NCBI RefSeq assembly: GCF_007556605.1
Contig: NZ_VJND01000001.1
Coordinates: forward strand, 1-64,000
Length of the DNA: 64,000 nucleotides
Direction of reading: 5' to 3'
Source of the DNA: Tepidimonas sediminis
Lineage (GTDB): Bacteria; Pseudomonadota; Gammaproteobacteria; Burkholderiales; Burkholderiaceae_C
Each line of letters begins with the position of its first letter. The first letter of the stretch is position 1. The notes under the pieces are model-generated. The model was not told the origin of the DNA. It was given only the letters and a program-made list of their open reading frames with translations, and did not search any database. Shown piece after piece: positions 1 to 64,000 of the stretch. The position numbers and the translations under genes were made by a program.

Positions 1-248
1 CTGCCGGCGGCGGCCAGCATGTCGGGTTGGCGGTGTTCGCGGTGCTGGCCTCGCTGGTGGCGGCGTTCTACTACATTCGCCTGATCAAGGTGATGTATTT
101 CGACGCCCCGGCGCAGACGGCGCCGATCGAGGCGCCGCTGGAGGTGCGCGCGGTGCTGTCGGTCAACGGCGCGCTGGTGCTGGCGCTGGGCCTGCTGCCG
201 GGCGGGTTGATGACGCTGTGCGTGCAGGCGGTGCGCGCGGTTTTCTGA
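1..248 (+). CDS. nuoN: NADH-quinone oxidoreductase subunit N, C-terminal end (partial)
   Basis: Only the last roughly 81 residues are in the window; the gene enters from the left and the frame is open from base 3. NuoN is an antiporter-like proton-pumping membrane subunit of respiratory complex I. The visible part holds a hydrophobic helix followed by [15 protein letters not shown], the typical end of NuoN where a YY-R-K-YFD stretch follows a transmembrane helix, then a short loop and a last helix ending at VRAVF. It is normally the last gene of the nuo operon, and the DUF2818 gene just downstream is its usual neighbour in betaproteobacteria. NuoM and NuoL are paralogous, but the ending and this neighbour favour NuoN. 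Confidence 0.88.
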
Positions 249-267
249 GGCCGGCTACACTGTCGGG

Positions 268-567
268 ATGAGTCTGCAAGGGGCCGTCTGGCTGGTCATC
301 GCGCTGGCGCTGGTGGGCGCCAACCTGCCGTTCCTCAACCAGCGCTGGCTGGCGCTGCTGCCGGCGCGCGGCGGCGTCAAGCCGCTGTGGGGGCGGCTGG
401 TGGAGCTGGTGCTGCTGTATTTCGCGGTGGGCGCCGCGGCCTTGGCGCTGGAGGCGCACCTCGGCCAGATCTATCCGCAGCGCTGGGAGTTCTACGCCAT
501 CACGGCGGCGATGTTCGCGACGCTGGCGTTTCCCGGCTTCGTCTGGCGTTACCTGGTGCGGCGCTGA
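268..567 (+). CDS. DUF2818 family small membrane protein
   Basis: This is a 99-residue protein with an N-terminal hydrophobic helix (about residues 5-24) carrying the family-like segment GANLPFLNQR, and two more hydrophobic stretches (about 44-62 and 75-92). Proteins of this kind are repeatedly found directly after nuoN in betaproteobacteria; their function is unknown, and a role linked to complex I is only inferred from position. The gene starts 19 bases after nuoN. A TACACT hexamer at 256-261 sits 7 bases before the ATG and no Shine-Dalgarno is visible, so a leaderless transcript is possible in addition to read-through from nuo. Confidence 0.85.
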   Translation: MSLQGAVWLVIALALVGANLPFLNQRWLALLPARGGVKPLWGRLVELVLLYFAVGAAALALEAHLGQIYPQRWEFYAITAAMFATLAFPGFVWRYLVRR

Positions 568-571
568 AACC

Positions 572-1186
572 GTGCACTTCGATCCGCAACCCGACCATCT
601 GGTGGAGACGCCGCTGCGGCAGGAGACACTGTGGCGGGGCGCGTTCCTGACGCTGCACCGCGACGAGGTGCGGCTGCCGGACGGCGGCACGGCGCGGCGC
701 GTCTACCTGCACCATCCCGGCGCCGTGATGGTGGTGCCGATGCTGGACGACGGCCGGCTGGTGCTGGAGCGCCAGTACCGCTACGCGGTGCGGCGCGCCT
801 TCGTCGAGTTCCCGGCCGGCAAGCGTGATCCGCACGAAGGCGGCTGGACGTGCGCGGCGCGCGAGCTGCGCGAGGAGACGGGCTACCAGGCCGACGAATG
901 GGCGCGGGCCGGTGTGCTGCATCCGTGCATCGGCTATGCGGACGAGGAGATCGAGATCTGGTTCGCGCGCGGCCTGCGCCACGGCGCGCGCACATTGGAC
1001 GAGGGCGAGTTCCTCGACGTGCTGGCGCTGTCGCCGCGCGAGCTGCTGCAGGCGGTGGCGCGCGGCGACGTCACCGACGGCAAGACGCTGGCCGGTCTGC
1101 TGTGGTGGCAGAACGTCGCCGCGGGCGACTTCACGCTCGACTGGCGCCCGGCGGCGCACTGGCAGCGGGGGGAGAGGGGCGCATGA
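572..1186 (+). CDS. Nudix hydrolase, ADP-ribose pyrophosphatase type
   Basis: This is a 204-residue hydrolase predicted to split ADP-ribose or a related nucleoside diphosphate sugar into AMP and a phosphosugar. A complete Nudix box lies at about residues 83-105: G83, five residues, E89, seven residues, then RELREETGY. The preceding strand VMVVPMLDDGRLVLERQYR matches the NudF/ADP-ribose branch, where a conserved R-QYR precedes the box. Translation probably starts at a GTG (572), four bases after the DUF2818 stop. The stop overlaps the next start (ATG at 1183), so translation is likely coupled to the DUF1178 gene. The exact substrate cannot be decided from sequence. Confidence 0.85.
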   Translation: MHFDPQPDHLVETPLRQETLWRGAFLTLHRDEVRLPDGGTARRVYLHHPGAVMVVPMLDDGRLVLERQYRYAVRRAFVEFPAGKRDPHEGGWTCAARELREETGYQADEWARAGVLHPCIGYADEEIEIWFARGLRHGARTLDEGEFLDVLALSPRELLQAVARGDVTDGKTLAGLLWWQNVAAGDFTLDWRPAAHWQRGERGA

Positions 1187-1614
1187 AGGTGCTCGACCTC
1201 GCCTGCGCCCATGGGCACGTGTTCGAGGGCTGGTTCGCCTCCGAGGACGACTACCAGGACCAGCGCGCGCGTGGCCTGGTGGAGTGTCCGGTGTGCGGCG
1301 ACCGTGCCATCGACAAGCGCCTCAGCGCCCCTTACGTGCAGACGCGCCGCGCGGCTGAGCCGGCCTGCGCGCCGCCTTCGGACGCCGCCGCGCAGGCCGA
1401 CATGCTGCGGCGCCTGCGCGCCTGGGTGCGCGGGGCGGAGGACGTCGGCGAGCGGTTCGCCGCCGAGGCGCGCGCGATGCACGAGGGGCAGGCGCCGGTG
1501 CGCCGCATCCGCGGACGCGCCACCCTGCCCGAGGCGGTCGAGCTGTGGGAGGAGGGCATCCCGGTGCTGCCGCTGTCCGACACCCCGCTGCTGGACGACC
1601 AGGCCCTGCACTGA
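1183..1614 (+). CDS. DUF1178 family protein
   Basis: This 143-residue protein begins MKVLDLACAHGHVFEGWF and has the zinc-ribbon-like ECPVCGD segment at about residues 34-40, both typical of DUF1178 proteins in alpha- and betaproteobacteria. Their function is unknown. The first pair of the putative metal site is CAHGH rather than CxxC, as is usual in this family. The ATG lies inside the end of the Nudix gene (4-base overlap). The C-terminal half is rich in Glu and Arg and ends EEGIPVLPLSD. It converges on gdhA with a 27-base gap. Confidence 0.86.
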   Translation: MKVLDLACAHGHVFEGWFASEDDYQDQRARGLVECPVCGDRAIDKRLSAPYVQTRRAAEPACAPPSDAAAQADMLRRLRAWVRGAEDVGERFAAEARAMHEGQAPVRRIRGRATLPEAVELWEEGIPVLPLSDTPLLDDQALH

Positions 1615-1641
1615 CCGCCCGGCGGCGTTCGGGCCGGTTTC

Positions 1642-2946
<1,305 letters not shown>

Positions 2947-3088
2947 GGCAGACCCTCGAGGGTGGTTGGACATGGCCGCCAGCTTAGCGGGCCGGGCCGC
3001 GCCTGTCCAAGGCCGGTGCGCGATGAAGTCATGCACCGGCCGCATGGGCGCGCGCGGGTGCGCGGCTGCGGCGCTACCATGCGCGCAT

Positions 3089-3093
3089 GGAGG
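3089..3093 (+). promoter_or_regulatory. Shine-Dalgarno of the CoA-diphosphatase-like Nudix gene
   Basis: GGAGG lies 7 bases before the ATG at 3101 and decides that start. A TACCAT hexamer at 3075-3080 is a plausible -10 that would place transcription start near 3087, at an ATG opening a five-codon frame (MEAER, stop 3102-3104) that overlaps the gene start. Confidence 0.5.
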
Positions 3094-3100
3094 CCGAGCG

Positions 3101-3799
3101 ATGACCGCGCCGACGTTCGATCCGCGCCAGGTGCCGGTGCGCGCGGTCGACGCGCATCTGCCGCGCGTGCCGGTGGAGCGGCTTGATCCGGCGCGGCTGC
3201 GCGCCTGGTTCGCCGATCCGCCGCCGTGGGAGCCGGAGCTGCGTGCCGAGCCGCGCTGGGTGGACGCGCCGCTGCGTCCGGCGGCGGTGCTGGTGCCGCT
3301 GGTGTGGCGCGCCACGCCGCAGGTGCTGCTGACGCAGCGCCCGCTGCACCTGCCCACGCACGGGGGACAAATCGCCTTTCCGGGCGGCAAGCTGGATCCG
3401 GCCGACGGGGGCGACCCGGTGCGCTGCGCGCTGCGCGAGGCGGCCGAGGAGGTTGGCCTGCAGCCACCGTGGGCCGAGCCGCTGGGCACGCTGCCCCCCT
3501 ACCGCACCGGCTCGGGCTTCGAGATCACGCCGGTGGTGGCGCTGGTGCAGCCGGCCGGGCCGTGGCGCGCCGATCCGCGCGAGGTGGCCGACGTCTTCGA
3601 GGTGCCGTTGGCGTTCCTGATGAACCCGCGTCACCATCGCCACCACGAGCTGGAGCTGCATGGCGTGCGCCGCCACTGGCTGTCCATGCCCTATCGCGAC
3701 GGTGTCACCGAGCGCTTCATCTGGGGCGCCACCGCGGGCATGCTGCGCAACGTCTACCGGTTTTTGCTCGCCGCCAGCACCGCTATGATGCAGCCATGA
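3101..3799 (+). CDS. Nudix hydrolase, CoA diphosphatase type (NudL/YeaB-like)
   Basis: This 232-residue protein probably hydrolyses CoA or a CoA derivative to 3',5'-ADP and phosphopantetheine. The segment [20 protein letters not shown] is the signature preceding the Nudix box in the NudL/NUDT7 (UPF0035) branch and is absent from ADP-ribose hydrolases. The box follows as [20 protein letters not shown] and then AEEVGL; as in this branch, the first acidic position is Asp rather than Glu. The N-terminal 60 residues are a variable Pro-rich lead. Its stop overlaps the start of the CbiB-like gene (ATGA at 3796-3799). The CoA substrate is family knowledge, not demonstrated here. Confidence 0.82.
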
Positions 3800-4719
3800 C
3801 GCTGTTTGCGCTGCTGCTGACGTTGCTGATCGACCAGGCTTGGCGCCCCGGCGTCGGCGTGCAGCGGATCCTGGCACTGGATGCGTGGGCGCAGTGGGTG
3901 CGCCGGCAGCTCGACGCCGGTCAGGCTGCGCACGGCTGGCTGGTCTGGGCGGTGGCGGTCGGCGTGCCGGTGCTGCTGGCCTGGGCGGTGCACCTGCTGC
4001 TGTGGCAGGTGCAGGGGCTGCTGGCGTTCGCCTGGCACGTGGCGGTGCTGGTGGCGACACTGGGGTTCCGGCACTTCAGCCTGCCGTTCACCGCCATCCG
4101 GCTGGCGCTGGAAGGAGGGGACGAGGCGCGTGCGCGCGCCCTCTACGCCGAGTGGCGCGGGGTCGGCGCCGTGGACTGGCCGCGCGAGGAGCTGCTGCGG
4201 CGCCTGCTCGCGCACGCGGCGCTGGACGCGCACCGGCACGTGCTCGGGGTGGCGGTGGCCTACGTGCTGCTGGCCGCGCTGGGCCTGGGTCCGGCCGGGG
4301 CGGTGCTGTACCGCCTGGCGCAACAGCTGGCGCAGCGCTGGGGCGGCGAGGGTGGGATGGCGGGCGATCCCGTCAGTCCGGCGGTGGCGCAGGCCGCCAC
4401 CCGCGGCTGGCACGTGGTCGACGCCCTGCCGGCGCGCGCCACGGCGCTGGCCTTTGCGGTGGTGGGGCATTTCGAGGACGTGCTGGAGCGCTGGCGCGCC
4501 CAGGCCGGCGCGTGGACCGAGGCAAGCGACACGTTGCTGCTGGCCGCGACCGAGGGGGCCGTCCATGTGCGCCTGCTGCCGGCGCAGGAGGTCACGGCGG
4601 CCGACGGCCTGATGGAGCCGCAGCTGAGCCACCTGGCCGCGCTGGTCGGGCTGGTGTGGCGCAGCGTCGTGTTCGGGCTGCTGCTGCTGGGGCTGGCGCT
4701 GCTGGTGCGGCTGTTTTGA
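3796..4719 (+). CDS. CobD/CbiB-like (AmpE-like) membrane protein
   Basis: This 307-residue integral membrane protein starts [18 protein letters not shown], has helices near residues 50-70, 72-92, 150-170 and 285-305, and carries the internal AIRLALEGGDEARAR segment found in CobD/CbiB-family paralogues of betaproteobacteria. Genuine CbiB makes adenosylcobinamide phosphate; this paralogue is better compared with AmpE-like proteins and its reaction is unknown. It lies far from the B12 operon at 56-64 kb, so a cobalamin role is not supported by position. It is coupled to the upstream Nudix gene by an ATGA overlap, and a TATGAT hexamer (3784-3789) ends 7 bases before the ATG. Confidence 0.7.
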   Translation: MTLFALLLTLLIDQAWRPGVGVQRILALDAWAQWVRRQLDAGQAAHGWLVWAVAVGVPVLLAWAVHLLLWQVQGLLAFAWHVAVLVATLGFRHFSLPFTAIRLALEGGDEARARALYAEWRGVGAVDWPREELLRRLLAHAALDAHRHVLGVAVAYVLLAALGLGPAGAVLYRLAQQLAQRWGGEGGMAGDPVSPAVAQAATRGWHVVDALPARATALAFAVVGHFEDVLERWRAQAGAWTEASDTLLLAATEGAVHVRLLPAQEVTAADGLMEPQLSHLAALVGLVWRSVVFGLLLLGLALLVRLF

Positions 4720-4740
4720 TGCCGGCAGGCCGCGGCGCGC

Positions 4741-5691
4741 TCACGTCCGTCCGGGCCCCTGCGCCGCCAGCAGTTCCTCGTACAGCGCGACGTAGAGCTG
4801 CCAGCGCCGTGGCGACAGCGGCCCGTGCGGCTGCAGCGCGGCGCGCACCGCGCAGCCCGGCTCCTGCCGGTGCGTGCAGTCGAGAAAGCGGCAACCGCCC
4901 AGGTGGGCGGCGAGGTCCGGCATCAGGGCCGCCAGCCGTCGCGGATCCAGATGGTGCAGGCCAAAGGCGTGAAACCCCGGCGAGTCGATCAGCGCCTCGC
5001 GCCGCGCCGCATCCAGCCAGTACCAGGTGGTGTGGGTGGTGGTATGACGGCCGGTGCCCAGCGCCCGCGAGATGGCTTGCGTCTGCGCCTGAGCGCCCGG
5101 CACCAGCCGGTTGATCAGCGTACTCTTGCCCACGCCCGAGGCCCCCATCACCAGGGTGACGCGTCCCTGCAGGTGCGGCCGCAGGGCCGCCAGACCGTGG
5201 TCGTCCGGGTCGGTCAGCGCCAGTGGCAGCACCGTCTCGCCCATGGCGCGGTAGGGCTCCAACCGCCGCCACGCTTCGTCGAAGGCCGGCTGCACATCGC
5301 GCTTGTTGAGTGCCACCAGCGGGGCGATGCCGGCGTCGCGCGCCGCGATCAGCGCGCGCGCCAGCTGCTCCTCGGAAAACACCGGTTCGGCCGCCAGCAG
5401 CACCAGCACCTGGTCGACGTTGGCGGCGAAGACCTTGGTGCGCAGCTCGTCCTGCCGGCGCAGGACGTTGCGCCGCGGCATCACGTCCTCGATCACGCCA
5501 GCGTCGCCGCTGGTCTGCCAGCGCACGCGGTCGCCGACCACCGTCTCGTGGCGCTTGCCGCGCGGGTGGCACAGGGTGCGCGCGCCGCCGTCGTGTTCAA
5601 CCAGCAGATGGCGCCCGTAGGCGGCCACCACCAGCCCTTCGCGCAGCGCGGCGCCCGCGTGATCGGCCGGTTCACGGGGGCGACGTCTCAT
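4741..5691 (-). CDS. rsgA: Small ribosomal subunit biogenesis GTPase RsgA
   Basis: This 316-residue circularly permuted GTPase acts in late maturation of the 30S subunit. After an OB-fold (about 15-70) the GTPase motifs run in the permuted order G4-G5-G1-G2-G3: NKRD at about 139-142, then GASGVGKSTL at about 183-192, then DSPGF. A C-terminal zinc segment contains CTHRQEPGC. Length is typical. The start codon overlaps the stop of the upstream M48 protease gene (ATGA, 5688-5691), so the two form one leftward operon. It converges on the CbiB-like gene with a 21-base gap. Confidence 0.95.
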   Translation of the reverse strand: MRRRPREPADHAGAALREGLVVAAYGRHLLVEHDGGARTLCHPRGKRHETVVGDRVRWQTSGDAGVIEDVMPRRNVLRRQDELRTKVFAANVDQVLVLLAAEPVFSEEQLARALIAARDAGIAPLVALNKRDVQPAFDEAWRRLEPYRAMGETVLPLALTDPDDHGLAALRPHLQGRVTLVMGASGVGKSTLINRLVPGAQAQTQAISRALGTGRHTTTHTTWYWLDAARREALIDSPGFHAFGLHHLDPRRLAALMPDLAAHLGGCRFLDCTHRQEPGCAVRAALQPHGPLSPRRWQLYVALYEELLAAQGPGRT

Positions 5692-6980
5692 GCCGGTGCC
5701 GTCGAGGCCTGCAGCCGCTGCAGGTGGCGCAGCCGTTGCAGCAGTGCAGGATGGGTGTGGAAGAAGCGCGCGTACCAGGGGTCCGGCGCGGGGGTGGCGG
5801 CGTTGTCACGGTGCAGCGCCAGCAGCGCCTCGCGCAGCGCCGCGGCGCTGGTCAGCCGCGCCGCGAAGGCGTCGGCCGCGTACTCGTCGCGGCGTGACAG
5901 CGCCGCCGCCAGCGGCGCGACGAACAGGCCGGCCAGCGGTATCACGATGAAGAACAGGACCAGCGCCAGCGCCGCGTTGCCCCCACCCAGCGTGGGTGTG
6001 ACCCCGAGGCCGAAATAGAACCACGGCTGCTGCGCCAGCCAGCCCAGCAGGGCCCAGGCCGCGGCGCTGGCGGCGGCCAGCCAGGCCAGCCGGCGCGGGA
6101 TGTGGCCGAGCCGCGCGTGGCCCAGCTCGTGCGCCAGCACCGCCTCCAGCTGCGGCGCCGACAGCTGCTGCAGCAGCGTGTCGAACAACACCACCCGCTT
6201 GGCCGCGCCCAGCCCCGTGAAGTAGGCGTTGGCGTGCGCGCTGCGGCGGCTGCCGTCCATCACGTACAGGCCGTCGGACCGCAAACCGCAGCGTTGCAGC
6301 AGGGCCTCCAGCCGGGCGCGCAGCGCCGGGTCGGCCACCGGCTCGAAGCGGTTGAACCAGGGGGCGATCCAGCGCGGCACCGCCACCATCAACGCCAGGC
6401 TGAAGGCCATCCAGACGGCCCAAGCCCACAGCCACCACCACGCACCGGCCCGCTCCATCAGCGTCAGCAGCAGCGCCAGCAGCGGCAGGCCGAGCGCCGC
6501 GGCCAGCAGCGCGCCCTTGGCGCCGTCGGTCAACCACAGCGCCAGCGTCGTGCGGTTGAAGCCGAAGCGCTGCTCCAGCCGGAAGGTGCGCCACCAGGCC
6601 AGCGGCAGCTCCAGCAGCGCGCCCAGCGCGAAGAAGGCCGCCACCAGACCCACCTGCTGCGGCAGACCCTCTCCCAGCCAGCCGCGCAGCGCTCGGTCCA
6701 GCGCCTCCAGGCCACCCAGCAGCGTCCAGCCGGTGACCAGCGCGGCCTGCAGCAGTGCCTCCCCCATCGCCAGGCGCGCGCGCGCCAGCGCGTAGTCGAC
6801 CGCGCGGCGCTGCGCGGCCTCGTCGACGCAGCCGGCCAGTTCAGGCGGCACCTGTCCTCGCTGCCTGGCCAGGTGCCGCATCTGGCGGCCCAGCAGCCAC
6901 AGACGCAACGCCAGCTGTGCCAGCAGCACGGCGGCGAACACCAGGCTGAACAGCAGGGCGGAAGGCAGGGAGGACGCCAT
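5688..6980 (-). CDS. M48 family membrane zinc metalloprotease (Ste24-like)
   Basis: This 430-residue membrane protein has the zinc motif HELGH (about 284-288) and a third-ligand region SRRDEYAADAFAA (about 360). Several transmembrane helices precede the motif (about 5-30, 75-95, 110-130, 155-175, 180-200), which together with length and the N-terminal CAAX-protease-like domain resembles Ste24 endopeptidases rather than the shorter HtpX. In bacteria such proteins are thought to act in membrane protein quality control; no prenylated substrate is implied. TAGACT on the minus strand (6995 to 6990) ends 10 bases before the ATG, so the leader may be only about 3 bases. It is cotranscribed with rsgA. 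Confidence 0.88.
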   Translation of the reverse strand: MASSLPSALLFSLVFAAVLLAQLALRLWLLGRQMRHLARQRGQVPPELAGCVDEAAQRRAVDYALARARLAMGEALLQAALVTGWTLLGGLEALDRALRGWLGEGLPQQVGLVAAFFALGALLELPLAWWRTFRLEQRFGFNRTTLALWLTDGAKGALLAAALGLPLLALLLTLMERAGAWWWLWAWAVWMAFSLALMVAVPRWIAPWFNRFEPVADPALRARLEALLQRCGLRSDGLYVMDGSRRSAHANAYFTGLGAAKRVVLFDTLLQQLSAPQLEAVLAHELGHARLGHIPRRLAWLAAASAAAWALLGWLAQQPWFYFGLGVTPTLGGGNAALALVLFFIVIPLAGLFVAPLAAALSRRDEYAADAFAARLTSAAALREALLALHRDNAATPAPDPWYARFFHTHPALLQRLRHLQRLQASTAPA

Positions 6981-7044
6981 TGGCCCGCTAGTCTAGTGCA
7001 AGGCCGTGGCCGCTGCCGGCGCGCGCATCGGCGACAATGGCGGC

Positions 7045-7647
7045 ATGAACGACGCCGCCCGCCTGCCCGAGACGCTGGACACCGAAGCGCTGACGCTGCC
7101 GCGCAGCGACCTGAACCTGGTCTGGATCGACTGCGAGATGACCGGTCTGGATCCGGAGCGTGACCGCCTGCTGGAGATCGCGGTCATCGTCACCGGCCCC
7201 CATCTCGAGCCCCGCATCGAGGGGCCGGTGCTGGTGATCCACCAGGACGACGCGGTGCTGGAGGCGATGGACAGCTGGAACAAGGGCACGCACGGCAGGA
7301 GCGGCCTGATCGACAAGGTGCGCGCCAGCACGCTGACCGAGGCCCAGGCCGAGGACATCCTGCTCGACTTCATCGCCCGCTACGTGCCGAAGAACGGCTC
7401 GCCGATGTGCGGCAACAGCATCGGGCAGGACCGGCGCTTCCTGGTGCGCTACATGCCGCGGCTGGAGGCGTTCTTCCACTACCGCAACCTGGACGTCAGT
7501 ACGCTGAAGGAGCTGGCCCGGCGCTGGCGCCCTGAGGTCTACAAGGCGTTTCAGAAGCAGCAGCGCCACACCGCGCTGGCGGACGTGCACGAGTCGATCG
7601 ACGAGCTGGCGCACTACCGCCAGCACTTCCTGCGCCTGCAAGGCTGA
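7045..7647 (+). CDS. orn: Oligoribonuclease
   Basis: This 200-residue 3'-5' exoribonuclease degrades di- to pentaribonucleotides, including the pGpG left by c-di-GMP breakdown. It belongs to the DEDDh family: [11 protein letters not shown] supplies the first Asp and Glu (about D29 and E31), [10 protein letters not shown] the second Asp, and [11 protein letters not shown] the His/Asp end. I chose ATG at 7045 because the conserved block begins soon after; a GTG 13 codons upstream is less likely. GACAAT at 7033-7038 ends exactly 7 bases before this ATG, so the mRNA may be leaderless. The EAL gene at 25.4 kb is a possible functional partner, as Orn removes the EAL product. Confidence 0.95.
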
Positions 7648-7712
7648 CGTCCCGCGCGGTGCCGTCCCCGCCCGCGGCGGCGCACCTCCGGGAGGGAAGG
7701 TTCGCCTTGCGG

Positions 7713-7743
7713 TATGCTCACGGTTTTTGTCAAAACCGTGACA
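7713..7743 (+). promoter_or_regulatory. Promoter/hairpin region of the Pit phosphate transporter with Pho-box-like repeats
   Basis: TATGCT (7713-7718) is a -10 candidate. It is followed by a perfect inverted repeat with 10-base arms, TCACGGTTTT and AAAACCGTGA (7718-7727 and 7732-7741, loop TGTC). Within it TGTCA (7728) and TGACA (7739) are spaced 11 bases apart, like the two halves of a PhoB box, but the second half has one mismatch. Either a hairpin in the leader or an operator would fit. No clear Shine-Dalgarno precedes the ATG at 7748. Confidence 0.35.
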
Positions 7744-7747
7744 TGTC

Positions 7748-9358
7748 ATGAGTGCCATCCTGACCCCCGTCACCCGCTCGGGGCGTGAGCGCATGCAACA
7801 GTCGCTGCGGCTGGCCGCCGCCGTCATGGCGCTGCTGGCCGCCGGCATCGCCGCCGCCGTCATGGTGCGCCCCACGCCGGGGCTGTCGACGCAGGCGCTC
7901 TGGTTCCTCGTCATCGCCGCCGCGGTGGGCCTTTACATGGCTATGAACATCGGCGCCAATGACGTGGCCAACAACATGGGCGCACCCGTAGGAGCGGGGG
8001 CGATCAGTCTGGGCGGCGCGATCGTGCTGGCGGCGATTTTCGAGGCCTTGGGCGCCATCATCGCCGGCGCCGATGTGGTCGGCACGATCAAGGGCGGCAT
8101 CATCGACATGCGCGCCTTCGCCCAGCCCGAGCGCTTCACGTGGCTGATGCTGGCGGCGCTGCTGGCCGGGGCGCTGTGGCTGAACCTGGCCACCGTGCTG
8201 GGCGCGCCGGTGTCGACGACGCACTCGATCATCGGCGCGGTGGCCGGCGCGGGTATCGCCGCCGGCGGCTGGGGGGTGGTCAACTGGGGCACGATCAGCT
8301 CGATCGTGCTCAGCTGGGTGGTCTCGCCGCTGTTCGGTGGTGCCGTCGCGGCCGCCGTGCTCTACCTGAGCAAGCGGCTCATCACCTACCAGGCCGACAT
8401 GCGGGCGGCCGCCGGCCGCCGCGTGCCGCTGCTGATCGCGGCGATGGTCTGGGCCACCGCCACCTACATGCTGCTCAAGGGCCTCAACAACGTGATGAAG
8501 ATCTCGTTCGGTCAGGCGCTGCTGGCGGGCTTGGCGGTGGCGGTGGCGGCCTTCGTGTTGCTGCGCGGCCCGGTGGCGCGCCGCGCCGCCACGCTGCCCA
8601 GCACCAAGGAGGGCGTCAACGAGCTGTTCACCTGGCCGCTGGTGTTCGCCGCCGCGCTGCTGAGCTTTGCGCACGGCGCCAACGACGTGGCCAATGCGAT
8701 CGGGCCGCTGGCGGCGATCTACGAGGCGGTGCTGCACGGCGCGGTGGTGGCCAAGGCGGTCACCCCGCTGTGGATCCTGGTGCTGGGCGCGCTGGGGCTG
8801 GCGGTGGGGCTGGCGCTCTATGGGGGCAGACTCATCCTCACGGTCGGCAAGGAGATCACCGAGCTGGACCGCATGCGCGCCTACGCCATCGCGATGGCGG
8901 CCACGATCACGGTCATCATCGCCTCGCAGCTGGGCATGCCGGTGTCGACCACGCACGTCTCGATCGGCGCGGTCTTTGGCGTAGGCTTCCTGCGCGAGCT
9001 GCTCAAGGTCAACTACGCCCGCATGGAGGCGGTGGTGCGCGCCGCGCACCAGGGCGAGGATCGCGAGATCGTCGAGGCTTACCTGCGCCGCTTCGAGGCC
9101 GCGCCGGTGCAGGAGAAAAAGCGCATGCTCGCCGAGATGAAGCAGCGTGCCAAGGCGATGGAGCGGCGTGGCGAGCTCCAGCCCGGCTGGTTCAGCAAGA
9201 AGGAGCGCAAGGCCTTCAAGAAGGCGTACAAGGAGGAAATCGTCAAGCGCTCGATGGTCATGCGCATCGTGGCGGCGTGGATCGTGACGGTGCCGGCGGC
9301 GGCGCTGCTGGCCGCGCTGGCCTACCGCGTGGTCGAGTGGCTGCTGCTGGCGGCGTAA
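7748..9358 (+). CDS. pit: Inorganic phosphate transporter, Pit family
   Basis: This 536-residue low-affinity phosphate:proton symporter carries both PiT signature repeats: GANDVANNMGAPVGAGAISL (about 69-88) and GANDVANAIGP (about 310). Matching VSTTHSIIGAVAGAGIA and VSTTHVSIGAVFGVGFL segments reflect the inverted duplication of the fold. About ten to twelve hydrophobic helices are visible, with a charged cytoplasmic region around residues 420-490 rich in Lys and Glu. No phoU-like (DUF47) gene is adjacent, unlike many pit loci. The gene ends shortly before a strong terminator. Expression may respond to phosphate if the upstream Pho-like repeats are functional. Confidence 0.93.
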   Translation: MSAILTPVTRSGRERMQQSLRLAAAVMALLAAGIAAAVMVRPTPGLSTQALWFLVIAAAVGLYMAMNIGANDVANNMGAPVGAGAISLGGAIVLAAIFEALGAIIAGADVVGTIKGGIIDMRAFAQPERFTWLMLAALLAGALWLNLATVLGAPVSTTHSIIGAVAGAGIAAGGWGVVNWGTISSIVLSWVVSPLFGGAVAAAVLYLSKRLITYQADMRAAAGRRVPLLIAAMVWATATYMLLKGLNNVMKISFGQALLAGLAVAVAAFVLLRGPVARRAATLPSTKEGVNELFTWPLVFAAALLSFAHGANDVANAIGPLAAIYEAVLHGAVVAKAVTPLWILVLGALGLAVGLALYGGRLILTVGKEITELDRMRAYAIAMAATITVIIASQLGMPVSTTHVSIGAVFGVGFLRELLKVNYARMEAVVRAAHQGEDREIVEAYLRRFEAAPVQEKKRMLAEMKQRAKAMERRGELQPGWFSKKERKAFKKAYKEEIVKRSMVMRIVAAWIVTVPAAALLAALAYRVVEWLLLAA

Positions 9359-9385
9359 GCGCGCGATCCGTGGCATAATTGGCGA

Positions 9386-9411
9386 AGCCGGCCTTGCTGG
9401 GCCGGCTTTTT
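9386..9411 (+). terminator. Rho-independent terminator after pit
   Basis: Arms AGCCGGCC (9386-9393) and GGCCGGCT (9400-9407) flank a 6-base loop and are followed by a run of T. Confidence 0.85.
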
Positions 9412-9501
9412 CGTTGCATCTGCTGCTGGCGTGCCTGTGTGAGTGGGGTTTGCGTGGGGTGGTCGATGTGATGACCCTTGACCCTCGCAGGAGCTTTCCC
9501 C

Positions 9502-10911
9502 ATGTCCCGTCTCGACCGTGAGGCCGCCGCCGGCGCGCCCGTTCACCTTCCTTCCTCGCTTTCGTTCGCCGATCTGGGCCTGGATGCCGCGCTGCTGCGC
9601 GCCGTCGCCGACCTCGGCTTCACCGCGCCGACGCCGGTGCAGCAGGCCGCCATCCCGGCCGCGCTGCCGCGGGATGGCGAGCTCTGGTCCGACCTGATGG
9701 TGTCCAGCCAGACCGGCAGCGGCAAGACCGCCGCCTACCTGCTGCCGCTGCTGCACGCGCTGCTGACTGCCGCGCCGGCGGCGGGCGCTTCCCAGGGGGC
9801 GCGCCGCGGCGGGCGCTGGCAGCCGGCGCGGCCGGCCGCGCTGGTGCTGTGCCCCACGCGTGAACTGACCCAACAGGTGGCGGCCGACGCCATCGACCTG
9901 CTGCGCCACGCCCGCCGGCTGCGCGTCGCGGTGGTCGTCGGGGGGCTGCCGTACGCGCAGCAGCTGCAGCGTCTGCAGGGGGCCGATGTCGTCGTGGCCA
10001 CGCCGGGGCGGCTGCTGGACCTGCAGCGCGGCGGCCACGTGCAGCTCGACGCCGTGCGTCATCTGGTCCTGGACGAGGCCGACCGCATGCTGGATCTCGG
10101 CTTCGCCGAGGATCTGGCGGCGATCCACGCCCTGACCGCGGCGCGCCGCCAGACGCTGATGTTCTCGGCGACGTTCGCGCCGCGCGTGCAGCAGCTGGCC
10201 GCCGGCATCATGCGCGAGGCGCGCCAGCTGACGCTGGCCACGCCGCAGCAGCGCCACGCGCACATCGAGCAGCGTCTGCACTGGTGCGACGACGCCGGCC
10301 ACAAGCGCCGGCTGCTGGAGCACTGGCTGCGTGACGAGGCGCTGCAGCAGGCCATCGTGTTCGCCTGCACGCAGGTGGAGTGCGACGCGCTGGCCGAGGA
10401 ACTGCAGCAGGCCGGCTTTGCGGCGGTGGCGCTGCACGGCGCGATGCCGCAGGCGGTGCGCCAGCGCCGGCTGCAGGCGCTGCGCGAGGGCCGGGTGCAG
10501 ATCCTGGTGGCCACCGACGTGGCCGCGCGCGGCATCGACGTGCCCACCATCTCGCACGTGTTCAACTACGGCCTGCCGATGAAGGCGGAGGACTACGTGC
10601 ACCGCATCGGCCGCACCGGCCGCGCCGGCCGCAGCGGGGTGGCGGTGACGATGGCCGAGCCGCGCGACCGCCGCCGCATCGCCGCCATCGAGGCGCTGCG
10701 GCGCGAGCCGATCCCCGAGCACACCGTGGCCGGTCTGGAGCCGCGCCAGCGCCCGCAGCCGCACGGCCGCGGCGCCTCCGGCCGCCCGGGCGGCCGCGGT
10801 CGCCCGGGCGGTGGGGGCTGGCGCAACGGCGGCCCCGGCGCGGCGCGCCGCCTCGAGGGGGCCGGCCACCGCGCTGGCGGCACCCCGCCGCGCCGTCACG
10901 CGCCGCGCTGA
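9502..10911 (+). CDS. DEAD-box ATP-dependent RNA helicase (RhlE-like)
   Basis: This 469-residue RNA helicase is probably involved in ribosome assembly or RNA turnover. The order of motifs is standard: Q motif FTAPTPVQQAAIP (about 39-51), Walker A SSQTGSGKT, PTREL, TPGRLLDL, DEAD in VLDEADRMLDLGF, SAT in LMFSATF, then ATDVAARGIDVP and HRIGRTGRAG. The tail (about 410-469) is low-complexity, rich in Arg, Gly and Pro, as in RNA-binding tails of RhlE-type helicases. ATG 9502 is preferred because AGGAG (9489-9493) precedes it; a TTG eight codons upstream has no such site. Confidence 0.93.
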   Translation: MSRLDREAAAGAPVHLPSSLSFADLGLDAALLRAVADLGFTAPTPVQQAAIPAALPRDGELWSDLMVSSQTGSGKTAAYLLPLLHALLTAAPAAGASQGARRGGRWQPARPAALVLCPTRELTQQVAADAIDLLRHARRLRVAVVVGGLPYAQQLQRLQGADVVVATPGRLLDLQRGGHVQLDAVRHLVLDEADRMLDLGFAEDLAAIHALTAARRQTLMFSATFAPRVQQLAAGIMREARQLTLATPQQRHAHIEQRLHWCDDAGHKRRLLEHWLRDEALQQAIVFACTQVECDALAEELQQAGFAAVALHGAMPQAVRQRRLQALREGRVQILVATDVAARGIDVPTISHVFNYGLPMKAEDYVHRIGRTGRAGRSGVAVTMAEPRDRRRIAAIEALRREPIPEHTVAGLEPRQRPQPHGRGASGRPGGRGRPGGGGWRNGGPGAARRLEGAGHRAGGTPPRRHAPR

Positions 10912-10995
10912 CGCGGCGGCGACCGCGGCGCCGGGGGTGCCCGCGCGCCGTTGTGCGATGATGCGCGCCGACGCAACCCGCACAGGATAGGCGCG

Positions 10996-11865
10996 ATGGC
11001 ACGCTGGCGAGGCGATTGGCTGGATCGCATGTACGACGCACGCGCGGCGGTGCCGCAGCACCCGCTGCACCTGGCGCGCTGGGCCGAGGCCTCGGAGGAC
11101 GCGCGCGCGGCGCACCCGTGCGTGCTGGACGTGCCGTACGGCGATGATCCGAGCGAGCGGCTGGACGTGTTTCCCGCCGACGAACCGGGTGCGCCGGCGG
11201 TGGTGTTCATTCACGGCGGCTACTGGCGCGCGCTGGACAAGGCCGACCACTCGTTCCTGGCAGTGCCGTTCCGCAACGCCGGCGCCTGCGTGTTCGTCCC
11301 GAACTACGCCCTGTGTCCGGCGGTGACGATCCCGGACATCGTGCTGCAGCTGGTGCGCGCGCTGGCGTGGATCCACCGCCACGCGGCGGACTACGGCGCC
11401 GACGGCCGGCGGCTGACGGTGGTCGGGCATTCGGCCGGCGCTCACCTGGCGGCGATGATGCTGGCGTGCCGCTGGCGTGCGTGGGATCCGGCGCTGCCGC
11501 CGCACCTGGTGCGCGGGGTGATGGCGATCTCCGGCCTGTTCGACCTGGAGCCGCTGATGCACGCGCCGTTCATCCGCGACACGCTGCGGCTGACGCCCGA
11601 GGACGTGGCGCGCGCCAGCCCGGCCTGGCTGCCCCCGCCGCGCCACGGCCGCGCGTTCGTGGTCGTCGGCGCCGAGGAAAGCGATGAGTTCCGCCGCCAG
11701 ACGCAGCTGCTGCGCCGGGTGTGGGGCGAGCGCGCCGTGCCGGTGTGCGAGACCATCCCCGGCTGCCAGCACTTCAGCGTGCTGGAGGAACTCAGCCTGC
11801 CCGGCACGCGCGTGCACCAGCTGGCCATGACGCTGGTGTTCGGTCCGCGCGGCCACCGCGCCTGA
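10996..11865 (+). CDS. Alpha/beta hydrolase, arylformamidase-like
   Basis: This 289-residue hydrolase has the oxyanion motif HGGYWRALDK (about 74-83) and the nucleophile elbow VGHSAGAHLA (serine at about 148). The HGGYW combination is typical of the kynurenine formamidase/BNA7-like branch, which hydrolyses N-formylkynurenine, although many relatives have other ester or amide substrates. A C-terminal EESDEFRRQTQ and a late His (CQHFSVLEE) supply plausible acid and base. No tryptophan-degradation genes are nearby, so the substrate is uncertain. AGGATAG precedes the ATG; an upstream in-frame start 15 codons earlier lacks support. It converges on guaC with a 21-base gap. Confidence 0.78.
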   Translation: MARWRGDWLDRMYDARAAVPQHPLHLARWAEASEDARAAHPCVLDVPYGDDPSERLDVFPADEPGAPAVVFIHGGYWRALDKADHSFLAVPFRNAGACVFVPNYALCPAVTIPDIVLQLVRALAWIHRHAADYGADGRRLTVVGHSAGAHLAAMMLACRWRAWDPALPPHLVRGVMAISGLFDLEPLMHAPFIRDTLRLTPEDVARASPAWLPPPRHGRAFVVVGAEESDEFRRQTQLLRRVWGERAVPVCETIPGCQHFSVLEELSLPGTRVHQLAMTLVFGPRGHRA

Positions 11866-11886
11866 CGGCGCGGGCCGCCCGCCGCC

Positions 11887-12864
11887 TCACATCAGCAGGT
11901 GCTCGCCGGCGTTGTTGACGCCCAGGATCACGTAGTTGACGCGGCGGATGTCCATCAGCTGGGTGCCGCCGGCGTAGCTGATCGAGCTCTGCAGATCCTC
12001 CTGCATCTCGCGCAGCGTGTCCGCCAGCCGGCCCTTGATCGGCTCCAGGATGCGCTTGCCCTCGACGTGGCGCCGTTCGCCCTTGTTGAAGTCCGAGGCC
12101 GAGCCGTAGTACTCCTTGTACAGCCGGCCGTCGACCTCCACCGTCTGGCCGGGGGATTCCTCGTGGCCGGCGAACAGCGAGCCGATCATCACCATCGTGG
12201 CGCCGAAGCGGATGCTCTTGGCGATGTCGCCGTGCTCGCGGATGCCGCCGTCGGCGATGATCGGCTTGGTGGCCACGCGCGCGCACCACTTCAGCGCCGA
12301 CAGCTGCCAGCCGCCGGTGCCGAAACCCGTCTTCATGCGCGTGATGCACACCTTGCCCGGGCCGATGCCGACCTTGGTGGCGTCCGCCCCCCAGTGCTCC
12401 AGGTCGATCACCGCCTCGGGCGTGCCGATGTTGCCGGCGATGACGAAGCTGCCCGGCAGCCGCTCCTTCAGCAGCGCGATCATGCGCTGCACGCTGTCGG
12501 CGTGGCCGTGCGCGATGTCGATCGTCACGTACTCCGGCACCAGGCCCTCGGCCGCCAGCCGCTGCACGGTCTCGACGTCGGCCGGCTTGACGCCCAGTGA
12601 GATCGAGGCGTACAGCCCGCGTTCATGCATGCGGCGCACGAAGGCGACGTTGTCCACGTCGAAGCGGTGCATCACGTAGAAGTAGCCGTTGGCCGCCAGC
12701 CAGCGCGCGATCGGCTCGCTGATGACCGTCTTCATGTTGGCCGGCACCACCGGCAGGCGGAAGCGCCGCGGCCCGAAGGTCACGCTGGTGTCGCACTGCG
12801 AGCGGCTTTCCACGCGGCACTTGCGCGGCAGCAGCAGGACGTGGTCGTAGTCGAAGATTTCCAT
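11887..12864 (-). CDS. guaC: GMP reductase
   Basis: This 325-residue TIM-barrel oxidoreductase converts GMP to IMP and ammonia with NADPH. The catalytic-cysteine loop is [17 protein letters not shown] (about 167-183), which in this branch separates GMP reductase from IMP dehydrogenase. There are no CBS domains, and length equals the short GuaC type. The N terminus [16 protein letters not shown] fits the family, so ATG 12864 is chosen over a GTG four codons upstream. No Shine-Dalgarno is visible. A terminator-like hairpin with six T lies immediately upstream and may attenuate transcription or stabilise the 5' end. Confidence 0.92.
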
Positions 12865-12876
12865 GGCGGCGGACAC

Positions 12877-12907
12877 AAAAAACCGGGCTGGCGGACGCCG
12901 GCCCGGT
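12877..12907 (-). terminator. Intrinsic-terminator-like hairpin just upstream of guaC
   Basis: On the minus strand ACCGGGC and GCCCGGT arms continue inward to GGC/GCC with a four-base loop, giving an almost unbroken stem of about 10-11 pairs, and are followed by six T (12882 to 12877). It ends 12 bases before the guaC ATG. A TAGAAT hexamer (minus, 12918 to 12913) would start transcription near 12906, that is at the first base of the hairpin. Confidence 0.7.
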
Positions 12908-12986
12908 GGCCGATTCTAGTCCGCCGGTGCTAGCATCGGGAGACTCGTTTCCGGCTCCCTTGGCGTTCCAGGCCGTCCGTCGCCGC

Positions 12987-13850
12987 ATGAATCCCTCCAC
13001 CCTGATCGGCATGATCGCCAGCGTCGCGCTGCTGGCGGTGCTCATCTTCTTCGCCGCCGACGATCCATGGCTGTTCGTCGACCTGCCGGGGCTGGGCATC
13101 GTGCTGGTCGGCACGATGGCCGCCACCTTCCTCAGCTACCCGATGAAGGAGGTGCTGCGCGTCTTCGGCCTGATCCGCATCGTGATGCGCAACGAGCGCC
13201 TCTACACCCAGCGCGACATCGAGGAGCTGGTCGACATCTCGCGCCTGTGGATGCGCGACGACCCGGTGGCGGTGGAGCGCGCGCTGCCACGCGTCAACAA
13301 CCCGTTCCTGCGCACCGGCGTGCAGCTGGTCATCGACCGCATCCCGGAAGAGGACATCCTCGACCTGCTGCAGTGGCGCATCTCGCGCATGAAGGCCAAG
13401 GAGGCCGCCGAGGCGCAGCTGTTCCGCGTCATGGCCAGCTACGCGCCGGCGTTCGGCATGATCGGCACGCTGGTCGGGCTGATCAACCTGATGGACGTGG
13501 TGGCCAGTGGCGATCTGGTCGTCATCGGCCGGCATCTGGCGGTGGCGCTGATGACGACGTTCTACGGCATCCTGCTGGCCAACCTGGTCTTCAAGCCGGT
13601 GGCGGTCAAGCTCGAGCGCCGCACCGAGCAGCGCGTCGTGCTGATGAACATGGTGCTGCAGGGCATCTCGATGATGTGCGCCAAGCGCAGCCCGTCGCTG
13701 ATGCGCGAGACGCTGAACTCCTTCGTCGCGCACGTCGACGACGAGATCCATGACCAGGGCAGCGCCCCCGCGGGTGGCAACGGCGCGGCGAGGTCAGCGG
13801 GGCGTGCGGGCGCGCCGGCCAACGGTGGTGCCCGCCCGCCGCAGGGGTGA
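12987..13850 (+). CDS. motA: MotA/PomA-type stator protein
   Basis: This 287-residue inner-membrane protein has four hydrophobic helices (about 3-22, 30-50, 150-170 and 185-205). The helix 3 segment SYAPAFGMIGTLVGLINLM is the conserved proline-containing part of MotA. MotA forms with MotB the ion channel that powers the flagellar motor. The C-terminal tail from residue 255 is a low-complexity Ala/Gly/Pro stretch. The motB-like gene follows after 6 bases. No other flagellar gene is in the window, so the pair is a solitary stator set; it could be a second stator or feed a distant flagellar cluster. Confidence 0.86.
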   Translation: MNPSTLIGMIASVALLAVLIFFAADDPWLFVDLPGLGIVLVGTMAATFLSYPMKEVLRVFGLIRIVMRNERLYTQRDIEELVDISRLWMRDDPVAVERALPRVNNPFLRTGVQLVIDRIPEEDILDLLQWRISRMKAKEAAEAQLFRVMASYAPAFGMIGTLVGLINLMDVVASGDLVVIGRHLAVALMTTFYGILLANLVFKPVAVKLERRTEQRVVLMNMVLQGISMMCAKRSPSLMRETLNSFVAHVDDEIHDQGSAPAGGNGAARSAGRAGAPANGGARPPQG

Positions 13851-13856
13851 GCCGCC

Positions 13857-14717
13857 ATGCCCGAGCCCGCCAGCCCCCTGTCCGCCGCCGCGCGCGCCGG
13901 CTTCGGCGCGCCGCCGGCGCCGGCGGCGCCGGCGCGCGTCAGCCCGCTGCAGCGCGGGCGCTTCCAGCGCTGGCACGCCGATCCCGATCCGCCGCAGGAG
14001 GAGGAGACCTGGCTGCTGACCTACCTGGACGTGATGACGCTGCTGCTGGTGATGCTGGTGGTGATGCTGGCGTTTTCCGAGCCCATCACCCGCAAGCCGC
14101 CGCTGGGGCGTCCCCAGGCTCAGGGGCAGGGCGCCACCCCCAGCGGGCAACCGCTGCCGGGGGGAGGCGGCAGCATCGTGCCGCCGCTGGGTCTGCCGGC
14201 GCCGTCGCCCGGCCCCGGCGAGCACCCCGTGGAGCGCCGTGCCGAGGCCGCCGCGCCGCAGCCCGGCGCCACCGAGGCACCGAAAGCCGAGCCGGCGCCG
14301 GTGCCGATCGACGAGGAGGTGATGTTCCTGCGCCGCGACGACGGGCTGATCTTCCGCATCCCGTCGGAGGTGCTGTTCGCCGCCGGCGAGGCCGAGCTCA
14401 CCGCTGCCGGCAAGGCGGTGATCGACCGCCTGCTGCCGGCGATCAACCGCCTCCCGGACTACACCGTGGTGGTGGAGGGCCACACCGACAACGTGCCGAT
14501 CCAGACCCCGCGCTTCCCCTCGAACTGGGAGCTGTCGGCCGCGCGCGCCGGCAGCGTCGTGCGTCATCTGGAGGCGCGCGGCATCAACCCGACGCGCCTG
14601 CGCGCCACCGGCCTGGCCGACACGCGCCCGATCGCGGCCAACGACACGCCGGTCAACCGGGCACTGAACCGCCGCGTCGAGATCACGCTGGAGCCGCCGC
14701 TGCGGCCGGCGCGCTGA
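13857..14717 (+). CDS. motB: MotB-type stator protein with OmpA peptidoglycan-binding domain
   Basis: This 286-residue partner of the preceding MotA has an N-terminal cytoplasmic part rich in Ala and Pro (1-55), a single membrane helix with the essential proton/sodium-binding Asp in LTYLDVMTLLLVM (about D61), a Pro/Gly/Ala-rich linker (about 80-150), and an OmpA domain with EGHTDNVPI and RRVEITLEP. The plug segment usually found after the helix is not obvious. Length is typical. The two genes are translationally close and should be cotranscribed. Confidence 0.86.
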   Translation: MPEPASPLSAAARAGFGAPPAPAAPARVSPLQRGRFQRWHADPDPPQEEETWLLTYLDVMTLLLVMLVVMLAFSEPITRKPPLGRPQAQGQGATPSGQPLPGGGGSIVPPLGLPAPSPGPGEHPVERRAEAAAPQPGATEAPKAEPAPVPIDEEVMFLRRDDGLIFRIPSEVLFAAGEAELTAAGKAVIDRLLPAINRLPDYTVVVEGHTDNVPIQTPRFPSNWELSAARAGSVVRHLEARGINPTRLRATGLADTRPIAANDTPVNRALNRRVEITLEPPLRPAR

Positions 14718-14759
14718 CGGGGGCGGTGCTGCCGCCGGCCCGCGCCTACAATGCCGTGC

Positions 14760-17099
14760 ATGAACGACGCCCTGGCCTGGCCGCGGGAGGATGGTGGCGC
14801 GCGTGCCGAAGCGGCCCTGACCCCGGATCATCCGCTGCTGCGCGGGCTCAACCCCGAGCAGCTGGCCGCCGTGACGCTGCCGCCGCAGCACGCGCTGGTG
14901 CTGGCCGGTGCCGGCTCCGGCAAGACGCGCGTGCTGACCACCCGCATCGCCTGGCTTCTGGCCACCGGGCAGGTCGGCCCGGGCGGCATCCTGGCCGTGA
15001 CCTTCACCAACAAGGCCGCGCGCGAGATGCTGGCGCGCCTGACGGCGCTGCTGCCGCTGAACGTGCGCGGCATGTGGGTCGGCACCTTTCATGGTCTGTG
15101 CCACCGGCTGCTGCGCGCGCACCACGCCACCGTCGGTCTGCCGGCCACGTTCCAGATCCTGGACATGCAGGATCAGCTCGGCGCCATCAAGCGGTTGCTC
15201 AAGGGCCTTGGCATCGACGAGGAGCGGCTGGCGCCCAAGGAGCTGCAGGGTTTCATCAACGGGGCCAAGGAAGACGGCCTGCGCCCGCGCGACCTGGCGC
15301 CGCGCGATCCGGACGCACGGCTCAAGATCGAGCTCTACCAGCGCTACGAGGAGCAGTGCCAGCGCGAGGGCGTGGTGGACTTCGGCGAGCTGATGCTGCG
15401 CAGCTACGAGCTGCTGCGCGACCACCGGCCGCTGCGCCAGCATTATCAGCGGCGCTTCCGCCACATCCTGGTCGACGAGTTCCAGGATACCAACCGGCTG
15501 CAGTACGCCTGGCTCAAGCTGCTGGCCGGTGAGGTCGAGGACGGGCGTTTCGTGCCGTGCGGCAATGCCGTCATGGCGGTGGGCGACGACGACCAGAGCA
15601 TCTACGCGTTCCGCGGTGCACGCGTGGGCAACATGGCCGACTTCGTGCGCGAGTTCGGCATCGAGGCGCCGATCAAACTCGAGCGCAACTACCGCAGCGT
15701 CGGCCACATCCTGCGCGCGGCCAATCACCTGATCGAGCACAACCGCCAGCGCCTGGGCAAGTCACTGCGGCCGCAGCGCGGCGAGGGCGAGCCGGTGCGC
15801 GTCATCGAGCTGCCCAGCGACTTCGAGGAGGCGCGCTGGGTGGTGGAGGAGATCGGCCAGCTGCTGCGCGACGGCGTGCCGGCGCGCGAGATCGCGGTGC
15901 TGTACCGCAGCAACGCGCAGAGCCGCGCGCTGGAGGGCGCGCTGTTCCAGGCCGGCGTGCCGTACCGCGTCTGGGGCGGGCTGCGCTTCTTCGAGCGCGC
16001 CGAGATCAAGCACGCGCTGGCTTACCTGCGGCTGCTGGACAACCCGCGCGACGACACGAGCTTCCTGCGCGTGGTCAACTTTCCGCCGCGCGGCATCGGC
16101 GCGCGCACGCTGGAGCAGCTGCAGCAGGCCGCACGCGAGGCCGGCTGTGCGCTGGCCGATGCGGTCACGCTGGTGGGCGGCCGGGGTGGGGCGGCGCTGA
16201 CGGCGTTCGTCGCGCGGCTGGACGTGATGCGCGAGCGCTGCGCCGGATTGACGCTGGGTGACATCGTGCGCACGGTGCTGGACGACAGCGGGCTGCTGGC
16301 GCACTACCGCGCCGAGCGCGACGGCGCCGAGCGCATCGAGAACCTGGAGGAGCTGGTGGCCGCCGCGCACGCCTTCGTGCAGCAGGAGGGGCTGGGCGAG
16401 GCCGCGGCGGATCCCGATGGCCTGACCGTCAGCCCGCTGGTGGCGTTCCTGACCCATGCGGCGCTGGAGTCGGGCGACCACCAGGCACAGGCCGGCCAGG
16501 ACGCCGTGCAGCTGATGACCGTGCACGCCGCCAAGGGGCTGGAGTTCGACGCCGTCTTCATCACCGGGCTGGAGGAGGGGCTGTTTCCGCACGAGAACAG
16601 CCTGACCGCGCATGACGGGCTGGAGGAGGAGCGCCGGCTGATGTACGTGGCCATCACGCGCGCGCGCCAGCGCCTGACTCTGACGTGGGCACAGACGCGC
16701 ATGCTGCATGGCAGTACGCGCTACCACATTCCGAGCCGCTTTCTCGACGAGCTGCCGGCCGACAGCCTGCAGTGGCTGAGCCCGCCGCGGGGGCGCGGCG
16801 CCGGCTGGGGGGTGCCGCAGCCGGCCTGGGGCCGCAGCGCGCTGGGGCAGGGCGACGACGCACGTCCGGCGGCGCTGGCGGGTCTGCCGCCCGCGGCCGT
16901 TGCCACCCCCGAAGCGCCGGTGAGCGCCGCCGGCGCCGCCATCCGCGCCGGGATGACCGTGTTCCACCCCAAGTTCGGCGAAGGGCAGGTGCTGGCGGTG
17001 GAAGGGCGCGGCGCGGACGCGCGCGCCCATGTGCACTTCCGCCGCCACGGCCCCAAGTGGCTGGCGCTGGCGGTGGCGCGGCTGACGCCGGTGGAGTGA
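14760..17099 (+). CDS. uvrD: DNA helicase II, UvrD/Rep family
   Basis: This 779-residue superfamily 1A 3'-5' helicase acts in nucleotide excision and mismatch repair. Motifs are in order: GLNPEQLAAVTLP (Q motif), AGAGSGKTRVLTTRI (Walker A), VTFTNKAAREM, LVDEFQDTN (Walker B), GDDDQSIYAFRGA, ERNYRS, VQLMTVHAAKGLEFDAVF, and YVAITRAR. The last 55 residues form a Tudor-like fold, GMTVFHPKFGEGQV, typical of UvrD and PcrA and absent from Rep. TACAAT (14747-14752) ends 8 bases before ATG 14760; the alternative ATG at 14751 would lie inside this -10, so 14760 is preferred. Confidence 0.93.
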   Translation: MNDALAWPREDGGARAEAALTPDHPLLRGLNPEQLAAVTLPPQHALVLAGAGSGKTRVLTTRIAWLLATGQVGPGGILAVTFTNKAAREMLARLTALLPLNVRGMWVGTFHGLCHRLLRAHHATVGLPATFQILDMQDQLGAIKRLLKGLGIDEERLAPKELQGFINGAKEDGLRPRDLAPRDPDARLKIELYQRYEEQCQREGVVDFGELMLRSYELLRDHRPLRQHYQRRFRHILVDEFQDTNRLQYAWLKLLAGEVEDGRFVPCGNAVMAVGDDDQSIYAFRGARVGNMADFVREFGIEAPIKLERNYRSVGHILRAANHLIEHNRQRLGKSLRPQRGEGEPVRVIELPSDFEEARWVVEEIGQLLRDGVPAREIAVLYRSNAQSRALEGALFQAGVPYRVWGGLRFFERAEIKHALAYLRLLDNPRDDTSFLRVVNFPPRGIGARTLEQLQQAAREAGCALADAVTLVGGRGGAALTAFVARLDVMRERCAGLTLGDIVRTVLDDSGLLAHYRAERDGAERIENLEELVAAAHAFVQQEGLGEAAADPDGLTVSPLVAFLTHAALESGDHQAQAGQDAVQLMTVHAAKGLEFDAVFITGLEEGLFPHENSLTAHDGLEEERRLMYVAITRARQRLTLTWAQTRMLHGSTRYHIPSRFLDELPADSLQWLSPPRGRGAGWGVPQPAWGRSALGQGDDARPAALAGLPPAAVATPEAPVSAAGAAIRAGMTVFHPKFGEGQVLAVEGRGADARAHVHFRRHGPKWLALAVARLTPVE

Positions 17100-17109
17100 T
17101 GCACGCCGC

Positions 17110-17886
17110 CTACGCCACCGGCGTGCCGTCGTCGTTGACGAAACTGTCGCGGAAGGTGTAGTACAGCGACGTGAAGAACGCCGCGCTCAGCAGGGAGGCC
17201 ACCGGAAACATCAGCGCCTGGATCACCGCCGCGCCACCCAGCAGCGAGCCGGCCAGCACCAGCGCAAGCGCCACCACGAAGAACACCCCGGCCCAGCCGA
17301 GGATGAAGACGGTCAGCGCCGCCTTGTTGGCCCAGCAGGCCACGAAGCTGAAGAACAGCGCCTTGACCGGGTGCACGCCGTGCCAGTGCACGAGCGCCGG
17401 CGCATGCCAGAACAGCAGCCCGAGCGGCAGGTACAGCACCGCCTGCCACGCCAGGTTGCGCACCAGCACGGGGTCGTCCAGCCGCGGGCGGCCGTCCTCG
17501 CCCAGCGACAGGCTTTCGGCGCCGCCGCCGGCCAGCAGCGTGGCCAGCGCGATCACCAGCAGCGAGCCCAGCGCGTACAGACCGCCCAGCAGCAGCATCG
17601 CGCGTGCACGCTCGCGCCCGGCCTGGAAGGCGCTGGCCAGCACGGTGGGCATCGGAAAGCGGCCGCGCTCGGCCTGCTGGGTGGCGGCCATGATGCCCAG
17701 CGTGGCCGCCGGCAGCAGCGCCAGCGCCAGCGGCGCGCCCAGCAGGGGCACCATCGCCAGCACGCTGACCAGCAGGATGAACAGGAAGAACAACCCGGCC
17801 ATCGCCAGCGGCTGGCGCGCGAACGTGCGCAGGCCCTGCCGCACCCAGCGCCAGCCGGTGCCCGCCGGCACGCGCTGCAGCCTCAT
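17110..17886 (-). CDS. BPSS1780-type multi-pass membrane protein
   Basis: This 258-residue inner-membrane protein has about six hydrophobic segments (near 25-50, 50-70, 98-120, 150-170, 185-215 and 220-245) and the family-like pattern GWRWVRQGLRTFARQP at the N terminus and LVHWHGVHPVKALFFSF in the middle. Its function is unknown in all relatives I can recall. The start overlaps the thrB stop (ATGA, 17883-17886), so it is the distal gene of the DUF2782-thrB leftward unit. It converges on uvrD with a 10-base gap and no visible terminator. Confidence 0.75.
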   Translation of the reverse strand: MRLQRVPAGTGWRWVRQGLRTFARQPLAMAGLFFLFILLVSVLAMVPLLGAPLALALLPAATLGIMAATQQAERGRFPMPTVLASAFQAGRERARAMLLLGGLYALGSLLVIALATLLAGGGAESLSLGEDGRPRLDDPVLVRNLAWQAVLYLPLGLLFWHAPALVHWHGVHPVKALFFSFVACWANKAALTVFILGWAGVFFVVALALVLAGSLLGGAAVIQALMFPVASLLSAAFFTSLYYTFRDSFVNDDGTPVA

Positions 17887-18842
17887 GCGCCGGCCTCCGC
17901 GCGGCGCGCGCGCAGCACGCGCTCGAAGTGCGTGGGGTCGTGCGGCTTGAGCATGCTGGCCGGCCGCGGCAGGTACCAGTCCCACAGACGCGAGATCCAG
18001 AAGCGCAGCGCCCCGGCGCGGCGCAGCGCCGGCAGCAGCGCGCGCTCCTCGGCCGTGAGCGGCCGCACCGCCTCGTAGGCCTGCAGCAGCGCCTGCGTGC
18101 GCGCCGCGTCGGCCGCGCCGCTGGCCAGCTCGATGCACCAGTCGTTGAGCGTCACCGCCAGATCGAACAGCCAGGTGTCGCAGCCGGCGAAGTAGAAGTC
18201 GAACACGCCGCTCAAGCGCCCGTCGTCGAACATCACGTTGTCGCGGAACAGGTCGGCATGCACCGGCCCGCGCGGCAGGCGCTGATAGGCGGCACTGGCG
18301 GCCACGGCGTTCTGGTAGGCGAGCTCGTCCTGCAGCAGCGCGGCCTGCTCCGGTTGCAGGTGCGGCAGCACCACCGGCACGGTCTCGTTCCACCACGCCA
18401 GCCCGCGCAGGTTGGGCTGCTGGCGCGGATAATCCTGCGCCGCCAGGTGCATGCGCGCCAGCATGGCGCCCACCTGCGCGCAGTGTGCCGGGCCGGGGTC
18501 GAGCACGCTGGCGCCGGCCAGCCGGTTGACCACCGCGGCCGGCTTGCCGCGCACCGTGTGCAGGATTTCGCCCGCGGCGTCGGCCTGCGGATCCGGCACC
18601 GGGATGCCCTTGCCGGCAAGGTGCTTCATCAGGTGCAGGTAGAACGGCAGCTGCGCATGCGTGAGGCGCTCGAACAGCGTCAACACCCACTGCAGCCGCC
18701 GGCCCTCGCGCTCGGTGGTGACGAAGTAGTTGGTGTTCTCGATGCCGCCGGCACAGCCGGCCATGTCCACCAGCCGCCCCAGCCCGAGCCGCTGCATCAG
18801 TTCGGCCGCCTCGTCGCGGCCCACGTCGGTGAACACCGCCAT
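17883..18842 (-). CDS. thrB: Homoserine kinase (ThrB, APH-type fold)
   Basis: This 319-residue kinase phosphorylates homoserine on the way to threonine. It belongs to the aminoglycoside-phosphotransferase-like form of ThrB used in beta- and some gammaproteobacteria: GGIENTNYFV (about 35-44) is the nucleotide loop, VHADLFRDNVMFD the catalytic loop (HxDxxxxN), and FDFYFAGCDTWLFDLAV the metal-binding region. The start MAVFTDV (18842) fits the family; upstream in-frame sequence overlaps the DUF2782 gene in another frame. It follows DUF2782 by 4 bases. Confidence 0.92.
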   Translation of the reverse strand: MAVFTDVGRDEAAELMQRLGLGRLVDMAGCAGGIENTNYFVTTEREGRRLQWVLTLFERLTHAQLPFYLHLMKHLAGKGIPVPDPQADAAGEILHTVRGKPAAVVNRLAGASVLDPGPAHCAQVGAMLARMHLAAQDYPRQQPNLRGLAWWNETVPVVLPHLQPEQAALLQDELAYQNAVAASAAYQRLPRGPVHADLFRDNVMFDDGRLSGVFDFYFAGCDTWLFDLAVTLNDWCIELASGAADAARTQALLQAYEAVRPLTAEERALLPALRRAGALRFWISRLWDWYLPRPASMLKPHDPTHFERVLRARRAEAGA

Positions 18843-18846
18843 GGCG

Positions 18847-19167
18847 TCAGAACGCCAGCACGCGCCACTGGCGCTGCCCGGCCCCGCTGCGCCGGTCGTC
18901 CTGGGCCGGGTCGATCGGCCGCACCTCGTAGCCGGGCAGCGCCGAGCGCGTCTGCACCTCGATGCTGCGGGTGCGTCCGCCGACGCGCAGCTCCTCGATG
19001 CGGCTGAGGCCGTCGCCGTGCACGAGGCGCTCGACCTTGGGCTCCGGCGCCCCGGGGGTGGCCGCCGGTGCGGCGGCCGGCTGAGCGGCGGCAAGGCCGC
19101 AGGCTGCGGCGCAGGTGGCGACCAGCAGCGCGCGGCGGCGGGAGAGGGCAGGGGCGGACATCGGCAT
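18847..19167 (-). CDS. DUF2782 family exported small protein
   Basis: This 106-residue protein has a clear signal peptide (RRRALLVATCAAACGLAAAQ, about 10-29). The mature part SRIEELRVGGRTRSIEVQT followed by YEVRP and QRQWRVLAF is the conserved core of DUF2782 proteins, found next to thrB/polA in betaproteobacteria. The function is unknown; it is probably periplasmic. It diverges from polA with 49 bases between starts. On the minus strand TACAAT (19181 to 19176) ends 9 bases before ATG 19167, and a second ATG is two codons downstream. Confidence 0.78.
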   Translation of the reverse strand: MPMSAPALSRRRALLVATCAAACGLAAAQPAAAPAATPGAPEPKVERLVHGDGLSRIEELRVGGRTRSIEVQTRSALPGYEVRPIDPAQDDRRSGAGQRQWRVLAF

Positions 19168-19216
19168 GACCCCCGATTGTAGGCAATGACGTCGCGGCCA
19201 CGGGTACGATAGCGCG

Positions 19217-21961
19217 ATGAGCGAACGACGCGACGATGACGCCCCGCTGCTGGTGCTGGTGGACGGCTCCAGCTACCTGTACCGCGCCTTCCATGCGATG
19301 CCGGATCTGCGCGCGGTGCCGGGCGATCCGACGAGCCCCCCCACCGGCGCCATCCGCGGCATGCTCAACATGCTGCAGGCGCTGGGCAAGGCCTACCCGA
19401 GCGAGCACCTGGCGGTGGTGTTCGACGCGCCGGGGCCGACGTTTCGCGAGGCGCTCTACCCCGACTACAAGGCCCACCGCGCGCCGATGCCGGACGATCT
19501 GCGCGCGCAGATCGAGCCGATCATGGAGATGGCGGCGCTGCAGGGCTGGCCGGTGTTGCGCGTGCCCGGGGTGGAGGCCGACGACGTCATCGGCACGCTG
19601 GCGCGGGGCGCCGCGCAGCAGGGCTGGCGCGTCGTCATCTCCAGCGGCGACAAGGACCTGAGCCAGCTGGTGGACGAGCGCATCAGCATCGTCGACACGA
19701 TGAGCGGCAAGGTGCGCGACGCCGCCGGGGTGCAGGCCGAGTTCGGCGTGCCGCCGCGGCTGATGCTGGATTTCCAGACCCTGGTCGGCGACGCGGTGGA
19801 CAACGTGCCGGGCGTCGACAAGGTCGGCCCGAAGACGGCGGCCAAGTGGCTGCAGACCTACGGATCGCTGGAGGGCATCGTCGCGCACGCGCACGAGATC
19901 AAGGGCGCCGCCGGCGAGCACCTGCGCCGGGCGCTGGACTGGCTGCCGAAGGGGCGCGAGCTGCTGCGTATCCGCACCGACTGCGACCTGGCCGCGCACG
20001 TGCCGGGGTGGCCGAGCCTGGAGGCGCTGCGCCGCCGCCCGGCGGACGAGGCAGGCCTGCGCGCGTTCTACGAGCGCTACGGCTTTCGCAGCCTGGCGCG
20101 CGCGCTGGGCGAGGCCGGCGCGGCGCCGGCGCAGGCGGCGCTGGCGATGGAGACGCCGCCGCTGCGCTGCGTCACGGTGCAGGACCGCGCGACGCTGCAG
20201 AGGTGGGTCGAGCGCGTGCGCACGGCGCCGCTGGTGGCGCTGGATGCCGAGACCACCTCGCTGGACGAGATGCAGGCGCGGCTGGTCGGCCTGTCCCTGG
20301 CGGTCGCCCCGGGCGAGGCGGCCTACATTCCGCTCGGGCACGACGGGCCGGACCGCCCCGCGCAGCTGCCGCTGGAGGAGGTGCTGCAGGCGCTGCGTCC
20401 ATGGCTCGAGGATGCCGGCGCGCCCAAGCTCGGCCAGCACGTCAAGTACGACCTGCACGTGCTGGCCAACCACGGCATCACCGTGCGCGGCTACGTGCAC
20501 GACACGATGCTGCAGAGCTACGTGCTGGAGGCGCACAAGCCTCACAGCCTCGACAGCCTGGCCGAGCGCCACCTGGGCCGGCGCGGCATCACCTACGAGC
20601 AGGTCTGTGGCAAGGGCGCGCAGCAGATTCCGTTCGCGCAGGTGCCGCTGGATCGTGCCGCCGCCTACGCGTGCGAGGATGCCGAGATGTGCCTGGCGGT
20701 GCACGGCGTGCTGTGGCCACGCCTGCAGGCCGAGCCGGCGCTGGAGCGCATCTACCGGCTGGAGATGGACGTCACGCACGTGCTGCAGCGCATGGAGCGC
20801 CACGGCGTGCTGATCGACGCCGAGGAGCTGCGCCGCCAGAGCGCCGAGCTGGGGCGGCGCATCGCCGAGCTGGAGGCCGAGGCGCACGCGCTGGCGGGGC
20901 AGCCGTTCAACCTCGGCTCGCCGAAGCAGATCGCCGACGTCTTCTACAGCAAGCTCGGCCTGCCGGTGCTGAAGAAGACCGCCACCGGCGCACCCAGCAC
21001 CGACGAGGAGGTGCTGGAAAAGCTCGCCGAGGACTATCCGCTGCCGGCCACGGTGCTGCAGCATCGCAGCTTGGCCAAGCTCAAGAGCACCTACACCGAC
21101 AAATTGCCGGCCATGGTCAACCCCGCCACCGGGCGCGTGCACACGCACTACGCGCAGGCGGTGGCCGTCACCGGGCGGCTGGCCAGCAACGAACCCAACC
21201 TGCAGAACATCCCGATCCGCACGCCGGAGGGGCGGCGCATCCGGCGTGCCTTCATCGCCCCATCGGGCTGGCTGATCGCCAGCGCCGACTACTCGCAGAT
21301 CGAGCTGCGCATCATGGCGCACCTGAGCGAGGACGCCGCGCTGCTGAAGGCGTTCGCCGAGGGGCAGGACGTGCACCGCGCCACCGCGGCCGAGGTGTTC
21401 GGTCTTGCGCCCGAGGCCGTCACGCCCGAGCAGCGCCGCTACGCCAAGACGATCAACTTCGGCCTGATCTACGGCATGAGCGCCTACGGGCTGGCCAAGG
21501 CGCTGGGCATCGACCCCACCGCGGCGAGGAACTACATCGAGCGCTACTTCGAGCGCTTCGCCGGTGTGCGCGCCTACATGGAGCGCACGCGCGCGCAGGC
21601 CAAGGCGCGCGGCTGGGTGGAGACGGTGTTCGGCCGGCGCCTGTTCCTGCCGGAGATCAACTCGCCCAACGGCCCGCGCCGCAGCGCCGCCGAGCGCGCC
21701 GCGATCAACGCACCGATGCAGGGCACCGCCGCCGACCTGATCAAGATGAGCATGGTGGCGGTGCAGCGCGCGCTGGACGAAGCCGGCCTGCGCACCCGCA
21801 TGATCCTGCAGGTGCATGACGAGCTGGTGTTCGAGGTGCCCGAGGACGAGCTGGAATGGGTGCGGCGCGAGGTGCCGCGCCTGATGGCCGGCGTGGTCAC
21901 GCTGCGCGTGCCGCTGGTGGCCGAGGTCGGCGCCGGTCCGAACTGGGAGCAGGCCCACTGA
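19217..21961 (+). CDS. polA: DNA polymerase I
   Basis: This 914-residue polymerase replaces Okazaki primers and fills repair gaps. The N-terminal 5'-3' exonuclease domain (about 10-290) includes VEADDVIGTLA and GDAVDNVPGVDKVGPKTA. The 3'-5' proofreading domain (about 320-510) has its metal residues in ALDAETTSL and KYDLHVL, so proofreading appears intact. The polymerase domain shows motif A SADYSQIELRIMAHLSED, motif B RRYAKTINFGLIYGMSAYG and motif C LQVHDELVFEVP. TACGAT (19205-19210) ends 7 bases before the ATG and there is no Shine-Dalgarno, making it a leaderless candidate. Confidence 0.97.
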   Translation: MSERRDDDAPLLVLVDGSSYLYRAFHAMPDLRAVPGDPTSPPTGAIRGMLNMLQALGKAYPSEHLAVVFDAPGPTFREALYPDYKAHRAPMPDDLRAQIEPIMEMAALQGWPVLRVPGVEADDVIGTLARGAAQQGWRVVISSGDKDLSQLVDERISIVDTMSGKVRDAAGVQAEFGVPPRLMLDFQTLVGDAVDNVPGVDKVGPKTAAKWLQTYGSLEGIVAHAHEIKGAAGEHLRRALDWLPKGRELLRIRTDCDLAAHVPGWPSLEALRRRPADEAGLRAFYERYGFRSLARALGEAGAAPAQAALAMETPPLRCVTVQDRATLQRWVERVRTAPLVALDAETTSLDEMQARLVGLSLAVAPGEAAYIPLGHDGPDRPAQLPLEEVLQALRPWLEDAGAPKLGQHVKYDLHVLANHGITVRGYVHDTMLQSYVLEAHKPHSLDSLAERHLGRRGITYEQVCGKGAQQIPFAQVPLDRAAAYACEDAEMCLAVHGVLWPRLQAEPALERIYRLEMDVTHVLQRMERHGVLIDAEELRRQSAELGRRIAELEAEAHALAGQPFNLGSPKQIADVFYSKLGLPVLKKTATGAPSTDEEVLEKLAEDYPLPATVLQHRSLAKLKSTYTDKLPAMVNPATGRVHTHYAQAVAVTGRLASNEPNLQNIPIRTPEGRRIRRAFIAPSGWLIASADYSQIELRIMAHLSEDAALLKAFAEGQDVHRATAAEVFGLAPEAVTPEQRRYAKTINFGLIYGMSAYGLAKALGIDPTAARNYIERYFERFAGVRAYMERTRAQAKARGWVETVFGRRLFLPEINSPNGPRRSAAERAAINAPMQGTAADLIKMSMVAVQRALDEAGLRTRMILQVHDELVFEVPEDELEWVRREVPRLMAGVVTLRVPLVAEVGAGPNWEQAH

Positions 21962-21979
21962 CGCGCCACGGACGCGGCC

Positions 21980-22699
21980 TCAGGGCGCGTGGGCCAGCCC
22001 GAGTGCGCGGGTCTGGCCCGCCGTCAGCCGCGCCGGGTGCCGGCAGTCGGCGGTCACCACCATCCGATGCAGCGCGGAGGCCGTGGGATCCGGCAGCATC
22101 GCCCCGAGGTAGCGGATCAGCGTCAGCTGCTGGGCGCGGCTGGGTTCGCCACCGCACGGGCCGCGCGCGAAGTCAGCGTCCGGTGGCAGTGGGGTGAGCA
22201 GCAGCGAACCGCCGTCGGGCATCGCGCGCCGTACCCCGCCAGCCAGCACCAGCCAGCACGGCGTCGGACACGGCGTCGATCCGACGAGCATCGTATCCCA
22301 CCCCCGATTGCGCAGCATCGAACCGGCCGTGATGGCGTCGTTGAGCACGCCGTCGAGCCCCTCCAGCTCGGCGACGCGCTGCCGGCATGCCGTCGACGGC
22401 AGCGCCTCCAGCGCCTGGCGCAGCCGCCCGACGGCGGCGCCGTGGATCGCGCCGCGCCAGTGCAGGCGGCAGGCCGAGCCGTCGTGTCGCCAGGCGATCT
22501 CCCCGCCGTCGTAGGCAAGCCGCGTCCAAGCTGCTGTGGGCGGCACCGTGGCGGACCCGGGGGCAGGGGGCGGCGGCGCCGCGCAGCCCGCCAAGCCCAG
22601 CGCCGTCAGCGCCGCGATCGTCCACCCCCACGCCGGCCCACGCCGGCCGGCCCGCCGACGGTGCGGGTGGCGGCGGGCAGGCGCAGTCGGCCGTTTCAT
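21980..22699 (-). CDS. Lipoprotein with a diverged ClpP-fold-like periplasmic domain (hypothetical)
   Basis: This 239-residue predicted lipoprotein has a basic N terminus, a hydrophobic segment and the lipobox LGLAGC (cysteine at about 38). The body, with GVLNDAITAGSMLRNRGWDT, then CPTPCWLVLAGGVRR and a tail containing TAGQTRALGLA, resembles COG3904-type periplasmic proteins distantly related to ClpP/SDH proteases. In those, CASAC supplies the nucleophile region; here it reads CPTPC without serine, so catalysis is doubtful. I do not recognise a specific function. It converges on polA and precedes the chemoreceptor stop by 5 bases in the same orientation. Confidence 0.55.
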   Translation of the reverse strand: MKRPTAPARRHPHRRRAGRRGPAWGWTIAALTALGLAGCAAPPPPAPGSATVPPTAAWTRLAYDGGEIAWRHDGSACRLHWRGAIHGAAVGRLRQALEALPSTACRQRVAELEGLDGVLNDAITAGSMLRNRGWDTMLVGSTPCPTPCWLVLAGGVRRAMPDGGSLLLTPLPPDADFARGPCGGEPSRAQQLTLIRYLGAMLPDPTASALHRMVVTADCRHPARLTAGQTRALGLAHAP

Positions 22700-22704
22700 C
22701 CCGG

Positions 22705-24285
22705 TCAGAGCCGGAAGCGCGCCACTTGCTGCGCCAGCTGCTGGGCCTGGTCGCGCAGGGCCGCCGCGGCGGCCGAGGCCTCCTCGACCAGCGCGGCGTT
22801 CTGCTGCGTGACGCCGTCCATCAGCGCCACGGCCTGGTTGATCTGGGTCAGCCCCTCGGCCTGCTCGGCGCTGGAGGTGGCGATCTGCCGCATCAGCTCG
22901 GTGACACGCTCGATGCTCTGCACGATCTCGGCCATCGTCGCACCCGCGGCGTCGACCTGATCCTTGCCGCTGCCGACCTTGGCCACCGACTCCTCGATCA
23001 GCGCCTTGATCTCGCGCGCGGCCTCGGCGCTGCGCTGCGCCAGCTGGCGCACCTCACCGGCCACCACCGCGAAGCCCCGCCCGGCCTCGCCGGCGCGCGC
23101 GGCCTCCACCGCGGCGTTGAGCGCCAGGATGTTGGTCTGGAATGCGATGCCGTCGATCACACCAATGATGTTGGCGATGCGCTGCGACGACTCGTTGATG
23201 TCGTTCATCGTCTGCACCACCTGGCGCACCACGTCCCCGCCGCGCTCGGCAATCGACGACGCCTGTTCCGCCATCTCGTCCGCCTGCCGCGCATTGGCTG
23301 CGTTCTGGTGCACGGTGCTGTTGAGCTGTTCGGTGGCCGAGGCGGTCTGCTCCAGCGAACTGGCCTGCTGCTCGGTGCGCTGCGACAGATCGAGCACGCC
23401 GCTGGCCACCTGGCTGGCCGCGCTGGCGATGCTGTCGGAAGCCTGTACGACGCTGCCGATCAGGCTGCGCAGGCCCTGCCGCATGCGCTCCATCTGGTGC
23501 AGCAGGTGGGTGATCTCGTCGCCGCCGTCGGCCCGCACCGCCTGCGACAGGTCGCCCCCCGCGATCGCGGTGGCGGTGGCGTCGGCGGCCGCGAAGCCCG
23601 ACGACATGCGCCGCTGCGTGGCCACCATCAGCGCCGTCAGCGGCAGTGCGCCCAGCAGCAGCACCGCCACCACCACCCCCAGCGCCAGGTCGTAGCGGCG
23701 CTGCGCGGCCTGTGCCTCCAGCTCGGCGCGCTTGAGCTGCTCGTCGCGCAGTGCCTGCATCGCCTTCTCGAACGCCGCGCCTTCGGTGCGGCCGGCGACC
23801 AGGAAGGCCTGCATCACCTCGACGCCAAAGTTCTCCTGCCGGATCGCCTCCAGCGCCTGGTCGCGCTTGACCTGCCAGGCCTTGCGCGCGGCCTGCACGG
23901 CCTCGTACAGGCGCCGCTCCTCCTCGTCCATGCGGGGCAGGAGGTCCTCGATCACCTTCTGCGCCTGGTTGTTGGCCTCGCGCTGCTTGGCGATGGCGTC
24001 CAGGTGCATTGAGGTCGGGTGGTCGTGCAAGCCCTTGGTCGGGCTGTCCGGGGCGTGCTGGAAGGCCAGCAGCACGTGCAGCCGGTTGTCGTAGTAGTTG
24101 CGCAGCATGGTCGCGAGTGCCTCGGCCACCGCCATGCGGTGCTGGTGGATCTGTGCCAGGCTTTCCTTGGCGCGGTGCATGCCCCACAGCCCGATGCCGA
24201 CGACCAGGGCAAGCGTGACGAGGTAGCCGACGATGACGGCGAAGACGCGCTGGGTCAGGCGCAGGCGGTTGAGGAGTTCGCTCAT
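22705..24285 (-). CDS. Methyl-accepting chemotaxis protein
   Basis: This chemoreceptor of about 526 residues has an N-terminal membrane helix (about 12-35), a periplasmic four-helix-bundle-like region to about 185, a second helix (about 190-210), a HAMP domain and a methyl-accepting signalling domain. The hairpin tip [20 protein letters not shown] is invariant-like and binds CheA/CheW. No C-terminal CheR-binding pentapeptide is present (it ends QQVARFRL). No other che genes are in the window. ATG 24285 ([10 protein letters not shown]) is chosen; an ATG four codons upstream is possible. An FNR-like site lies upstream between this gene and the divergent hydrolase gene. Confidence 0.92.
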
Positions 24286-24372
24286 GGGCACTGTCATGGG
24301 TTGGGGATGGCGTGGAGCGGATCGACGACCTGATTCCCATCCCGCTGGTGGGGGAACCGTGCCTGCCTATCC

Positions 24373-24386
24373 TTGATCAGGATCAT
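24373..24386. promoter_or_regulatory. FNR/Anr-like binding site
   Basis: TTGATCAGGATCAT matches the TTGAT-N4-ATCAA consensus at 9 of 10 positions. It lies between the leftward chemoreceptor gene and the rightward dienelactone hydrolase gene, 78 bases before the latter. Oxygen-responsive control of either gene is inferred only. Confidence 0.4.
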
Positions 24387-24463
24387 AGCCAACGCGCGTG
24401 ACTGCTCCGCTCCGGAGTGTCCCGTACGATGGCGCCCATCCGCAACGTCCCCAGGAGACTCTC

Positions 24464-25375
24464 ATGACGCCGACCCCAGACGCCCGCTCCGATGCCTTGG
24501 CCCTGCTGGATGTTGCCGCGGACGCCGCGCCGCCGGCCCTGCCCCGCCGCGCGCTGCTGCGCGGTGCGCTGGGCGCCGGCTACGCGCTGGCGGCGCTGCC
24601 GGTGGTGGCCCAGACGGCGATCCGCACCCCCGCCGACGGCTTGACGGTCGGCGAGGTGATGGTGCCGGTGGGGGGCGAATCGATCCCGGTCTACCGCGCC
24701 GCGCCGGCCGGACGCACCGGGCTGCCGGTGGTGCTGGTGATTTCGGAGATCTTTGGCGTGCACGACTACATCGCCGACACGGCGCGGCGCTTCGCCCGCG
24801 CGGGCTATCTGGCGCTGGCGCCGGACCTGTTCGTGCGCCAGGGCGACCCGCAGAGCTACGGCGAGCTGGCGCGCCTGATGAGTGAGCTGGTGGCCAGGGT
24901 GCCCGATGCGCAGGTGATGGCCGACCTCGACGCCTGCGTCGCGTGGGCCGCCGGACACGGCGGTGACGCCGCGCGCGTGGCGGTGACCGGCTTTTGCTGG
25001 GGCGGGCGGCACACCTGGCTGTACGCCGCGCACAGCCCGCGCGTCAAGGCCGCGGTGGCCTGGTACGGCCGGCTGGAGGGGCAGCGCACCGCGCTGCAGC
25101 CGCGTCATCCGCTCGACGTCGTCGGCGAGCTCAAGGCGCCGGTGCTCGGGCTCTACGGCGCGGCCGACACCGGCATCCCGCTGGAGTCGGTCGAGCGCAT
25201 GAAGGCCGCGCTGGCGCAGGGCAGTCCGGCGGCGCGCGCCAGCGAATTCGTCGTCTATCCGGACGCACCGCACGCCTTCCATGCCGACTATCGCCCCAGC
25301 TACCGCGAAGGCCCCGCGCGCGACGGCTGGCAGCGCTGCCTGGCCTGGTTCCAGCGCCACGGCGTCGGCGCCTGA
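24464..25375 (+). CDS. Tat-exported dienelactone hydrolase family protein
   Basis: This 303-residue alpha/beta hydrolase has the triad of dienelactone hydrolases: nucleophile Cys in GFCWGG (about 178), Asp in GAADTG and His in APHAFHADY. The N terminus has a twin-arginine-like signal, PRRALLRGALGAGYALAALP (about 28-47), ending near VAQ, so the enzyme is probably folded before export to the periplasm. AGGAG (24453-24457) fixes the start at 24464. The substrate is unknown; the family includes carboxymethylenebutenolidases and broader esterases. It is followed by the EAL gene after 28 bases in the same direction. Confidence 0.86.
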   Translation: MTPTPDARSDALALLDVAADAAPPALPRRALLRGALGAGYALAALPVVAQTAIRTPADGLTVGEVMVPVGGESIPVYRAAPAGRTGLPVVLVISEIFGVHDYIADTARRFARAGYLALAPDLFVRQGDPQSYGELARLMSELVARVPDAQVMADLDACVAWAAGHGGDAARVAVTGFCWGGRHTWLYAAHSPRVKAAVAWYGRLEGQRTALQPRHPLDVVGELKAPVLGLYGAADTGIPLESVERMKAALAQGSPAARASEFVVYPDAPHAFHADYRPSYREGPARDGWQRCLAWFQRHGVGA

Positions 25376-25403
25376 GGCGGGCGCGCGTGCCAGGATGGCC
25401 GGC

Positions 25404-26204
25404 ATGAGCGATGCACGCCCGTATCTGGAGCGTTTCTTCGAGGGGGAGCTGGCCGAGATCGGCGGCTGCCTGCGCTGCCGCGGCGCGCGCGTCTGGAACG
25501 GGGGCGAGCTGCGCATGGCGTTCCAGCCGATCGTCGATGTGGCGCGGGGCGAGGTGTTCGCCTACGAGGCGCTGGTGCGTGGCGCTGGCGGCGAGCCCGC
25601 CGGGGCGGTGCTGGCCACCGTCACCGAAGAGCAGCTCTACGGCTTCGACCAGACCTGCCGTGTGCTGGCCATCGACACCGCGCAGCGGCTGGGGCTGCGG
25701 GCGCGTCTGTCGATCAACTTTCTGCCCAACGCGGTCTACGAGCCGGCCACCTGCATTCGGCTCACGCTGGCGGCGGCGCACAAGGTCGGCTTCGATCCGC
25801 AGCGCCTCGTCTTCGAGATGACCGAGGCGGAAAAGATCCGCGACCCGCAGCGCGCGCTCTCGATCGTGCGCGACTACCAGAACCGCGGTTTTCTGACGGC
25901 CATCGACGACTTCGGCGCCGGGTACTCGGGGCTGAACCTGCTGGCGGAGTTCCAGCCGCAGCTGGTGAAGCTGGACATGGCGCTGGTGCGCGACATCGAC
26001 CGCCACCGCGCGCGCCAGGCCATCGTCGGCGGGGTGCTGGGCACCTGCAGCGCGCTGGGCGTGCGCGTGATTGCCGAAGGGGTGGAGACGCGCGCCGAGT
26101 ACGACCAGCTGCGCGCGATGGGCGTGACGCTGTTCCAAGGCTATCTGGTGGCGCGGCCTCGGCTGGAGGCGCTGCCGGAGCCGGACTGGGCCGCGCTGGC
26201 CTGA
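25404..26204 (+). CDS. Stand-alone EAL-domain protein (c-di-GMP phosphodiesterase)
   Basis: This 266-residue protein consists almost entirely of an EAL domain and should linearise c-di-GMP to pGpG. Key residues are present: YEALVRG (EAL), SINFLPN, EMTE, DDFGAGYSGLNLL, VKLDM, IAEGVET and FQGYLVARP. The short N-terminal lead has a Cys pair, GCLRCRG, that could bind metal or respond to redox, but no sensory domain or membrane segment is seen. The start at 25404 is supported by family length; ATG 25395 is three codons upstream. It converges on the sulfurtransferase gene with a 9-base gap. Confidence 0.9.
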   Translation: MSDARPYLERFFEGELAEIGGCLRCRGARVWNGGELRMAFQPIVDVARGEVFAYEALVRGAGGEPAGAVLATVTEEQLYGFDQTCRVLAIDTAQRLGLRARLSINFLPNAVYEPATCIRLTLAAAHKVGFDPQRLVFEMTEAEKIRDPQRALSIVRDYQNRGFLTAIDDFGAGYSGLNLLAEFQPQLVKLDMALVRDIDRHRARQAIVGGVLGTCSALGVRVIAEGVETRAEYDQLRAMGVTLFQGYLVARPRLEALPEPDWAALA

Positions 26205-26213
26205 GCGACCGGA

Positions 26214-27110
26214 TCAAACCGAGCGCGCGCACGGCAGGCCCGGCGTCGTGCACCACTCGCTCCAGCTGCCCGCCATCAGCGCCGGCGTGCCCAGACCGGC
26301 CAGCATCATCGCCACCACGTGCGGCACCGCGCTGACACCGCTGCCGCAATGCACCACGACACCGGCCGGGTCGCGCCCGGCCAGCAGCTGCAGCCATTGC
26401 CGTCGCAGCTCCGCCGCGGCCTTGTAGCGGCCGTCCGGGCCGAAGTTGTCGGTGAACGGGCGGTTCAGCGCGCCCGGGATGTGTCCCGCCACCGGGTCGA
26501 GCGGTTCGACCTCGCCCCGAAAGCGGGCCGCGGCGCGCGCGTCCACCAGCGTCAGATCTGGGTGCCCCAGTCGCGCCGCCACTTCGCCGACGCTGACCAG
26601 GGGCACCCGCGCCGGGGCCAGGGTCACGTCGCCATCCGCGGCCGAGGCGGCCATGTCCGCCAGCCCGGTGGCCACCGCGCCGCCGGCGGCGCACCACGCC
26701 GGCCAGCCGCCGTCCAGCAGCCGCACGTCCCGCAGCCCGCACCAGCGCAGCATCCACCACAGGCGCCCGGCGATCATGCCGCCTTGGCGGTCGTAGGCCA
26801 CCAGCGTGTCACCCTGGCGCACCCCCCAGGCGCGCAGCCGCTCGACGAACGCCGCGCGCGTCGGCAGCGGGTGGCGTCCGCCGCTGGCGCGCGCCGCCCC
26901 CGGCGCGGCACTCAGGTCATCATCCAGGTGCACGTGGACGGCTCCCGGGATATGCCCATCGGCGTACTGGCGCCGGCCCGCGGCCGGGTCGGCGAGCTCG
27001 AAGCTGCAGTCGAACACGCGCACGGCCTCACCCGCCTGCAGGCGCCGCTGCAGCGTGCTGGCGTCGATCAGCGGGGCGTCGTCGTCCGGGTGAAAGGGGG
27101 TGAGGGTCAT
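26214..27110 (-). CDS. Thiosulfate/3-mercaptopyruvate sulfurtransferase
   Basis: This 298-residue two-domain rhodanese-like enzyme moves sulfane sulfur to cyanide or thiols. The inactive N-terminal domain has HIPGAVHVHLDDDLS and the linker-side YDRQGGMIAGRLWWMLR; the C-terminal domain has GHIPGALNRPF and the active-site loop VVHCGSGVSA. A CGSGV loop is usually associated with mercaptopyruvate sulfurtransferases, while thiosulfate enzymes often have CRKG-type loops. The start at 27110 lies one base beyond the upstream exporter gene's stop codon, so both are probably one transcript. Confidence 0.88.
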   Translation of the reverse strand: MTLTPFHPDDDAPLIDASTLQRRLQAGEAVRVFDCSFELADPAAGRRQYADGHIPGAVHVHLDDDLSAAPGAARASGGRHPLPTRAAFVERLRAWGVRQGDTLVAYDRQGGMIAGRLWWMLRWCGLRDVRLLDGGWPAWCAAGGAVATGLADMAASAADGDVTLAPARVPLVSVGEVAARLGHPDLTLVDARAAARFRGEVEPLDPVAGHIPGALNRPFTDNFGPDGRYKAAAELRRQWLQLLAGRDPAGVVVHCGSGVSAVPHVVAMMLAGLGTPALMAGSWSEWCTTPGLPCARSV

Positions 27111-27111
27111 G

Positions 27112-28041
27112 TCAGGCGTGCTCCTCGGCGGGCAGGCGCGGCACGGCACGCTCGCGCAGGAAGGTGGCGGCCACCCCGCTGGCCACGATCAGGGCGATGC
27201 CAAGCCAGCCGCTGGCGGGCAGATGGTCGTCGAACAGCAGCAGGCCATAGGCGGCCGCAAACGCGATGCCGAAATACTGCAGGTTGGCCACCACCAGCGT
27301 GGCGCCGCTGGCGTACGCCCGCGTCATGCACAGCTGCCCCAGCATCGCCAGCAGCCCGATCGGCAGCAGCCACAACGCCTGCGGCCAGACGAGCGGGCTG
27401 GGGCCCAGCGCCAGCGTGCCCGCCAGGCCCACCGCGGTGGCGGCCACCGAGAACCAGAACACCGTGCGCGTCTCGGGCTCGCCGGCGCGCGCCAGCGCCG
27501 CCACCTGCAGGTAGGCCAGCGCCGAGGTCAGGCCGGACAGCAGGCCCGTCAGCCCTCCGAGCGCGGCCGCCCCGTCGAAGGTGGGCCGCAGCACCAGCAC
27601 CACGCCGCCGAAGCCGGTCAGCACGGTGAGGAACAGCGGCGTCTGCTGGCGCAGCGGCTGGCGGGCGCGCTGCAGCAGCAGCGCTCCGCCCAGCAGAAAG
27701 GCCGCCACCCACACGCTGCTCATGTAGTTGAGCGTCATCGCCGTGGGCAGTGGCAGCACCGCGATGGCGTAGAACCAGCACAGCAGCGAGATCGTGCCGA
27801 CCACGCTGCGCCACAGGTGCATCATCGGCACGCGGGTGGCCAGCCCGACGCCGCGGGCGCGCGCCAGCAGCGCCAGGAACAGCGCGCCGATCAGCCCGCG
27901 GTAGCCGACGATCTCGAAGCTGTGGAAGTGCGGCGCGGCCAGCTTGATGCACACCCCCATGGTGGCAAACAGCCCGGCGCCGGCGACCATCCACAGCGCC
28001 TGCGCCGGCCGCGGCGGGCGGCCGGCCCGGTGTTGCGCCAT
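27112..28041 (-). CDS. DMT-superfamily transporter with two EamA domains
   Basis: This 309-residue inner-membrane protein of about ten helices belongs to the drug/metabolite transporter superfamily. The first EamA repeat begins LWMVAGAGLFATMGVCIKLA and the second around GLLSGLTSALAYLQVAALAR. Such proteins usually export amino acids or small metabolites; the substrate cannot be predicted here, though the downstream sulfurtransferase makes a sulfur compound conceivable. It ends with a charged tail. It follows the Rieske oxygenase gene in the same direction after 24 bases. Confidence 0.85.
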   Translation of the reverse strand: MAQHRAGRPPRPAQALWMVAGAGLFATMGVCIKLAAPHFHSFEIVGYRGLIGALFLALLARARGVGLATRVPMMHLWRSVVGTISLLCWFYAIAVLPLPTAMTLNYMSSVWVAAFLLGGALLLQRARQPLRQQTPLFLTVLTGFGGVVLVLRPTFDGAAALGGLTGLLSGLTSALAYLQVAALARAGEPETRTVFWFSVAATAVGLAGTLALGPSPLVWPQALWLLPIGLLAMLGQLCMTRAYASGATLVVANLQYFGIAFAAAYGLLLFDDHLPASGWLGIALIVASGVAATFLRERAVPRLPAEEHA

Positions 28042-28065
28042 GTCCGCAGGAGGCGGCCGGGGCGC

Positions 28066-29232
28066 TCAGGCTGCCGGCCGGTCCTGCGCCCGCATGCCCA
28101 TCCGGGCCCGGTACCACTCGTGGAAGTGCTGCATGCCATCTTCCATCGGGCTCTGGTACGGGCCGACCTCGCTGGTGCCGCGCTGCAGCAGCGCCTTGCG
28201 GCCGGCGTCCATGCGCTCGGCGATCTCGTCGTCCTCGACGGCCGTCTCCATGTAGGCGGCGCGCTGCGCCTCCATGAATTCCGGCTCGAACGCGGCAATC
28301 TCCTCGGGGTAGTAGAACTCCACGAGATTGAGGGTCTTGTCCACCGCGATCGGGTGCAGGGTCGAGATGACCAGCACATGCGGATACCACTCGACCATGA
28401 TGTGCGGGTAGTAGGTCAGCCACACCGCGCCATGCTCCGGCAGGCGGCCTTCCCGATGGCGCATCAGCACCTCGTGCCAGCGCTGGTACACCGGGCTGCC
28501 CGCCTTGGCCGCCAGGTTCTGCACGCCCACCGTCTGCACCGAGTATTCCCTGGCGAACTGCCAGCGCAGGTCGTCACAGGTGACGAAGTTGCCCAGCCCC
28601 GGGTGGAAGGGCACGACGTGGTAGTCCTCCAGGTAGACCTCGATGAAGGTCTTCCAGTTGTAGTTGCATTCGTGCAGCTCGACGTGGCCGAGCACCATGC
28701 CGTCGAAGTTGAACGCGTCGCCCACCGCCATGCCGGCCAGATCGGCGGCGATATCGCGCCCGTTGTCCTCGAACAGCAGGCCGTTCCACTCACGCAGCTT
28801 CCAGCGCTGCAGGTTCAGGCACGGATCCTGCGCGAAGTGCGGCGCGCCGACCAGCGTGCCCAGATCGGCCATGCCGCGCTGGCCGCCGCTGTACGTCCAG
28901 CGGTGCAGCGGACAGACGATGTGGCCGCCGGCGTGCGCCTTGCCATCGCTGGCCAGGTTGCCGCGCCCCTTGAGCATCACCGCCTGACGGTGGCGGCAGA
29001 CGTTGCTGACGAGCTCCACGCCGCGCTCGGTGCGCACCAGCGCGCGGCCCTCGCCCTCCTGCGGCAGCGCGAAATAGTCGCCGACGTTGGGCACGGCATT
29101 GGCATGCCCGACGTAGCGCGGGCCGGACTGAAAGATCGTCTCCAGCTCGCGCTGGAACAGCGCCTCGTCGAAATAGACGGAAACCGGCAGCTGGCTGCGC
29201 GCCTGCTGCATGGATAGGCTCAAGTCCGACAT
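28066..29232 (-). CDS. Rieske-type aromatic-ring-hydroxylating oxygenase, alpha subunit-like
   Basis: This 388-residue oxygenase has an N-terminal Rieske [2Fe-2S] domain with CRHRQ and [11 protein letters not shown] (about 84-115) and a C-terminal catalytic domain whose mononuclear iron site is seen in [19 protein letters not shown] (His pair). Sequence and size resemble the large group that includes choline monooxygenase-like and vanillate-type enzymes; the substrate is not predictable. No reductase or ferredoxin gene is adjacent. ATG 29232 ([10 protein letters not shown]) is preferred over the open frame extending upstream, and a GAGG/AGAG stretch precedes it. A predicted promoter at 29387-29392 would give a leader of about 150 bases. 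Confidence 0.87.
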
Positions 29233-29338
29233 GATCTCTGACCTCGACAAGGCCCCCCACCGGGGCTGGGCGCGCCGCGCGGCGGCGCGCAGGGACGATG
29301 ACACGACGGTGACGCAGCACCTCCTGGGTTGCAAAGCA

Positions 29339-29427
29339 TTGCCCCCGCCAGCCGGGGAAGATTCCCTCGACCGCGGGGGCGAATGGATTGTAGCCGGGGC
29401 AGGCGGATCGGGCAACGCTCCTACAAT
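29339..29427. promoter_or_regulatory. Back-to-back promoters and leader hairpin between the Rieske gene and xseB
   Basis: TACAAT on the minus strand (29392 to 29387) and TACAAT on the plus strand (29422-29427) face away from each other with 29 bases between. The leftward transcript would begin near 29380, at the outer arm of a hairpin with arms GCCCCCGC (29341-29348) and GCGGGGGC (29373-29380) that encloses a smaller GGGA/TCCC stem. The rightward leader to xseB is about 70 bases. Confidence 0.5.
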
Positions 29428-29503
29428 GCGACTATTTGCGCTCGGTCAAATGCGATCTCTGCCGCGTGCGACCGGGTTTTCAGGGACAGGACACACTGCA
29501 GCC

Positions 29504-29752
29504 ATGGCGCGAACCGACACCCCCCCCGACGCGGCGGCGCTGCCCGCCACCTATGAGGCCGCGGTGCAGGAGCTGGAGGCGCTGCTGGGCCGGCTCGAAG
29601 CGGGGCAGCTGCCGTTGGAGGAGCTGCTCGGTGCCTACCAGCGTGCCGCGCAGCTGCTGGCGTTCTGCCGCCAGCGCCTGGAAGCCGTCGAGCAGCAGAT
29701 CCGCCTGATCGACGCCGAGGGCGCCGAGCGGCCGTGGGATGCCGGGGCATGA
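29504..29752 (+). CDS. xseB: Exodeoxyribonuclease VII small subunit
   Basis: This 82-residue protein is the small subunit of exonuclease VII, which degrades single-stranded DNA. It has the family core [20 protein letters not shown], then [15 protein letters not shown] and a C-terminal coiled coil. Many copies of XseB bind each XseA in the complex; xseA is not in the window. An Ala/Pro-rich lead of about 14 residues precedes the core. The stop overlaps the ispA start (ATGA, 29749-29752), the usual xseB-ispA-dxs arrangement. Confidence 0.92.
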
Positions 29753-30669
29753 CGGTGGGGCTGGACGTGCGCGATGAGACGGCCGACTGGGCGGCCCGCG
29801 TGGGCGCGCGGCTGGAGGCGTGGCTGCAGCGGCGGCTGCCGGCCGATGCGCCCGGCGGGCTGGCCGAGGCGATGCGTTACGCGGTGCTGGACGGCGGCAA
29901 GCGCCTGCGCCCGCTGCTGGTGCTGGCGGCGTGGGAGGCCGCCGGTGGCGCGCCCGATGCCGGCGAGGAGGCGCCGGTGTGGGCGGTGGCCGGCGCGGTG
30001 GAGCTGATCCACGCTTACTCGCTGGTGCACGATGACCTGCCGTGCATGGACGACGACGTGTTGCGGCGCGGCAAGCCGACTGCGCACGTGCGCTTCGGCG
30101 AGGCGCTGGCGCTGCTGGCCGGCGATGCGCTGCAGGCGCTGGCGTTCGAGTGGCTGGTGACGCCGCCATGGGCGCAGCAGGCGCCGGCGCGCGCGCTGCG
30201 GCTGGCGCGCGAGCTGGCGCTGGCCGCCGGTTGCCACGGCATGGCCGGCGGGCAGGCGATCGACCTGGCGGCGGTGGGGCGCACGCTCGACCAGGCGGCG
30301 CTGGAGGACATGCACCGGCGCAAGACCGGTGCGCTGTTGCGGGCCAGCGTGCGCATGGGGGCGCTGGCCGCGGGGTTGGACGAGGAGCGGTTGACGGCGC
30401 TGGATGCCTACGGAGGCGCGCTCGGGCTGGCGTTTCAGGTGATGGACGACGTGCTGGACGCCACCGCCGACACCGCGACGCTGGGCAAGACCGCCGGCAA
30501 GGACGCGGCGGCGGGCAAGCCGACCTTCGTCTCCCTGCTGGGGGTGGACGGGGCGCGTGCCTACGCGGAGGCGCTGCTGCAGGAGGCGCTGGCGGCGCTG
30601 CAGGGGCTGGAGGCCGACACCGCGCGGCTGGCCGGCCTGGCGCGCTGGGTCGTGCGGCGGCGCCACTGA
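29749..30669 (+). CDS. ispA: Farnesyl/geranyl diphosphate synthase
   Basis: This 306-residue short-chain prenyltransferase makes farnesyl diphosphate from dimethylallyl and isopentenyl diphosphate. It has the conserved [12 protein letters not shown] (about 43-54), the first Asp-rich motif DDLPCMDDD (about 98-106), GQAIDLAAV, and the second Asp-rich region [10 protein letters not shown]. The two-residue insertion in the first Asp-rich motif (DDxxxxD) is typical of bacterial FPP synthases. It is coupled to xseB by overlap and followed by dxs after 19 bases. Confidence 0.94.
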
Positions 30670-30688
30670 CACCGTTGGGGGACTTGCG

Positions 30689-32596
30689 ATGACGCAGGGC
30701 TTGTTGCACACCATCGACGATCCGGCTGATCTGCGGCGTCTGCCGCGCGCGCAGCTGCGGCCGCTGGCCGACGAGCTGCGCGAATTCATCGTGCAGAGCG
30801 TGGCGCGCACCGGGGGGCACTTCAGCTCCAACCTCGGCACGGTGGAATTGACGATCGCCGTGCACTACGTGTTCGACACCCCGCACGACCGGCTGGTGTG
30901 GGATGTGGGCCACCAGACCTACGCGCACAAGATCCTGACCGGCCGGCGCGAGCGCATGGCCACGCTGCGCCAGCTGGGGGGCTTGAGCGGCTTTCCAGTG
31001 CGCAGCGAAAGCGAGTACGACGCCTTCGGCACCGCGCATTCGTCCACCAGCATCTCGGCGGCGCTGGGCATGGCGGTGGCCGCGCACGCCAAGGGTGAGC
31101 GCCGGCGCGCCATCGCCATCATTGGCGACGGTGCGATGACCGCCGGCATGGCGTTCGAGGCGCTCAACAACGCCGGGGTCACCAAGCTGCCGCTGCTGGT
31201 CATCCTCAACGACAACGACATGTCGATCAGTCCGCCGGTGGGGGCGCTGAATCGCTACCTGGCGCAGCTGATGAGCGGGCGCTTCTACGCCGCGGCCAAG
31301 CAGGTCGGCAAGCAGGTGCTCAGCGTGGCGCCGCCGCTGCTGGAGCTGGCGCGCCGCTTCGAGGAGCACGCCAAGGGCATGGTGGTGCCGGCCACGCTGT
31401 TCGAGAAGTTCGGCTTCAACTACATCGGCCCCATCGACGGCCACGACCTGGACGCGCTGATCCCGACGCTGGACAACATCCGCCGGCTGCTGGACGACGG
31501 CGCCGGGCCGCAGTTCCTGCACGTCGTCACGAAGAAGGGGCAGGGCTACAAGCTGGCCGAGGCCGACCCCGTCACCTACCACGGCCCGGGCAAGTTCGAC
31601 CCCAAGGTCGGCATCGTGCCGCCGGCGCAGCCGCCCAAGCCGACGTTCTCGCAGGTGTTCGGGCGCTGGCTGTGCGACATGGCCGAGCGCGACCGGCGGC
31701 TCGTCGGCATCACGCCGGCGATGCGCGAGGGCTCCGGCATGGTGGAGTTCCACCAGCGCTTTCCCGACCGCTACCACGACGTCGGCATCGCCGAGCAGCA
31801 TGCGGTCACGTTCGCGGCCGGTCTGGCGTGCGAGGGGATGAAACCGGTGGTGGCGATCTACTCGACCTTCCTGCAGCGCGCCTACGACCAGGCGATCCAC
31901 GACGTGGCGCTGCAGAACCTGCCGGTGGTGTTCGCGCTGGACCGCGCCGGCATCGTCGGCGCCGACGGCCCGACGCACTGCGGCGCCTACGACATCGCCT
32001 TTCTGCGCTGCGTGCCCAACATGGCGGTCGCCTGCCCGGCCGACGAGACCGAGTGCTACCAGCTGCTGACCACCGCGTTCGAGCGCGACCATCCGGTGGC
32101 GGTACGCTATCCGCGCGGCGCCGGCATCGGCGCGCCGATCCCCTCCGGGCTGCAGGCGCTGCCGTACGGCCGCGGGCAGCTGCGGCGCCAGGGCCGCGGC
32201 GTGGCGATCCTGGCCTTCGGCACGCTGCTGTATCTGGCGCTCGAGGCCGCCGAGGCGCTGGACGCCACGGTGGCCAACATGCGCTGGGCCAAGCCGCTGG
32301 ACCGCGAGCTGGTGCTGGAGCTGGCCGCCGCGCACGAGGCGCTGGTGACGCTGGAGGAGGGCAGCGTGGCCGGCGGGGCCGGCAGCGCCGTCATGGAGCT
32401 GCTGGCTGCCGAGGGCATCGTCAAGCCGGTGCTGCAGCTCGGGCTGCCGGACCGCTTCGTCGAGCACGGCGACCCGGCCGCACTGCTGGCGCGCCTCGGG
32501 CTGGACGCCGCCGGCATCGAGCGCCGTGTGCGCGAGCGCTTCGGGGCGCTGGTGGCGGCGCGGCCGGCGCTGCAGGTCGTGCGGCCGGCGGCGTGA
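30689..32596 (+). CDS. dxs: 1-Deoxy-D-xylulose-5-phosphate synthase
   Basis: This 635-residue thiamine-diphosphate enzyme condenses pyruvate and glyceraldehyde 3-phosphate, the first step of the MEP isoprenoid pathway. It has [14 protein letters not shown], the ThDP motif [20 protein letters not shown] (about 148-167), a catalytic Glu in [13 protein letters not shown] and [11 protein letters not shown]. Full length, no breaks. With ispA directly upstream it links precursor supply and chain elongation. A short GC hairpin (GCCGCC/GGCGGC, 32603-32620) follows without a T run. Confidence 0.96.
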
Positions 32597-32628
32597 GCGT
32601 GCGCCGCCTTGAGAGGCGGCACGATGGG

Positions 32629-32645
32629 TTTGAAATCATTTCAAA
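32629..32645. repeat. A/T-rich palindrome between dxs and the TRAP genes
   Basis: TTTGAAAT and ATTTCAAA arms flank a single C. It stands out in a GC-rich region, lies 149 bases before the dctP start, and could be an operator or, less likely, part of a terminator since no T run follows. Confidence 0.4.
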
Positions 32646-32670
32646 ACCGGCCCCCCAGCCGTCTTCCCCT

Positions 32671-32714
32671 AGGGTAAACACGTCCCTCTCGCCCGTGCTG
32701 CGCTGCACTACACT
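32671..32714 (+). promoter_or_regulatory. Putative promoter region of the TRAP binding-protein gene
   Basis: TACACT (32709-32714) is a -10 candidate without a good -35. An AGGGTAAAC element at 32671-32679 recurs upstream of the lipoprotein gene at 38.9 kb. Confidence 0.3.
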
Positions 32715-32793
32715 AGCGCGGCGTTCGCAACCGGTCGCTGCACTCGTCGCCCGCCGCCGGGTGCTGGTGGCCAACCTGAGGAGATCGTTCAAT

Positions 32794-33873
<1,080 letters not shown>

Positions 33874-33919
33874 TGGCGGCCGCGCCGGGGGATCACCCTC
33901 CCCCGGCGTCCGTGCACGA

Positions 33920-33940
33920 CCCCGCGCGAGCGGGGTTTTT
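33920..33940 (+). terminator. Terminator between dctP and dctQ
   Basis: CCCCGC and GCGGGG arms with a four-base loop (GCGA) are followed by TTTTT. It likely gives an excess of the binding protein over the permease. Confidence 0.85.
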
Positions 33941-33950
33941 CCGTTCCAAG

Positions 33951-33965
33951 GGGGGCAATACCCCC
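33951..33965. repeat. GC-rich hairpin upstream of dctQ
   Basis: GGGGG and CCCCC flank CAATA. The core resembles the GGGTA-type elements upstream of dctP and of the 38.9 kb lipoprotein. TAGACT further downstream (about 33983) is a possible -10 for dctQM. Confidence 0.35.
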
Positions 33966-34025
33966 GGGTGGTGCGGCTCGGCTAGACTGCGCACGTAACG
34001 CAGGCACCGCACCGGAGAGTTCATC

Positions 34026-34637
34026 ATGACGATGTTGTTGCGATTCACCCGGGCCATCGATGCCGTCAACCGGGCGGTCGGCTGGCTGGCGATGTGGCTG
34101 ATCCTGGCCGCCACCCTCATCAGCGCCGGCAACGCCATCGTGCGCCGCGCGTTCGGCACCAGCTCCAACGCCTGGCTGGAGGTGCAGTGGTACCTGTTCG
34201 CCGCCGTCTTCATGCTGGGCGGCGGCTACGCCTTCCTGCGCAATGCGCACGTGCGCATCGACTTCATCTCCAGCAAGCTGAGTGCGCGCGCGCGCAACTG
34301 GATCGACGTGCTGGGCATCGTGGTCTTCATCCTGCCGCTGTGCGTGATGATGATCAGGCTCGGCTGGCCGTTGTTCGAGCGGGCGTGGGTCAGCGGCGAG
34401 ATGTCATCCAACGCCGGCGGGCTGGTGCGCTGGCCGGTGTACCTGCTGATCCCGGCGGGCTTTGCGCTGCTGGCGCTGCAAAGCTTGAGCGAGCTGGTCA
34501 AGCGCATCGCGTTCCTGACCGGCCAGGGGCCGGATCCACTGGACCACACCGGACCGAGCGAGACCGAGCTGCTGGCCAAGGAGATCGCCGCGGCCGAGGC
34601 CGAGCGCGCCGCCCGCGGCGGCGCCACCAAGTCCTGA
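34026..34637 (+). CDS. dctQ: TRAP transporter small permease subunit
   Basis: This 203-residue inner-membrane protein has four helices (about 18-40, 55-75, 92-115 and 135-157) and carries TSSNAWLEVQWYLFAAVFML, the conserved Trp/Glu-containing segment of DctQ subunits. It couples the binding protein to the large permease. The C terminus is a charged tail of about 40 residues. GGAGAG precedes the ATG. The large permease gene follows after 24 bases. Confidence 0.9.
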   Translation: MTMLLRFTRAIDAVNRAVGWLAMWLILAATLISAGNAIVRRAFGTSSNAWLEVQWYLFAAVFMLGGGYAFLRNAHVRIDFISSKLSARARNWIDVLGIVVFILPLCVMMIRLGWPLFERAWVSGEMSSNAGGLVRWPVYLLIPAGFALLALQSLSELVKRIAFLTGQGPDPLDHTGPSETELLAKEIAAAEAERAARGGATKS

Positions 34638-34661
34638 CGTCCACCGGCGGAGTTCGACACG

Positions 34662-36497
34662 ATGGGTGCTTTCCTGCATGACAACTTCGTGCCGGTGATG
34701 TTCGCCGGCCTGCTGGTCTTCCTGCTGACCGGCTTTCCGGTGGCGTTCGCGCTGGCGGCCACCGGGCTGTTCTTCGGCTTCATCGGCATGGAGATCGGGC
34801 TGTTCCCCGACAACCTGTTCCAGGCCCTGCCGCTGCGCGTCTTCGGCATCATGCAGAACGACACGCTGCTGGCCATCCCGTTCTTCACGCTGATGGGCAT
34901 CATCCTCGAGCGCAGCCGCATGGCCGAGGATCTGCTGGAAACGGTGGGGCAGGTGTTCGGTCCGGTGCGCGGTGGCCTGGCGGTGGCGGTGGTGCTGGTC
35001 GGTGCGCTGCTGGCGGCCACCACGGGCGTGGTGGCGGCGGCCGTCATCTCGATGGGCCTGATCTCGCTGCCGATCATGCTGCGCTACGGCTACAACCGCT
35101 CCATCGCCACCGGCGTCATCACCGCCTCGGGCACGCTGGCGCAGGCGATTCCGCCGTCGCTGGTGCTGATCGTGCTGGCCGACCAGCTCGGCCGCTCGGT
35201 CGGCGACATGTACGCCGGCGCGATGCTGCCGGCGCTGATGCTGGTGGGGCTGTACCTGTTGTTCATCGTCGTGGTGGCGCTGGTGCGGCCGTCGTGGGTG
35301 CCGGCGCTGCCGCCGCAGGCGCGCATCTACCGCGAGGACGACGGCGCCAGCGGTCACCGCTCGCTGATCGTGCTGCTGGCGCTGGTGACGGCGGCCGGCT
35401 GGGGCTGGGCGCAGGTGCACGCGTCGGTGATGAACCCGCTGCTGGGCCGAGCCGCGGAGGTGCCGGCGCCCACCGACGAGGTGGTGGTGCTGTCGACGAC
35501 GATCGGCGCGCTGCTGGCGCTGGTGCTGGCGGCGCTGAACCGGCTGCTGCGGCTGGGGCTGCTGTCGCGTCTGGCCGAGCAGGTCACCTTCGTGCTGATC
35601 CCGCCGCTGGTGCTGATCTTCCTGGTGCTGGGCACCATCTTCCTCGGCGTGGCCACGCCCACCGAAGGCGGCGCGATGGGCGCGGTGGGGGCGCTGGTGA
35701 TGGCGGCGATCAAGCGCCGGCTGACGTGGTCGATCGTGCGTCAGGCCATGGAAAACAGCACCAAGCTGTCGATCTTCGTGCTGTTCATCCTGATCGGTTC
35801 CACCGTCTTCAGCTTCACGTTCAACGCCGCCGACGGCCATATCTGGGTCGAGCACCTGTTCGATCAGCTGCCGGGCGGGGAGCTGGGCTTCCTGCTGGTG
35901 GTCAACCTACTGGTGTTCGTGCTCGGCTTCTTCATCGACTTCTTCGAGATCGCCTTCATCGTCATTCCGCTGCTGGCGCCGGTGGCGGACAAGATGGGCA
36001 TCGACCTGATCTGGTTCGGCGTGATCCTGGCGATGAACCTGCAGACCTCGTTCCTGACGCCGCCGTTCGGCTTCGCGCTGTTCTACCTGCGCAGCGTGGC
36101 GGCGCGCGAGGACTACACCGACCCTGTCACCGGCAAGCGCATCGGGGCGGTGACCACGCCGCAGATCTACAAGGGGGCCGTCGCCTTCATCGTCCTGCAG
36201 GTGATCATGGTGGCGGTGCTGCTGGTGCGTCCGGAACTGGTCACCGGCAACATCACCAAGGCGGTGCAGGGCGACACCGAGGCCGTGCGCCAGCAGCTGC
36301 TGGAGATGCAGGTGGGCGACCCGGACGCCGACGATCCGTGGGCGCAGGAGAAGGACGATACCGGAGACGCCGCCGCAGGCCAGGATGGCGACAAGCCCGC
36401 CGACGGCCTGCCGCAGCCGCCGACCGACGACAAGGCGGCCGAGGAGGACCCGATGGAGGCGCTCAAGCGCTCCATGCAGGGTGGAGGCAAACCCTGA
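34662..36497 (+). CDS. dctM: TRAP transporter large permease subunit
   Basis: This 611-residue sodium-coupled carboxylate permease starts [20 protein letters not shown] and has the DctM blocks [32 protein letters not shown] and [15 protein letters not shown]. It is longer than ordinary DctM (about 430 residues): an extra segment of about 100 residues (about 225-320) with added helices sits mid-protein, as in other TakP-linked DctM proteins, and there is an acidic, Pro/Gly/Asp-rich tail from about residue 540. It is the last gene of the transporter unit; dut follows after 19 bases. Confidence 0.9.
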
Positions 36498-36516
36498 ACC
36501 CGAGGGTGGGGCGGCG

Positions 36517-36966
36517 ATGGAGGTCGAACTGCGGATCCTGGACGAGCGGCTGCGCGCGCAGCCGCCGGTCTACGCGACCCCGGGCAGCGCGGGGCTGGAC
36601 CTGCGCGCCAGCCTGACGGCGCCGCTGGTGCTGGCGCCTGGAGCCTGCGAGCTGGTGCCGACCGGCATGGCGATCCATCTGGCCGACCCGGGCTACGCGG
36701 CGCTGATCCTGCCGCGCTCGGGGCTGGGACACCGCCACGGGCTGGTGCTGGGCAATCTGGTCGGCCTGATCGACAGCGACTATCAGGGCGAGCTGATGGT
36801 CAGCGCCTGGAACCGCGGCTCGGCCCCGTTCACGATCCAGCCGCTGGAGCGCATCGCCCAGCTGGTCATCGTGCCGGTGGTGCAGGCGCGGTTTCGCGAG
36901 GTCGAGGCATTCGGCCAGTCCAGCGCGCGCGGCAGCGGCGGCTACGGCTCCACCGGGCGCGGCTGA
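36517..36966 (+). CDS. dut: Deoxyuridine triphosphatase
   Basis: This 149-residue trimeric dUTPase hydrolyses dUTP to dUMP and pyrophosphate, keeping uracil out of DNA. All five motifs are visible: [10 protein letters not shown] (I), [10 protein letters not shown] (II), [11 protein letters not shown] (III), ERIAQLV (IV) and the mobile C-terminal [10 protein letters not shown] (V). Length is typical. GGGTGGGG lies a few bases before the ATG. It may be read through from dctM. It converges on the FKBP gene with a 19-base gap. Confidence 0.96.
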
Positions 36967-36985
36967 GGCCGCGTGGCGGACGGCT

Positions 36986-37480
36986 TCAGCCGGCGCGCAG
37001 CTGGAAGAAGCCGCCGCCGGCGCTGCCGCGGCCGACCTCCTCCACCGTGGCCTCGCGTACGTCGTGGATGCGCAGCCGCAGGCGCAGCGCCATGCCCGCC
37101 AGCGGGTGATTGCCGTCCATCACGACGTGGTCGGGGTAGATCTCGCTGACGAAGTAGATGCGGTCGCGCGGGACGTCCGCGCTGCAGCCGGGCGGCAGGC
37201 CCTCGAAGGCCATGCCCACCTCCAGCTCGGCCGGAAAGGCGCTGCGCGGCTCGAGGAAGATCAGCCGGTCGTCGAAGTCGCCGAAGGCGTCCTTCGGCTC
37301 CAGATGCAGCTCCAGCCGGTCGCCCGGCTCGCGGCCCTGCAGCGCCTGCTCGATGCTGGCCAGCAGGTCGTGGCCGCCGACGAGGAATTCGACCGGCTCA
37401 TCGCTTTCGTCCAGCACATCGCCGAGGGTGTCGGTGAGCGTCCAGGTCAGGCTCACCACGCAGGGAGGGGTCACTTTCAT
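36986..37480 (-). CDS. FKBP-type peptidyl-prolyl isomerase (SlyD/SlpA-like)
   Basis: This 164-residue isomerase and chaperone has the split FKBP fold with an inserted flap: SLTWTLTDTLGDVLDES and FLVGGHDLLASIEQALQGRE at the N-terminal part, then EPKDAFGDFDD, the flap, and HVVMDGNHPLAGMALRLRL near the C-terminal end. The GNHPLAG motif is typical of SlyD/SlpA. There is no His-rich metal tail, so SlpA (FkpB)-like is more likely than SlyD. Its start is only 14 bases from that of the divergent YcfD-like gene. Confidence 0.88.
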   Translation of the reverse strand: MKVTPPCVVSLTWTLTDTLGDVLDESDEPVEFLVGGHDLLASIEQALQGREPGDRLELHLEPKDAFGDFDDRLIFLEPRSAFPAELEVGMAFEGLPPGCSADVPRDRIYFVSEIYPDHVVMDGNHPLAGMALRLRLRIHDVREATVEEVGRGSAGGGFFQLRAG

Positions 37481-37494
37481 CGGACAATTCTCCC

Positions 37495-38697
37495 ATGAAG
37501 TCACGCTCCCCCGCACCCCCGCCGGCGCCCTGTGGCATGGATCTGGAGGCACCGACGCCGCTGCTGGGCGGCCTGTCGCCTGCGACCTTCATGCGCCGCC
37601 ACTGGCAGCGCCAGCCGCTGCTGATCCGTCAGGCCATCCCCGGTTTTGCGCCGTTGCTCAGCCGCGAGGCGCTGTTCGAACTGGCCACGCGCGACGACGT
37701 GGAGTCGCGCATCATCGAGCAGCATCCCGACGCCGACGACCCGGCACGCAGCTGGACGCTGCGCCACGGTCCGTTCGACCTGCGGGCACGGCGTGGCGAG
37801 CGCGCCCTGCCGCCGCTTTCGCGTCCGTACTGGACGCTGCTGGTGCAGGGGGTGGATCTGCATGACGAGCGCGTGCACGCGCTGATGCAGCGCTTCCGCT
37901 TCGTGCCCGACGTGCGGCTGGACGACGTGATGATCTCGTGGGCCAGCGCGGGCGGCGGCGTCGGCCCGCACTACGACAGCTACGACGTGTTCCTGCTGCA
38001 GGCGCAGGGGCGGCGGCGCTGGCGCATCGGCCGGCAAAAGGACCTGACCCTGCGTGCGGAGCTGCCGTGCAAGATCCTGCAGCACTTCGAGCCGCAGCAG
38101 GAATGGGTGCTGGAGCCGGGCGACATGCTGTACCTGCCGCCGCGCTGGGCGCACGACGGCGTGGCGCTCGACGACGGCTGCATGACGTACTCGATCGGCT
38201 TTCGCGTGCCGGTGCGCGGCGGCCTGGCCGCGGAGCTGGTGCAGCGCATGGCCGAGGAGTGGGAGGACGACGTGCTTTACGCCGACGCCGCGCAGCCCGC
38301 CACCGCCGAGCCGGCGCGCATCCCGCTGGCGCTGCGCAGCTTCGCGGAAGTGGGGCTGCAGCGGCTGCTGGCCGACCGCGAGGCGCTGTCGGTGGCGCTG
38401 GGTGAGATCCTGACCGAGCCCAAGCCGCGCGTCTGGTTCGATCCGCCCGTGCAGCCGTGGGAGGACGGACCGGTGGCGCTGGACCGCCGCACCCGCATGG
38501 TCTGGGACGACGGCCACGTCTTCATCAATGGCGAGGCCTACCGCGTGCGCGGCCGCGACGCCACGCTGCTGCGCCGGCTGGCCGACTGGCGCAGACTGAG
38601 CGCCGGCGAGGTGCGTCGCCTCAGCGAGCCGGCGCGCGCGGCGCTGCGGCAGTGGTGGGAAGCCGGCTGGCTGCGTCCCGGGCCGGCCCGTGTGTGA
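37495..38697 (+). CDS. ycfD: Cupin/JmjC-like ribosomal protein uL16 arginine hydroxylase
   Basis: This 400-residue Fe(II)/2-oxoglutarate oxygenase is predicted to hydroxylate an arginine of ribosomal protein uL16. The iron triad appears as HYD in GPHYDSYDVFLLQAQG (about 160-175) and a later His in PRWAHDGVAL. The N-terminal FMRRHWQRQPLLIRQAIPGF and the C-terminal winged-helix part (about 300-390) fit the YcfD group. GACAAT (37483-37488) ends 7 bases before ATG 37495, suggesting a leaderless mRNA from this start. An internal ATG at 37537 is an alternative because the first 14 residues are low-complexity. Confidence 0.87.
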   Translation: MKSRSPAPPPAPCGMDLEAPTPLLGGLSPATFMRRHWQRQPLLIRQAIPGFAPLLSREALFELATRDDVESRIIEQHPDADDPARSWTLRHGPFDLRARRGERALPPLSRPYWTLLVQGVDLHDERVHALMQRFRFVPDVRLDDVMISWASAGGGVGPHYDSYDVFLLQAQGRRRWRIGRQKDLTLRAELPCKILQHFEPQQEWVLEPGDMLYLPPRWAHDGVALDDGCMTYSIGFRVPVRGGLAAELVQRMAEEWEDDVLYADAAQPATAEPARIPLALRSFAEVGLQRLLADREALSVALGEILTEPKPRVWFDPPVQPWEDGPVALDRRTRMVWDDGHVFINGEAYRVRGRDATLLRRLADWRRLSAGEVRRLSEPARAALRQWWEAGWLRPGPARV

Positions 38698-38707
38698 CAG
38701 GCCCGGT

Positions 38708-38726
38708 AGCATTCGTTACGAATGCT
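38708..38726. repeat. Perfect hairpin upstream of the lipoprotein gene
   Basis: AGCATTCG and CGAATGCT flank TTA. It lies 10 bases after the YcfD-like stop. Few T follow, so it could be a weak terminator or an operator. Confidence 0.45.
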
Positions 38727-38730
38727 TACA

Positions 38731-38759
38731 AGGGTAAACCCTAGGTCGTCCGGGATAAT
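38731..38759 (+). promoter_or_regulatory. Putative promoter of the repeat-rich lipoprotein gene
   Basis: GATAAT (38754-38759) is a good -10. Upstream is AGGGTAAACCCTAGG (38731-38745), which contains the near-palindrome GGGTAAACCC and may be an activator site in place of a -35. The resulting leader would be about 120 bases. Confidence 0.4.
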
Positions 38760-38885
38760 ACGGCGGTCGGTGGCCGGCAGCGCGCGACGCGAACGGCCGC
38801 CGCGTGTCCGGGCTCGGGCCGAGCCGGCGGCCCCCGGACGCGTCACGATCACCCGGTGCAGCTTTCGACCCCGAACGGAACGACG

Positions 38886-39125
38886 ATGAACAAGACCACC
38901 TTGCTGGCCGCCCTGCTGGCCGCTGCCGCCCTGACCGCCTGCGGCAAGAAGGAAGAAGCACCTGCCGCCGCGCCCGCCCCGGCGCCCGCTGCCGCGCCGG
39001 CGGATCAGGCTCAGCAGCCCGCGCAACAGCCGGCCGCCGACCAGGCGCAGCAGCCGGCCCAACCTGCCGGCGACCAGGCGCAGCAGCCTGCTGGCGAGCA
39101 AAAGCCCGCCGAGCAGAAGCAGTGA
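38886..39125 (+). CDS. Small lipoprotein with QAQQPA-type repeats
   Basis: This 79-residue protein has a signal peptide and lipobox LTAC (cysteine at about 19), followed by GKKEE and then an Ala/Pro/Gln-rich tail in which AQQPA recurs several times, separated by GDQ or ADQ. It is probably tethered to the outer membrane and largely unstructured. No function is recognised. ATG 38886 gives a standard signal peptide; an in-frame start ten codons upstream does not. The first mature residues are nearly identical to those of the branched-chain amino acid binding lipoprotein at 52.8 kb. A strong terminator follows. Confidence 0.65.
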   Translation: MNKTTLLAALLAAAALTACGKKEEAPAAAPAPAPAAAPADQAQQPAQQPAADQAQQPAQPAGDQAQQPAGEQKPAEQKQ

Positions 39126-39183
39126 CGCTGGCATGACCCGCAGGCGCCCTCAGGCGCCGCGGGTCGTCCGGCGCTCCCCATGG

Positions 39184-39211
39184 ACCGCCCCTTCCGGGGC
39201 GGTTTTCTTTT
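39184..39211 (+). terminator. Terminator after the small lipoprotein gene
   Basis: ACCGCCCC and GGGGCGGT arms with loop TTCC are followed by TTTCTTTT. Confidence 0.88.
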
Positions 39212-39254
39212 CGTTTGCACCCTGAGCCCGCGATCGCCGTCCGGACGTGGGGTG

Positions 39255-39584
39255 TCAGGAAACGGATGCGTGCAGCGATCCGCCTTGGTTGGATGAACGA
39301 TCTGTCGGGTCGCCCTCGACGGGCCCGGACGACGGCGCGGCATCGGCCTGAACCGGTTCCAGTTCCTCCAGCAGGGTTTCCGGTGCGATGTCCTGGTGGC
39401 GGGGCCAGGTTACCGCACCGAACACGATGCCGACCTGCCGGAAGTAATCCGGATCGCGCAGCTCGCGGAAAATGCCGAAAGCCAGGTACGGCTTGACGTC
39501 GAAGAAGCCTCGGCGGCCGTCGGCGATTTCCACGCAAAGGCGGTAGTCGGGCAGCGGCAGGACTTTGGTGACGTCCCAGTGCAT
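39255..39584 (-). CDS. DUF2442 domain protein
   Basis: This 109-residue protein has the core KVLPLPDYRLCVEIADG, then FFDVKPYLAFGIFRELRDPD and FGAVTWPRHQDIAPETLLEE, matching DUF2442. The C-terminal 35 residues (Pro/Ser/Asp-rich) are outside the domain. DUF2442 genes recur next to DUF4160 genes as a small accessory pair sometimes suggested to be toxin-antitoxin-like; the activity is unknown. AGAAGG precedes the ATG at 39584. The upstream DUF4160 frame overlaps the first 175 bases of this gene in another frame. Confidence 0.75.
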   Translation of the reverse strand: MHWDVTKVLPLPDYRLCVEIADGRRGFFDVKPYLAFGIFRELRDPDYFRQVGIVFGAVTWPRHQDIAPETLLEELEPVQADAAPSSGPVEGDPTDRSSNQGGSLHASVS

Positions 39585-39850
39585 GGTCGGGCCCTTCTTC
39601 GAAGAGGGACGATCTTGTAAGGAAGCTCGCCGTGGCTGGCCAGCTCCCGGTCGGCAGGCGGTTCGTCGCGGTGCAGCTCGATCCAAGCCTGAACCAGGCG
39701 CAGCTGCTTGCGGGGCAGCCCGCCGGCCAGGATTTCGCCGTCGCCGATGCCAATCGCGGCTACGAATTCGCCGTGGCGGGCGTGGATGCGCGGCAGGTTG
39801 TGGTGACGATGATCCGGCAGGTACATCCGGATGATGATGCCGTCGAACAT
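39410..39850 (-). CDS. DUF4160 domain protein whose frame runs on into DUF2442
   Basis: The DUF4160 part covers about residues 1-85: MFDGIIIRMYLPDHRHHN, then IHARHGEFVAAIGIGDGEIL, LPRKQLRLVQAWIELHRDE and ELPYKIVPLR. Relatives normally stop right after the final PLR. Here no stop occurs and the frame continues for about 60 residues of unrelated, Ser/Arg/Cys-rich sequence antiphase to DUF2442, ending at 39410. The HRHHNLPRIHA stretch also departs from the usual HNPPHFHA. This suggests a lost stop or a frameshift, so the gene may be decaying, or the assembly may have an indel near 39595. It starts 44 bases after the argA stop, same direction. Confidence 0.5.
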   Translation of the reverse strand: MFDGIIIRMYLPDHRHHNLPRIHARHGEFVAAIGIGDGEILAGGLPRKQLRLVQAWIELHRDEPPADRELASHGELPYKIVPLRRRARPCTGTSPKSCRCPTTAFAWKSPTAAEASSTSSRTWLSAFSASCAIRITSGRSASCSVR

Positions 39851-39894
39851 CGAGATGATCGGCTGGTCGCCTCCGGGGATGACCGGGCGGGCGG

Positions 39895-41244
39895 TCAGAT
39901 CAGCCGCTTGACCAGCACCTGGCTGCGGCGGTCCCAGTTGTACTTGCGCTTGCGCGCCTCCGGCAGCCAGTCCGGCGAGACGGGCTGAAAGCCGCGCTTG
40001 AGGAACCAGTGCATCGTGCGCGTGGTCAGCACGAAGATGCTTTCCAGCCCCATCAGGCGTGCGCGCTGCTCGATGCGCTTGAGCAGCTTTTCGCCGTCGC
40101 CCTGGCCCTGCGCCTGCGGCGAGACGGTCAGCGCGGCCATCTCGCCGGTCTTGGCCTCGGGGTAGGGGTAGAGCGCGGCGCAGCCGAAGATCACCCCGTC
40201 GTGTTCCAGGATCGTGTAGTTGGCGATGTCGCGCTCGATCTCGGTGCGGCTGCGCTTGACCAGCGTGCCGTCCTTCTCGAACGGCTCGATCAGCTGCAGG
40301 ATGCCGCCGACGTCGTCCGGCGTGGCCTCGCGCAGGTTTTCCAGCCGTTCGTCCACCACCATCGTGCCGATGCCGTCGTGCACGTAGACCTCCAGCAGCA
40401 GCGAACCATCCACCGCGAACGGGATGATGTGGCTGCGCTCGACGCCGCCCTTGCAGGCGCGCACGCAGTGCTGCAGGTAGAAGGCGGGATCGGTGGGGGA
40501 GGTGGGGGTGGGCGCGCGGGCCAGGATGGCCTCGGCGTCGGCCAGCGACAGCTCGGTGTCGATCGGGTTGTCGTCGCCGGGGGGGTCGAAGGGCCGCACC
40601 CGGATGCCGGGGACCTCGGTGACGAAGATCAGCTTGTCGGCCTGCAGCGCCACCGCCACGCTGGTGGCCACTTCCTCCATCGCCAGGTTGAATGCCTCGC
40701 CGGTGAGCGAAAAGCCAAACGGCGACAGCAGCACCAGCGCCCCCATGTCCAGCGCGCGCGTGATGCCGGCCACGTCGACCTTGCGCACGACGCCGGAGTG
40801 CTGGAAGTCGACGCCGTCGACGATGCCGACCGGGCGCGCGGTGATGAAATTGCCCGAGATGACCCGCACGCGTGCGTCGGCCATCGGGGTGTTGGGCAGC
40901 CCCATGCTGAAGGCCGCTTCGATTTCGAAGCGCAGCTGGCCGGCGGCCTCCTGCGCGCAGTCCAGCGTGATGCCGTCGGTGATGCGCACCCCGTTGTGAA
41001 AACGCGCCGTGTGGCCTTTGGCGCGCAGCTGCTCGTCCACCTGGGGCCGGAAGCCGTGCACCAGCACCAGCCGCACGCCCATGCTCTGGATCAGGGCCAG
41101 ATCCTGCACGAGGTTGGGCAGCTTGCCGGCGGCGATGGCCTCGCCCGGCACGCCGACGACGAAGGTCTGGTGGCGGAACTTGTGGATGTAGGGCGCCACC
41201 GCGCGGAACCACGGCACGAAGGTGAAGTTGAACACGGTGGACAT
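39895..41244 (-). CDS. argA: Amino-acid N-acetyltransferase (N-acetylglutamate synthase)
   Basis: This 449-residue enzyme acetylates glutamate with acetyl-CoA in the first step of arginine synthesis. The N-terminal amino-acid-kinase-like domain (about 1-290) has VVGVPGEAIAAGKLPNLVQD and LVLVHGFRPQVDEQL and serves as the arginine-sensing domain. The C-terminal GNAT domain (about 300-445) has VIFGCAALYPYP, LTVSPQAQGQGDGEKLLKRI and HWFLKRGFQPV. Start at 41244 fits family length. It diverges from hrpA with 50 bases between starts. No ArgR-like site was evident. Confidence 0.93.
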   Translation of the reverse strand: MSTVFNFTFVPWFRAVAPYIHKFRHQTFVVGVPGEAIAAGKLPNLVQDLALIQSMGVRLVLVHGFRPQVDEQLRAKGHTARFHNGVRITDGITLDCAQEAAGQLRFEIEAAFSMGLPNTPMADARVRVISGNFITARPVGIVDGVDFQHSGVVRKVDVAGITRALDMGALVLLSPFGFSLTGEAFNLAMEEVATSVAVALQADKLIFVTEVPGIRVRPFDPPGDDNPIDTELSLADAEAILARAPTPTSPTDPAFYLQHCVRACKGGVERSHIIPFAVDGSLLLEVYVHDGIGTMVVDERLENLREATPDDVGGILQLIEPFEKDGTLVKRSRTEIERDIANYTILEHDGVIFGCAALYPYPEAKTGEMAALTVSPQAQGQGDGEKLLKRIEQRARLMGLESIFVLTTRTMHWFLKRGFQPVSPDWLPEARKRKYNWDRRSQVLVKRLI

Positions 41245-41294
41245 GGCGCGGCGGGGTCGGCTGACGGGCGGGGCTCCGGGATAATCGCGCACCC

Positions 41295-44200
41295 ATGCGC
41301 GACGAAGCGATAGTGTGCCACCAGCCGGCCCGCGGGCCGGTGCTGACCTTTCCCGAGACGCTGCCGGTGTCGGCGCGGCGCGCCGACATCGAGGCGGCGC
41401 TGCGCGCGCATCAGGTGGTGGTGGTGTGCGGTGAGACGGGCTCGGGCAAGACGACGCAGCTGCCCAAGATCGCGCTGGCGCTGGGGCGCGGCGGCGGCCT
41501 GGACTGGCAGTCGCAGCCGGGGCGGCGGCGCCCGCTGATCGGGCACACGCAGCCCCGGCGCATCGCGGCGACGTCGGTGGCGGCGCGCATCGCCGAGGAG
41601 ACGCAGACCGAGCTCGGCGCGCTGGTCGGCTACCAGATCCGCTTCCACGACCGGCTGCAGCCCGGCGCGGCGATCAAGCTGATGACCGACGGCATCTTGC
41701 TCGCCGAGACGCAGCGCGATCCCCTGCTGCGCGCCTACGACACGCTCATCATCGACGAGGCGCACGAGCGCAGCTTGAACATCGACTTCCTGCTCGGGTA
41801 TCTGAAGCAGCTGCTGCCGAAGCGCCCGGATCTGAAGCTCATCATCACCTCGGCGACGATCGATGCGGAACGCTTCGCGCAGCACTTCGCCGGGCCGGCC
41901 GGGCCGGCGCCCATCATCCACGTCAGCGGCCGCACCTATCCCGTCGAGATCCGCTGGCGCCCGTTCGAGGAAAGCCGCGATTGGGGCCTGAACGATGCCA
42001 TCGCCGATGCGGTCGACGAGCTGTGGCGCGGCGGCGCGCACGACGGCGACATCCTGGTCTTCCTGCCCGGCGAGCGCGAGATCCGCGACGCCGCCGACCA
42101 CCTGCGCCGCCACCTGAGCCACCAGCCGGCGCTGCGCGACACGGAGGTGCTGCCGCTGTACGCGCGCCTGAGCGCCGCCGAGCAGAGCCGCATCTTCCAC
42201 CCGGGCGGGGCGCGGCGCATCGTGCTGGCCACCAACGTGGCCGAGACGTCCCTGACGGTGCCCGGCATCCGCTACGTGATCGACTCCGGGCTGGCGCGCG
42301 TCAAGCGCTACAGCCTGCGCAGCAAGGTCGAGCAGCTGCTGGTGGAGCCGATCAGCCAGGCCGCAGCCAACCAGCGCGCCGGCCGCTGCGGCCGCGTCGC
42401 CGAGGGCATCTGCATCCGCCTCTACGACGAACAGGATTTCGCGCGCCGGCCGCGCTACACCGATCCGGAGATCCTGCGCTCGTCGCTGGCCGGCGTCATC
42501 CTGCGGATGAAGGCGCTGGGGCTGGGCGACGTGGAGGCGTTTCCGTTCCTGGAGGTGCCGTCGCGCCGCGCGGTGGCCGATGGGCTGCAGACGCTCACCG
42601 AGCTGGGGGCGCTGGATGCGCAGGGACAGCTGACCGAGCTGGGGCGCCAGCTCGCGCGCCTGCCGCTGGATCCGCGCATCGGCCGCATGCTGATCGAGGC
42701 GCAGCGCCGCGGCGCGCTGCGCGAGGTGCTGGTGATCGCCAGCGCGCTGTCGATCCAGGACGTGCGCGAGCGCCCGCTGGAGCAGGCCGCCAAGGCCGAT
42801 GCGGCGCACGCGCGCTTCGACGACGAGCGCAGCGAGTTCGTCGGGCTGCTCAGGCTCTGGGACTGGCTGCAGCAGGCGCGCGGCGGCGTGCACGCGCCGG
42901 GGCAGCCGCCGACGCCCAAGCTGTCGAACCGCCAGTACGAGGCGCTGCTGCGCGAGCATTTCATCAGCGTCAAGCGCGTGCGCGAGTGGCGCGACGTGCA
43001 CCAGCAGCTGCACACGCTGGCCGCCGAGCACGGCTGGCGCGAGCAGGCCGAGCCCGCCAGTTACGAGGCGCTGCACCTGAGCCTGCTGGTCGGGCTGCTG
43101 CCCAACGTCGGCCTCAAGCACGACACCGAGGACCACTACCAGGGCGCGCGCGGCATCAAGTGGTGGCCGCACCCCGGGGCGCGGCTCAAGCGCAGGCCGG
43201 CGCGCTGGATCGTCTGCGCCGAGCTGGTGGAGACCACGCGTCTGTACGGTCGCGGCATCGCCGCCATCGAGCCCCAGTGGCTGGAGCAGGTGGCCGCGCA
43301 CCTGATCCAGCGCGAGCTCTCCGCACCGCTGTGGGACCGCCGCAGCGCCGAGGTGATCGCGCACGAGCGCGGCACGCTGTGGGGCCTGCCGGTCTACGGC
43401 GGGCGGCGCGTGGCCTACGCGCGCCTCGACCCGGTGGCCGCGCGCGAGGTGTTCATCCGCGAGGGTCTGGTGGCGGGCCTCACCGAAGACACCTGGGATT
43501 GCCGGCTGCCGTTCTGGACGCACAACCGGCGCGTGCTGCGCGAGGTGCAGGCGCTGGAGCACAAGGCGCGCCGGCAGGACGTGCTGGTGGATGAAAGCCT
43601 GATCTTCGCCTTCTTCGACCGCTACCTGCCAGCCGACGTGGCCAGCGGACGTGACCTGGAGCGCTGGTGGCGCCAGGCCAGCGCCGAGCAGCGCCAGCGG
43701 CTGTTCCTGAGCCGCGAGGAGCTGATGCGCCACGAGGCCGCCGGCGTCACCACCGACGCCTACCCACCGCTGCTTCGCCTGGGGGGGGTGGACTGCCGCG
43801 CGCACTACCTGCACGAGCCGGGGCACGCGCGCGACGGCGTCACGGTGGAGGTGCCGCTGTTCGCGCTCAACCAGGTCGATCCGCAGCGGCTGGCGTGGCT
43901 GGTGCCGGGGATGCTGGCCGAGAAGGTGCAGGCGCTGCTTAAGACGCTGCCACAGAAGGTGCGTGCGCGGCTGGTGCCGCTGCCGGCCACCGCGCAGGCG
44001 ATGGCCGAACGCTGGATCGCGGAGGGCCGCTACGGGCAGGGCGACCTGCTGCAGGCGCTGCTGCAGGAGGTACGCCAGCGCAGCGGCCTGCCGGTGCAGC
44101 CGGGCGACTTCAAGCTCGACGGCCTGCCGCCGCACCTGCTGATGAACGTGCGGGTGGTGGACGAGCACGGCCGCCAGCTGGCGATGGGGCGCGACCTGGC

Positions 44201-45278
44201 GCTGCTGAAGGCCCAGTGGGGCGACCAGGCACGCGGGGCGTTTGCGGCGCTGGCCGCGCTCAAGCGCCCGCAGGCCGCTCCATCCTCCGGAGCGGCCGGT
44301 GGGGGGCAGGGGCCGGATCGTTCTGCATCGGCGCCCCCGTCCTCCGGGGGCGGCGCGGCCCCATCCCCCGCCGCGGCCTGCCCAGTCGGGGCCGGCGGTG
44401 GCGCCGACGCCGGCGTGTGGGACAGCGCCGCGCGCCACACGCGCTGGGTGTTCGGCGCGTGGCCGGAGCTGGTCGAGATCCGTCACGGGCGCCAGACGCT
44501 GGTCGGCTACCCGGCGCTGCGCGATGCGGGCGATGCGGTCACGGTGACGGTGCACGACGAGCCGGAGGTGGCCGCGCCCGAGCACCGCGGTGGTCTGCGG
44601 CGGCTGTTTGCGCTGCAGCTGCGCGATACGCTCAAGGCGCTGGAGCGCCAGTTGCCGGAGCTGACCCGCCTGGCGGTGCTGTACATGCCGCTTGGTACCG
44701 CCGAGGCGCTGCGCCAGCAGATCGTCGATCTGGCACTGGAGCGCGCCTTCCTGGCCGAGCCGTTGCCGGCGGATGAGGCGTCGTTCGAGGCGCGGCTGAA
44801 GGAGGGCCGCCCGCGGCTGGTCCTGATCGCCCAGGAAGTGACGCGGCTGGCGCAGCAGATCCTCACCGAATGGAGCGCGGCGCAGCGCAAGCTGAAGGAA
44901 GCGCGCCACCTGCCGCCGGCCAGCGCCGCCGACCTGCAGCAGCAGCTGCAGCGGCTGGTGGGTCCGCGCTTCCTGCTGGAGACCCCGTGGGAGCAGCTGG
45001 CGCACCTGCCGCGCTACCTGAAGGCCGTGCAGTTGCGCATCGACAAGGCGCGCCAGGACCCGGCGCGCGAGCAGCAGCGCCTGGCCGAGCTGCGCCCCGC
45101 CGAGCAGCGCGTCTGGCGCCTGCTGCAGGAGCGCCGCGGCGCCGCCGACGAGCGGCTGCAGGCGCTGCGCTGGATGGTGGAGGAGCTGCGCGTGAGCCTG
45201 TTCGCGCAGGAGCTGCGCACCCCGTACCCCGTCAGCGTCAAGCGCCTGGACAAGGCGCTGGCGCAGTGGCAGGCCTGA
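41295..45278 (+). CDS. hrpA: ATP-dependent RNA helicase HrpA
   Basis: This 1327-residue DEAH-box helicase of the HrpA type acts in mRNA processing and in rescue of stalled ribosomes. It has VVCGETGSGKTTQLPKI (Walker A, about 38-54), HTQPRRIAA, DEAHERSLNIDFLLGYL, ITSATID, LPGEREIRDA, ATNVAETSLTVPGIRYVID and QRAGRCGRVAEG. The long C-terminal DUF3418-like region (about 650-1320) is present. An Ala/Gly/Pro/Ser-rich linker of about 50 residues (about 995-1040) interrupts it. GATAAT at 41280-41285 ends 10 bases before the ATG, so the leader may be only about 3 bases. Confidence 0.95.
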   Translation: MRDEAIVCHQPARGPVLTFPETLPVSARRADIEAALRAHQVVVVCGETGSGKTTQLPKIALALGRGGGLDWQSQPGRRRPLIGHTQPRRIAATSVAARIAEETQTELGALVGYQIRFHDRLQPGAAIKLMTDGILLAETQRDPLLRAYDTLIIDEAHERSLNIDFLLGYLKQLLPKRPDLKLIITSATIDAERFAQHFAGPAGPAPIIHVSGRTYPVEIRWRPFEESRDWGLNDAIADAVDELWRGGAHDGDILVFLPGEREIRDAADHLRRHLSHQPALRDTEVLPLYARLSAAEQSRIFHPGGARRIVLATNVAETSLTVPGIRYVIDSGLARVKRYSLRSKVEQLLVEPISQAAANQRAGRCGRVAEGICIRLYDEQDFARRPRYTDPEILRSSLAGVILRMKALGLGDVEAFPFLEVPSRRAVADGLQTLTELGALDAQGQLTELGRQLARLPLDPRIGRMLIEAQRRGALREVLVIASALSIQDVRERPLEQAAKADAAHARFDDERSEFVGLLRLWDWLQQARGGVHAPGQPPTPKLSNRQYEALLREHFISVKRVREWRDVHQQLHTLAAEHGWREQAEPASYEALHLSLLVGLLPNVGLKHDTEDHYQGARGIKWWPHPGARLKRRPARWIVCAELVETTRLYGRGIAAIEPQWLEQVAAHLIQRELSAPLWDRRSAEVIAHERGTLWGLPVYGGRRVAYARLDPVAAREVFIREGLVAGLTEDTWDCRLPFWTHNRRVLREVQALEHKARRQDVLVDESLIFAFFDRYLPADVASGRDLERWWRQASAEQRQRLFLSREELMRHEAAGVTTDAYPPLLRLGGVDCRAHYLHEPGHARDGVTVEVPLFALNQVDPQRLAWLVPGMLAEKVQALLKTLPQKVRARLVPLPATAQAMAERWIAEGRYGQGDLLQALLQEVRQRSGLPVQPGDFKLDGLPPHLLMNVRVVDEHGRQLAMGRDLALLKAQWGDQARGAFAALAALKRPQAAPSSGAAGGGQGPDRSASAPPSSGGGAAPSPAAACPVGAGGGADAGVWDSAARHTRWVFGAWPELVEIRHGRQTLVGYPALRDAGDAVTVTVHDEPEVAAPEHRGGLRRLFALQLRDTLKALERQLPELTRLAVLYMPLGTAEALRQQIVDLALERAFLAEPLPADEASFEARLKEGRPRLVLIAQEVTRLAQQILTEWSAAQRKLKEARHLPPASAADLQQQLQRLVGPRFLLETPWEQLAHLPRYLKAVQLRIDKARQDPAREQQRLAELRPAEQRVWRLLQERRGAADERLQALRWMVEELRVSLFAQELRTPYPVSVKRLDKALAQWQA

Positions 45279-45327
45279 TGGCCAAAAGGTTTTCGGACGA
45301 CATCGCAGGTGATACCATCCGCCGACG

Positions 45328-45762
45328 ATGAGGCTGGTGCTCGATACCGACGTGGTGGTTGCGGCCCTGCGCAGCCCGGCGGGCGCCTCGGCGGAAGTGC
45401 TGCGGCTGGCCCGGCGGGGGCGGCTGGTGCTGGCCGCCAGCGTCAGTCTGTTCATGGAGTACGAGGCGGTCTGCCGCCGTCCGTCGCACCAGGAGGCTGC
45501 GGGACTGTCGGAGGCCGACGTCGAGATCTTTCTGGACGCCTTGGCGCTGCTTGTCGAGCCGGTGCCGATTCACTACCTGTGGCGGCCGCAGTTGCGCAAT
45601 CCGGCCGACGAGCTGGTGCTGGAGGCGGCCGTCAACGCCGGCGCCAACGCCCTGCTGACCTTCAACGTTCGGCACTTTCGTGCTGCGGCGGGACGGTTCG
45701 GCCTGCCGGTTTCGCCACCCGGGCCGTGGCTGGCCCGCTTTCTGCAGAGGGATCCACGATGA
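45328..45762 (+). CDS. PIN-domain toxin (COG1569-like)
   Basis: This 144-residue predicted ribonuclease of a type II toxin-antitoxin pair carries the PIN acidic residues in VLDTDVVVAALRSPAGAS (first Asp), LFMEYEAVCRRP (Glu), and NPADELVLEAAVNAGANAL (Asp/Glu), followed by LLTFNVRHFR where the last Asp position is Asn, as is common in this group. The start at 45328 is preceded by TACCAT (45313-45318). It sits 49 bases after hrpA. The antitoxin gene follows with an ATGA overlap; toxin-first order is unusual for many type II systems. Confidence 0.8.
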   Translation: MRLVLDTDVVVAALRSPAGASAEVLRLARRGRLVLAASVSLFMEYEAVCRRPSHQEAAGLSEADVEIFLDALALLVEPVPIHYLWRPQLRNPADELVLEAAVNAGANALLTFNVRHFRAAAGRFGLPVSPPGPWLARFLQRDPR

Positions 45763-46025
45763 GCGACGTCCGAACCTACCCGCTGCGGCTGCCGCAATCG
45801 CTGCGCGCCGGGGTCGACAGGGTCAGCAAGCGCGAGGGCGTCAGTGTCAACCAGTTCATTGCGCTGGCCGTGGCCGAAAAGCTTGCCGCGCTGGAGGCCG
45901 AGCGGTACCTCGAGGAGCGCCGCGCACGCGCCGATCTGGCCGCCTTCGACGCCCTGATGGCGCGCCGGGGCGGGGAGCCGCCGCGCCCCGGCGACGAGCT
46001 GCCGCCTTCGGCCACGCGTTCATAA
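45759..46025 (+). CDS. Antitoxin with ribbon-helix-helix-like DNA-binding region
   Basis: This 88-residue partner of the PIN toxin has an N-terminal block YPLRLPQSLRAGVDRVSKRE followed by GVSVNQFIALAVAEKLAALE, which matches the strand-helix-helix pattern of HicB-type or CopG-type antitoxins. The C-terminal half is charged and disordered, as expected for a toxin-binding tail. The start overlaps the toxin stop (45759-45762). The last 6 bases overlap the end of the convergent aminotransferase gene. Confidence 0.78.
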   Translation: MSDVRTYPLRLPQSLRAGVDRVSKREGVSVNQFIALAVAEKLAALEAERYLEERRARADLAAFDALMARRGGEPPRPGDELPPSATRS

Positions 46026-47207
46026 TCGCGCCAGCCGCCGCAGCGCCTCGTCCAGCGTCGCGTCGCGCTTGGCGAAGCACAGCCGCACGATGCCCTGGCT
46101 GCGGCCGTCGCCGTAAAAGGCCGAAAGCGGAATGGCCGCCACCCCGACCTCGCGCGTCAGCCATTCGCAGAACGCCGTCTCCTCCAGCCGGCGCTCGGGC
46201 ACGGCCAGCTCGCCGTAGCGCACGCACTGAAAGTAGGTGCCCTCGCACGGCAGCAGGCGCAGGCGCGTGCGCTGCAGCCCGGCGCGGAAGCGGTCGCGCT
46301 TGGCCTGGTAGAAGGCGCTCAGGCCCAGGTACGGGGCCGGGTCGGCCATGCAGGCGGCCAGCCCGTGCTGCATCGGCGTGTTGACGGTGAAGACGTTGAA
46401 CTGGTGCACCTTGCGGAACTCCGCCATCAGCGGTGCCGGGGCCAGGCAGTAGCCGACCTTCCAGCCGGTGACGTGATAGGTCTTGCCGAAGCTGCTGACG
46501 ATGAAGCTGCGCGCCGCCAGCCCCGCGTGCGTGGCCAGGCTGGCGTGCGGCTGGCCGTCGTAGACCATGTGCTCGTAGACCTCGTCGCCGATCAGCAGCA
46601 CGTCGGTGTCGCGCAGCAGGGCCCACAGGGTCTGCAGGTCGTCCGTGCGCCAGACGGTGCCGCTCGGGTTGTGCGGGGTGTTGAGGACGATGGCGCGCGT
46701 GCGCGGGGTCAGCGCCGCGGCCAGGCGGGCAAAGTCAGGACGAAAACCCTCGCCCAGCGGCACGCGCACCGCCACGCCGCCGGCCAGCTCGACGCCGGGC
46801 ACGTAGCTGTCGTAGCACGGCTCCAGCACGATCACCTCGTCGCCCGGCTGCACCACGGCCAGCAGCGCGGTCAGGATGGCCTGCGTGGCCCCGGCGGTGA
46901 CGGTGACCTCGGTGTCGGGGTCGTAGGCGCAGCCGTAGAGCGAGGTCACCTTGCGCGCGATCGCCTGGCGCAGCGCCGGCACACCGGCCATCGGCGGGTA
47001 CTGGTGGTGGCCGGCGCGCATCGCCTCGGTCACCGCCTGCGGCAGCGCCGGGTCGGGGTCGAAGTCGGGGAAACCCTGGCCGAGGTTGACCGCGCCGACC
47101 TGCTGCGCCAGCGCCGACATGACGGTGAAGATGGTGGTGCCCACCGTCGGCAGGCGGCTGGGCGGCACCGGGGTGCGGATCGGGGCGTCGTCAAAGCTGG
47201 TCGTCAT
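46020..47207 (-). CDS. PLP-dependent aminotransferase (methionine aminotransferase type)
   Basis: This 395-residue fold-type I aminotransferase has GAVNLGQGFPDFDPD (about 38-52), HQYPPMAGVPALRQAI, LNTPHNPSGTVW, DEVYEHMVYDG, and the PLP-binding lysine in SSFGKTYHVTGWKVGY (about 242). The pattern is closest to YbdL-like methionine aminotransferases and kynurenine aminotransferase-like enzymes, which can regenerate methionine from its 2-oxo acid. The start overlaps the end of the CysB-like regulator gene by 17 bases, which suggests a sulfur-amino-acid link. Confidence 0.86.
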   Translation of the reverse strand: MTTSFDDAPIRTPVPPSRLPTVGTTIFTVMSALAQQVGAVNLGQGFPDFDPDPALPQAVTEAMRAGHHQYPPMAGVPALRQAIARKVTSLYGCAYDPDTEVTVTAGATQAILTALLAVVQPGDEVIVLEPCYDSYVPGVELAGGVAVRVPLGEGFRPDFARLAAALTPRTRAIVLNTPHNPSGTVWRTDDLQTLWALLRDTDVLLIGDEVYEHMVYDGQPHASLATHAGLAARSFIVSSFGKTYHVTGWKVGYCLAPAPLMAEFRKVHQFNVFTVNTPMQHGLAACMADPAPYLGLSAFYQAKRDRFRAGLQRTRLRLLPCEGTYFQCVRYGELAVPERRLEETAFCEWLTREVGVAAIPLSAFYGDGRSQGIVRLCFAKRDATLDEALRRLARL

Positions 47208-48135
47208 GGCCGTGACCTTCCAGGGCCCGGTAGATGAGGTCGCGCGAGAGGCGGTCGCTGAGCGACTCGGCGAATTTCAGCACGAAGTGCCGCAGGTAGA
47301 CGCCGCGCTTGAAGGCCACCCGCGCCACGTTGGTGCCGAACAGGTGGCCGGCCGGGCGCACCGCCAGCTCCGGCGGGCGCTCTTCGCCCGCCACCGCCAT
47401 CTCGGCGACGATCCCGACGCCCAGGCCAAGCTTGACGTAGGTCTTGATGACGTCCGAGTCGATCGCCTCCAGCACGATCTGCGGCGTCAGGCCCCGCTGC
47501 GCGAACGCCTGGTCGATGCGGGTGCGCCCGGTGAAGGTCGGGTGGTAGGTGATCAGCGGCTGCGCGGCCAGGTCCTCCAGCGTGATGCGCTCGCGCTCCA
47601 GCAACGGGTGGCCGGCCGGCAGCACCAGCACGTGCTGCCACTCGTAACAGGGCAGGGTCACCAGGTCCGGATACTGCGCCAGCGACTCGGTGGCGATGCC
47701 GATGTCGGCCACGTCCTCGAGCACCCAGCGTGCCACCTGATCCGGCGCGCCCTGGTGCAGGCTGATGCCGACCTTGGGGTAGAGCTGGCGCAGCCGCGCC
47801 ACCGGCGCGGGCAGCACGTAGCGCGCCTGCGTGTGGGTGGTGGCGATCGACAGGGTGCCGCTGTCCTGCGCGGCGTACTGCTCGCCGATGCGCTTGAGGT
47901 TGGCCACCTCGCGCATGATGATCTCGATGCTGCGCACGACCAGCTGGCCGGGCTCGGTCAGGCGCTTGATGCGCTTGCCGTGGCGCGCGAAGATGTCGAT
48001 GCCGAGCTCATCCTCCAGCTCCAGGATGGCCTTGGAGACGCCGGGCTGGGAGGTGTGCAGGGCCTTGGCTGCCTCGGTCAGGTTGAGGTTGCGGCGCACG
48101 GCCTCCAGCACGAAGCGGAACTGGTGCAGGTTCAT
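47191..48135 (-). CDS. CysB-family LysR-type transcriptional regulator
   Basis: This 314-residue regulator has an N-terminal winged helix (MNLHQFRFVLEAVRRNLNLT, then LHTSQPGVSKAILELEDELG) and a CysB-type effector domain with TTHTQARYVLP, the region that in CysB binds sulfate or acetylserine. CysB controls sulfate assimilation and cysteine synthesis; in betaproteobacteria this gene may regulate sulfur or sulfonate use. It follows lptG by 22 bases in the same direction and overlaps the aminotransferase gene. Target genes cannot be seen in the window. Confidence 0.88.
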   Translation of the reverse strand: MNLHQFRFVLEAVRRNLNLTEAAKALHTSQPGVSKAILELEDELGIDIFARHGKRIKRLTEPGQLVVRSIEIIMREVANLKRIGEQYAAQDSGTLSIATTHTQARYVLPAPVARLRQLYPKVGISLHQGAPDQVARWVLEDVADIGIATESLAQYPDLVTLPCYEWQHVLVLPAGHPLLERERITLEDLAAQPLITYHPTFTGRTRIDQAFAQRGLTPQIVLEAIDSDVIKTYVKLGLGVGIVAEMAVAGEERPPELAVRPAGHLFGTNVARVAFKRGVYLRHFVLKFAESLSDRLSRDLIYRALEGHGHDDQL

Positions 48136-48157
48136 GCGGTCGGACTCTCCAGGGGCG

Positions 48158-49267
48158 TCAGCGACGCAGCACCAGCCAGGCGAGCGCCGCCAGCGACAGC
48201 AGCAGGTACAGTGCCGCCGGTGCCCCCGCGGCCAGCCACGGCGCCCAGCCCAGCAGGTTGCCGATGTGACCGAAGATGCCGTTGAGCAGCACGTAGCTGA
48301 TGCCGATCATCACGCCGGCGAACACGTAGCCCGACAGCGCCTGCTGACGGAAGTGCAGGTAGGCAAACGGCAGCGCCAGCACCACCATCACGACGCAGCC
48401 GAGCGGATAGAACAGCTTGCGCCAGAACTCGATGGCGTAGCGCTGCGCGTTCTGGTCGTTGCGCTGCAGGTGGCGCGCGTACTGGAACAGGTCGAGCGTG
48501 GCCATGCGCTCGGGCTTGAGCAGCGCCACCTGCAGCATCTCCGCCCCGAGCGTGGTCGGCCACGTCAACGCCGGCAGCGTCTCCAGCGTCAGGCTGCCGT
48601 CGTCACGCTGGCGCTCGCGCCGCACCTGCTGCAGCTGCCACGCGCCACCGCCGGGCGGGGCGCTGCCGCTGGCGGCCTCGACGATCTCCTGCAGGCGGCC
48701 ATCGGCTCCGAAGCGGTGGATGCGTACCGCGCGCAGCTCGCCTTGGGGCGTCAACGCCCGCACATTGACGATGGTGACGGCCTCGCCGTCGCGTTCGCGC
48801 AGCCAGGCGCCGGTGGCGCCGACGCTGATGCCGCCGCGGTACTGTGCCTTGAGCAGCTGGGCCTGGCGCGCCGCCGGTGGCGCGACGTAGTCGCCGATCA
48901 GGAACGTCAGCAGGGCGAACGGCAGCCCCAGTCCCAGGATCAGCCGCAGCGCGCGCCCGGGGCCCAGCCCGCTGGTGCGCAGGATCGTGAACTCCGAATC
49001 GCGCGCCAGCCGCGCCAGCGCGTAGACGCTGCCGATCAGCACCGCGATGGGCAGCAGCTCGTAGGCGCGCGACGGCAGCTGCAGCGCCACCAGCATCAGG
49101 GCGTCTTCCAGCCCGAAGCGCTCGCCCGGGCGCGTCAACGACGGCGCGCCCAAGCCCCCTAGCTCGTCGACCAGGTCGAAGAACGCGAACAACGCCAGAA
49201 AGCCCGCCAGCACGAACAGGATGGCGCCCAGCGCCTCGCCGTGCAGCAGGCGGCGCACCGTCCTCAT
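48158..49267 (-). CDS. lptG: LPS export ABC transporter permease LptG
   Basis: This 369-residue inner-membrane permease, with LptF and the LptB ATPase, extracts lipopolysaccharide and passes it to LptC. It has helices near residues 12-32, 60-85, 100-120 at the N-terminal side and three more after about 285, with a periplasmic beta-jellyroll domain between (about 130-270). LPIAVLIGSVYALARLARDSEF is the coupling-helix region. The start overlaps the lptF stop (ATGA, 49264-49267), giving a translationally coupled pair. Confidence 0.92.
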   Translation of the reverse strand: MRTVRRLLHGEALGAILFVLAGFLALFAFFDLVDELGGLGAPSLTRPGERFGLEDALMLVALQLPSRAYELLPIAVLIGSVYALARLARDSEFTILRTSGLGPGRALRLILGLGLPFALLTFLIGDYVAPPAARQAQLLKAQYRGGISVGATGAWLRERDGEAVTIVNVRALTPQGELRAVRIHRFGADGRLQEIVEAASGSAPPGGGAWQLQQVRRERQRDDGSLTLETLPALTWPTTLGAEMLQVALLKPERMATLDLFQYARHLQRNDQNAQRYAIEFWRKLFYPLGCVVMVVLALPFAYLHFRQQALSGYVFAGVMIGISYVLLNGIFGHIGNLLGWAPWLAAGAPAALYLLLSLAALAWLVLRR

Positions 49268-50352
49268 GGCGTCGCTCCGGCGAGCCGGCGCGGCCGGGGG
49301 CTCTCATGCCAGGCCAACCAGCCCAGCGTCAGCAGCGCCACGCCCCCGTGCAGCAGCAGCGCGAACGTCCATGGATCGACGCGGCCACGGCTGGCCCAGC
49401 CCTGGCCGGCGCCCAGCAGGTTGTAGTACACGACGAAGGCCAGCAGCATGAACAGCAGGTGGCCGCCGCGGCCCACGCGCGGCTGGGCCGAGGTGGCCGC
49501 CAGTCCGAGCAGCGTCAGGTTGACGGCGCTGAGCACCAGCCCGACGCGCCAGGCCAGTTCGGCATGGTCGGCCGCCTGTCCGCGCGCCAGCAGGATCCAG
49601 GTCGGCATCGCGCTGTGCCGCCGCAGCTCCGTCGCCGGGGGCGGGGCCTCGGCGACGCGCAGCGTGTAGCGCTCGAAGCTGGCCAGTTCCCGGCCGGCAC
49701 CGTCGGCCGGGCGCTGCCAGCGCTGGCCGTCCAGCAGCGTCAGCCACGTGCCGCGCTCGTCACCGTGGAGAGTGCCGGCGCGCGCCGTCACCACGCTGGT
49801 GCTGCCGTCCGCGGCGGTGTCGGCGACGAAAATGTTGCGCCCGCCGCGCCCGGCCTCGGCCTCGCGGTCGACGAACAGCACGCGCCGCCCGCCGGCCGAC
49901 TCCTGGAACTGGCCCGGCGCGATGCGCTGCAGATCGCCGCGCTGCTCGTAGCGCTGGCGCAGCTCGTCGCGCTGCTGCTGCGCCCATGGCGTCACCAGCA
50001 GCGCCAGCACCGCCACCGCCAGCCACACCGGCCAGGCGAAGCGCACGATCGGTGCCACGAAGCCGCCCAGGCCCACGCCACAGGTGCGCCAGATCACCAG
50101 CTCGCTGTCGCGCTGCAGGCGCGCCAGCGTGCCCACGACGGCGGCCAGCAGCGCCACCGTCAGCACCACCCCGAGCTGGCCCAGCACCGCGTACGTCAGG
50201 AACAGCAGCAGCGCCTGCGGATCGACCTCGCCACGGCTGGCCTGGCCGAGCGTGCGCACCAGCAGCATCGTCAGCACCACCGTCAGCATCACGACCAGCG
50301 CCGCACCGAAGGCGCGCGCCAGCTCGCGACGCAGTGACGATTCGAATAACAT
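49264..50352 (-). CDS. lptF: LPS export ABC transporter permease LptF
   Basis: This 362-residue partner of LptG begins MLFESSLRRELARAFGAALV, a typical LptF N terminus, and has helices near 14-35, 50-75, 95-115 and three after about 265, flanking a periplasmic domain. VVGTLARLQRDSELVIWRTCG is the coupling helix. AGGAG precedes the ATG on the minus strand, and CATAAT (minus, 50388 to 50383) is a likely -10 that overlaps the start codon of the divergent pepA gene. The large open frame extending further upstream is antisense of pepA and not real. Confidence 0.93.
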   Translation of the reverse strand: MLFESSLRRELARAFGAALVVMLTVVLTMLLVRTLGQASRGEVDPQALLLFLTYAVLGQLGVVLTVALLAAVVGTLARLQRDSELVIWRTCGVGLGGFVAPIVRFAWPVWLAVAVLALLVTPWAQQQRDELRQRYEQRGDLQRIAPGQFQESAGGRRVLFVDREAEAGRGGRNIFVADTAADGSTSVVTARAGTLHGDERGTWLTLLDGQRWQRPADGAGRELASFERYTLRVAEAPPPATELRRHSAMPTWILLARGQAADHAELAWRVGLVLSAVNLTLLGLAATSAQPRVGRGGHLLFMLLAFVVYYNLLGAGQGWASRGRVDPWTFALLLHGGVALLTLGWLAWHESPRPRRLAGATP

Positions 50353-50385
50353 CCGGGGCTCCTGCGGGATGACCGAGCGCGAATT

Positions 50386-51861
50386 ATGGACTTCGATCTG
50401 CAGACCCTGGACCTGCGCGGCGCCGCCGACGTCGCGGTGGATGCTCTCATCGTCGCGTGGCCGGATGGCCTGACGGCCGACGCCGCCGACGGGGCCTTGG
50501 CGGCCTGGATCGGTCAGGCGCTGCACGATGGGGATCTCGGTACCGAGGCCGGCCACTGGCTGGCCGGTCACCGCGTCAGCGGGGTGGCGGCGCGCCGCGT
50601 GGTGGTGGTGCGCTGCGGCGACGGCAGCGCGCGCCGCCTGCGCCAGGCGGTGGCCGCGGCGTGGGGGGCGCTGCAGGCTGCGGCGCCGCGCACGCTGGCG
50701 CTGCTGCTGCCGCGCGCCGAGGAGGCCGCGGTCACCGCGGCGGTGCTGACCATCGCCGAGGCCAGTTACCGCTACACGACCACGCTGTCCGACCCCAAGC
50801 CGCGCGCGCTGCGTCGGGTGGTGGTCGGCGTGCCGCAGGCCGCCGCGCTGCGGCAGGCCTTCGACTGGGCGGTGGCCACGGTGCACGGGCAGGAGTTGGC
50901 CAAGGAGTGGGCCAACCGCCCGGCCAACCATGCCCGTCCGGCCGACCTGGCCGAGGCGGCGCAGGCGCTGGCCGGACCGGGGCTGGAGGTGGAGGTGCTG
51001 GGGCCGAAGGAGGTCGAGCGGCTCGGCATGGGGGCGCTGCTGGCGGTGGCGCGCGGCAGCCGCGAGCCGCTGCGCTTCATCGTGCTGCGCTACCGCGGCG
51101 CGCCCAAGCGCGAGGCGCCCGTGGTGCTGGTGGGCAAGGGGATCACCTTCGACACCGGCGGCATCTCGCTCAAGCCCGCCGCCGAGATGGACGAGATGAA
51201 GTTCGACATGAGCGGGGCGGCGGCGGTGCTCGGGGTGTTCGCGGCGTTGGCGCGCCTGCGCCCGGTGCTCAACGTGGTCGGGCTGATCCCGGCGTGCGAG
51301 AACATGCCCGGCGGCGCCGCGGTCAAGCCCGGTGACGTCGTGCGCAGCCTGAGCGGCCAGACCATCGAGATCCTCAACACCGACGCCGAGGGACGGCTGA
51401 TCCTGTGCGACGCGCTGACCTACGCGCAGCGCTTCAAGCCGCGCGCCATCGTCGACGTGGCCACGCTCACGGGTGCCTGCGTGATCGCGCTGGGGGGCGT
51501 GCGCAGCGGCCTGTTCGCCAGCGACGACGTGCTGGCGCAGACGCTGCTGGAGGCTGGCGAGGCGGCGCAGGATCCGTGCTGGCGGCTGCCGCTGGACGAG
51601 GACTACGCCGAGGCGCTCAAGAGCCGCTTCGCGGACGTGGCCAACGTCGGTGGCCGCCCGGCCGGGGCGGTGACCGCGGCCAAGTTCCTGCAGCGCTTCG
51701 CCGGCGCGGTGCCGTGGGCGCACCTGGACATCGCCGGCACCGCCTGGAAGGGCGGCAAGGACAAGGGCGCCACCGGCAGGCCGGTGCCGCTGCTGGTGCG
51801 CTGGCTGCTGCAGCAGGCGCCGGCCCGTCCCCGCCGCGAACGCCGGGGAGCGCGTGCATGA
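50386..51861 (+). CDS. pepA: Leucyl aminopeptidase (M17)
   Basis: This 491-residue hexameric di-metal aminopeptidase removes N-terminal residues from peptides, and in enterobacteria also binds DNA. Metal and catalytic residues are in VGKGITFDTGGISLKP (about 247-262), DMSGAAAVLG and the signature NTDAEGRLILCDAL (about 332-345). The N-terminal macro-like domain is normal in size. The gene diverges from lptF with 33 bases between starts and overlaps holC at its end (51858-51861). Confidence 0.95.
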   Translation: MDFDLQTLDLRGAADVAVDALIVAWPDGLTADAADGALAAWIGQALHDGDLGTEAGHWLAGHRVSGVAARRVVVVRCGDGSARRLRQAVAAAWGALQAAAPRTLALLLPRAEEAAVTAAVLTIAEASYRYTTTLSDPKPRALRRVVVGVPQAAALRQAFDWAVATVHGQELAKEWANRPANHARPADLAEAAQALAGPGLEVEVLGPKEVERLGMGALLAVARGSREPLRFIVLRYRGAPKREAPVVLVGKGITFDTGGISLKPAAEMDEMKFDMSGAAAVLGVFAALARLRPVLNVVGLIPACENMPGGAAVKPGDVVRSLSGQTIEILNTDAEGRLILCDALTYAQRFKPRAIVDVATLTGACVIALGGVRSGLFASDDVLAQTLLEAGEAAQDPCWRLPLDEDYAEALKSRFADVANVGGRPAGAVTAAKFLQRFAGAVPWAHLDIAGTAWKGGKDKGATGRPVPLLVRWLLQQAPARPRRERRGARA

Positions 51862-52325
51862 CCGAGGTGGTGTTCCACCTCAACGTGGGGGCGGAGGGGC
51901 GCGCCGTTCGCCTCTACCTGTGCCGCCTGCTGGCCAAGGCGCACGCCGCGCGCGCGCGGGTGTGGGTGGTGGTGCCCGAGGACGAACTGGCGCCACTGGA
52001 CGAGGCCCTGTGGACGTTGCCGGCCGATGACTTCGTGCCGCACGTGCGGCACGACCAGCCCGCGGCGCTGCGCCAGCGCTCGCCGATCGTGCTGGCCACG
52101 GCGGCGCAGCAGCCCGAGGGGCGCCGTGACGTGGTGGTCAACGCGCAGCCCGAGTGGCTGTCGTGGCTGGAGGAGGCGGCGCCGGCGCGCGTCATCGAGG
52201 TGGTGGGCAGCGACGAGGCGGCCAAGGCCCAGGCACGCCAGCGCTGGCGCCGCTACCAGCAGCTGGGCTGGCCCCCGCGCCTGCACGACCGCGCGGCCCG
52301 CCCGGCGGCGGTGCCGGAGGGCTGA
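51858..52325 (+). CDS. holC: DNA polymerase III chi subunit
   Basis: This 155-residue clamp-loader accessory subunit binds psi and single-strand-binding protein. It has VVFHLNVGAEGRAVRLYLCR at the start, then VWVVVPEDELAPLDEALWTL and RYQQLGWPPRLHDR near the end, matching HolC. The pepA-holC order is conserved in proteobacteria. The start overlaps the pepA stop. No psi (holD) gene is seen nearby, as is common outside enterobacteria. Confidence 0.88.
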   Translation: MTEVVFHLNVGAEGRAVRLYLCRLLAKAHAARARVWVVVPEDELAPLDEALWTLPADDFVPHVRHDQPAALRQRSPIVLATAAQQPEGRRDVVVNAQPEWLSWLEEAAPARVIEVVGSDEAAKAQARQRWRRYQQLGWPPRLHDRAARPAAVPEG

Positions 52326-52326
52326 G

Positions 52327-52665
52327 ATGGCGCCGGGCCGCCAGCCGCCGGCCTTGGTGCCGACGCTGACCGACATCGTGGCGCCCGGCGTCACGCCGGC
52401 GGATCGGGCGGCCTGTGGCACGTCCGATCCGCCGGCTTCAGCGCCGCTCGATGAGGCGCTCGTCGACGAGCTCGTCGACCGCGTCATGGCACGCCTGCAG
52501 CCGTTGCTGCAGGAGCGGCTGCAGGCAGTCTGGGCCGAATGGGTGGGGCGCCGGCTGGCCGAGGAGGTGCCGGTGCTGGTCAACGACCTGGCCGACGTGG
52601 TGCGCGCGGAAGTCGTGCGCACCTTGGGGGCAACCCGAAGCGGGCGGGCGCACGGCCCGGATTGA
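52327..52665 (+). CDS. DUF2486-like small protein after holC (function unknown)
   Basis: This 112-residue soluble protein begins with a Pro-rich lead containing PTLTDIVAPG, a phrase I associate with DUF2486 proteins of Burkholderiales that follow holC. The C-terminal half, LVDELVDRVMARLQPLLQER through VNDLADVVRAEVV, is an amphipathic helix likely to form a coiled coil. No catalytic motif is seen. It starts one base after the holC stop (TGAG ATG) and is probably cotranscribed with pepA-holC. The family assignment is from memory of short motifs, so moderate. Confidence 0.6.
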   Translation: MAPGRQPPALVPTLTDIVAPGVTPADRAACGTSDPPASAPLDEALVDELVDRVMARLQPLLQERLQAVWAEWVGRRLAEEVPVLVNDLADVVRAEVVRTLGATRSGRAHGPD

Positions 52666-52756
52666 TATCGGTTTTGGTGTATCTTTTGGGTTCGCGCGCG
52701 CAATCCGGTGTTGCGCGCAAACCGTTGCAACCATTTCCGTTCCAGAAGGGGCACCC

Positions 52757-53935
52757 ATGCACGTGTACACCAAATTGGCCATCGCGGCCGCGGCCGCCAT
52801 CGCGCTGACGGCCTGTGGCAAGAAGGAGGAAGCCAAGCCCGCCGCCCAGGGTCCGGCGGTGGAGCCGATGGTCGTCAAGATCGGCCACGTCGGCCCGACC
52901 AGCGGCCCGATCGCGCACCTGGGCAAGGACAACGAGAACGGCGCCCGCATGGCCATCGAGGAGCTCAACGCCGCCGGCATCCAGCTGGAGGGGCGTCCGG
53001 TCAAGTTCGAGCTGCTGGCCGAGGACGACGCCGCCGACCCGAAGCAGGGCACGGCCGCGGCGCAGAAGCTGGTCGACGCCAAGGTCAACGGCGTGATCGG
53101 TCACCTCAACTCCGGCACCACCATTCCGGCCTCGCAGATCTACAACGCCGCGGGCATTCCGCAGATCTCGCCGTCGGCCACCAACCCGAAGTACACGCGC
53201 CAAGGCTTCAACAACGTGTTCCGCGTGGTCGCGGATGACACCCACCTGGGCGGCACGCTGGGCAAGTACGCGGTTGAGCAGCTCGGTGCCAAGAAGGTCG
53301 CGGTGATCGACGACCGCACGGCCTACGGCCAGGGCGTGGCCGACGAATTCGAGAAGGGGGTCAAGGCCGCCGGTGGCGAAGTGGTCGACCGCGAGTTCAC
53401 CAACGACAAGGCCACCGACTTCAACGCCATCCTGACCAAGATCAAGGCCAAGAAGCCCGACGTGATCTTCTTCGGCGGCATGGACGCGGTGGCGGGCCCG
53501 ATGCTCAAGCAGATGAAGCAGCTGGGCATCAACGCCAAGTTCATGGGCGGCGACGGCATCTGCACCAGCGAGCTGCCCAAGCTGGCCGGCGACGGCATGG
53601 CCGACGAGCAGGTCTACTGCGCCGAGGCCGGTGGCGTCGAGGGCGAACAGAAGGCGGCGATGGACAAGTTCCGCGCCGACTTCAAGGCCAAGTTCGGCGT
53701 GGACGTGCAGGTGTACGCGCCGTATGTGTACGACGCCGTGCACGTGATGGTCAAGGCCATGCAGAACGCCAACTCGGCCGATCCGGCCAAGTACCTGCCG
53801 GCGCTCAAGCAGATCAGCCACAAGGGCGTGACCGGTCTGATCGAGTTCGACGAGAAGGGCGACATCAAGAACGGTGCGCTGACGCTCTACACCTACAAGG
53901 GTGGTCAGCGCTCGGAGATCGCGGTCGTGCGTTGA
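52757..53935 (+). CDS. Branched-chain amino acid ABC transporter binding lipoprotein (LivK-like)
   Basis: This 392-residue periplasmic binding protein of the type I Leu/Ile/Val fold has a signal peptide with lipobox LTAC (cysteine at about 20), so it is probably lipid-anchored, unlike E. coli LivK. The body has KIGHVGPTSGPIAHLGKDNE, VNGVIGHLNSGTTIPASQIY and ISPSATNPKYTRQGFNNVFR, the ligand-binding loop region, then DDRTAYGQGVADEF. No livHMGF genes are adjacent, so the permease must lie elsewhere. Three hairpins follow. Confidence 0.9.
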   Translation: MHVYTKLAIAAAAAIALTACGKKEEAKPAAQGPAVEPMVVKIGHVGPTSGPIAHLGKDNENGARMAIEELNAAGIQLEGRPVKFELLAEDDAADPKQGTAAAQKLVDAKVNGVIGHLNSGTTIPASQIYNAAGIPQISPSATNPKYTRQGFNNVFRVVADDTHLGGTLGKYAVEQLGAKKVAVIDDRTAYGQGVADEFEKGVKAAGGEVVDREFTNDKATDFNAILTKIKAKKPDVIFFGGMDAVAGPMLKQMKQLGINAKFMGGDGICTSELPKLAGDGMADEQVYCAEAGGVEGEQKAAMDKFRADFKAKFGVDVQVYAPYVYDAVHVMVKAMQNANSADPAKYLPALKQISHKGVTGLIEFDEKGDIKNGALTLYTYKGGQRSEIAVVR

Positions 53936-53943
53936 GGCGCATG

Positions 53944-53984
53944 CGCCACCGCCCCGGCGCCTGACAGGCGCCGGGGCGGTGGCG
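53944..53984. repeat. Long perfect inverted repeat (18-base arms) after the LivK-like gene
   Basis: The arms 53944-53961 and 53967-53984 are exactly complementary, begin GCCACCGCC, and enclose the loop TGACA. No T run follows. It may be a 3' mRNA stabiliser or a bidirectional block ahead of the true terminator at 54008. Confidence 0.75.
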
Positions 53985-54007
53985 GCAGGCTGCGTTCCCC
54001 GCGCAAG

Positions 54008-54031
54008 CCCCCGCCAGCCGGCGGGGGTTTT
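54008..54031 (+). terminator. Terminator after the LivK-like gene
   Basis: CCCCCGCC and GGCGGGGG arms with loop AGCC are followed by TTTT. Confidence 0.88.
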
Positions 54032-54074
54032 CGTTTGCGGGGGCGGCGGCGCGGCGTCGGCCGACGTCCCATGC

Positions 54075-54098
54075 AAAAGCCCCGCGCGAGGGCGGGGC
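54075..54098 (-). terminator. Terminator of the SWIB gene
   Basis: On the minus strand GCCCCGC and GCGGGGC arms are followed by TTTT (54078 to 54075). It lies 37 bases after the SWIB stop. Confidence 0.8.
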
Positions 54099-54134
54099 CT
54101 TCGAGGGTGCGGGCGCCGCGGCGCCGGCGTGCCT

Positions 54135-54491
54135 TCAGGACAGGTGCGAGCTGATGATCTTGGTCATCTCGAACATCGACACCTGCGCCTTCTTCAGCAC
54201 CGCCTTGAGCTTGGCGTCGGCGTTGATCATGCGCTTGTTGGTGGCGTCCTGCAGCTTGTTCTTCTTGATGTATTCCCACACCTTCTTGGTCACCTCGGTG
54301 CGCGGCAGCGGCTTGGCGCCGACGATGGCGGCCAGCTCGGCGCTGGGGGTCATCGGCTTCATGAACGCCGCGTTGGGCGTGCGCTTCGGCGCGGCGGTGG
54401 CCTTGGCCGCGGCCGGCTTGGCGGCCGCAGGCTTGGCCGTCTTGGCCGCGGAGGTGGACTTGGGCGAGGCAGCTTTCTTCGCAGTGGCCAT
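54135..54491 (-). CDS. SWIB/MDM2-domain protein with histone H1-like tail
   Basis: This 118-residue protein has an N-terminal tail (about 1-42) of Ala, Lys and Pro repeats, such as KTAKPAAAKPAAAKATAAPK, very like bacterial histone H1-like proteins, followed by a SWIB domain (about 45-118): MKPMTPSAELAAIVGAKPLP, TKKVWEYIKKNKLQD and TNKRMINADAKLKAVL. SWIB domains occur in eukaryotic chromatin remodellers and in scattered bacteria. DNA binding or nucleoid packing is likely but unproven. ATG 54491 gives the standard tail; the gene is monocistronic with its own terminator. Confidence 0.9.
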   Translation of the reverse strand: MATAKKAASPKSTSAAKTAKPAAAKPAAAKATAAPKRTPNAAFMKPMTPSAELAAIVGAKPLPRTEVTKKVWEYIKKNKLQDATNKRMINADAKLKAVLKKAQVSMFEMTKIISSHLS

Positions 54492-54674
54492 GAGTCGATC
54501 CTTGGGTTGGTTGCAAGCTCGCCACGCAGCGCCACGCGGGCGCACGCATGGATGGCTGCATCGTACTGCCAAGAAGGCGCTTTTTCCAGCGTCCGCACGC
54601 CCCGAGGCCCCTTGGACGGGGTTTTCCCGGAGGCGCGGCGGCGCGGGCGTTGCGTGGCGCAGACGCGGCGGCGC

Positions 54675-55496
54675 TCAGCCCCGCCACGCCTTCCACGTCA
54701 TGGCCGCCGCCAGGCCGTACAGCAGCAGCGCAAACACGCGCTTGAGCGTGGCCACCGGCAGCGCGTGCGCCACGCGCACGCCCACCGGCGCCATCAGCAC
54801 GCTGGCGCTGGCGATCACCGCCAGCGCCGGCAGGAACACGTAGCCCAGCGCGCCGGCCGGCCGCCCCGGCACGCCCGCTCCGGACCACAGGTATCCCAAG
54901 CCGTTGGCCAGCGCGATCGGAAAGCCCAGCGCGGCGCTGGTGGCCACCGCCTGATGCATGACCACGCCGCACCACGTCATGAACGGCACGCTGATGAACC
55001 CCCCGCCGGCGCCCACGAGGCCGGAGAGAAAGCCGATCGCGCCGCCGGCGGCCAGCTGTCCCGCCGGTCCGGGCAGACCCCGCCCCGTGCCGCCCTGCGG
55101 CCTGGCGGCCGAGCGCAGCATCTGCGTGGCCGAGAAGGCCACGAAGCCCGCGAACAGCAGCGCCAGCCAGCGACCCGACAGCACGCGGAACGCACCGGCG
55201 CCGGCCAGCAGCGCGCCCAGCACGATGCCCGGCGCGAGCCGGCGCACCAGATCCCAGCGTACCGCGCCGCGGCGGTGGTGCGCGCGCACGCTCGACAGCG
55301 ACGTGAAGACGATCGTGGCCATCGAGGTGGCGATCGCCATCTTGACCGCCAGGTCACCGGCAACGCCGCGCTGCGCGAGGATGAAGGTGAGGAAGGGCAC
55401 CATCAGCATGCCGCCCCCGATGCCGAGCAGTCCCGCCAGGAAACCGGTGGCGATGCCCAGCGCGACCAGTTCGGCGATCAGCAACGGTTCGAGCAT
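54675..55496 (-). CDS. TauE/SafE family sulfite/sulfonate-type permease
   Basis: This 273-residue inner-membrane protein has about eight helices. Two repeat blocks, GFLAGLLGIGGGMLMVPFLT (about 18-37) and GFLSGLVGAGGGFISVPFMT (about 150-169), are the duplicated TauE/SafE signature. Members move sulfite, sulfoacetate or other small anions, direction often outward. No sulfonate-degradation genes are adjacent, so the substrate is open. The gene is downstream of the 6S RNA gene in the same direction. Confidence 0.9.
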   Translation of the reverse strand: MLEPLLIAELVALGIATGFLAGLLGIGGGMLMVPFLTFILAQRGVAGDLAVKMAIATSMATIVFTSLSSVRAHHRRGAVRWDLVRRLAPGIVLGALLAGAGAFRVLSGRWLALLFAGFVAFSATQMLRSAARPQGGTGRGLPGPAGQLAAGGAIGFLSGLVGAGGGFISVPFMTWCGVVMHQAVATSAALGFPIALANGLGYLWSGAGVPGRPAGALGYVFLPALAVIASASVLMAPVGVRVAHALPVATLKRVFALLLYGLAAAMTWKAWRG

Positions 55497-55577
55497 GAGA
55501 TGACGAGGCAGGCTGCGCGACGCCGGGGCGCGCGGGCACTGCGCGGCAGACGGCCGGGATGGAGGGGCAGAGGAGGG

Positions 55578-55747
55578 TGTCTGCCAAACCGCCGGACCGG
55601 CATCCTGAACGCGGAGGTTCAGGTGGGCGAGGGCAGCGCGGCTTCGGGTTCGTCTGACGCGAGACGATCGCGCCCGCCGCGCGATGTACCAAGCCCGGGC
55701 TCTACGAGCATTGGTTCAAGGAATGTAGGGCCCGACGGATGGCAGAC
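55578..55747 (-). ncRNA. ssrS: 6S RNA
   Basis: This roughly 170-base region downstream of zapA on the same strand has the expected position and shape of 6S RNA, which mimics an open promoter and sequesters sigma-70 RNA polymerase. The predicted ends pair: GTCTGCC at the 5' end (55747 to 55741) with GGCAGAC at the 3' end (55585 to 55579). The 5' half continues with GGGCCCTACATTCCTTGAAC and the 3' half with complementary G/C-rich segments, leaving a central unpaired region. TACAAT (55759 to 55754) ends exactly 7 bases before the predicted first base G. No gene occupies the stretch. The usual gammaproteobacterial neighbour ygfA is absent. Confidence 0.82.
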
Positions 55748-55753
55748 GGCCCG

Positions 55754-55759
55754 ATTGTA
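55754..55759 (-). promoter_or_regulatory. -10 element of the 6S RNA gene
   Basis: TACAAT on the minus strand, 7 bases before the predicted 5' end. No canonical -35 is visible. Confidence 0.6.
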
Positions 55760-55785
55760 CCCCGCCGGGTGCCCGGGCGGCGAGG

Positions 55786-56157
55786 TCACGGCAGCCGGTC
55801 GTCGGCCGCCAGCGCCTCGTCCAGGCGCGCGATCAGCGCGCGCAGGCGCTGCTCGGCCTGCGGCGGCAAGGCGGCGGCGTCGGCGGCCGGCTCGCCCTCG
55901 GGCGTGCCGAACGAGGAGTTGCGGAATGCCAGCGCCGGGTCGCGGTGGGCGGCGTCGAAGGCGATGTTGAGCGCCGCCAGCACCGCGATGCGGTCGCGCG
56001 CCTTGACCTTGCCGGCGTCGCGGATGCGGCACATCGCCGCATCCACCTGCGCCACCGCCTCACGCAGCGCCTCCTCGCCATCGGCCGGGCAGGCCAGCAC
56101 GTAGGTCTGGCTCATGATCTGCACCTCGACCTGCTTGATCGGTGCGCGCGTCGTCAT
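55786..56157 (-). CDS. zapA: Cell division protein ZapA
   Basis: This 123-residue FtsZ-ring stabiliser has the ZapA core QVEVQIMSQTYVLACPADGE, then LREAVAQVDAAMCRIRDAGK and RIAVLAALNIAFD, followed by a C-terminal coiled coil (LRALIARLDEALAADD). Start MTTRAPIKQ at 56157 overlaps the zapB-like stop; the internal ATG at 56115 is less likely because the preceding strand is conserved. The insert of about 25 residues before the coiled coil is longer than in E. coli. It is the second gene of the pair and is followed by 6S RNA. Confidence 0.92.
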   Translation of the reverse strand: MTTRAPIKQVEVQIMSQTYVLACPADGEEALREAVAQVDAAMCRIRDAGKVKARDRIAVLAALNIAFDAAHRDPALAFRNSSFGTPEGEPAADAAALPPQAEQRLRALIARLDEALAADDRLP

Positions 56158-56363
56158 ACGGCCTCCTGCGCGTCGTCCAGCGCCGCGGCCAGCGCCGCCA
56201 GCCGGGCACGCGCCTGCCGGCACTGCGCCAGCAGGTGGTCGCGCTCCTCGGTCAGCCGCCGCACTTCCTGCTCCAGCAGCGCCTGGGTGCGACGCAGCTC
56301 CTCGTGTCGCAGCAGCAGCCGCTCCACGCGCCGGGCGAGGTCGTCGATCAGGGTGGCATCCAT
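56154..56363 (-). CDS. ZapB-like small coiled-coil protein (TIGR02449 type)
   Basis: This 69-residue protein is almost entirely a coiled coil, beginning LIDDLARRVERLLLRHEELR and rich in Leu, Arg and Glu heptads. Proteins of this kind precede zapA in beta- and gammaproteobacteria and probably assist the division ring. It overlaps the zapA start by 4 bases (56154-56157). On the minus strand TACAAT (56378 to 56373) ends 10 bases before the ATG, so the leader may be about 3 bases and is the likely promoter of both genes. Confidence 0.82.
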   Translation of the reverse strand: MDATLIDDLARRVERLLLRHEELRRTQALLEQEVRRLTEERDHLLAQCRQARARLAALAAALDDAQEAV

Positions 56364-56400
56364 CGTCCGGCGATTGTAGGGCCGCCGTCCGGGCCGGCGC

Positions 56401-56406
56401 TACAAT
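56401..56406 (+). promoter_or_regulatory. -10 element of the cobalamin operon
   Basis: TACAAT lies about 10 bases before the riboswitch. Together with the minus-strand TACAAT of the zapB-like gene it makes a divergent promoter pair 22 bases apart. Confidence 0.6.
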
Positions 56407-56414
56407 GATCTCCG

Positions 56415-56636
56415 CGTTGGTGCTCGCGCCGTCCGTCCGTGGCGGCGCAGTTAAACGGGAAGCTGGGGGGTGGTACGCCGTGCGGCATACCGCCTAACCA
56501 GCGCTGCCCCCGCAACGGTAAGTGGACGTCGCCGCGCCCCGCGGCGCGGTGGCCGCTGCCGGCTCCATGCCACTGGGTGCTGCGCCACCCGGGAAGGCGC
56601 CGGCGGTCGTCTCCACCAGCCCGGATACCGGCCAAC
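56415..56636 (+). ncRNA. Cobalamin (adenosylcobalamin) riboswitch
   Basis: The hallmark segments are present in order: TTGGTGCTCGC, AGTTAAACGGGAAGC, CAGCGCTGCCCCCGCAACGG followed by TAAGT, GCCACTGGGTGC, CGGGAAGGCGCCGG and GCCCGGATACCGGCC. This aptamer binds B12 coenzymes and lowers expression of uptake and salvage genes. It begins just after the TACAAT promoter and ends about 90 bases before the btuB ATG, leaving room for an expression platform that could hide the ribosome site. The whole 364-base gap before btuB is explained by promoter plus riboswitch. Confidence 0.95.
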
Positions 56637-56727
56637 GGGGTGGCGCCGGGGTCTCGGCCGCGGCGCCGTGTCGCCCAGACACCGTCGGGGAGGGCGGTGA
56701 GGGCTCGTCGATGTCCTTCGATCCGAT

Positions 56728-58572
56728 ATGATCCATTCCGCTCTTGCCGGCCGCCTGCGGCCGGTGGCGCTGGCCTGCCTGTGCGCCGGCGCCGTGTCGC
56801 CCTGGGCGATGGCCCAGTCTCAACCGATGCTGGATGCGGTGGTGGTCAGCGCCACCCGCTCGCAGCAGCCCATCACCGACGTGATCGCCGATGTGACGGT
56901 GATCGACCGCGACACGATCGAGCGCAGCGGCGCCGCTGCCGTCGCCGACGTGCTGGCGCGGGTGCCGGGTGTCACGATCAGCCGCAACGGCGGGCCGGCC
57001 ACGACGACCAACGTCTACCTGCGCGGCGCCGAGGGGCGCTTCACCGCGGTGTTCATCGACGGGGTGCGCATCGATTCGCAGTCCACCGGCGGGGCGACCT
57101 GGAATGCGATCCCGCTGTCGCAGGTGGAGCGCATCGAGGTGCTGCGCGGGCCGGCCGCGGCCATCTACGGCTCGGACGCGCTGGCCGGGGTCGTGCAGAT
57201 CTTCACGCGCGAGGGCGAGGAAGGATTCTTCCCCTCGGTGCGGATGGGGCTGGGCAGCCACCAGACCCGCACGCTCGGGGTGTCGCTGCGCGGTGGCGCT
57301 GAGGGTGTGGACTATGCGTTCGGGGTCGGTGCGGAGCGCAGCGACGGCTTCAACGCCCGCCTGCAGGGCAATCCGGACCGCGACGGCTACCGCAACGAGA
57401 ACCTCTCCGGACGTCTGGGCTGGCGGGTGGCTCCGGGGCACAGGCTGGAGCTGACGCTGCTGGACAGCCGCCAGCGCGCCGGCTACGACGGCTTCACGCC
57501 CGGACTGGACGACCAGAGCCTGCACCGCCTGCGCACGGCCGGGCTGCATTGGACCGCGCAGTGGAGCGAGGTCTGGACCACCCGCGCCAGTCTGACGCGC
57601 GGCACCGACCGCTACGAGACGACGCCGTCGCCGTACCTGACCGAAACGCGCGTGACCACCGCCCTGCTGCGCAACGAACTGCGGCTGGGTCCGGGCCTGA
57701 TGACGGTGGATCTGGAGCGGCGCGAGGATGCGCTGGACAACCGCAGCACGACGCCGCCCCGCACCGACCGCCACCAGAACGCCGTGGCCGTGGGTTACGG
57801 CTGGCGCTCGGGACCGCACCATCTGCAGGTCAACGCGCGCCACGACGACGACAGCGAGTTCGGCGGCCAGTCCACCGGGCTGCTGGCTTATGGCCATGAC
57901 GTCAGCCGCACGCTGCGCGTGACGGCGTCGGCGGGCACGGCGTTCCGGGTGCCGACGCTGTTCCAGCGCTTCAGCATCTACGGCAAGCCCGACCTCAAGG
58001 CCGAGAAGGGCCGCAACGTGGAGGCCGGCCTGCATTGGCAGTCCGGGGCGGACCGGCTGTCGGTGGTGGCCTACCGTAACCGCGTGCGCGACCTGATCGA
58101 CTACGTCAGCGGCCCCGGACCTTGCGTCAACGGCGTGGGACCGTACGCCGGCTGCTACGACAACGTCGGCCGGGCCCGCATCACCGGGGTGACGTTGAGC
58201 GGCGGCACCCGCCTCGGCGCGGTCAACCTGGGCGGCTCGTGGGACGTGATGCGACCCAAGAACGAGCTGACGGACAAGTGGCTGGCCCGGCGGCCGCGCA
58301 CGCAGGCGACGCTGACGGCCGACACCGTTGCCGCGGGCTGGCGCCTGGGAGGCGAAGTGCAGGTGGTGGGCGAGCGCTACAACAACGCGGCCAACACCCA
58401 GCGGCTGGCGTCCTACACCCTGCTCAACCTGACGGCCGAGCGGCCGCTGGGGCGCGACTGGCGCTTGCTCGCGCGCCTCGACAACGCCACCGATCGCGCC
58501 TACGAGACGGTGGCGGGCTACGCGACGCCGGGCCGGACCCTGTTCGTCGGCCTGAGCTGGGCCCCGCGCTGA
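56728..58572 (+). CDS. btuB: TonB-dependent vitamin B12 receptor
   Basis: This 614-residue outer-membrane beta-barrel takes up corrinoids. It has a signal peptide (about 1-30, ending AMAQ), a TonB box LDAVVVSATRS (about 35-45), a plug domain with VYLRGAEGRFTAVFIDGVRI and IEVLRGPAAAIYGSDALAGV, and a barrel ending in YATPGRTLFVGLSWAPR with a near-terminal aromatic residue. Size equals E. coli BtuB. Placement right after the cobalamin riboswitch and before cob and btu genes makes the substrate assignment strong. cobB starts 44 bases downstream. Confidence 0.95.
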   Translation: MIHSALAGRLRPVALACLCAGAVSPWAMAQSQPMLDAVVVSATRSQQPITDVIADVTVIDRDTIERSGAAAVADVLARVPGVTISRNGGPATTTNVYLRGAEGRFTAVFIDGVRIDSQSTGGATWNAIPLSQVERIEVLRGPAAAIYGSDALAGVVQIFTREGEEGFFPSVRMGLGSHQTRTLGVSLRGGAEGVDYAFGVGAERSDGFNARLQGNPDRDGYRNENLSGRLGWRVAPGHRLELTLLDSRQRAGYDGFTPGLDDQSLHRLRTAGLHWTAQWSEVWTTRASLTRGTDRYETTPSPYLTETRVTTALLRNELRLGPGLMTVDLERREDALDNRSTTPPRTDRHQNAVAVGYGWRSGPHHLQVNARHDDDSEFGGQSTGLLAYGHDVSRTLRVTASAGTAFRVPTLFQRFSIYGKPDLKAEKGRNVEAGLHWQSGADRLSVVAYRNRVRDLIDYVSGPGPCVNGVGPYAGCYDNVGRARITGVTLSGGTRLGAVNLGGSWDVMRPKNELTDKWLARRPRTQATLTADTVAAGWRLGGEVQVVGERYNNAANTQRLASYTLLNLTAERPLGRDWRLLARLDNATDRAYETVAGYATPGRTLFVGLSWAPR

Positions 58573-58616
58573 GGCCGGGTCATGGCCACCGAGGCCGCCA
58601 TCTCGACGCCGCTGCC

Positions 58617-59966
58617 ATGCGCTGCCCCGCGCTGCTGATCGCCGCCCCGGCCTCCGGTCAGGGCAAGACCAGCGTCACCGCGGCGCTGGCGCGCTGGCAC
58701 GCGCGCCAGGGACGGCGCGTGCGGGTGTTCAAGTGCGGGCCGGATTTTCTCGATCCGCAGTGGCTGGCGCTGGCCAGCGGCCACCCGGTGGACAACCTCG
58801 ACCTCTGGATGAACGGCGAGGCCGACGTGCGCGCGCGGCTGGCGCGCGCGGCGCAGCAGGCCGACCTGATCCTGATCGAGGGTGTCATGGGCCTCTACGA
58901 CGGCGAGCCCAGTGCCGCCGAGCTGGCGCAGCGGCTGGGCATCCCGGTGCTGGCGGTGGTGGACGCCGGGGCGATGGCAGGCACCTTTGGCGCCCTGGTG
59001 CACGGGCTGCGCCACTACCGGCCCGGGCTGCCGTGGGCCGGGGTGCTGGCCAACCGCGTGGCCGGCGCGGGGCATGCGCAGATGCTGCAGGCGGCCCTGC
59101 GCGACGGCGACGGCCCGTGGTGGGGGGCGTTGCCGCGCGACCAGGGCATGGCCCTGCCCGAGCGCCACCTGGGCTTGACGCAGGCCGGCGAGCTGCCGGA
59201 TGCGCGGGCACGGCTGGACCGGCTGGCCGATGCGCTGCAGGCCACGCCGCTGGGCCGGCTCGCCTGGCCCGAATGGCAGCGCTGGGCGGTGGCGCTGGAG
59301 CCGGGCGACGCGCCGCCGGCGACCGGGCCGTGGCTGGCCGGGCGCCGCATCGCGGTGGCGCGCGATGCGGCGTTCGGCTTCCTCTACCCCGCCAACGTGG
59401 AGACGCTGCAGGCGCTGGGAGCGGAGGTCGTGTTCTTCTCGCCGCTGGCGGACGAGCCGCTGCCCGAGGCCGACGCGCTGTGGCTGCCCGGGGGCTACCC
59501 GGAGCTGCACGCCGACCGTCTCGCCTCCGCGGGTCGCACGCGCGCCAGCGTGCAGCGCCACGTGCAGGCGGGCCGTCCGGTGTGGGCGGAGTGCGGCGGG
59601 ATGCTGGCGCTGCTGGAGGCGCTGACGCTGGTGGATGGGCGGCGCGTGCCGATGTGGGGGCTGCTGCCCGGGCAGGCCGTCATGCGCCCGCGGCTGGCGG
59701 CGCTCGGGCCGCACGCCTGGGCCACGCCGTGGGGCGAGCTGCGCGGGCACACCTTTCACTATTCGGAGGCGCAGATCCCGCTGGCGCCCGTCGCGCACAC
59801 CACCCCGGCGCGGGCGCATGGCCGGCCCGAGGCCATCTGGCGCCACGGGCCCATCCTGGCGAGTTACTTCCACGCGTGGTTCGCCTCGGCCCCGCGGGCG
59901 GTGGCGCAGCTCCTTTCGCCGCAGGATGATCGGGTGCCAGCCGTGTCGCAGGAGGCCGCCGCATGA
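58617..59966 (+). CDS. cobB: Cobyrinate a,c-diamide synthase
   Basis: This 449-residue ATP- and glutamine-dependent enzyme amidates the a and c side chains of cobyrinate. It has the N-terminal nucleotide-binding domain APASGQGKTSVTAALA (about 8-23) and FKCGPDFLDP, and a C-terminal class I glutamine amidotransferase domain with nucleophile Cys in WAECGGMLALLEAL and His in FHYSEAQIP. In sequence this is the CobB/CbiA type, so the operon can process corrin rings earlier than cobinamide. The start is 44 bases after btuB; an ATG at 58582 is out of frame. The stop overlaps the next start. Confidence 0.92.
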   Translation: MRCPALLIAAPASGQGKTSVTAALARWHARQGRRVRVFKCGPDFLDPQWLALASGHPVDNLDLWMNGEADVRARLARAAQQADLILIEGVMGLYDGEPSAAELAQRLGIPVLAVVDAGAMAGTFGALVHGLRHYRPGLPWAGVLANRVAGAGHAQMLQAALRDGDGPWWGALPRDQGMALPERHLGLTQAGELPDARARLDRLADALQATPLGRLAWPEWQRWAVALEPGDAPPATGPWLAGRRIAVARDAAFGFLYPANVETLQALGAEVVFFSPLADEPLPEADALWLPGGYPELHADRLASAGRTRASVQRHVQAGRPVWAECGGMLALLEALTLVDGRRVPMWGLLPGQAVMRPRLAALGPHAWATPWGELRGHTFHYSEAQIPLAPVAHTTPARAHGRPEAIWRHGPILASYFHAWFASAPRAVAQLLSPQDDRVPAVSQEAAA

Positions 59967-60826
59967 CCCGGCCCGACTTCGGCCCGCAGCGCATCGTCTG
60001 CCTGACGGAGGAGACCACCGAGTGGCTCTACCTGCTTGGGCAGCAGCACCGCATCGTCGGCATCAGCGGCTACACGGTGCGCCCGCCGCAGGCGCGGCAG
60101 GAAAAGCCGCGCGTCAGCGCCTTTCTGAGCGCGAAGATCGACAAGATCCTGGCGTTGCGGCCGGATCACGTGTTCGGCTTTTCCGACCTGCAGGCCGACA
60201 TCGCTGCCGCGCTGATCCGCGCGGGCGTGGCCGTGACGGTGTTCAACCAGCGCAGCGTCGAGGAGATCCGGGCGATGCTGTGGCAGGTGGCGGCGCTGGT
60301 CGGCTGCGCGCACGAGGGCGAGCGGTGGCTGGCGGCGATCGAGGCGCGGCACGCCGCGATGCGCGCTGAGATCCAACGGCGGCTGCAGCAGGGCGCGCGG
60401 CGCCCGCGCGTCTATTTCGAGGAGTGGGACGACCCGCCGATCACCGCGATCCGCTGGGTTTCGGAGCTGATCGAGCTGGCCGGCGGGCAGGACATCTTCG
60501 CTGAACGCGCGCGCGAGCCGCTCGGCAAGGACCGCGTGCTGCCGGATCCGCAGGAGGTGGTGCGGCGCGCCCCGGACCTCATCATCGGCTCGTGGTGCGG
60601 CAAGAAGTTCCGGCCCGAGCGCGTGGCCGCGCGCCCCGGCTGGCAGGACGTGCCGGCGGTGCGCGACGGTCAGCTGCACGAGATCAAGAGCGCCGACATC
60701 CTGCAGCCCGGCCCGGCGGCGCTGACGGACGGCGTGGCGCAGCTGCACCGCCTCATCCTGGCCTGGATGGACGGGCCGGGACGGGCCGCGGAAGGCGAGC
60801 GCCTGCGGGAGGGCGGCGATGCGTGA
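59963..60826 (+). CDS. BtuF-like corrinoid-binding protein without signal peptide
   Basis: This 287-residue protein belongs to the periplasmic binding protein fold of iron-siderophore/B12 binding (COG0614): RIVCLTEETTEWLYLLGQQH, GISGYTVRPP, LALRPDHVFGFSDLQADIAA and YFEEWDDPPITAIRWVSELI. Unlike the BtuF gene two positions downstream it has no signal sequence or lipobox; the frame opens directly with the domain, and the start is fixed by the ATGA overlap with cobB. It is therefore probably cytoplasmic and could carry or sense corrinoid inside the cell. Relatives of this type do occur in cob clusters but their role is not established to my knowledge. Confidence 0.82.
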   Translation: MTRPDFGPQRIVCLTEETTEWLYLLGQQHRIVGISGYTVRPPQARQEKPRVSAFLSAKIDKILALRPDHVFGFSDLQADIAAALIRAGVAVTVFNQRSVEEIRAMLWQVAALVGCAHEGERWLAAIEARHAAMRAEIQRRLQQGARRPRVYFEEWDDPPITAIRWVSELIELAGGQDIFAERAREPLGKDRVLPDPQEVVRRAPDLIIGSWCGKKFRPERVAARPGWQDVPAVRDGQLHEIKSADILQPGPAALTDGVAQLHRLILAWMDGPGRAAEGERLREGGDA

Positions 60827-61382
60827 GCTGGTGCTGGGCGGGCAGAAGAGCGGCAAGTCGCGCTGGGCCGAGGGGCGCGCGGCGCAATGGCTGGCGGCGG
60901 ACGCGCGCCACCGCGCGGTGCTGCTGGCCACCGCCCAGCCGCGCGATGCGGAGATGCGTGCGCGCATCGAGCGCCACCGGCGCGAGCGCGCCGCGCGCGT
61001 GCCGGGGATGGAGACGCTGGAGGTGGCCGGCGCCGAGCTGCCGCAGGCGCTGCAGCGCCAGAGCTCGCCGCAGGCGCTGGTGGTGGTCGATTGCCTGACG
61101 CTGTGGCTGACGCAGCTGGCGTGGCCGCCGGGGCGGGCGGCGGCGGTGGAGCCCGAAGCGCTGGAGGCGGCCATGCAGGCGCTGGAGCAGGCGCTGCAGG
61201 CCACAAGCGGCCCGGTGGTGCTGGTCGGCAACGAGATCGGCCTGGGCGTCATCCCGCTCGGGAGCGAGGTGCGCGCCTTCGTCGATGCGCTGGGCACGCT
61301 GAACCAGCGCGTGGCGGCGCGCTGCGAGCGCGTCACGCTGATGGTGGCGGGCTGTCCGCTCACCGTGAAGGGGGCGGTCTGA
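60819..61382 (+). CDS. cobU: Adenosylcobinamide kinase / guanylyltransferase
   Basis: This 187-residue bifunctional enzyme phosphorylates adenosylcobinamide and transfers GMP to it, a step of nucleotide-loop assembly. It has the P-loop LVLGGQKSGKSRWAE (about 4-18), LATAQPRDAEMRARIERHR containing the guanylylated His, VVVDCLTLWLTQL (Walker B) and LVGNEIGLGVIP. The start overlaps the previous stop by 8 bases, and the stop overlaps the btuF start. Confidence 0.94.
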   Translation: MRELVLGGQKSGKSRWAEGRAAQWLAADARHRAVLLATAQPRDAEMRARIERHRRERAARVPGMETLEVAGAELPQALQRQSSPQALVVVDCLTLWLTQLAWPPGRAAAVEPEALEAAMQALEQALQATSGPVVLVGNEIGLGVIPLGSEVRAFVDALGTLNQRVAARCERVTLMVAGCPLTVKGAV

Positions 61383-62308
61383 TGGCCATCCGGCGCTTGG
61401 CACGGCTCGGCTGGGGGCGGGCGCTGCTGCTGGCCGGCGCGCTGCTGGCCGGCTGGCCGGCGCGCGCCGAGGTGCGTCTCACCGATGACCACGGCGTGGA
61501 GGTGCGGCTGGCGCAGCCGCCAAAGCGCATCGTCAGCCTGCTGCCGTCGCTGTCGGAAGCGGTGTGCGAGCTGGGCCGCTGCGACCGGCTGGTGGGCGTG
61601 GACCGCTACACCAACTGGCCGCCGGCGCTCGCGGGCGTGCCGCGCGTCGGCGGCGGGCTGGATCCGAACATCGAGGCGATCGTGGCGCTGCGGCCCGACG
61701 TGGTGCTGGCGGCCACCTCCTCGCGCGCGATCGAGCGGCTGCGCGCGCTGGGCCTCAAGGTGGTGGCGCTGGAGCCGCGCACGCACCAGGACGTGCAGCG
61801 CGTGCTGCTGACGCTGGGCGCGCTGCTGGAGGTGCCGGATGCGGCGCGCGTCTGGCGCGCGATCGACGCGGCGGTGTCGGCGGCGGCGCAGTCGCTGCCG
61901 CCGGCGGCGCGCGGGCTGCGCGTCTACGTCGAGGTCAGCCCCGGGCCCTACGCGGCGGGGGAGGCGTCGTTCATCGGCCAGACGCTGCGGCGCCTGGGGG
62001 CGCGCAACGTGGTGCCGGCCTCGCTGGGCCCCTTCCCGAAGCTGAACCCGGAGTTCGTCGTGCGCGCCGACCCGGACGTGATCCTGGTCAGCAGCCGGGC
62101 CGCCGAGGCGCTGGCGCAGCGGCCCGGCTGGGCGGCCTTGCGCGCGGTGCGGCAGGGGCGGGTGTGCGCGTTCGACGCCGCGCAGTCCGACGTGCTGGTG
62201 CGGCCGGGACCGCGCATGGCCGAGGCGGCACGGCTGATGGCCGACTGCCTGGCGCGCGCCGCCGCGCCGGCGCGCCCGACGGCAGCGGCGGCGGGAGGTC
62301 GCCCGTGA
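61382..62308 (+). CDS. btuF: Periplasmic vitamin B12-binding protein
   Basis: This 308-residue binding protein of the BtuCD transporter has a signal peptide (about 1-29, ending ARA) and the BtuF fold: PPKRIVSLLPSLSEAVCELG, GVDRYTNWPPALAGVPRVGG, IVALRPDVVLAATSS and EASFIGQTLRRLGARNVVP. The ATG begins on the last base of the cobU stop codon. It feeds BtuC and BtuD encoded directly downstream. A Pro/Ala/Gly-rich C-terminal tail of about 20 residues follows the domain. Confidence 0.92.
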   Translation: MAIRRLARLGWGRALLLAGALLAGWPARAEVRLTDDHGVEVRLAQPPKRIVSLLPSLSEAVCELGRCDRLVGVDRYTNWPPALAGVPRVGGGLDPNIEAIVALRPDVVLAATSSRAIERLRALGLKVVALEPRTHQDVQRVLLTLGALLEVPDAARVWRAIDAAVSAAAQSLPPAARGLRVYVEVSPGPYAAGEASFIGQTLRRLGARNVVPASLGPFPKLNPEFVVRADPDVILVSSRAAEALAQRPGWAALRAVRQGRVCAFDAAQSDVLVRPGPRMAEAARLMADCLARAAAPARPTAAAAGGRP

Positions 62309-63362
62309 ACGCGCGCCGTGCCGCCGGGGTGCTGCTGGCGCTGCTCGTGGCGGCGGCGGCGCTGCTGGTGCTGGCGGTCAGCGTCGGCAGCCTGGGGTTC
62401 GAACCGGTGTGGGGGGCGCTCGCCTCGTCGTCCGACGACGGGCAGGCGGCGCTGGCGGCGCAGATCGTGTGGGAGATCCGCCTGCCGCGGGCGCTCGGCG
62501 CCTGGGCCGCCGGGGCGCTGCTCGGGGTGGCCGGCGCGGTGGCGCAGGGGCTGTTCCGCAACCCGCTGGCCGACCCGTTCCTGCTCGGCAGCGCGGCGGG
62601 GGCGTCGCTGGCGGTGGCGCTCGCCCTGGTGGCGCTGGGCGGGGCGGCCGGCATGCTGGGGGGCGCCGGCACACCCGGCTGGAGCGTGCTGTCCTCCAGT
62701 CTCTGGGTGCGGCTCGGCCTGACCGGGGCGGCGTTCGTCGGGGCGCTGGCGGCGGTGCTGCTGACGCTGACGCTGGCGCGCGGCGTGCAGCACACGCTGC
62801 GGCTGCTGCTGGCGGGGGTGGTGGTCGGCGTGGTGCTGGGGGCCGGCACGCAGTTCGTGCTGCTGCTGGCGCCGGATGCGCTGCAGGCGATGCAGGCGTT
62901 TCTGCTCGGCTCCACGGCGTTCGTCGGCTGGCCGTCGGCCGGGCTGATGCTCGTGGCCGCCGTGCTGTGCACGGCGGCGGCGGCGCTGCTGGCGCGCGCG
63001 CTGGATGCGCTCGCGCTCGGGGAGGCCACCGCCGCGAGCCTGGGCCTGCCCCTCGGGGCGTTGCGCACGGCGCTGGTGGCGGTGCTGGCGCTGGCCACCG
63101 CCAGCGCGGTGGCACAGACCGGGCTGATCGCCTTCGTGGGGCTGGCGGCGCCGCATCTGGTGCGCTCGCTGGTGCCGACGACGCACGGCTGGCTGATGGC
63201 GCTGGCGGCGGCGATGGGCGGCGTGCTGCTGCTGGCGGCCGATACACTGGCGCGCGGGTGGCTGGCGCCGCAGGAGCTGCCGGTGGGCGTGCTGACGGCG
63301 GTGCTGGGTGGCGGCTACCTGCTGTGGCTGATGCACCGGGGGCGGCTGCGGGGGCAAGGGGC

Positions 63363-63366
<4 letters not shown>
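62305..63366 (+). CDS. btuC: Vitamin B12 ABC transporter permease
   Basis: This 353-residue FecCD-type permease has about ten helices. EIRLPRALGAWAAGALLGVA (about 55-74) and GLFRNPLADPFLLGSAAGAS (about 84-103) are the conserved N-terminal blocks, and GLIAFVGLAAPHLVRSLVPT (about 273-292) is the coupling region facing BtuD. Translation starts at GTG 62305, overlapping the btuF stop (GTGA). The stop overlaps the btuD start. Confidence 0.93.

Positions 63367-64000
<634 letters not shown>

Follow-up and report, generated by a model that had tools for sequence, protein, structure and literature searches.

Here we report that guaC, the gene for GMP reductase, is preceded in Tepidimonas sediminis and across its family by a conserved block composed of a -10 element, five further nucleotides, the inverted repeat ACCGGGC...GCCCGGT and a T-tract. 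The hairpin found in the window, by which we mean the whole 64,000-nucleotide stretch of DNA analysed, is confirmed as a real feature, since its conservation at guaC throughout the family excludes chance as its origin. Our leading but still tentative interpretation, held at a little below even chances, is that the block may be a promoter-proximal attenuator of GMP reductase that is set by the choice of transcription start site.

A terminator-type hairpin at the guaC start

The guaC gene of the window occupies positions 11887-12864 of the minus strand and encodes a GMP reductase of type 2 (TIGR01306, 535.5 bits against a cutoff of 465.65; NF003966, 583.1 bits against a cutoff of 344). Its closest named relative found is the protein of Tepidimonas ignava, with 93% identity, the window's own species having possibly been left out of that comparison. 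The divergent neighbour, a motA-like flagellar stator gene at 12987-13850 on the plus strand (ATG at 12987 picked by eye; its best matches, to MotP/MotA/PomA models, fall short of the curated cutoffs), lies outside the element.

Read along the minus strand, the guaC leader consists of TAGAAT, CGGCC, ACCGGGC, C, GGC, GTCC, GCC, A, GCCCGGT and TTTTTG, in this order. TAGAAT (12913-12918) is the -10 element of the guaC promoter and is separated by 5 nt from a terminator-type hairpin at 12882-12907, which comprises 10 pairs and one C.A mismatch. The 5' arm, here called A (ACCGGGC, 12901-12907), forms seven pairs with the 3' arm A' (GCCCGGT, 12882-12888); the mismatch 12900/12889 interrupts the stem, which continues as a distal 3-bp stem (12897-12899 with 12890-12892) closed by a GTCC loop (12893-12896). 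Six T residues follow at 12877-12882, the first of which closes the stem by pairing with A12907. The preliminary description of a nearly unbroken stem with six T on the guaC strand is thus borne out.

Exactly 12 bases (12865-12876) separate the T run from the ATG, and by eye they hold no Shine-Dalgarno-like sequence, just as had been described; a promoter downstream of the hairpin, which would have spoken against the earlier proposal, finds no room in these 12 nt. The translation start region (12862-12876, minus strand) contains an in-frame GTG (12876-12874) in addition to the ATG (12864-12862), and the segments C, D and E found in relatives are absent from it. Because this GTG falls within the 12 bases that precede the ATG, the start codon of guaC is uncertain: it adjoins the T-tract four codons 5' of the ATG, and either may be the true start. 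In T. ignava (locus L034) a GTG occurs at the same place, three codons 5' of the ATG.

Folding of the 32-nt hairpin gave a minimum free energy of -20.1 kcal/mol, a stability reached by none of 200 shuffled sequences (z -4.2). The 55-nt span of the preliminary description (12864-12918) gave z -1.7, with 8 of 200 shuffles equally stable, and longer cuts also stood out less than the hairpin (z -2.5 for 96 nt and -1.7 for 146 nt). The plus strand folds more strongly (-24.6), with G.U replacing C.A, and has no T run 3' of the stem; the terminator geometry is therefore confined to the guaC-strand RNA, and a bidirectional terminator is ruled out. A GC-rich stem with an immediate U-tract, the feature of an intrinsic terminator, is present in the window, and RNA release at this site is predicted. 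The output of a simple terminator scan did not include the window hairpin, presumably because of the C.A mismatch.

Distribution and conservation of the promoter and hairpin block

We collected guaC loci from relatives together with loci holding a hairpin pattern; the guaC start was readable in 142 of 143 loci, three of which are the window's own. From 142 loci we obtained 121 distinct leaders with a -10-like box and the hairpin, a set that omits identical leaders, L009 (which has another stem), and L096, L103 and L113, which have N runs or a contig end and showed no element. A covariance model, R1, comprising the -10 element and the hairpin, was built from 56 sequences. Searches over more than 40 genomes, namely those at family, order and class level, apply stricter filters by which weak matches are lost.

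Of 200 family genomes, 142 were matched by R1, each of them once, and 162 of the 200 contain a strong match to guaC (E <= 1e-100). In all 134 genomes for which the coordinates of both the element and guaC were listed, the element lies 5' of guaC on the same strand, 1-222 nt away (median 88.5). For the remaining eight elements, guaC was read as adjacent in G083, G166, G151 and G131, its coordinates are known in G027 and G028, and G143 and G175 fall at contig ends, the guaC start of G175 (L119) being nevertheless readable. A strict pattern gave one match in the window's own genome; this, with the single R1 match in each of the 142 family genomes, rules out a general repeat. At order level 8 of 250 genomes matched, seven of them belonging to the family, with the window's own genome among these, and one, G379, to another family, again with guaC downstream of the element; at class level there were three matches in 274 genomes, all in family members. 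A search of plasmid DNA returned distant partial matches only. The stem is kept in close and distant relatives alike; its absence among close relatives would, according to the preliminary description, have refuted the proposal.

Among the 150 guaC genes listed for the family genomes, 16 had no R1 match, and in 10 of 15 loci fetched from R1-negative guaC genes no hairpin block could be seen by eye, two of them keeping TAGAAT; guaC can therefore do without the element. In four loci (L157, L174, L078 and L009) the stem is rebuilt in other letters, as in ACGGGCGCT/AGCGCCCGT of L157, starts between positions 6 and 9, counted from the -10 element, and is followed by a T-tract.

A T-tract, defined as at least 5 T among the 8 nucleotides after the stem, is present in 112 of the 121 distinct leaders, in agreement with the earlier grading of the hairpin as terminator-like. 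The other nine leaders retain the hairpin, so termination is not the sole output, and they would have to act by another one, perhaps through the pairing of A' with the downstream segment C described below. Covariation between A and A' amounted to one two-sided change, which is at chance level (129 of 500 shuffles had as many), and arm A hardly varies.

Promoter geometry and candidate start sites

The distance between the -10 element and the stem is exactly 5 nt in 121/121 distinct leaders (the search pattern allowed 4-6), which places the predicted RNA start at the hairpin, as had been proposed from TAGAAT in the window. The -10 element reads TAGAAT in 90 leaders, TACAAT in 15, TAAAAT in 10, TAAACT in 3, TATAGT in 2 and TATAAT in 1. 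The pattern fixed letters 1, 2 and 4 and allowed T or C at letter 6, and barred only T from letter 5, which is A in 116 of 121; the covariance model recovered the -10 element again in 130 distinct blocks. No conserved -35 element was seen in the 121 leaders.

Counting from the -10 element, the start region reads Y5 A6 C7 C8 G9 (C12908, A12907, C12906, C12905 and G12904 of the minus strand; 12904-12908), with A6 (ATP) and G9 (GTP) as candidate starts. Position 5, unrestricted by the pattern, is a pyrimidine in 121/121 leaders, whereas A6 and C7 occur in 120/121 each under a pattern that allowed A or G and C or T, respectively; the pattern prescribed the letters at positions 8-10, 12 and 13, so that positions 6-13 were fixed or narrowed. 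A letter-free check gave Y5 in 130, A6 in 129, C7 in 127, C8 in 129 and G9 in 129 of 130 distinct model matches, although the underlying model was built from pattern-chosen sequences and leans toward those letters. These matches were aligned from 182 loci, one of the 130 being misplaced (L143, 315-345), and L009, L157, L159 and L165 gave no model match at E up to 1.

According to the available part of PMC5730371, position 7 is favoured for initiation, a purine after a pyrimidine is preferred, followed by G, and the concentration of the initiating NTP matters. Because positions 7 and 8 are C, C5-A6 and C8-G9(-G10) are the two good initiators. Against a choice between them stand the location of G9, 2 nt beyond the preferred position, and the lack of a G after A6. 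As judged by sequence geometry, candidate alternative starts that bear on the hairpin are present 6-9 nt beyond the -10 element.

A second leader part and its loss in the window lineage

Most of the leaders read contain a second conserved part between the hairpin and the start codon, consisting of segment C (ACCGG..CC.. followed by CCAAGCGCYC or a variant of it), a small hairpin that varies, and segment E (GGAGCUUGG or GGAGCCUGG), which includes the Shine-Dalgarno sequence. By pattern it was found in 124 of 145 distinct leaders, a set that omits 15 loci without matches and counts L038 as long form through a loose pattern only. Ten of the 121 leaders lacked segment C by pattern, leaving 111; two of the ten (L022 and L136) have a variant C.

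Segment C resembles the 5' arm and is able to pair with A', in competition with the hairpin. Matched A':C duplexes were stronger than mismatched ones (z -6.5 for 111 leaders, -4.8 for 78 clustered leaders and -5.2 over 43 types of A'), and for 28 of the 43 A' types the own C paired better than the other C segments did on average. The control pairings A:E, A':E and A:C gave null results, among them A:E as the reason for the conserved CCCAA, while C:E covaried weakly (z -2.9 for 111 leaders, -2.8 for 78 clustered and -2.7 over 98 types of E). Since the leader sequences are related, all these z-scores overstate independence.

In all 111 leaders CAAG(C/T) is followed by G and three pyrimidines; the pattern excluded G from the first of the three and left the second and third unrestricted. 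RNAalifold suggested a fold in which GGGC of arm A could pair with this GYYY; it was favoured in 1 of 111 leaders started at A6 and 20 of 111 started at G9. The consensus of 35 long leaders contains four pairs, none with a two-sided change, and no conserved multi-stem aptamer.

The window lineage is without the second part; it has lost this part of the leader and retains the transcriptional half, promoter and terminator, alone. The distal stem is variable in the 21 distinct leaders that lack it. With the exception of L166, all of these (20 of 21) still form a hairpin close to the 5' end, its stem beginning at G9 in L009 and further 5', at position 7, in L157. With the second part present, the loop bases C14, A15 and A16 are found in 120, 123 and 122 of the 124 leaders, versus 9, 4 and 8 of the 21 without it, and seem therefore to be held by that part. 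A6 and C7 are each retained in 19 of the 21, so the start-proximal bases seem to be held by something else. The idea that each lineage retains either the T-tract or the downstream part was dropped, as L163 and L166 have neither.

Two leaders from small genomes (L159 of G187 and L165 of G062) carry ACCGAGCCCAAG and the CCAAGUGCUC part without a 3' terminator arm, and the second part may work alone in leaders of this type. By eye, extra stretches of inverted repeat occur between the hairpin and segment C in L053, L068, L095, L177 and L179-L181; those of L053 and L068 carry a T run of their own.

Predicted folding from alternative starts

Moving the modelled start from A6 to G9 removes three pairs (A-U, C-G and C-G) adjoining the U-tract. 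The minimum free energy of the window hairpin changes from -19.5 to -13.8, and the mean across leaders from -16.1 to -10.5. In the long form, the same shift lowers, in the equilibrium model, the median A:A' pairing from 9.4 to 2.3 bp and raises A':C from 0.5 to 5.9 bp. For 45 of the 111 native leaders the model predicts that A:A' as the dominant fold is replaced by A':C, as compared with 130 of 444 in which C was taken from another type and 78 of 444 in which it was shuffled, a modest excess of native over swapped C in this model. Of the 66 native leaders that do not switch, 40 always form A:A', 25 always A':C, and one switches in reverse.

A G9 start did not raise the accessibility of the Shine-Dalgarno sequence in the equilibrium model (mean 0.25 from A6 and 0.21 from G9 over 111 leaders): accessibility rose by more than 0.1 in 6 of 111 and fell in 20. 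A translational readout is thus not supported by equilibrium folding, and a translational switch through C:E, in which CCAAGC would pair with GCUUGG over the Shine-Dalgarno sequence, is not favoured, since the equilibrium fold on a G9 start leaves that sequence unfreed.

Proposed mechanism

We favour attenuation because of the T-tract (112 of 121 leaders) and the placement of the stem, and the initiating nucleotide as its sensor because of the geometry of the start. RNA polymerase would choose between the initiators C5-A6 and C8-G9. Initiation at A6 by ATP, or at C7 by CTP, would give a complete hairpin adjoining the U-tract, and most such RNAs would end after about 31 nt, whereas a start with GTP at G9 would give an RNA lacking the three U-tract-side pairs and hence poor termination; in the long form started at G9, A' would also be free for pairing with segment C. 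The loop bases C14, A15 and A16 of the long form are not accounted for by this scheme. When GTP is high in relation to ATP, more GMP reductase would accordingly be made, draining GMP to IMP, and an ON state started by GTP fits because the enzyme converts GMP to IMP. A purine-responsive attenuator, one of the roles put forward in the preliminary description, therefore survives as the best reading of the element; no purine aptamer was found, and the presumed link to purines comes from the identity of the gene and from the A and G start positions.

Alternative explanations

A leader RNA switched by a ligand or a protein, be it an unrecognised riboswitch or the site of an antitermination protein, could act through C/D/E or the nascent 5' hairpin on termination or translation. 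It would account for the conserved bases that have no settled partner (CAAGYG with three pyrimidines in 111/111, and CCCAA in the region of positions 12-16), for the contested pairings and for the purine gene downstream. We nevertheless regard it as unlikely: the 35-leader consensus offers no multi-stem aptamer, segment C lies downstream of the T-tract and is therefore unable to steer termination there, and the window lineage lost the C/D/E part yet kept the hairpin. Rfam matches are likewise absent from the leader. Rfam 15 at the gathering threshold gave none in the guaC leader of the window, and among its six matches at E up to 5 in the loci of five relatives none lay in a guaC leader, a tRNA alone exceeding its gathering score. 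Far from guaC, the window contains a cobalamin riboswitch (56401-56650, plus strand), which scores 60.3 bits where the gathering score is 31.5.

In 121/121 distinct leaders the predicted +1 is where the stem starts, and the stem persists in the nine without a T-tract, as would suit a hairpin that protects the 5' triphosphate against RppH and RNase E. This role, which had also been suggested earlier, leaves unexplained the near-invariant 5' arm, the A':C competition and the T-tract found in 112 of 121 leaders, and we judge it somewhat less probable still than a ligand- or protein-switched leader. The GGGC at positions 9-12 stands at a usable distance from the -10 element with a terminator near the start, so that a G9 start could in principle lead to slippage, the added G residues blocking the terminator arm. 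At pyrG, reiterative starts prevent attenuation according to the available parts of PMC4403831 and PMC4448216. Control of the pyrG type is improbable here, as the conserved Y5-A6, with A6 giving an earlier possible start than the GGGC, would go unexplained and a logic of CTP shortage is mismatched to GMP reductase. A promoter with an immediate terminator and a near-invariant 5' arm, loop bases included, could also describe a gene for a regulatory small RNA of about 31 nt with guaC served by read-through, but the tie to guaC in 134/134 checkable genomes and the single match per positive genome make this very improbable. As for a barrier against transcription entering guaC from its neighbour, the earlier suggestion of a block against antisense transcription from motAB has in its favour that the window hairpin is flanked by the divergent genes guaC and motA; as a general role it fails, because among 16 loci viewed the element persists beside other upstream genes (the four neighbours compared with Pfam being a Cache receptor, a UvrD helicase, an FtsX permease and one without a match) and because a hairpin that sits after the guaC promoter would block guaC's own RNA too. 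We give it hardly any credence.

Comparison with known systems and implications

In pyrC and pyrD of E. coli and Salmonella, adjacent alternative starts lie a few bases after the -10 element, and the upstream start completes a hairpin that the downstream G start does not. At pyrC the choice senses CTP versus GTP, and the hairpin blocks translation. The proposed choice at guaC would similarly decide the completeness of a 5' hairpin; in contrast to pyrC, its putative signal is ATP versus GTP and its hairpin carries a U-tract. A pyrC-type change of Shine-Dalgarno accessibility with start choice was not found in the equilibrium model, and the window has no Shine-Dalgarno sequence. Purine, PRPP and ppGpp riboswitches control purine genes from the leader, often with a terminator, whereas the guaC leader has no aptamer match in Rfam 15. 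The ompA leader has a classic stabilising stem at its extreme 5' end, a position that the guaC hairpin shares; the T-tract and the competing downstream segment set guaC apart. The pyrG leader couples a GGGC start to a start-proximal terminator. In Bacillus subtilis, pyrG is controlled by CTP-sensitive reiterative-transcription attenuation, according to those parts of PMC4403831 and PMC4448216 that were available. As far as these parts go, the two systems are alike in that a nucleotide-metabolism gene would be subject to attenuation tied to the transcription start, and differ in that pyrG adds 5' nucleotides to prevent attenuation, whereas in guaC the 5' arm of the terminator would itself be the start site.

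We found no description of a guaC leader in betaproteobacteria in the literature covered, mostly titles and openings of abstracts, with subscription papers largely outside its scope; a term search of the available part of PMC2864571 gave no mention of guaC or GMP reductase.

Start choice as the sensor of the guaC attenuator, if true, would unite start-site switching and attenuation, two devices that are known separately, and would make it simple to test whether the ATP:GTP ratio is sensed through the initiating nucleotide, with more than 100 natural variants already supplied, including lineages without one part or the other. With roughly one chance in three in our estimation, hence more doubtful than attenuation by start choice as such, the block may serve the whole family as an aptamer-free ATP:GTP sensor in which the first base would set the terminator and, for leaders of the long form, which of the two near-isoenergetic folds A:A' and A':C is adopted. 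If so, the RNA would record the purine balance of the cell at the moment of initiation and tune GMP reductase to it.
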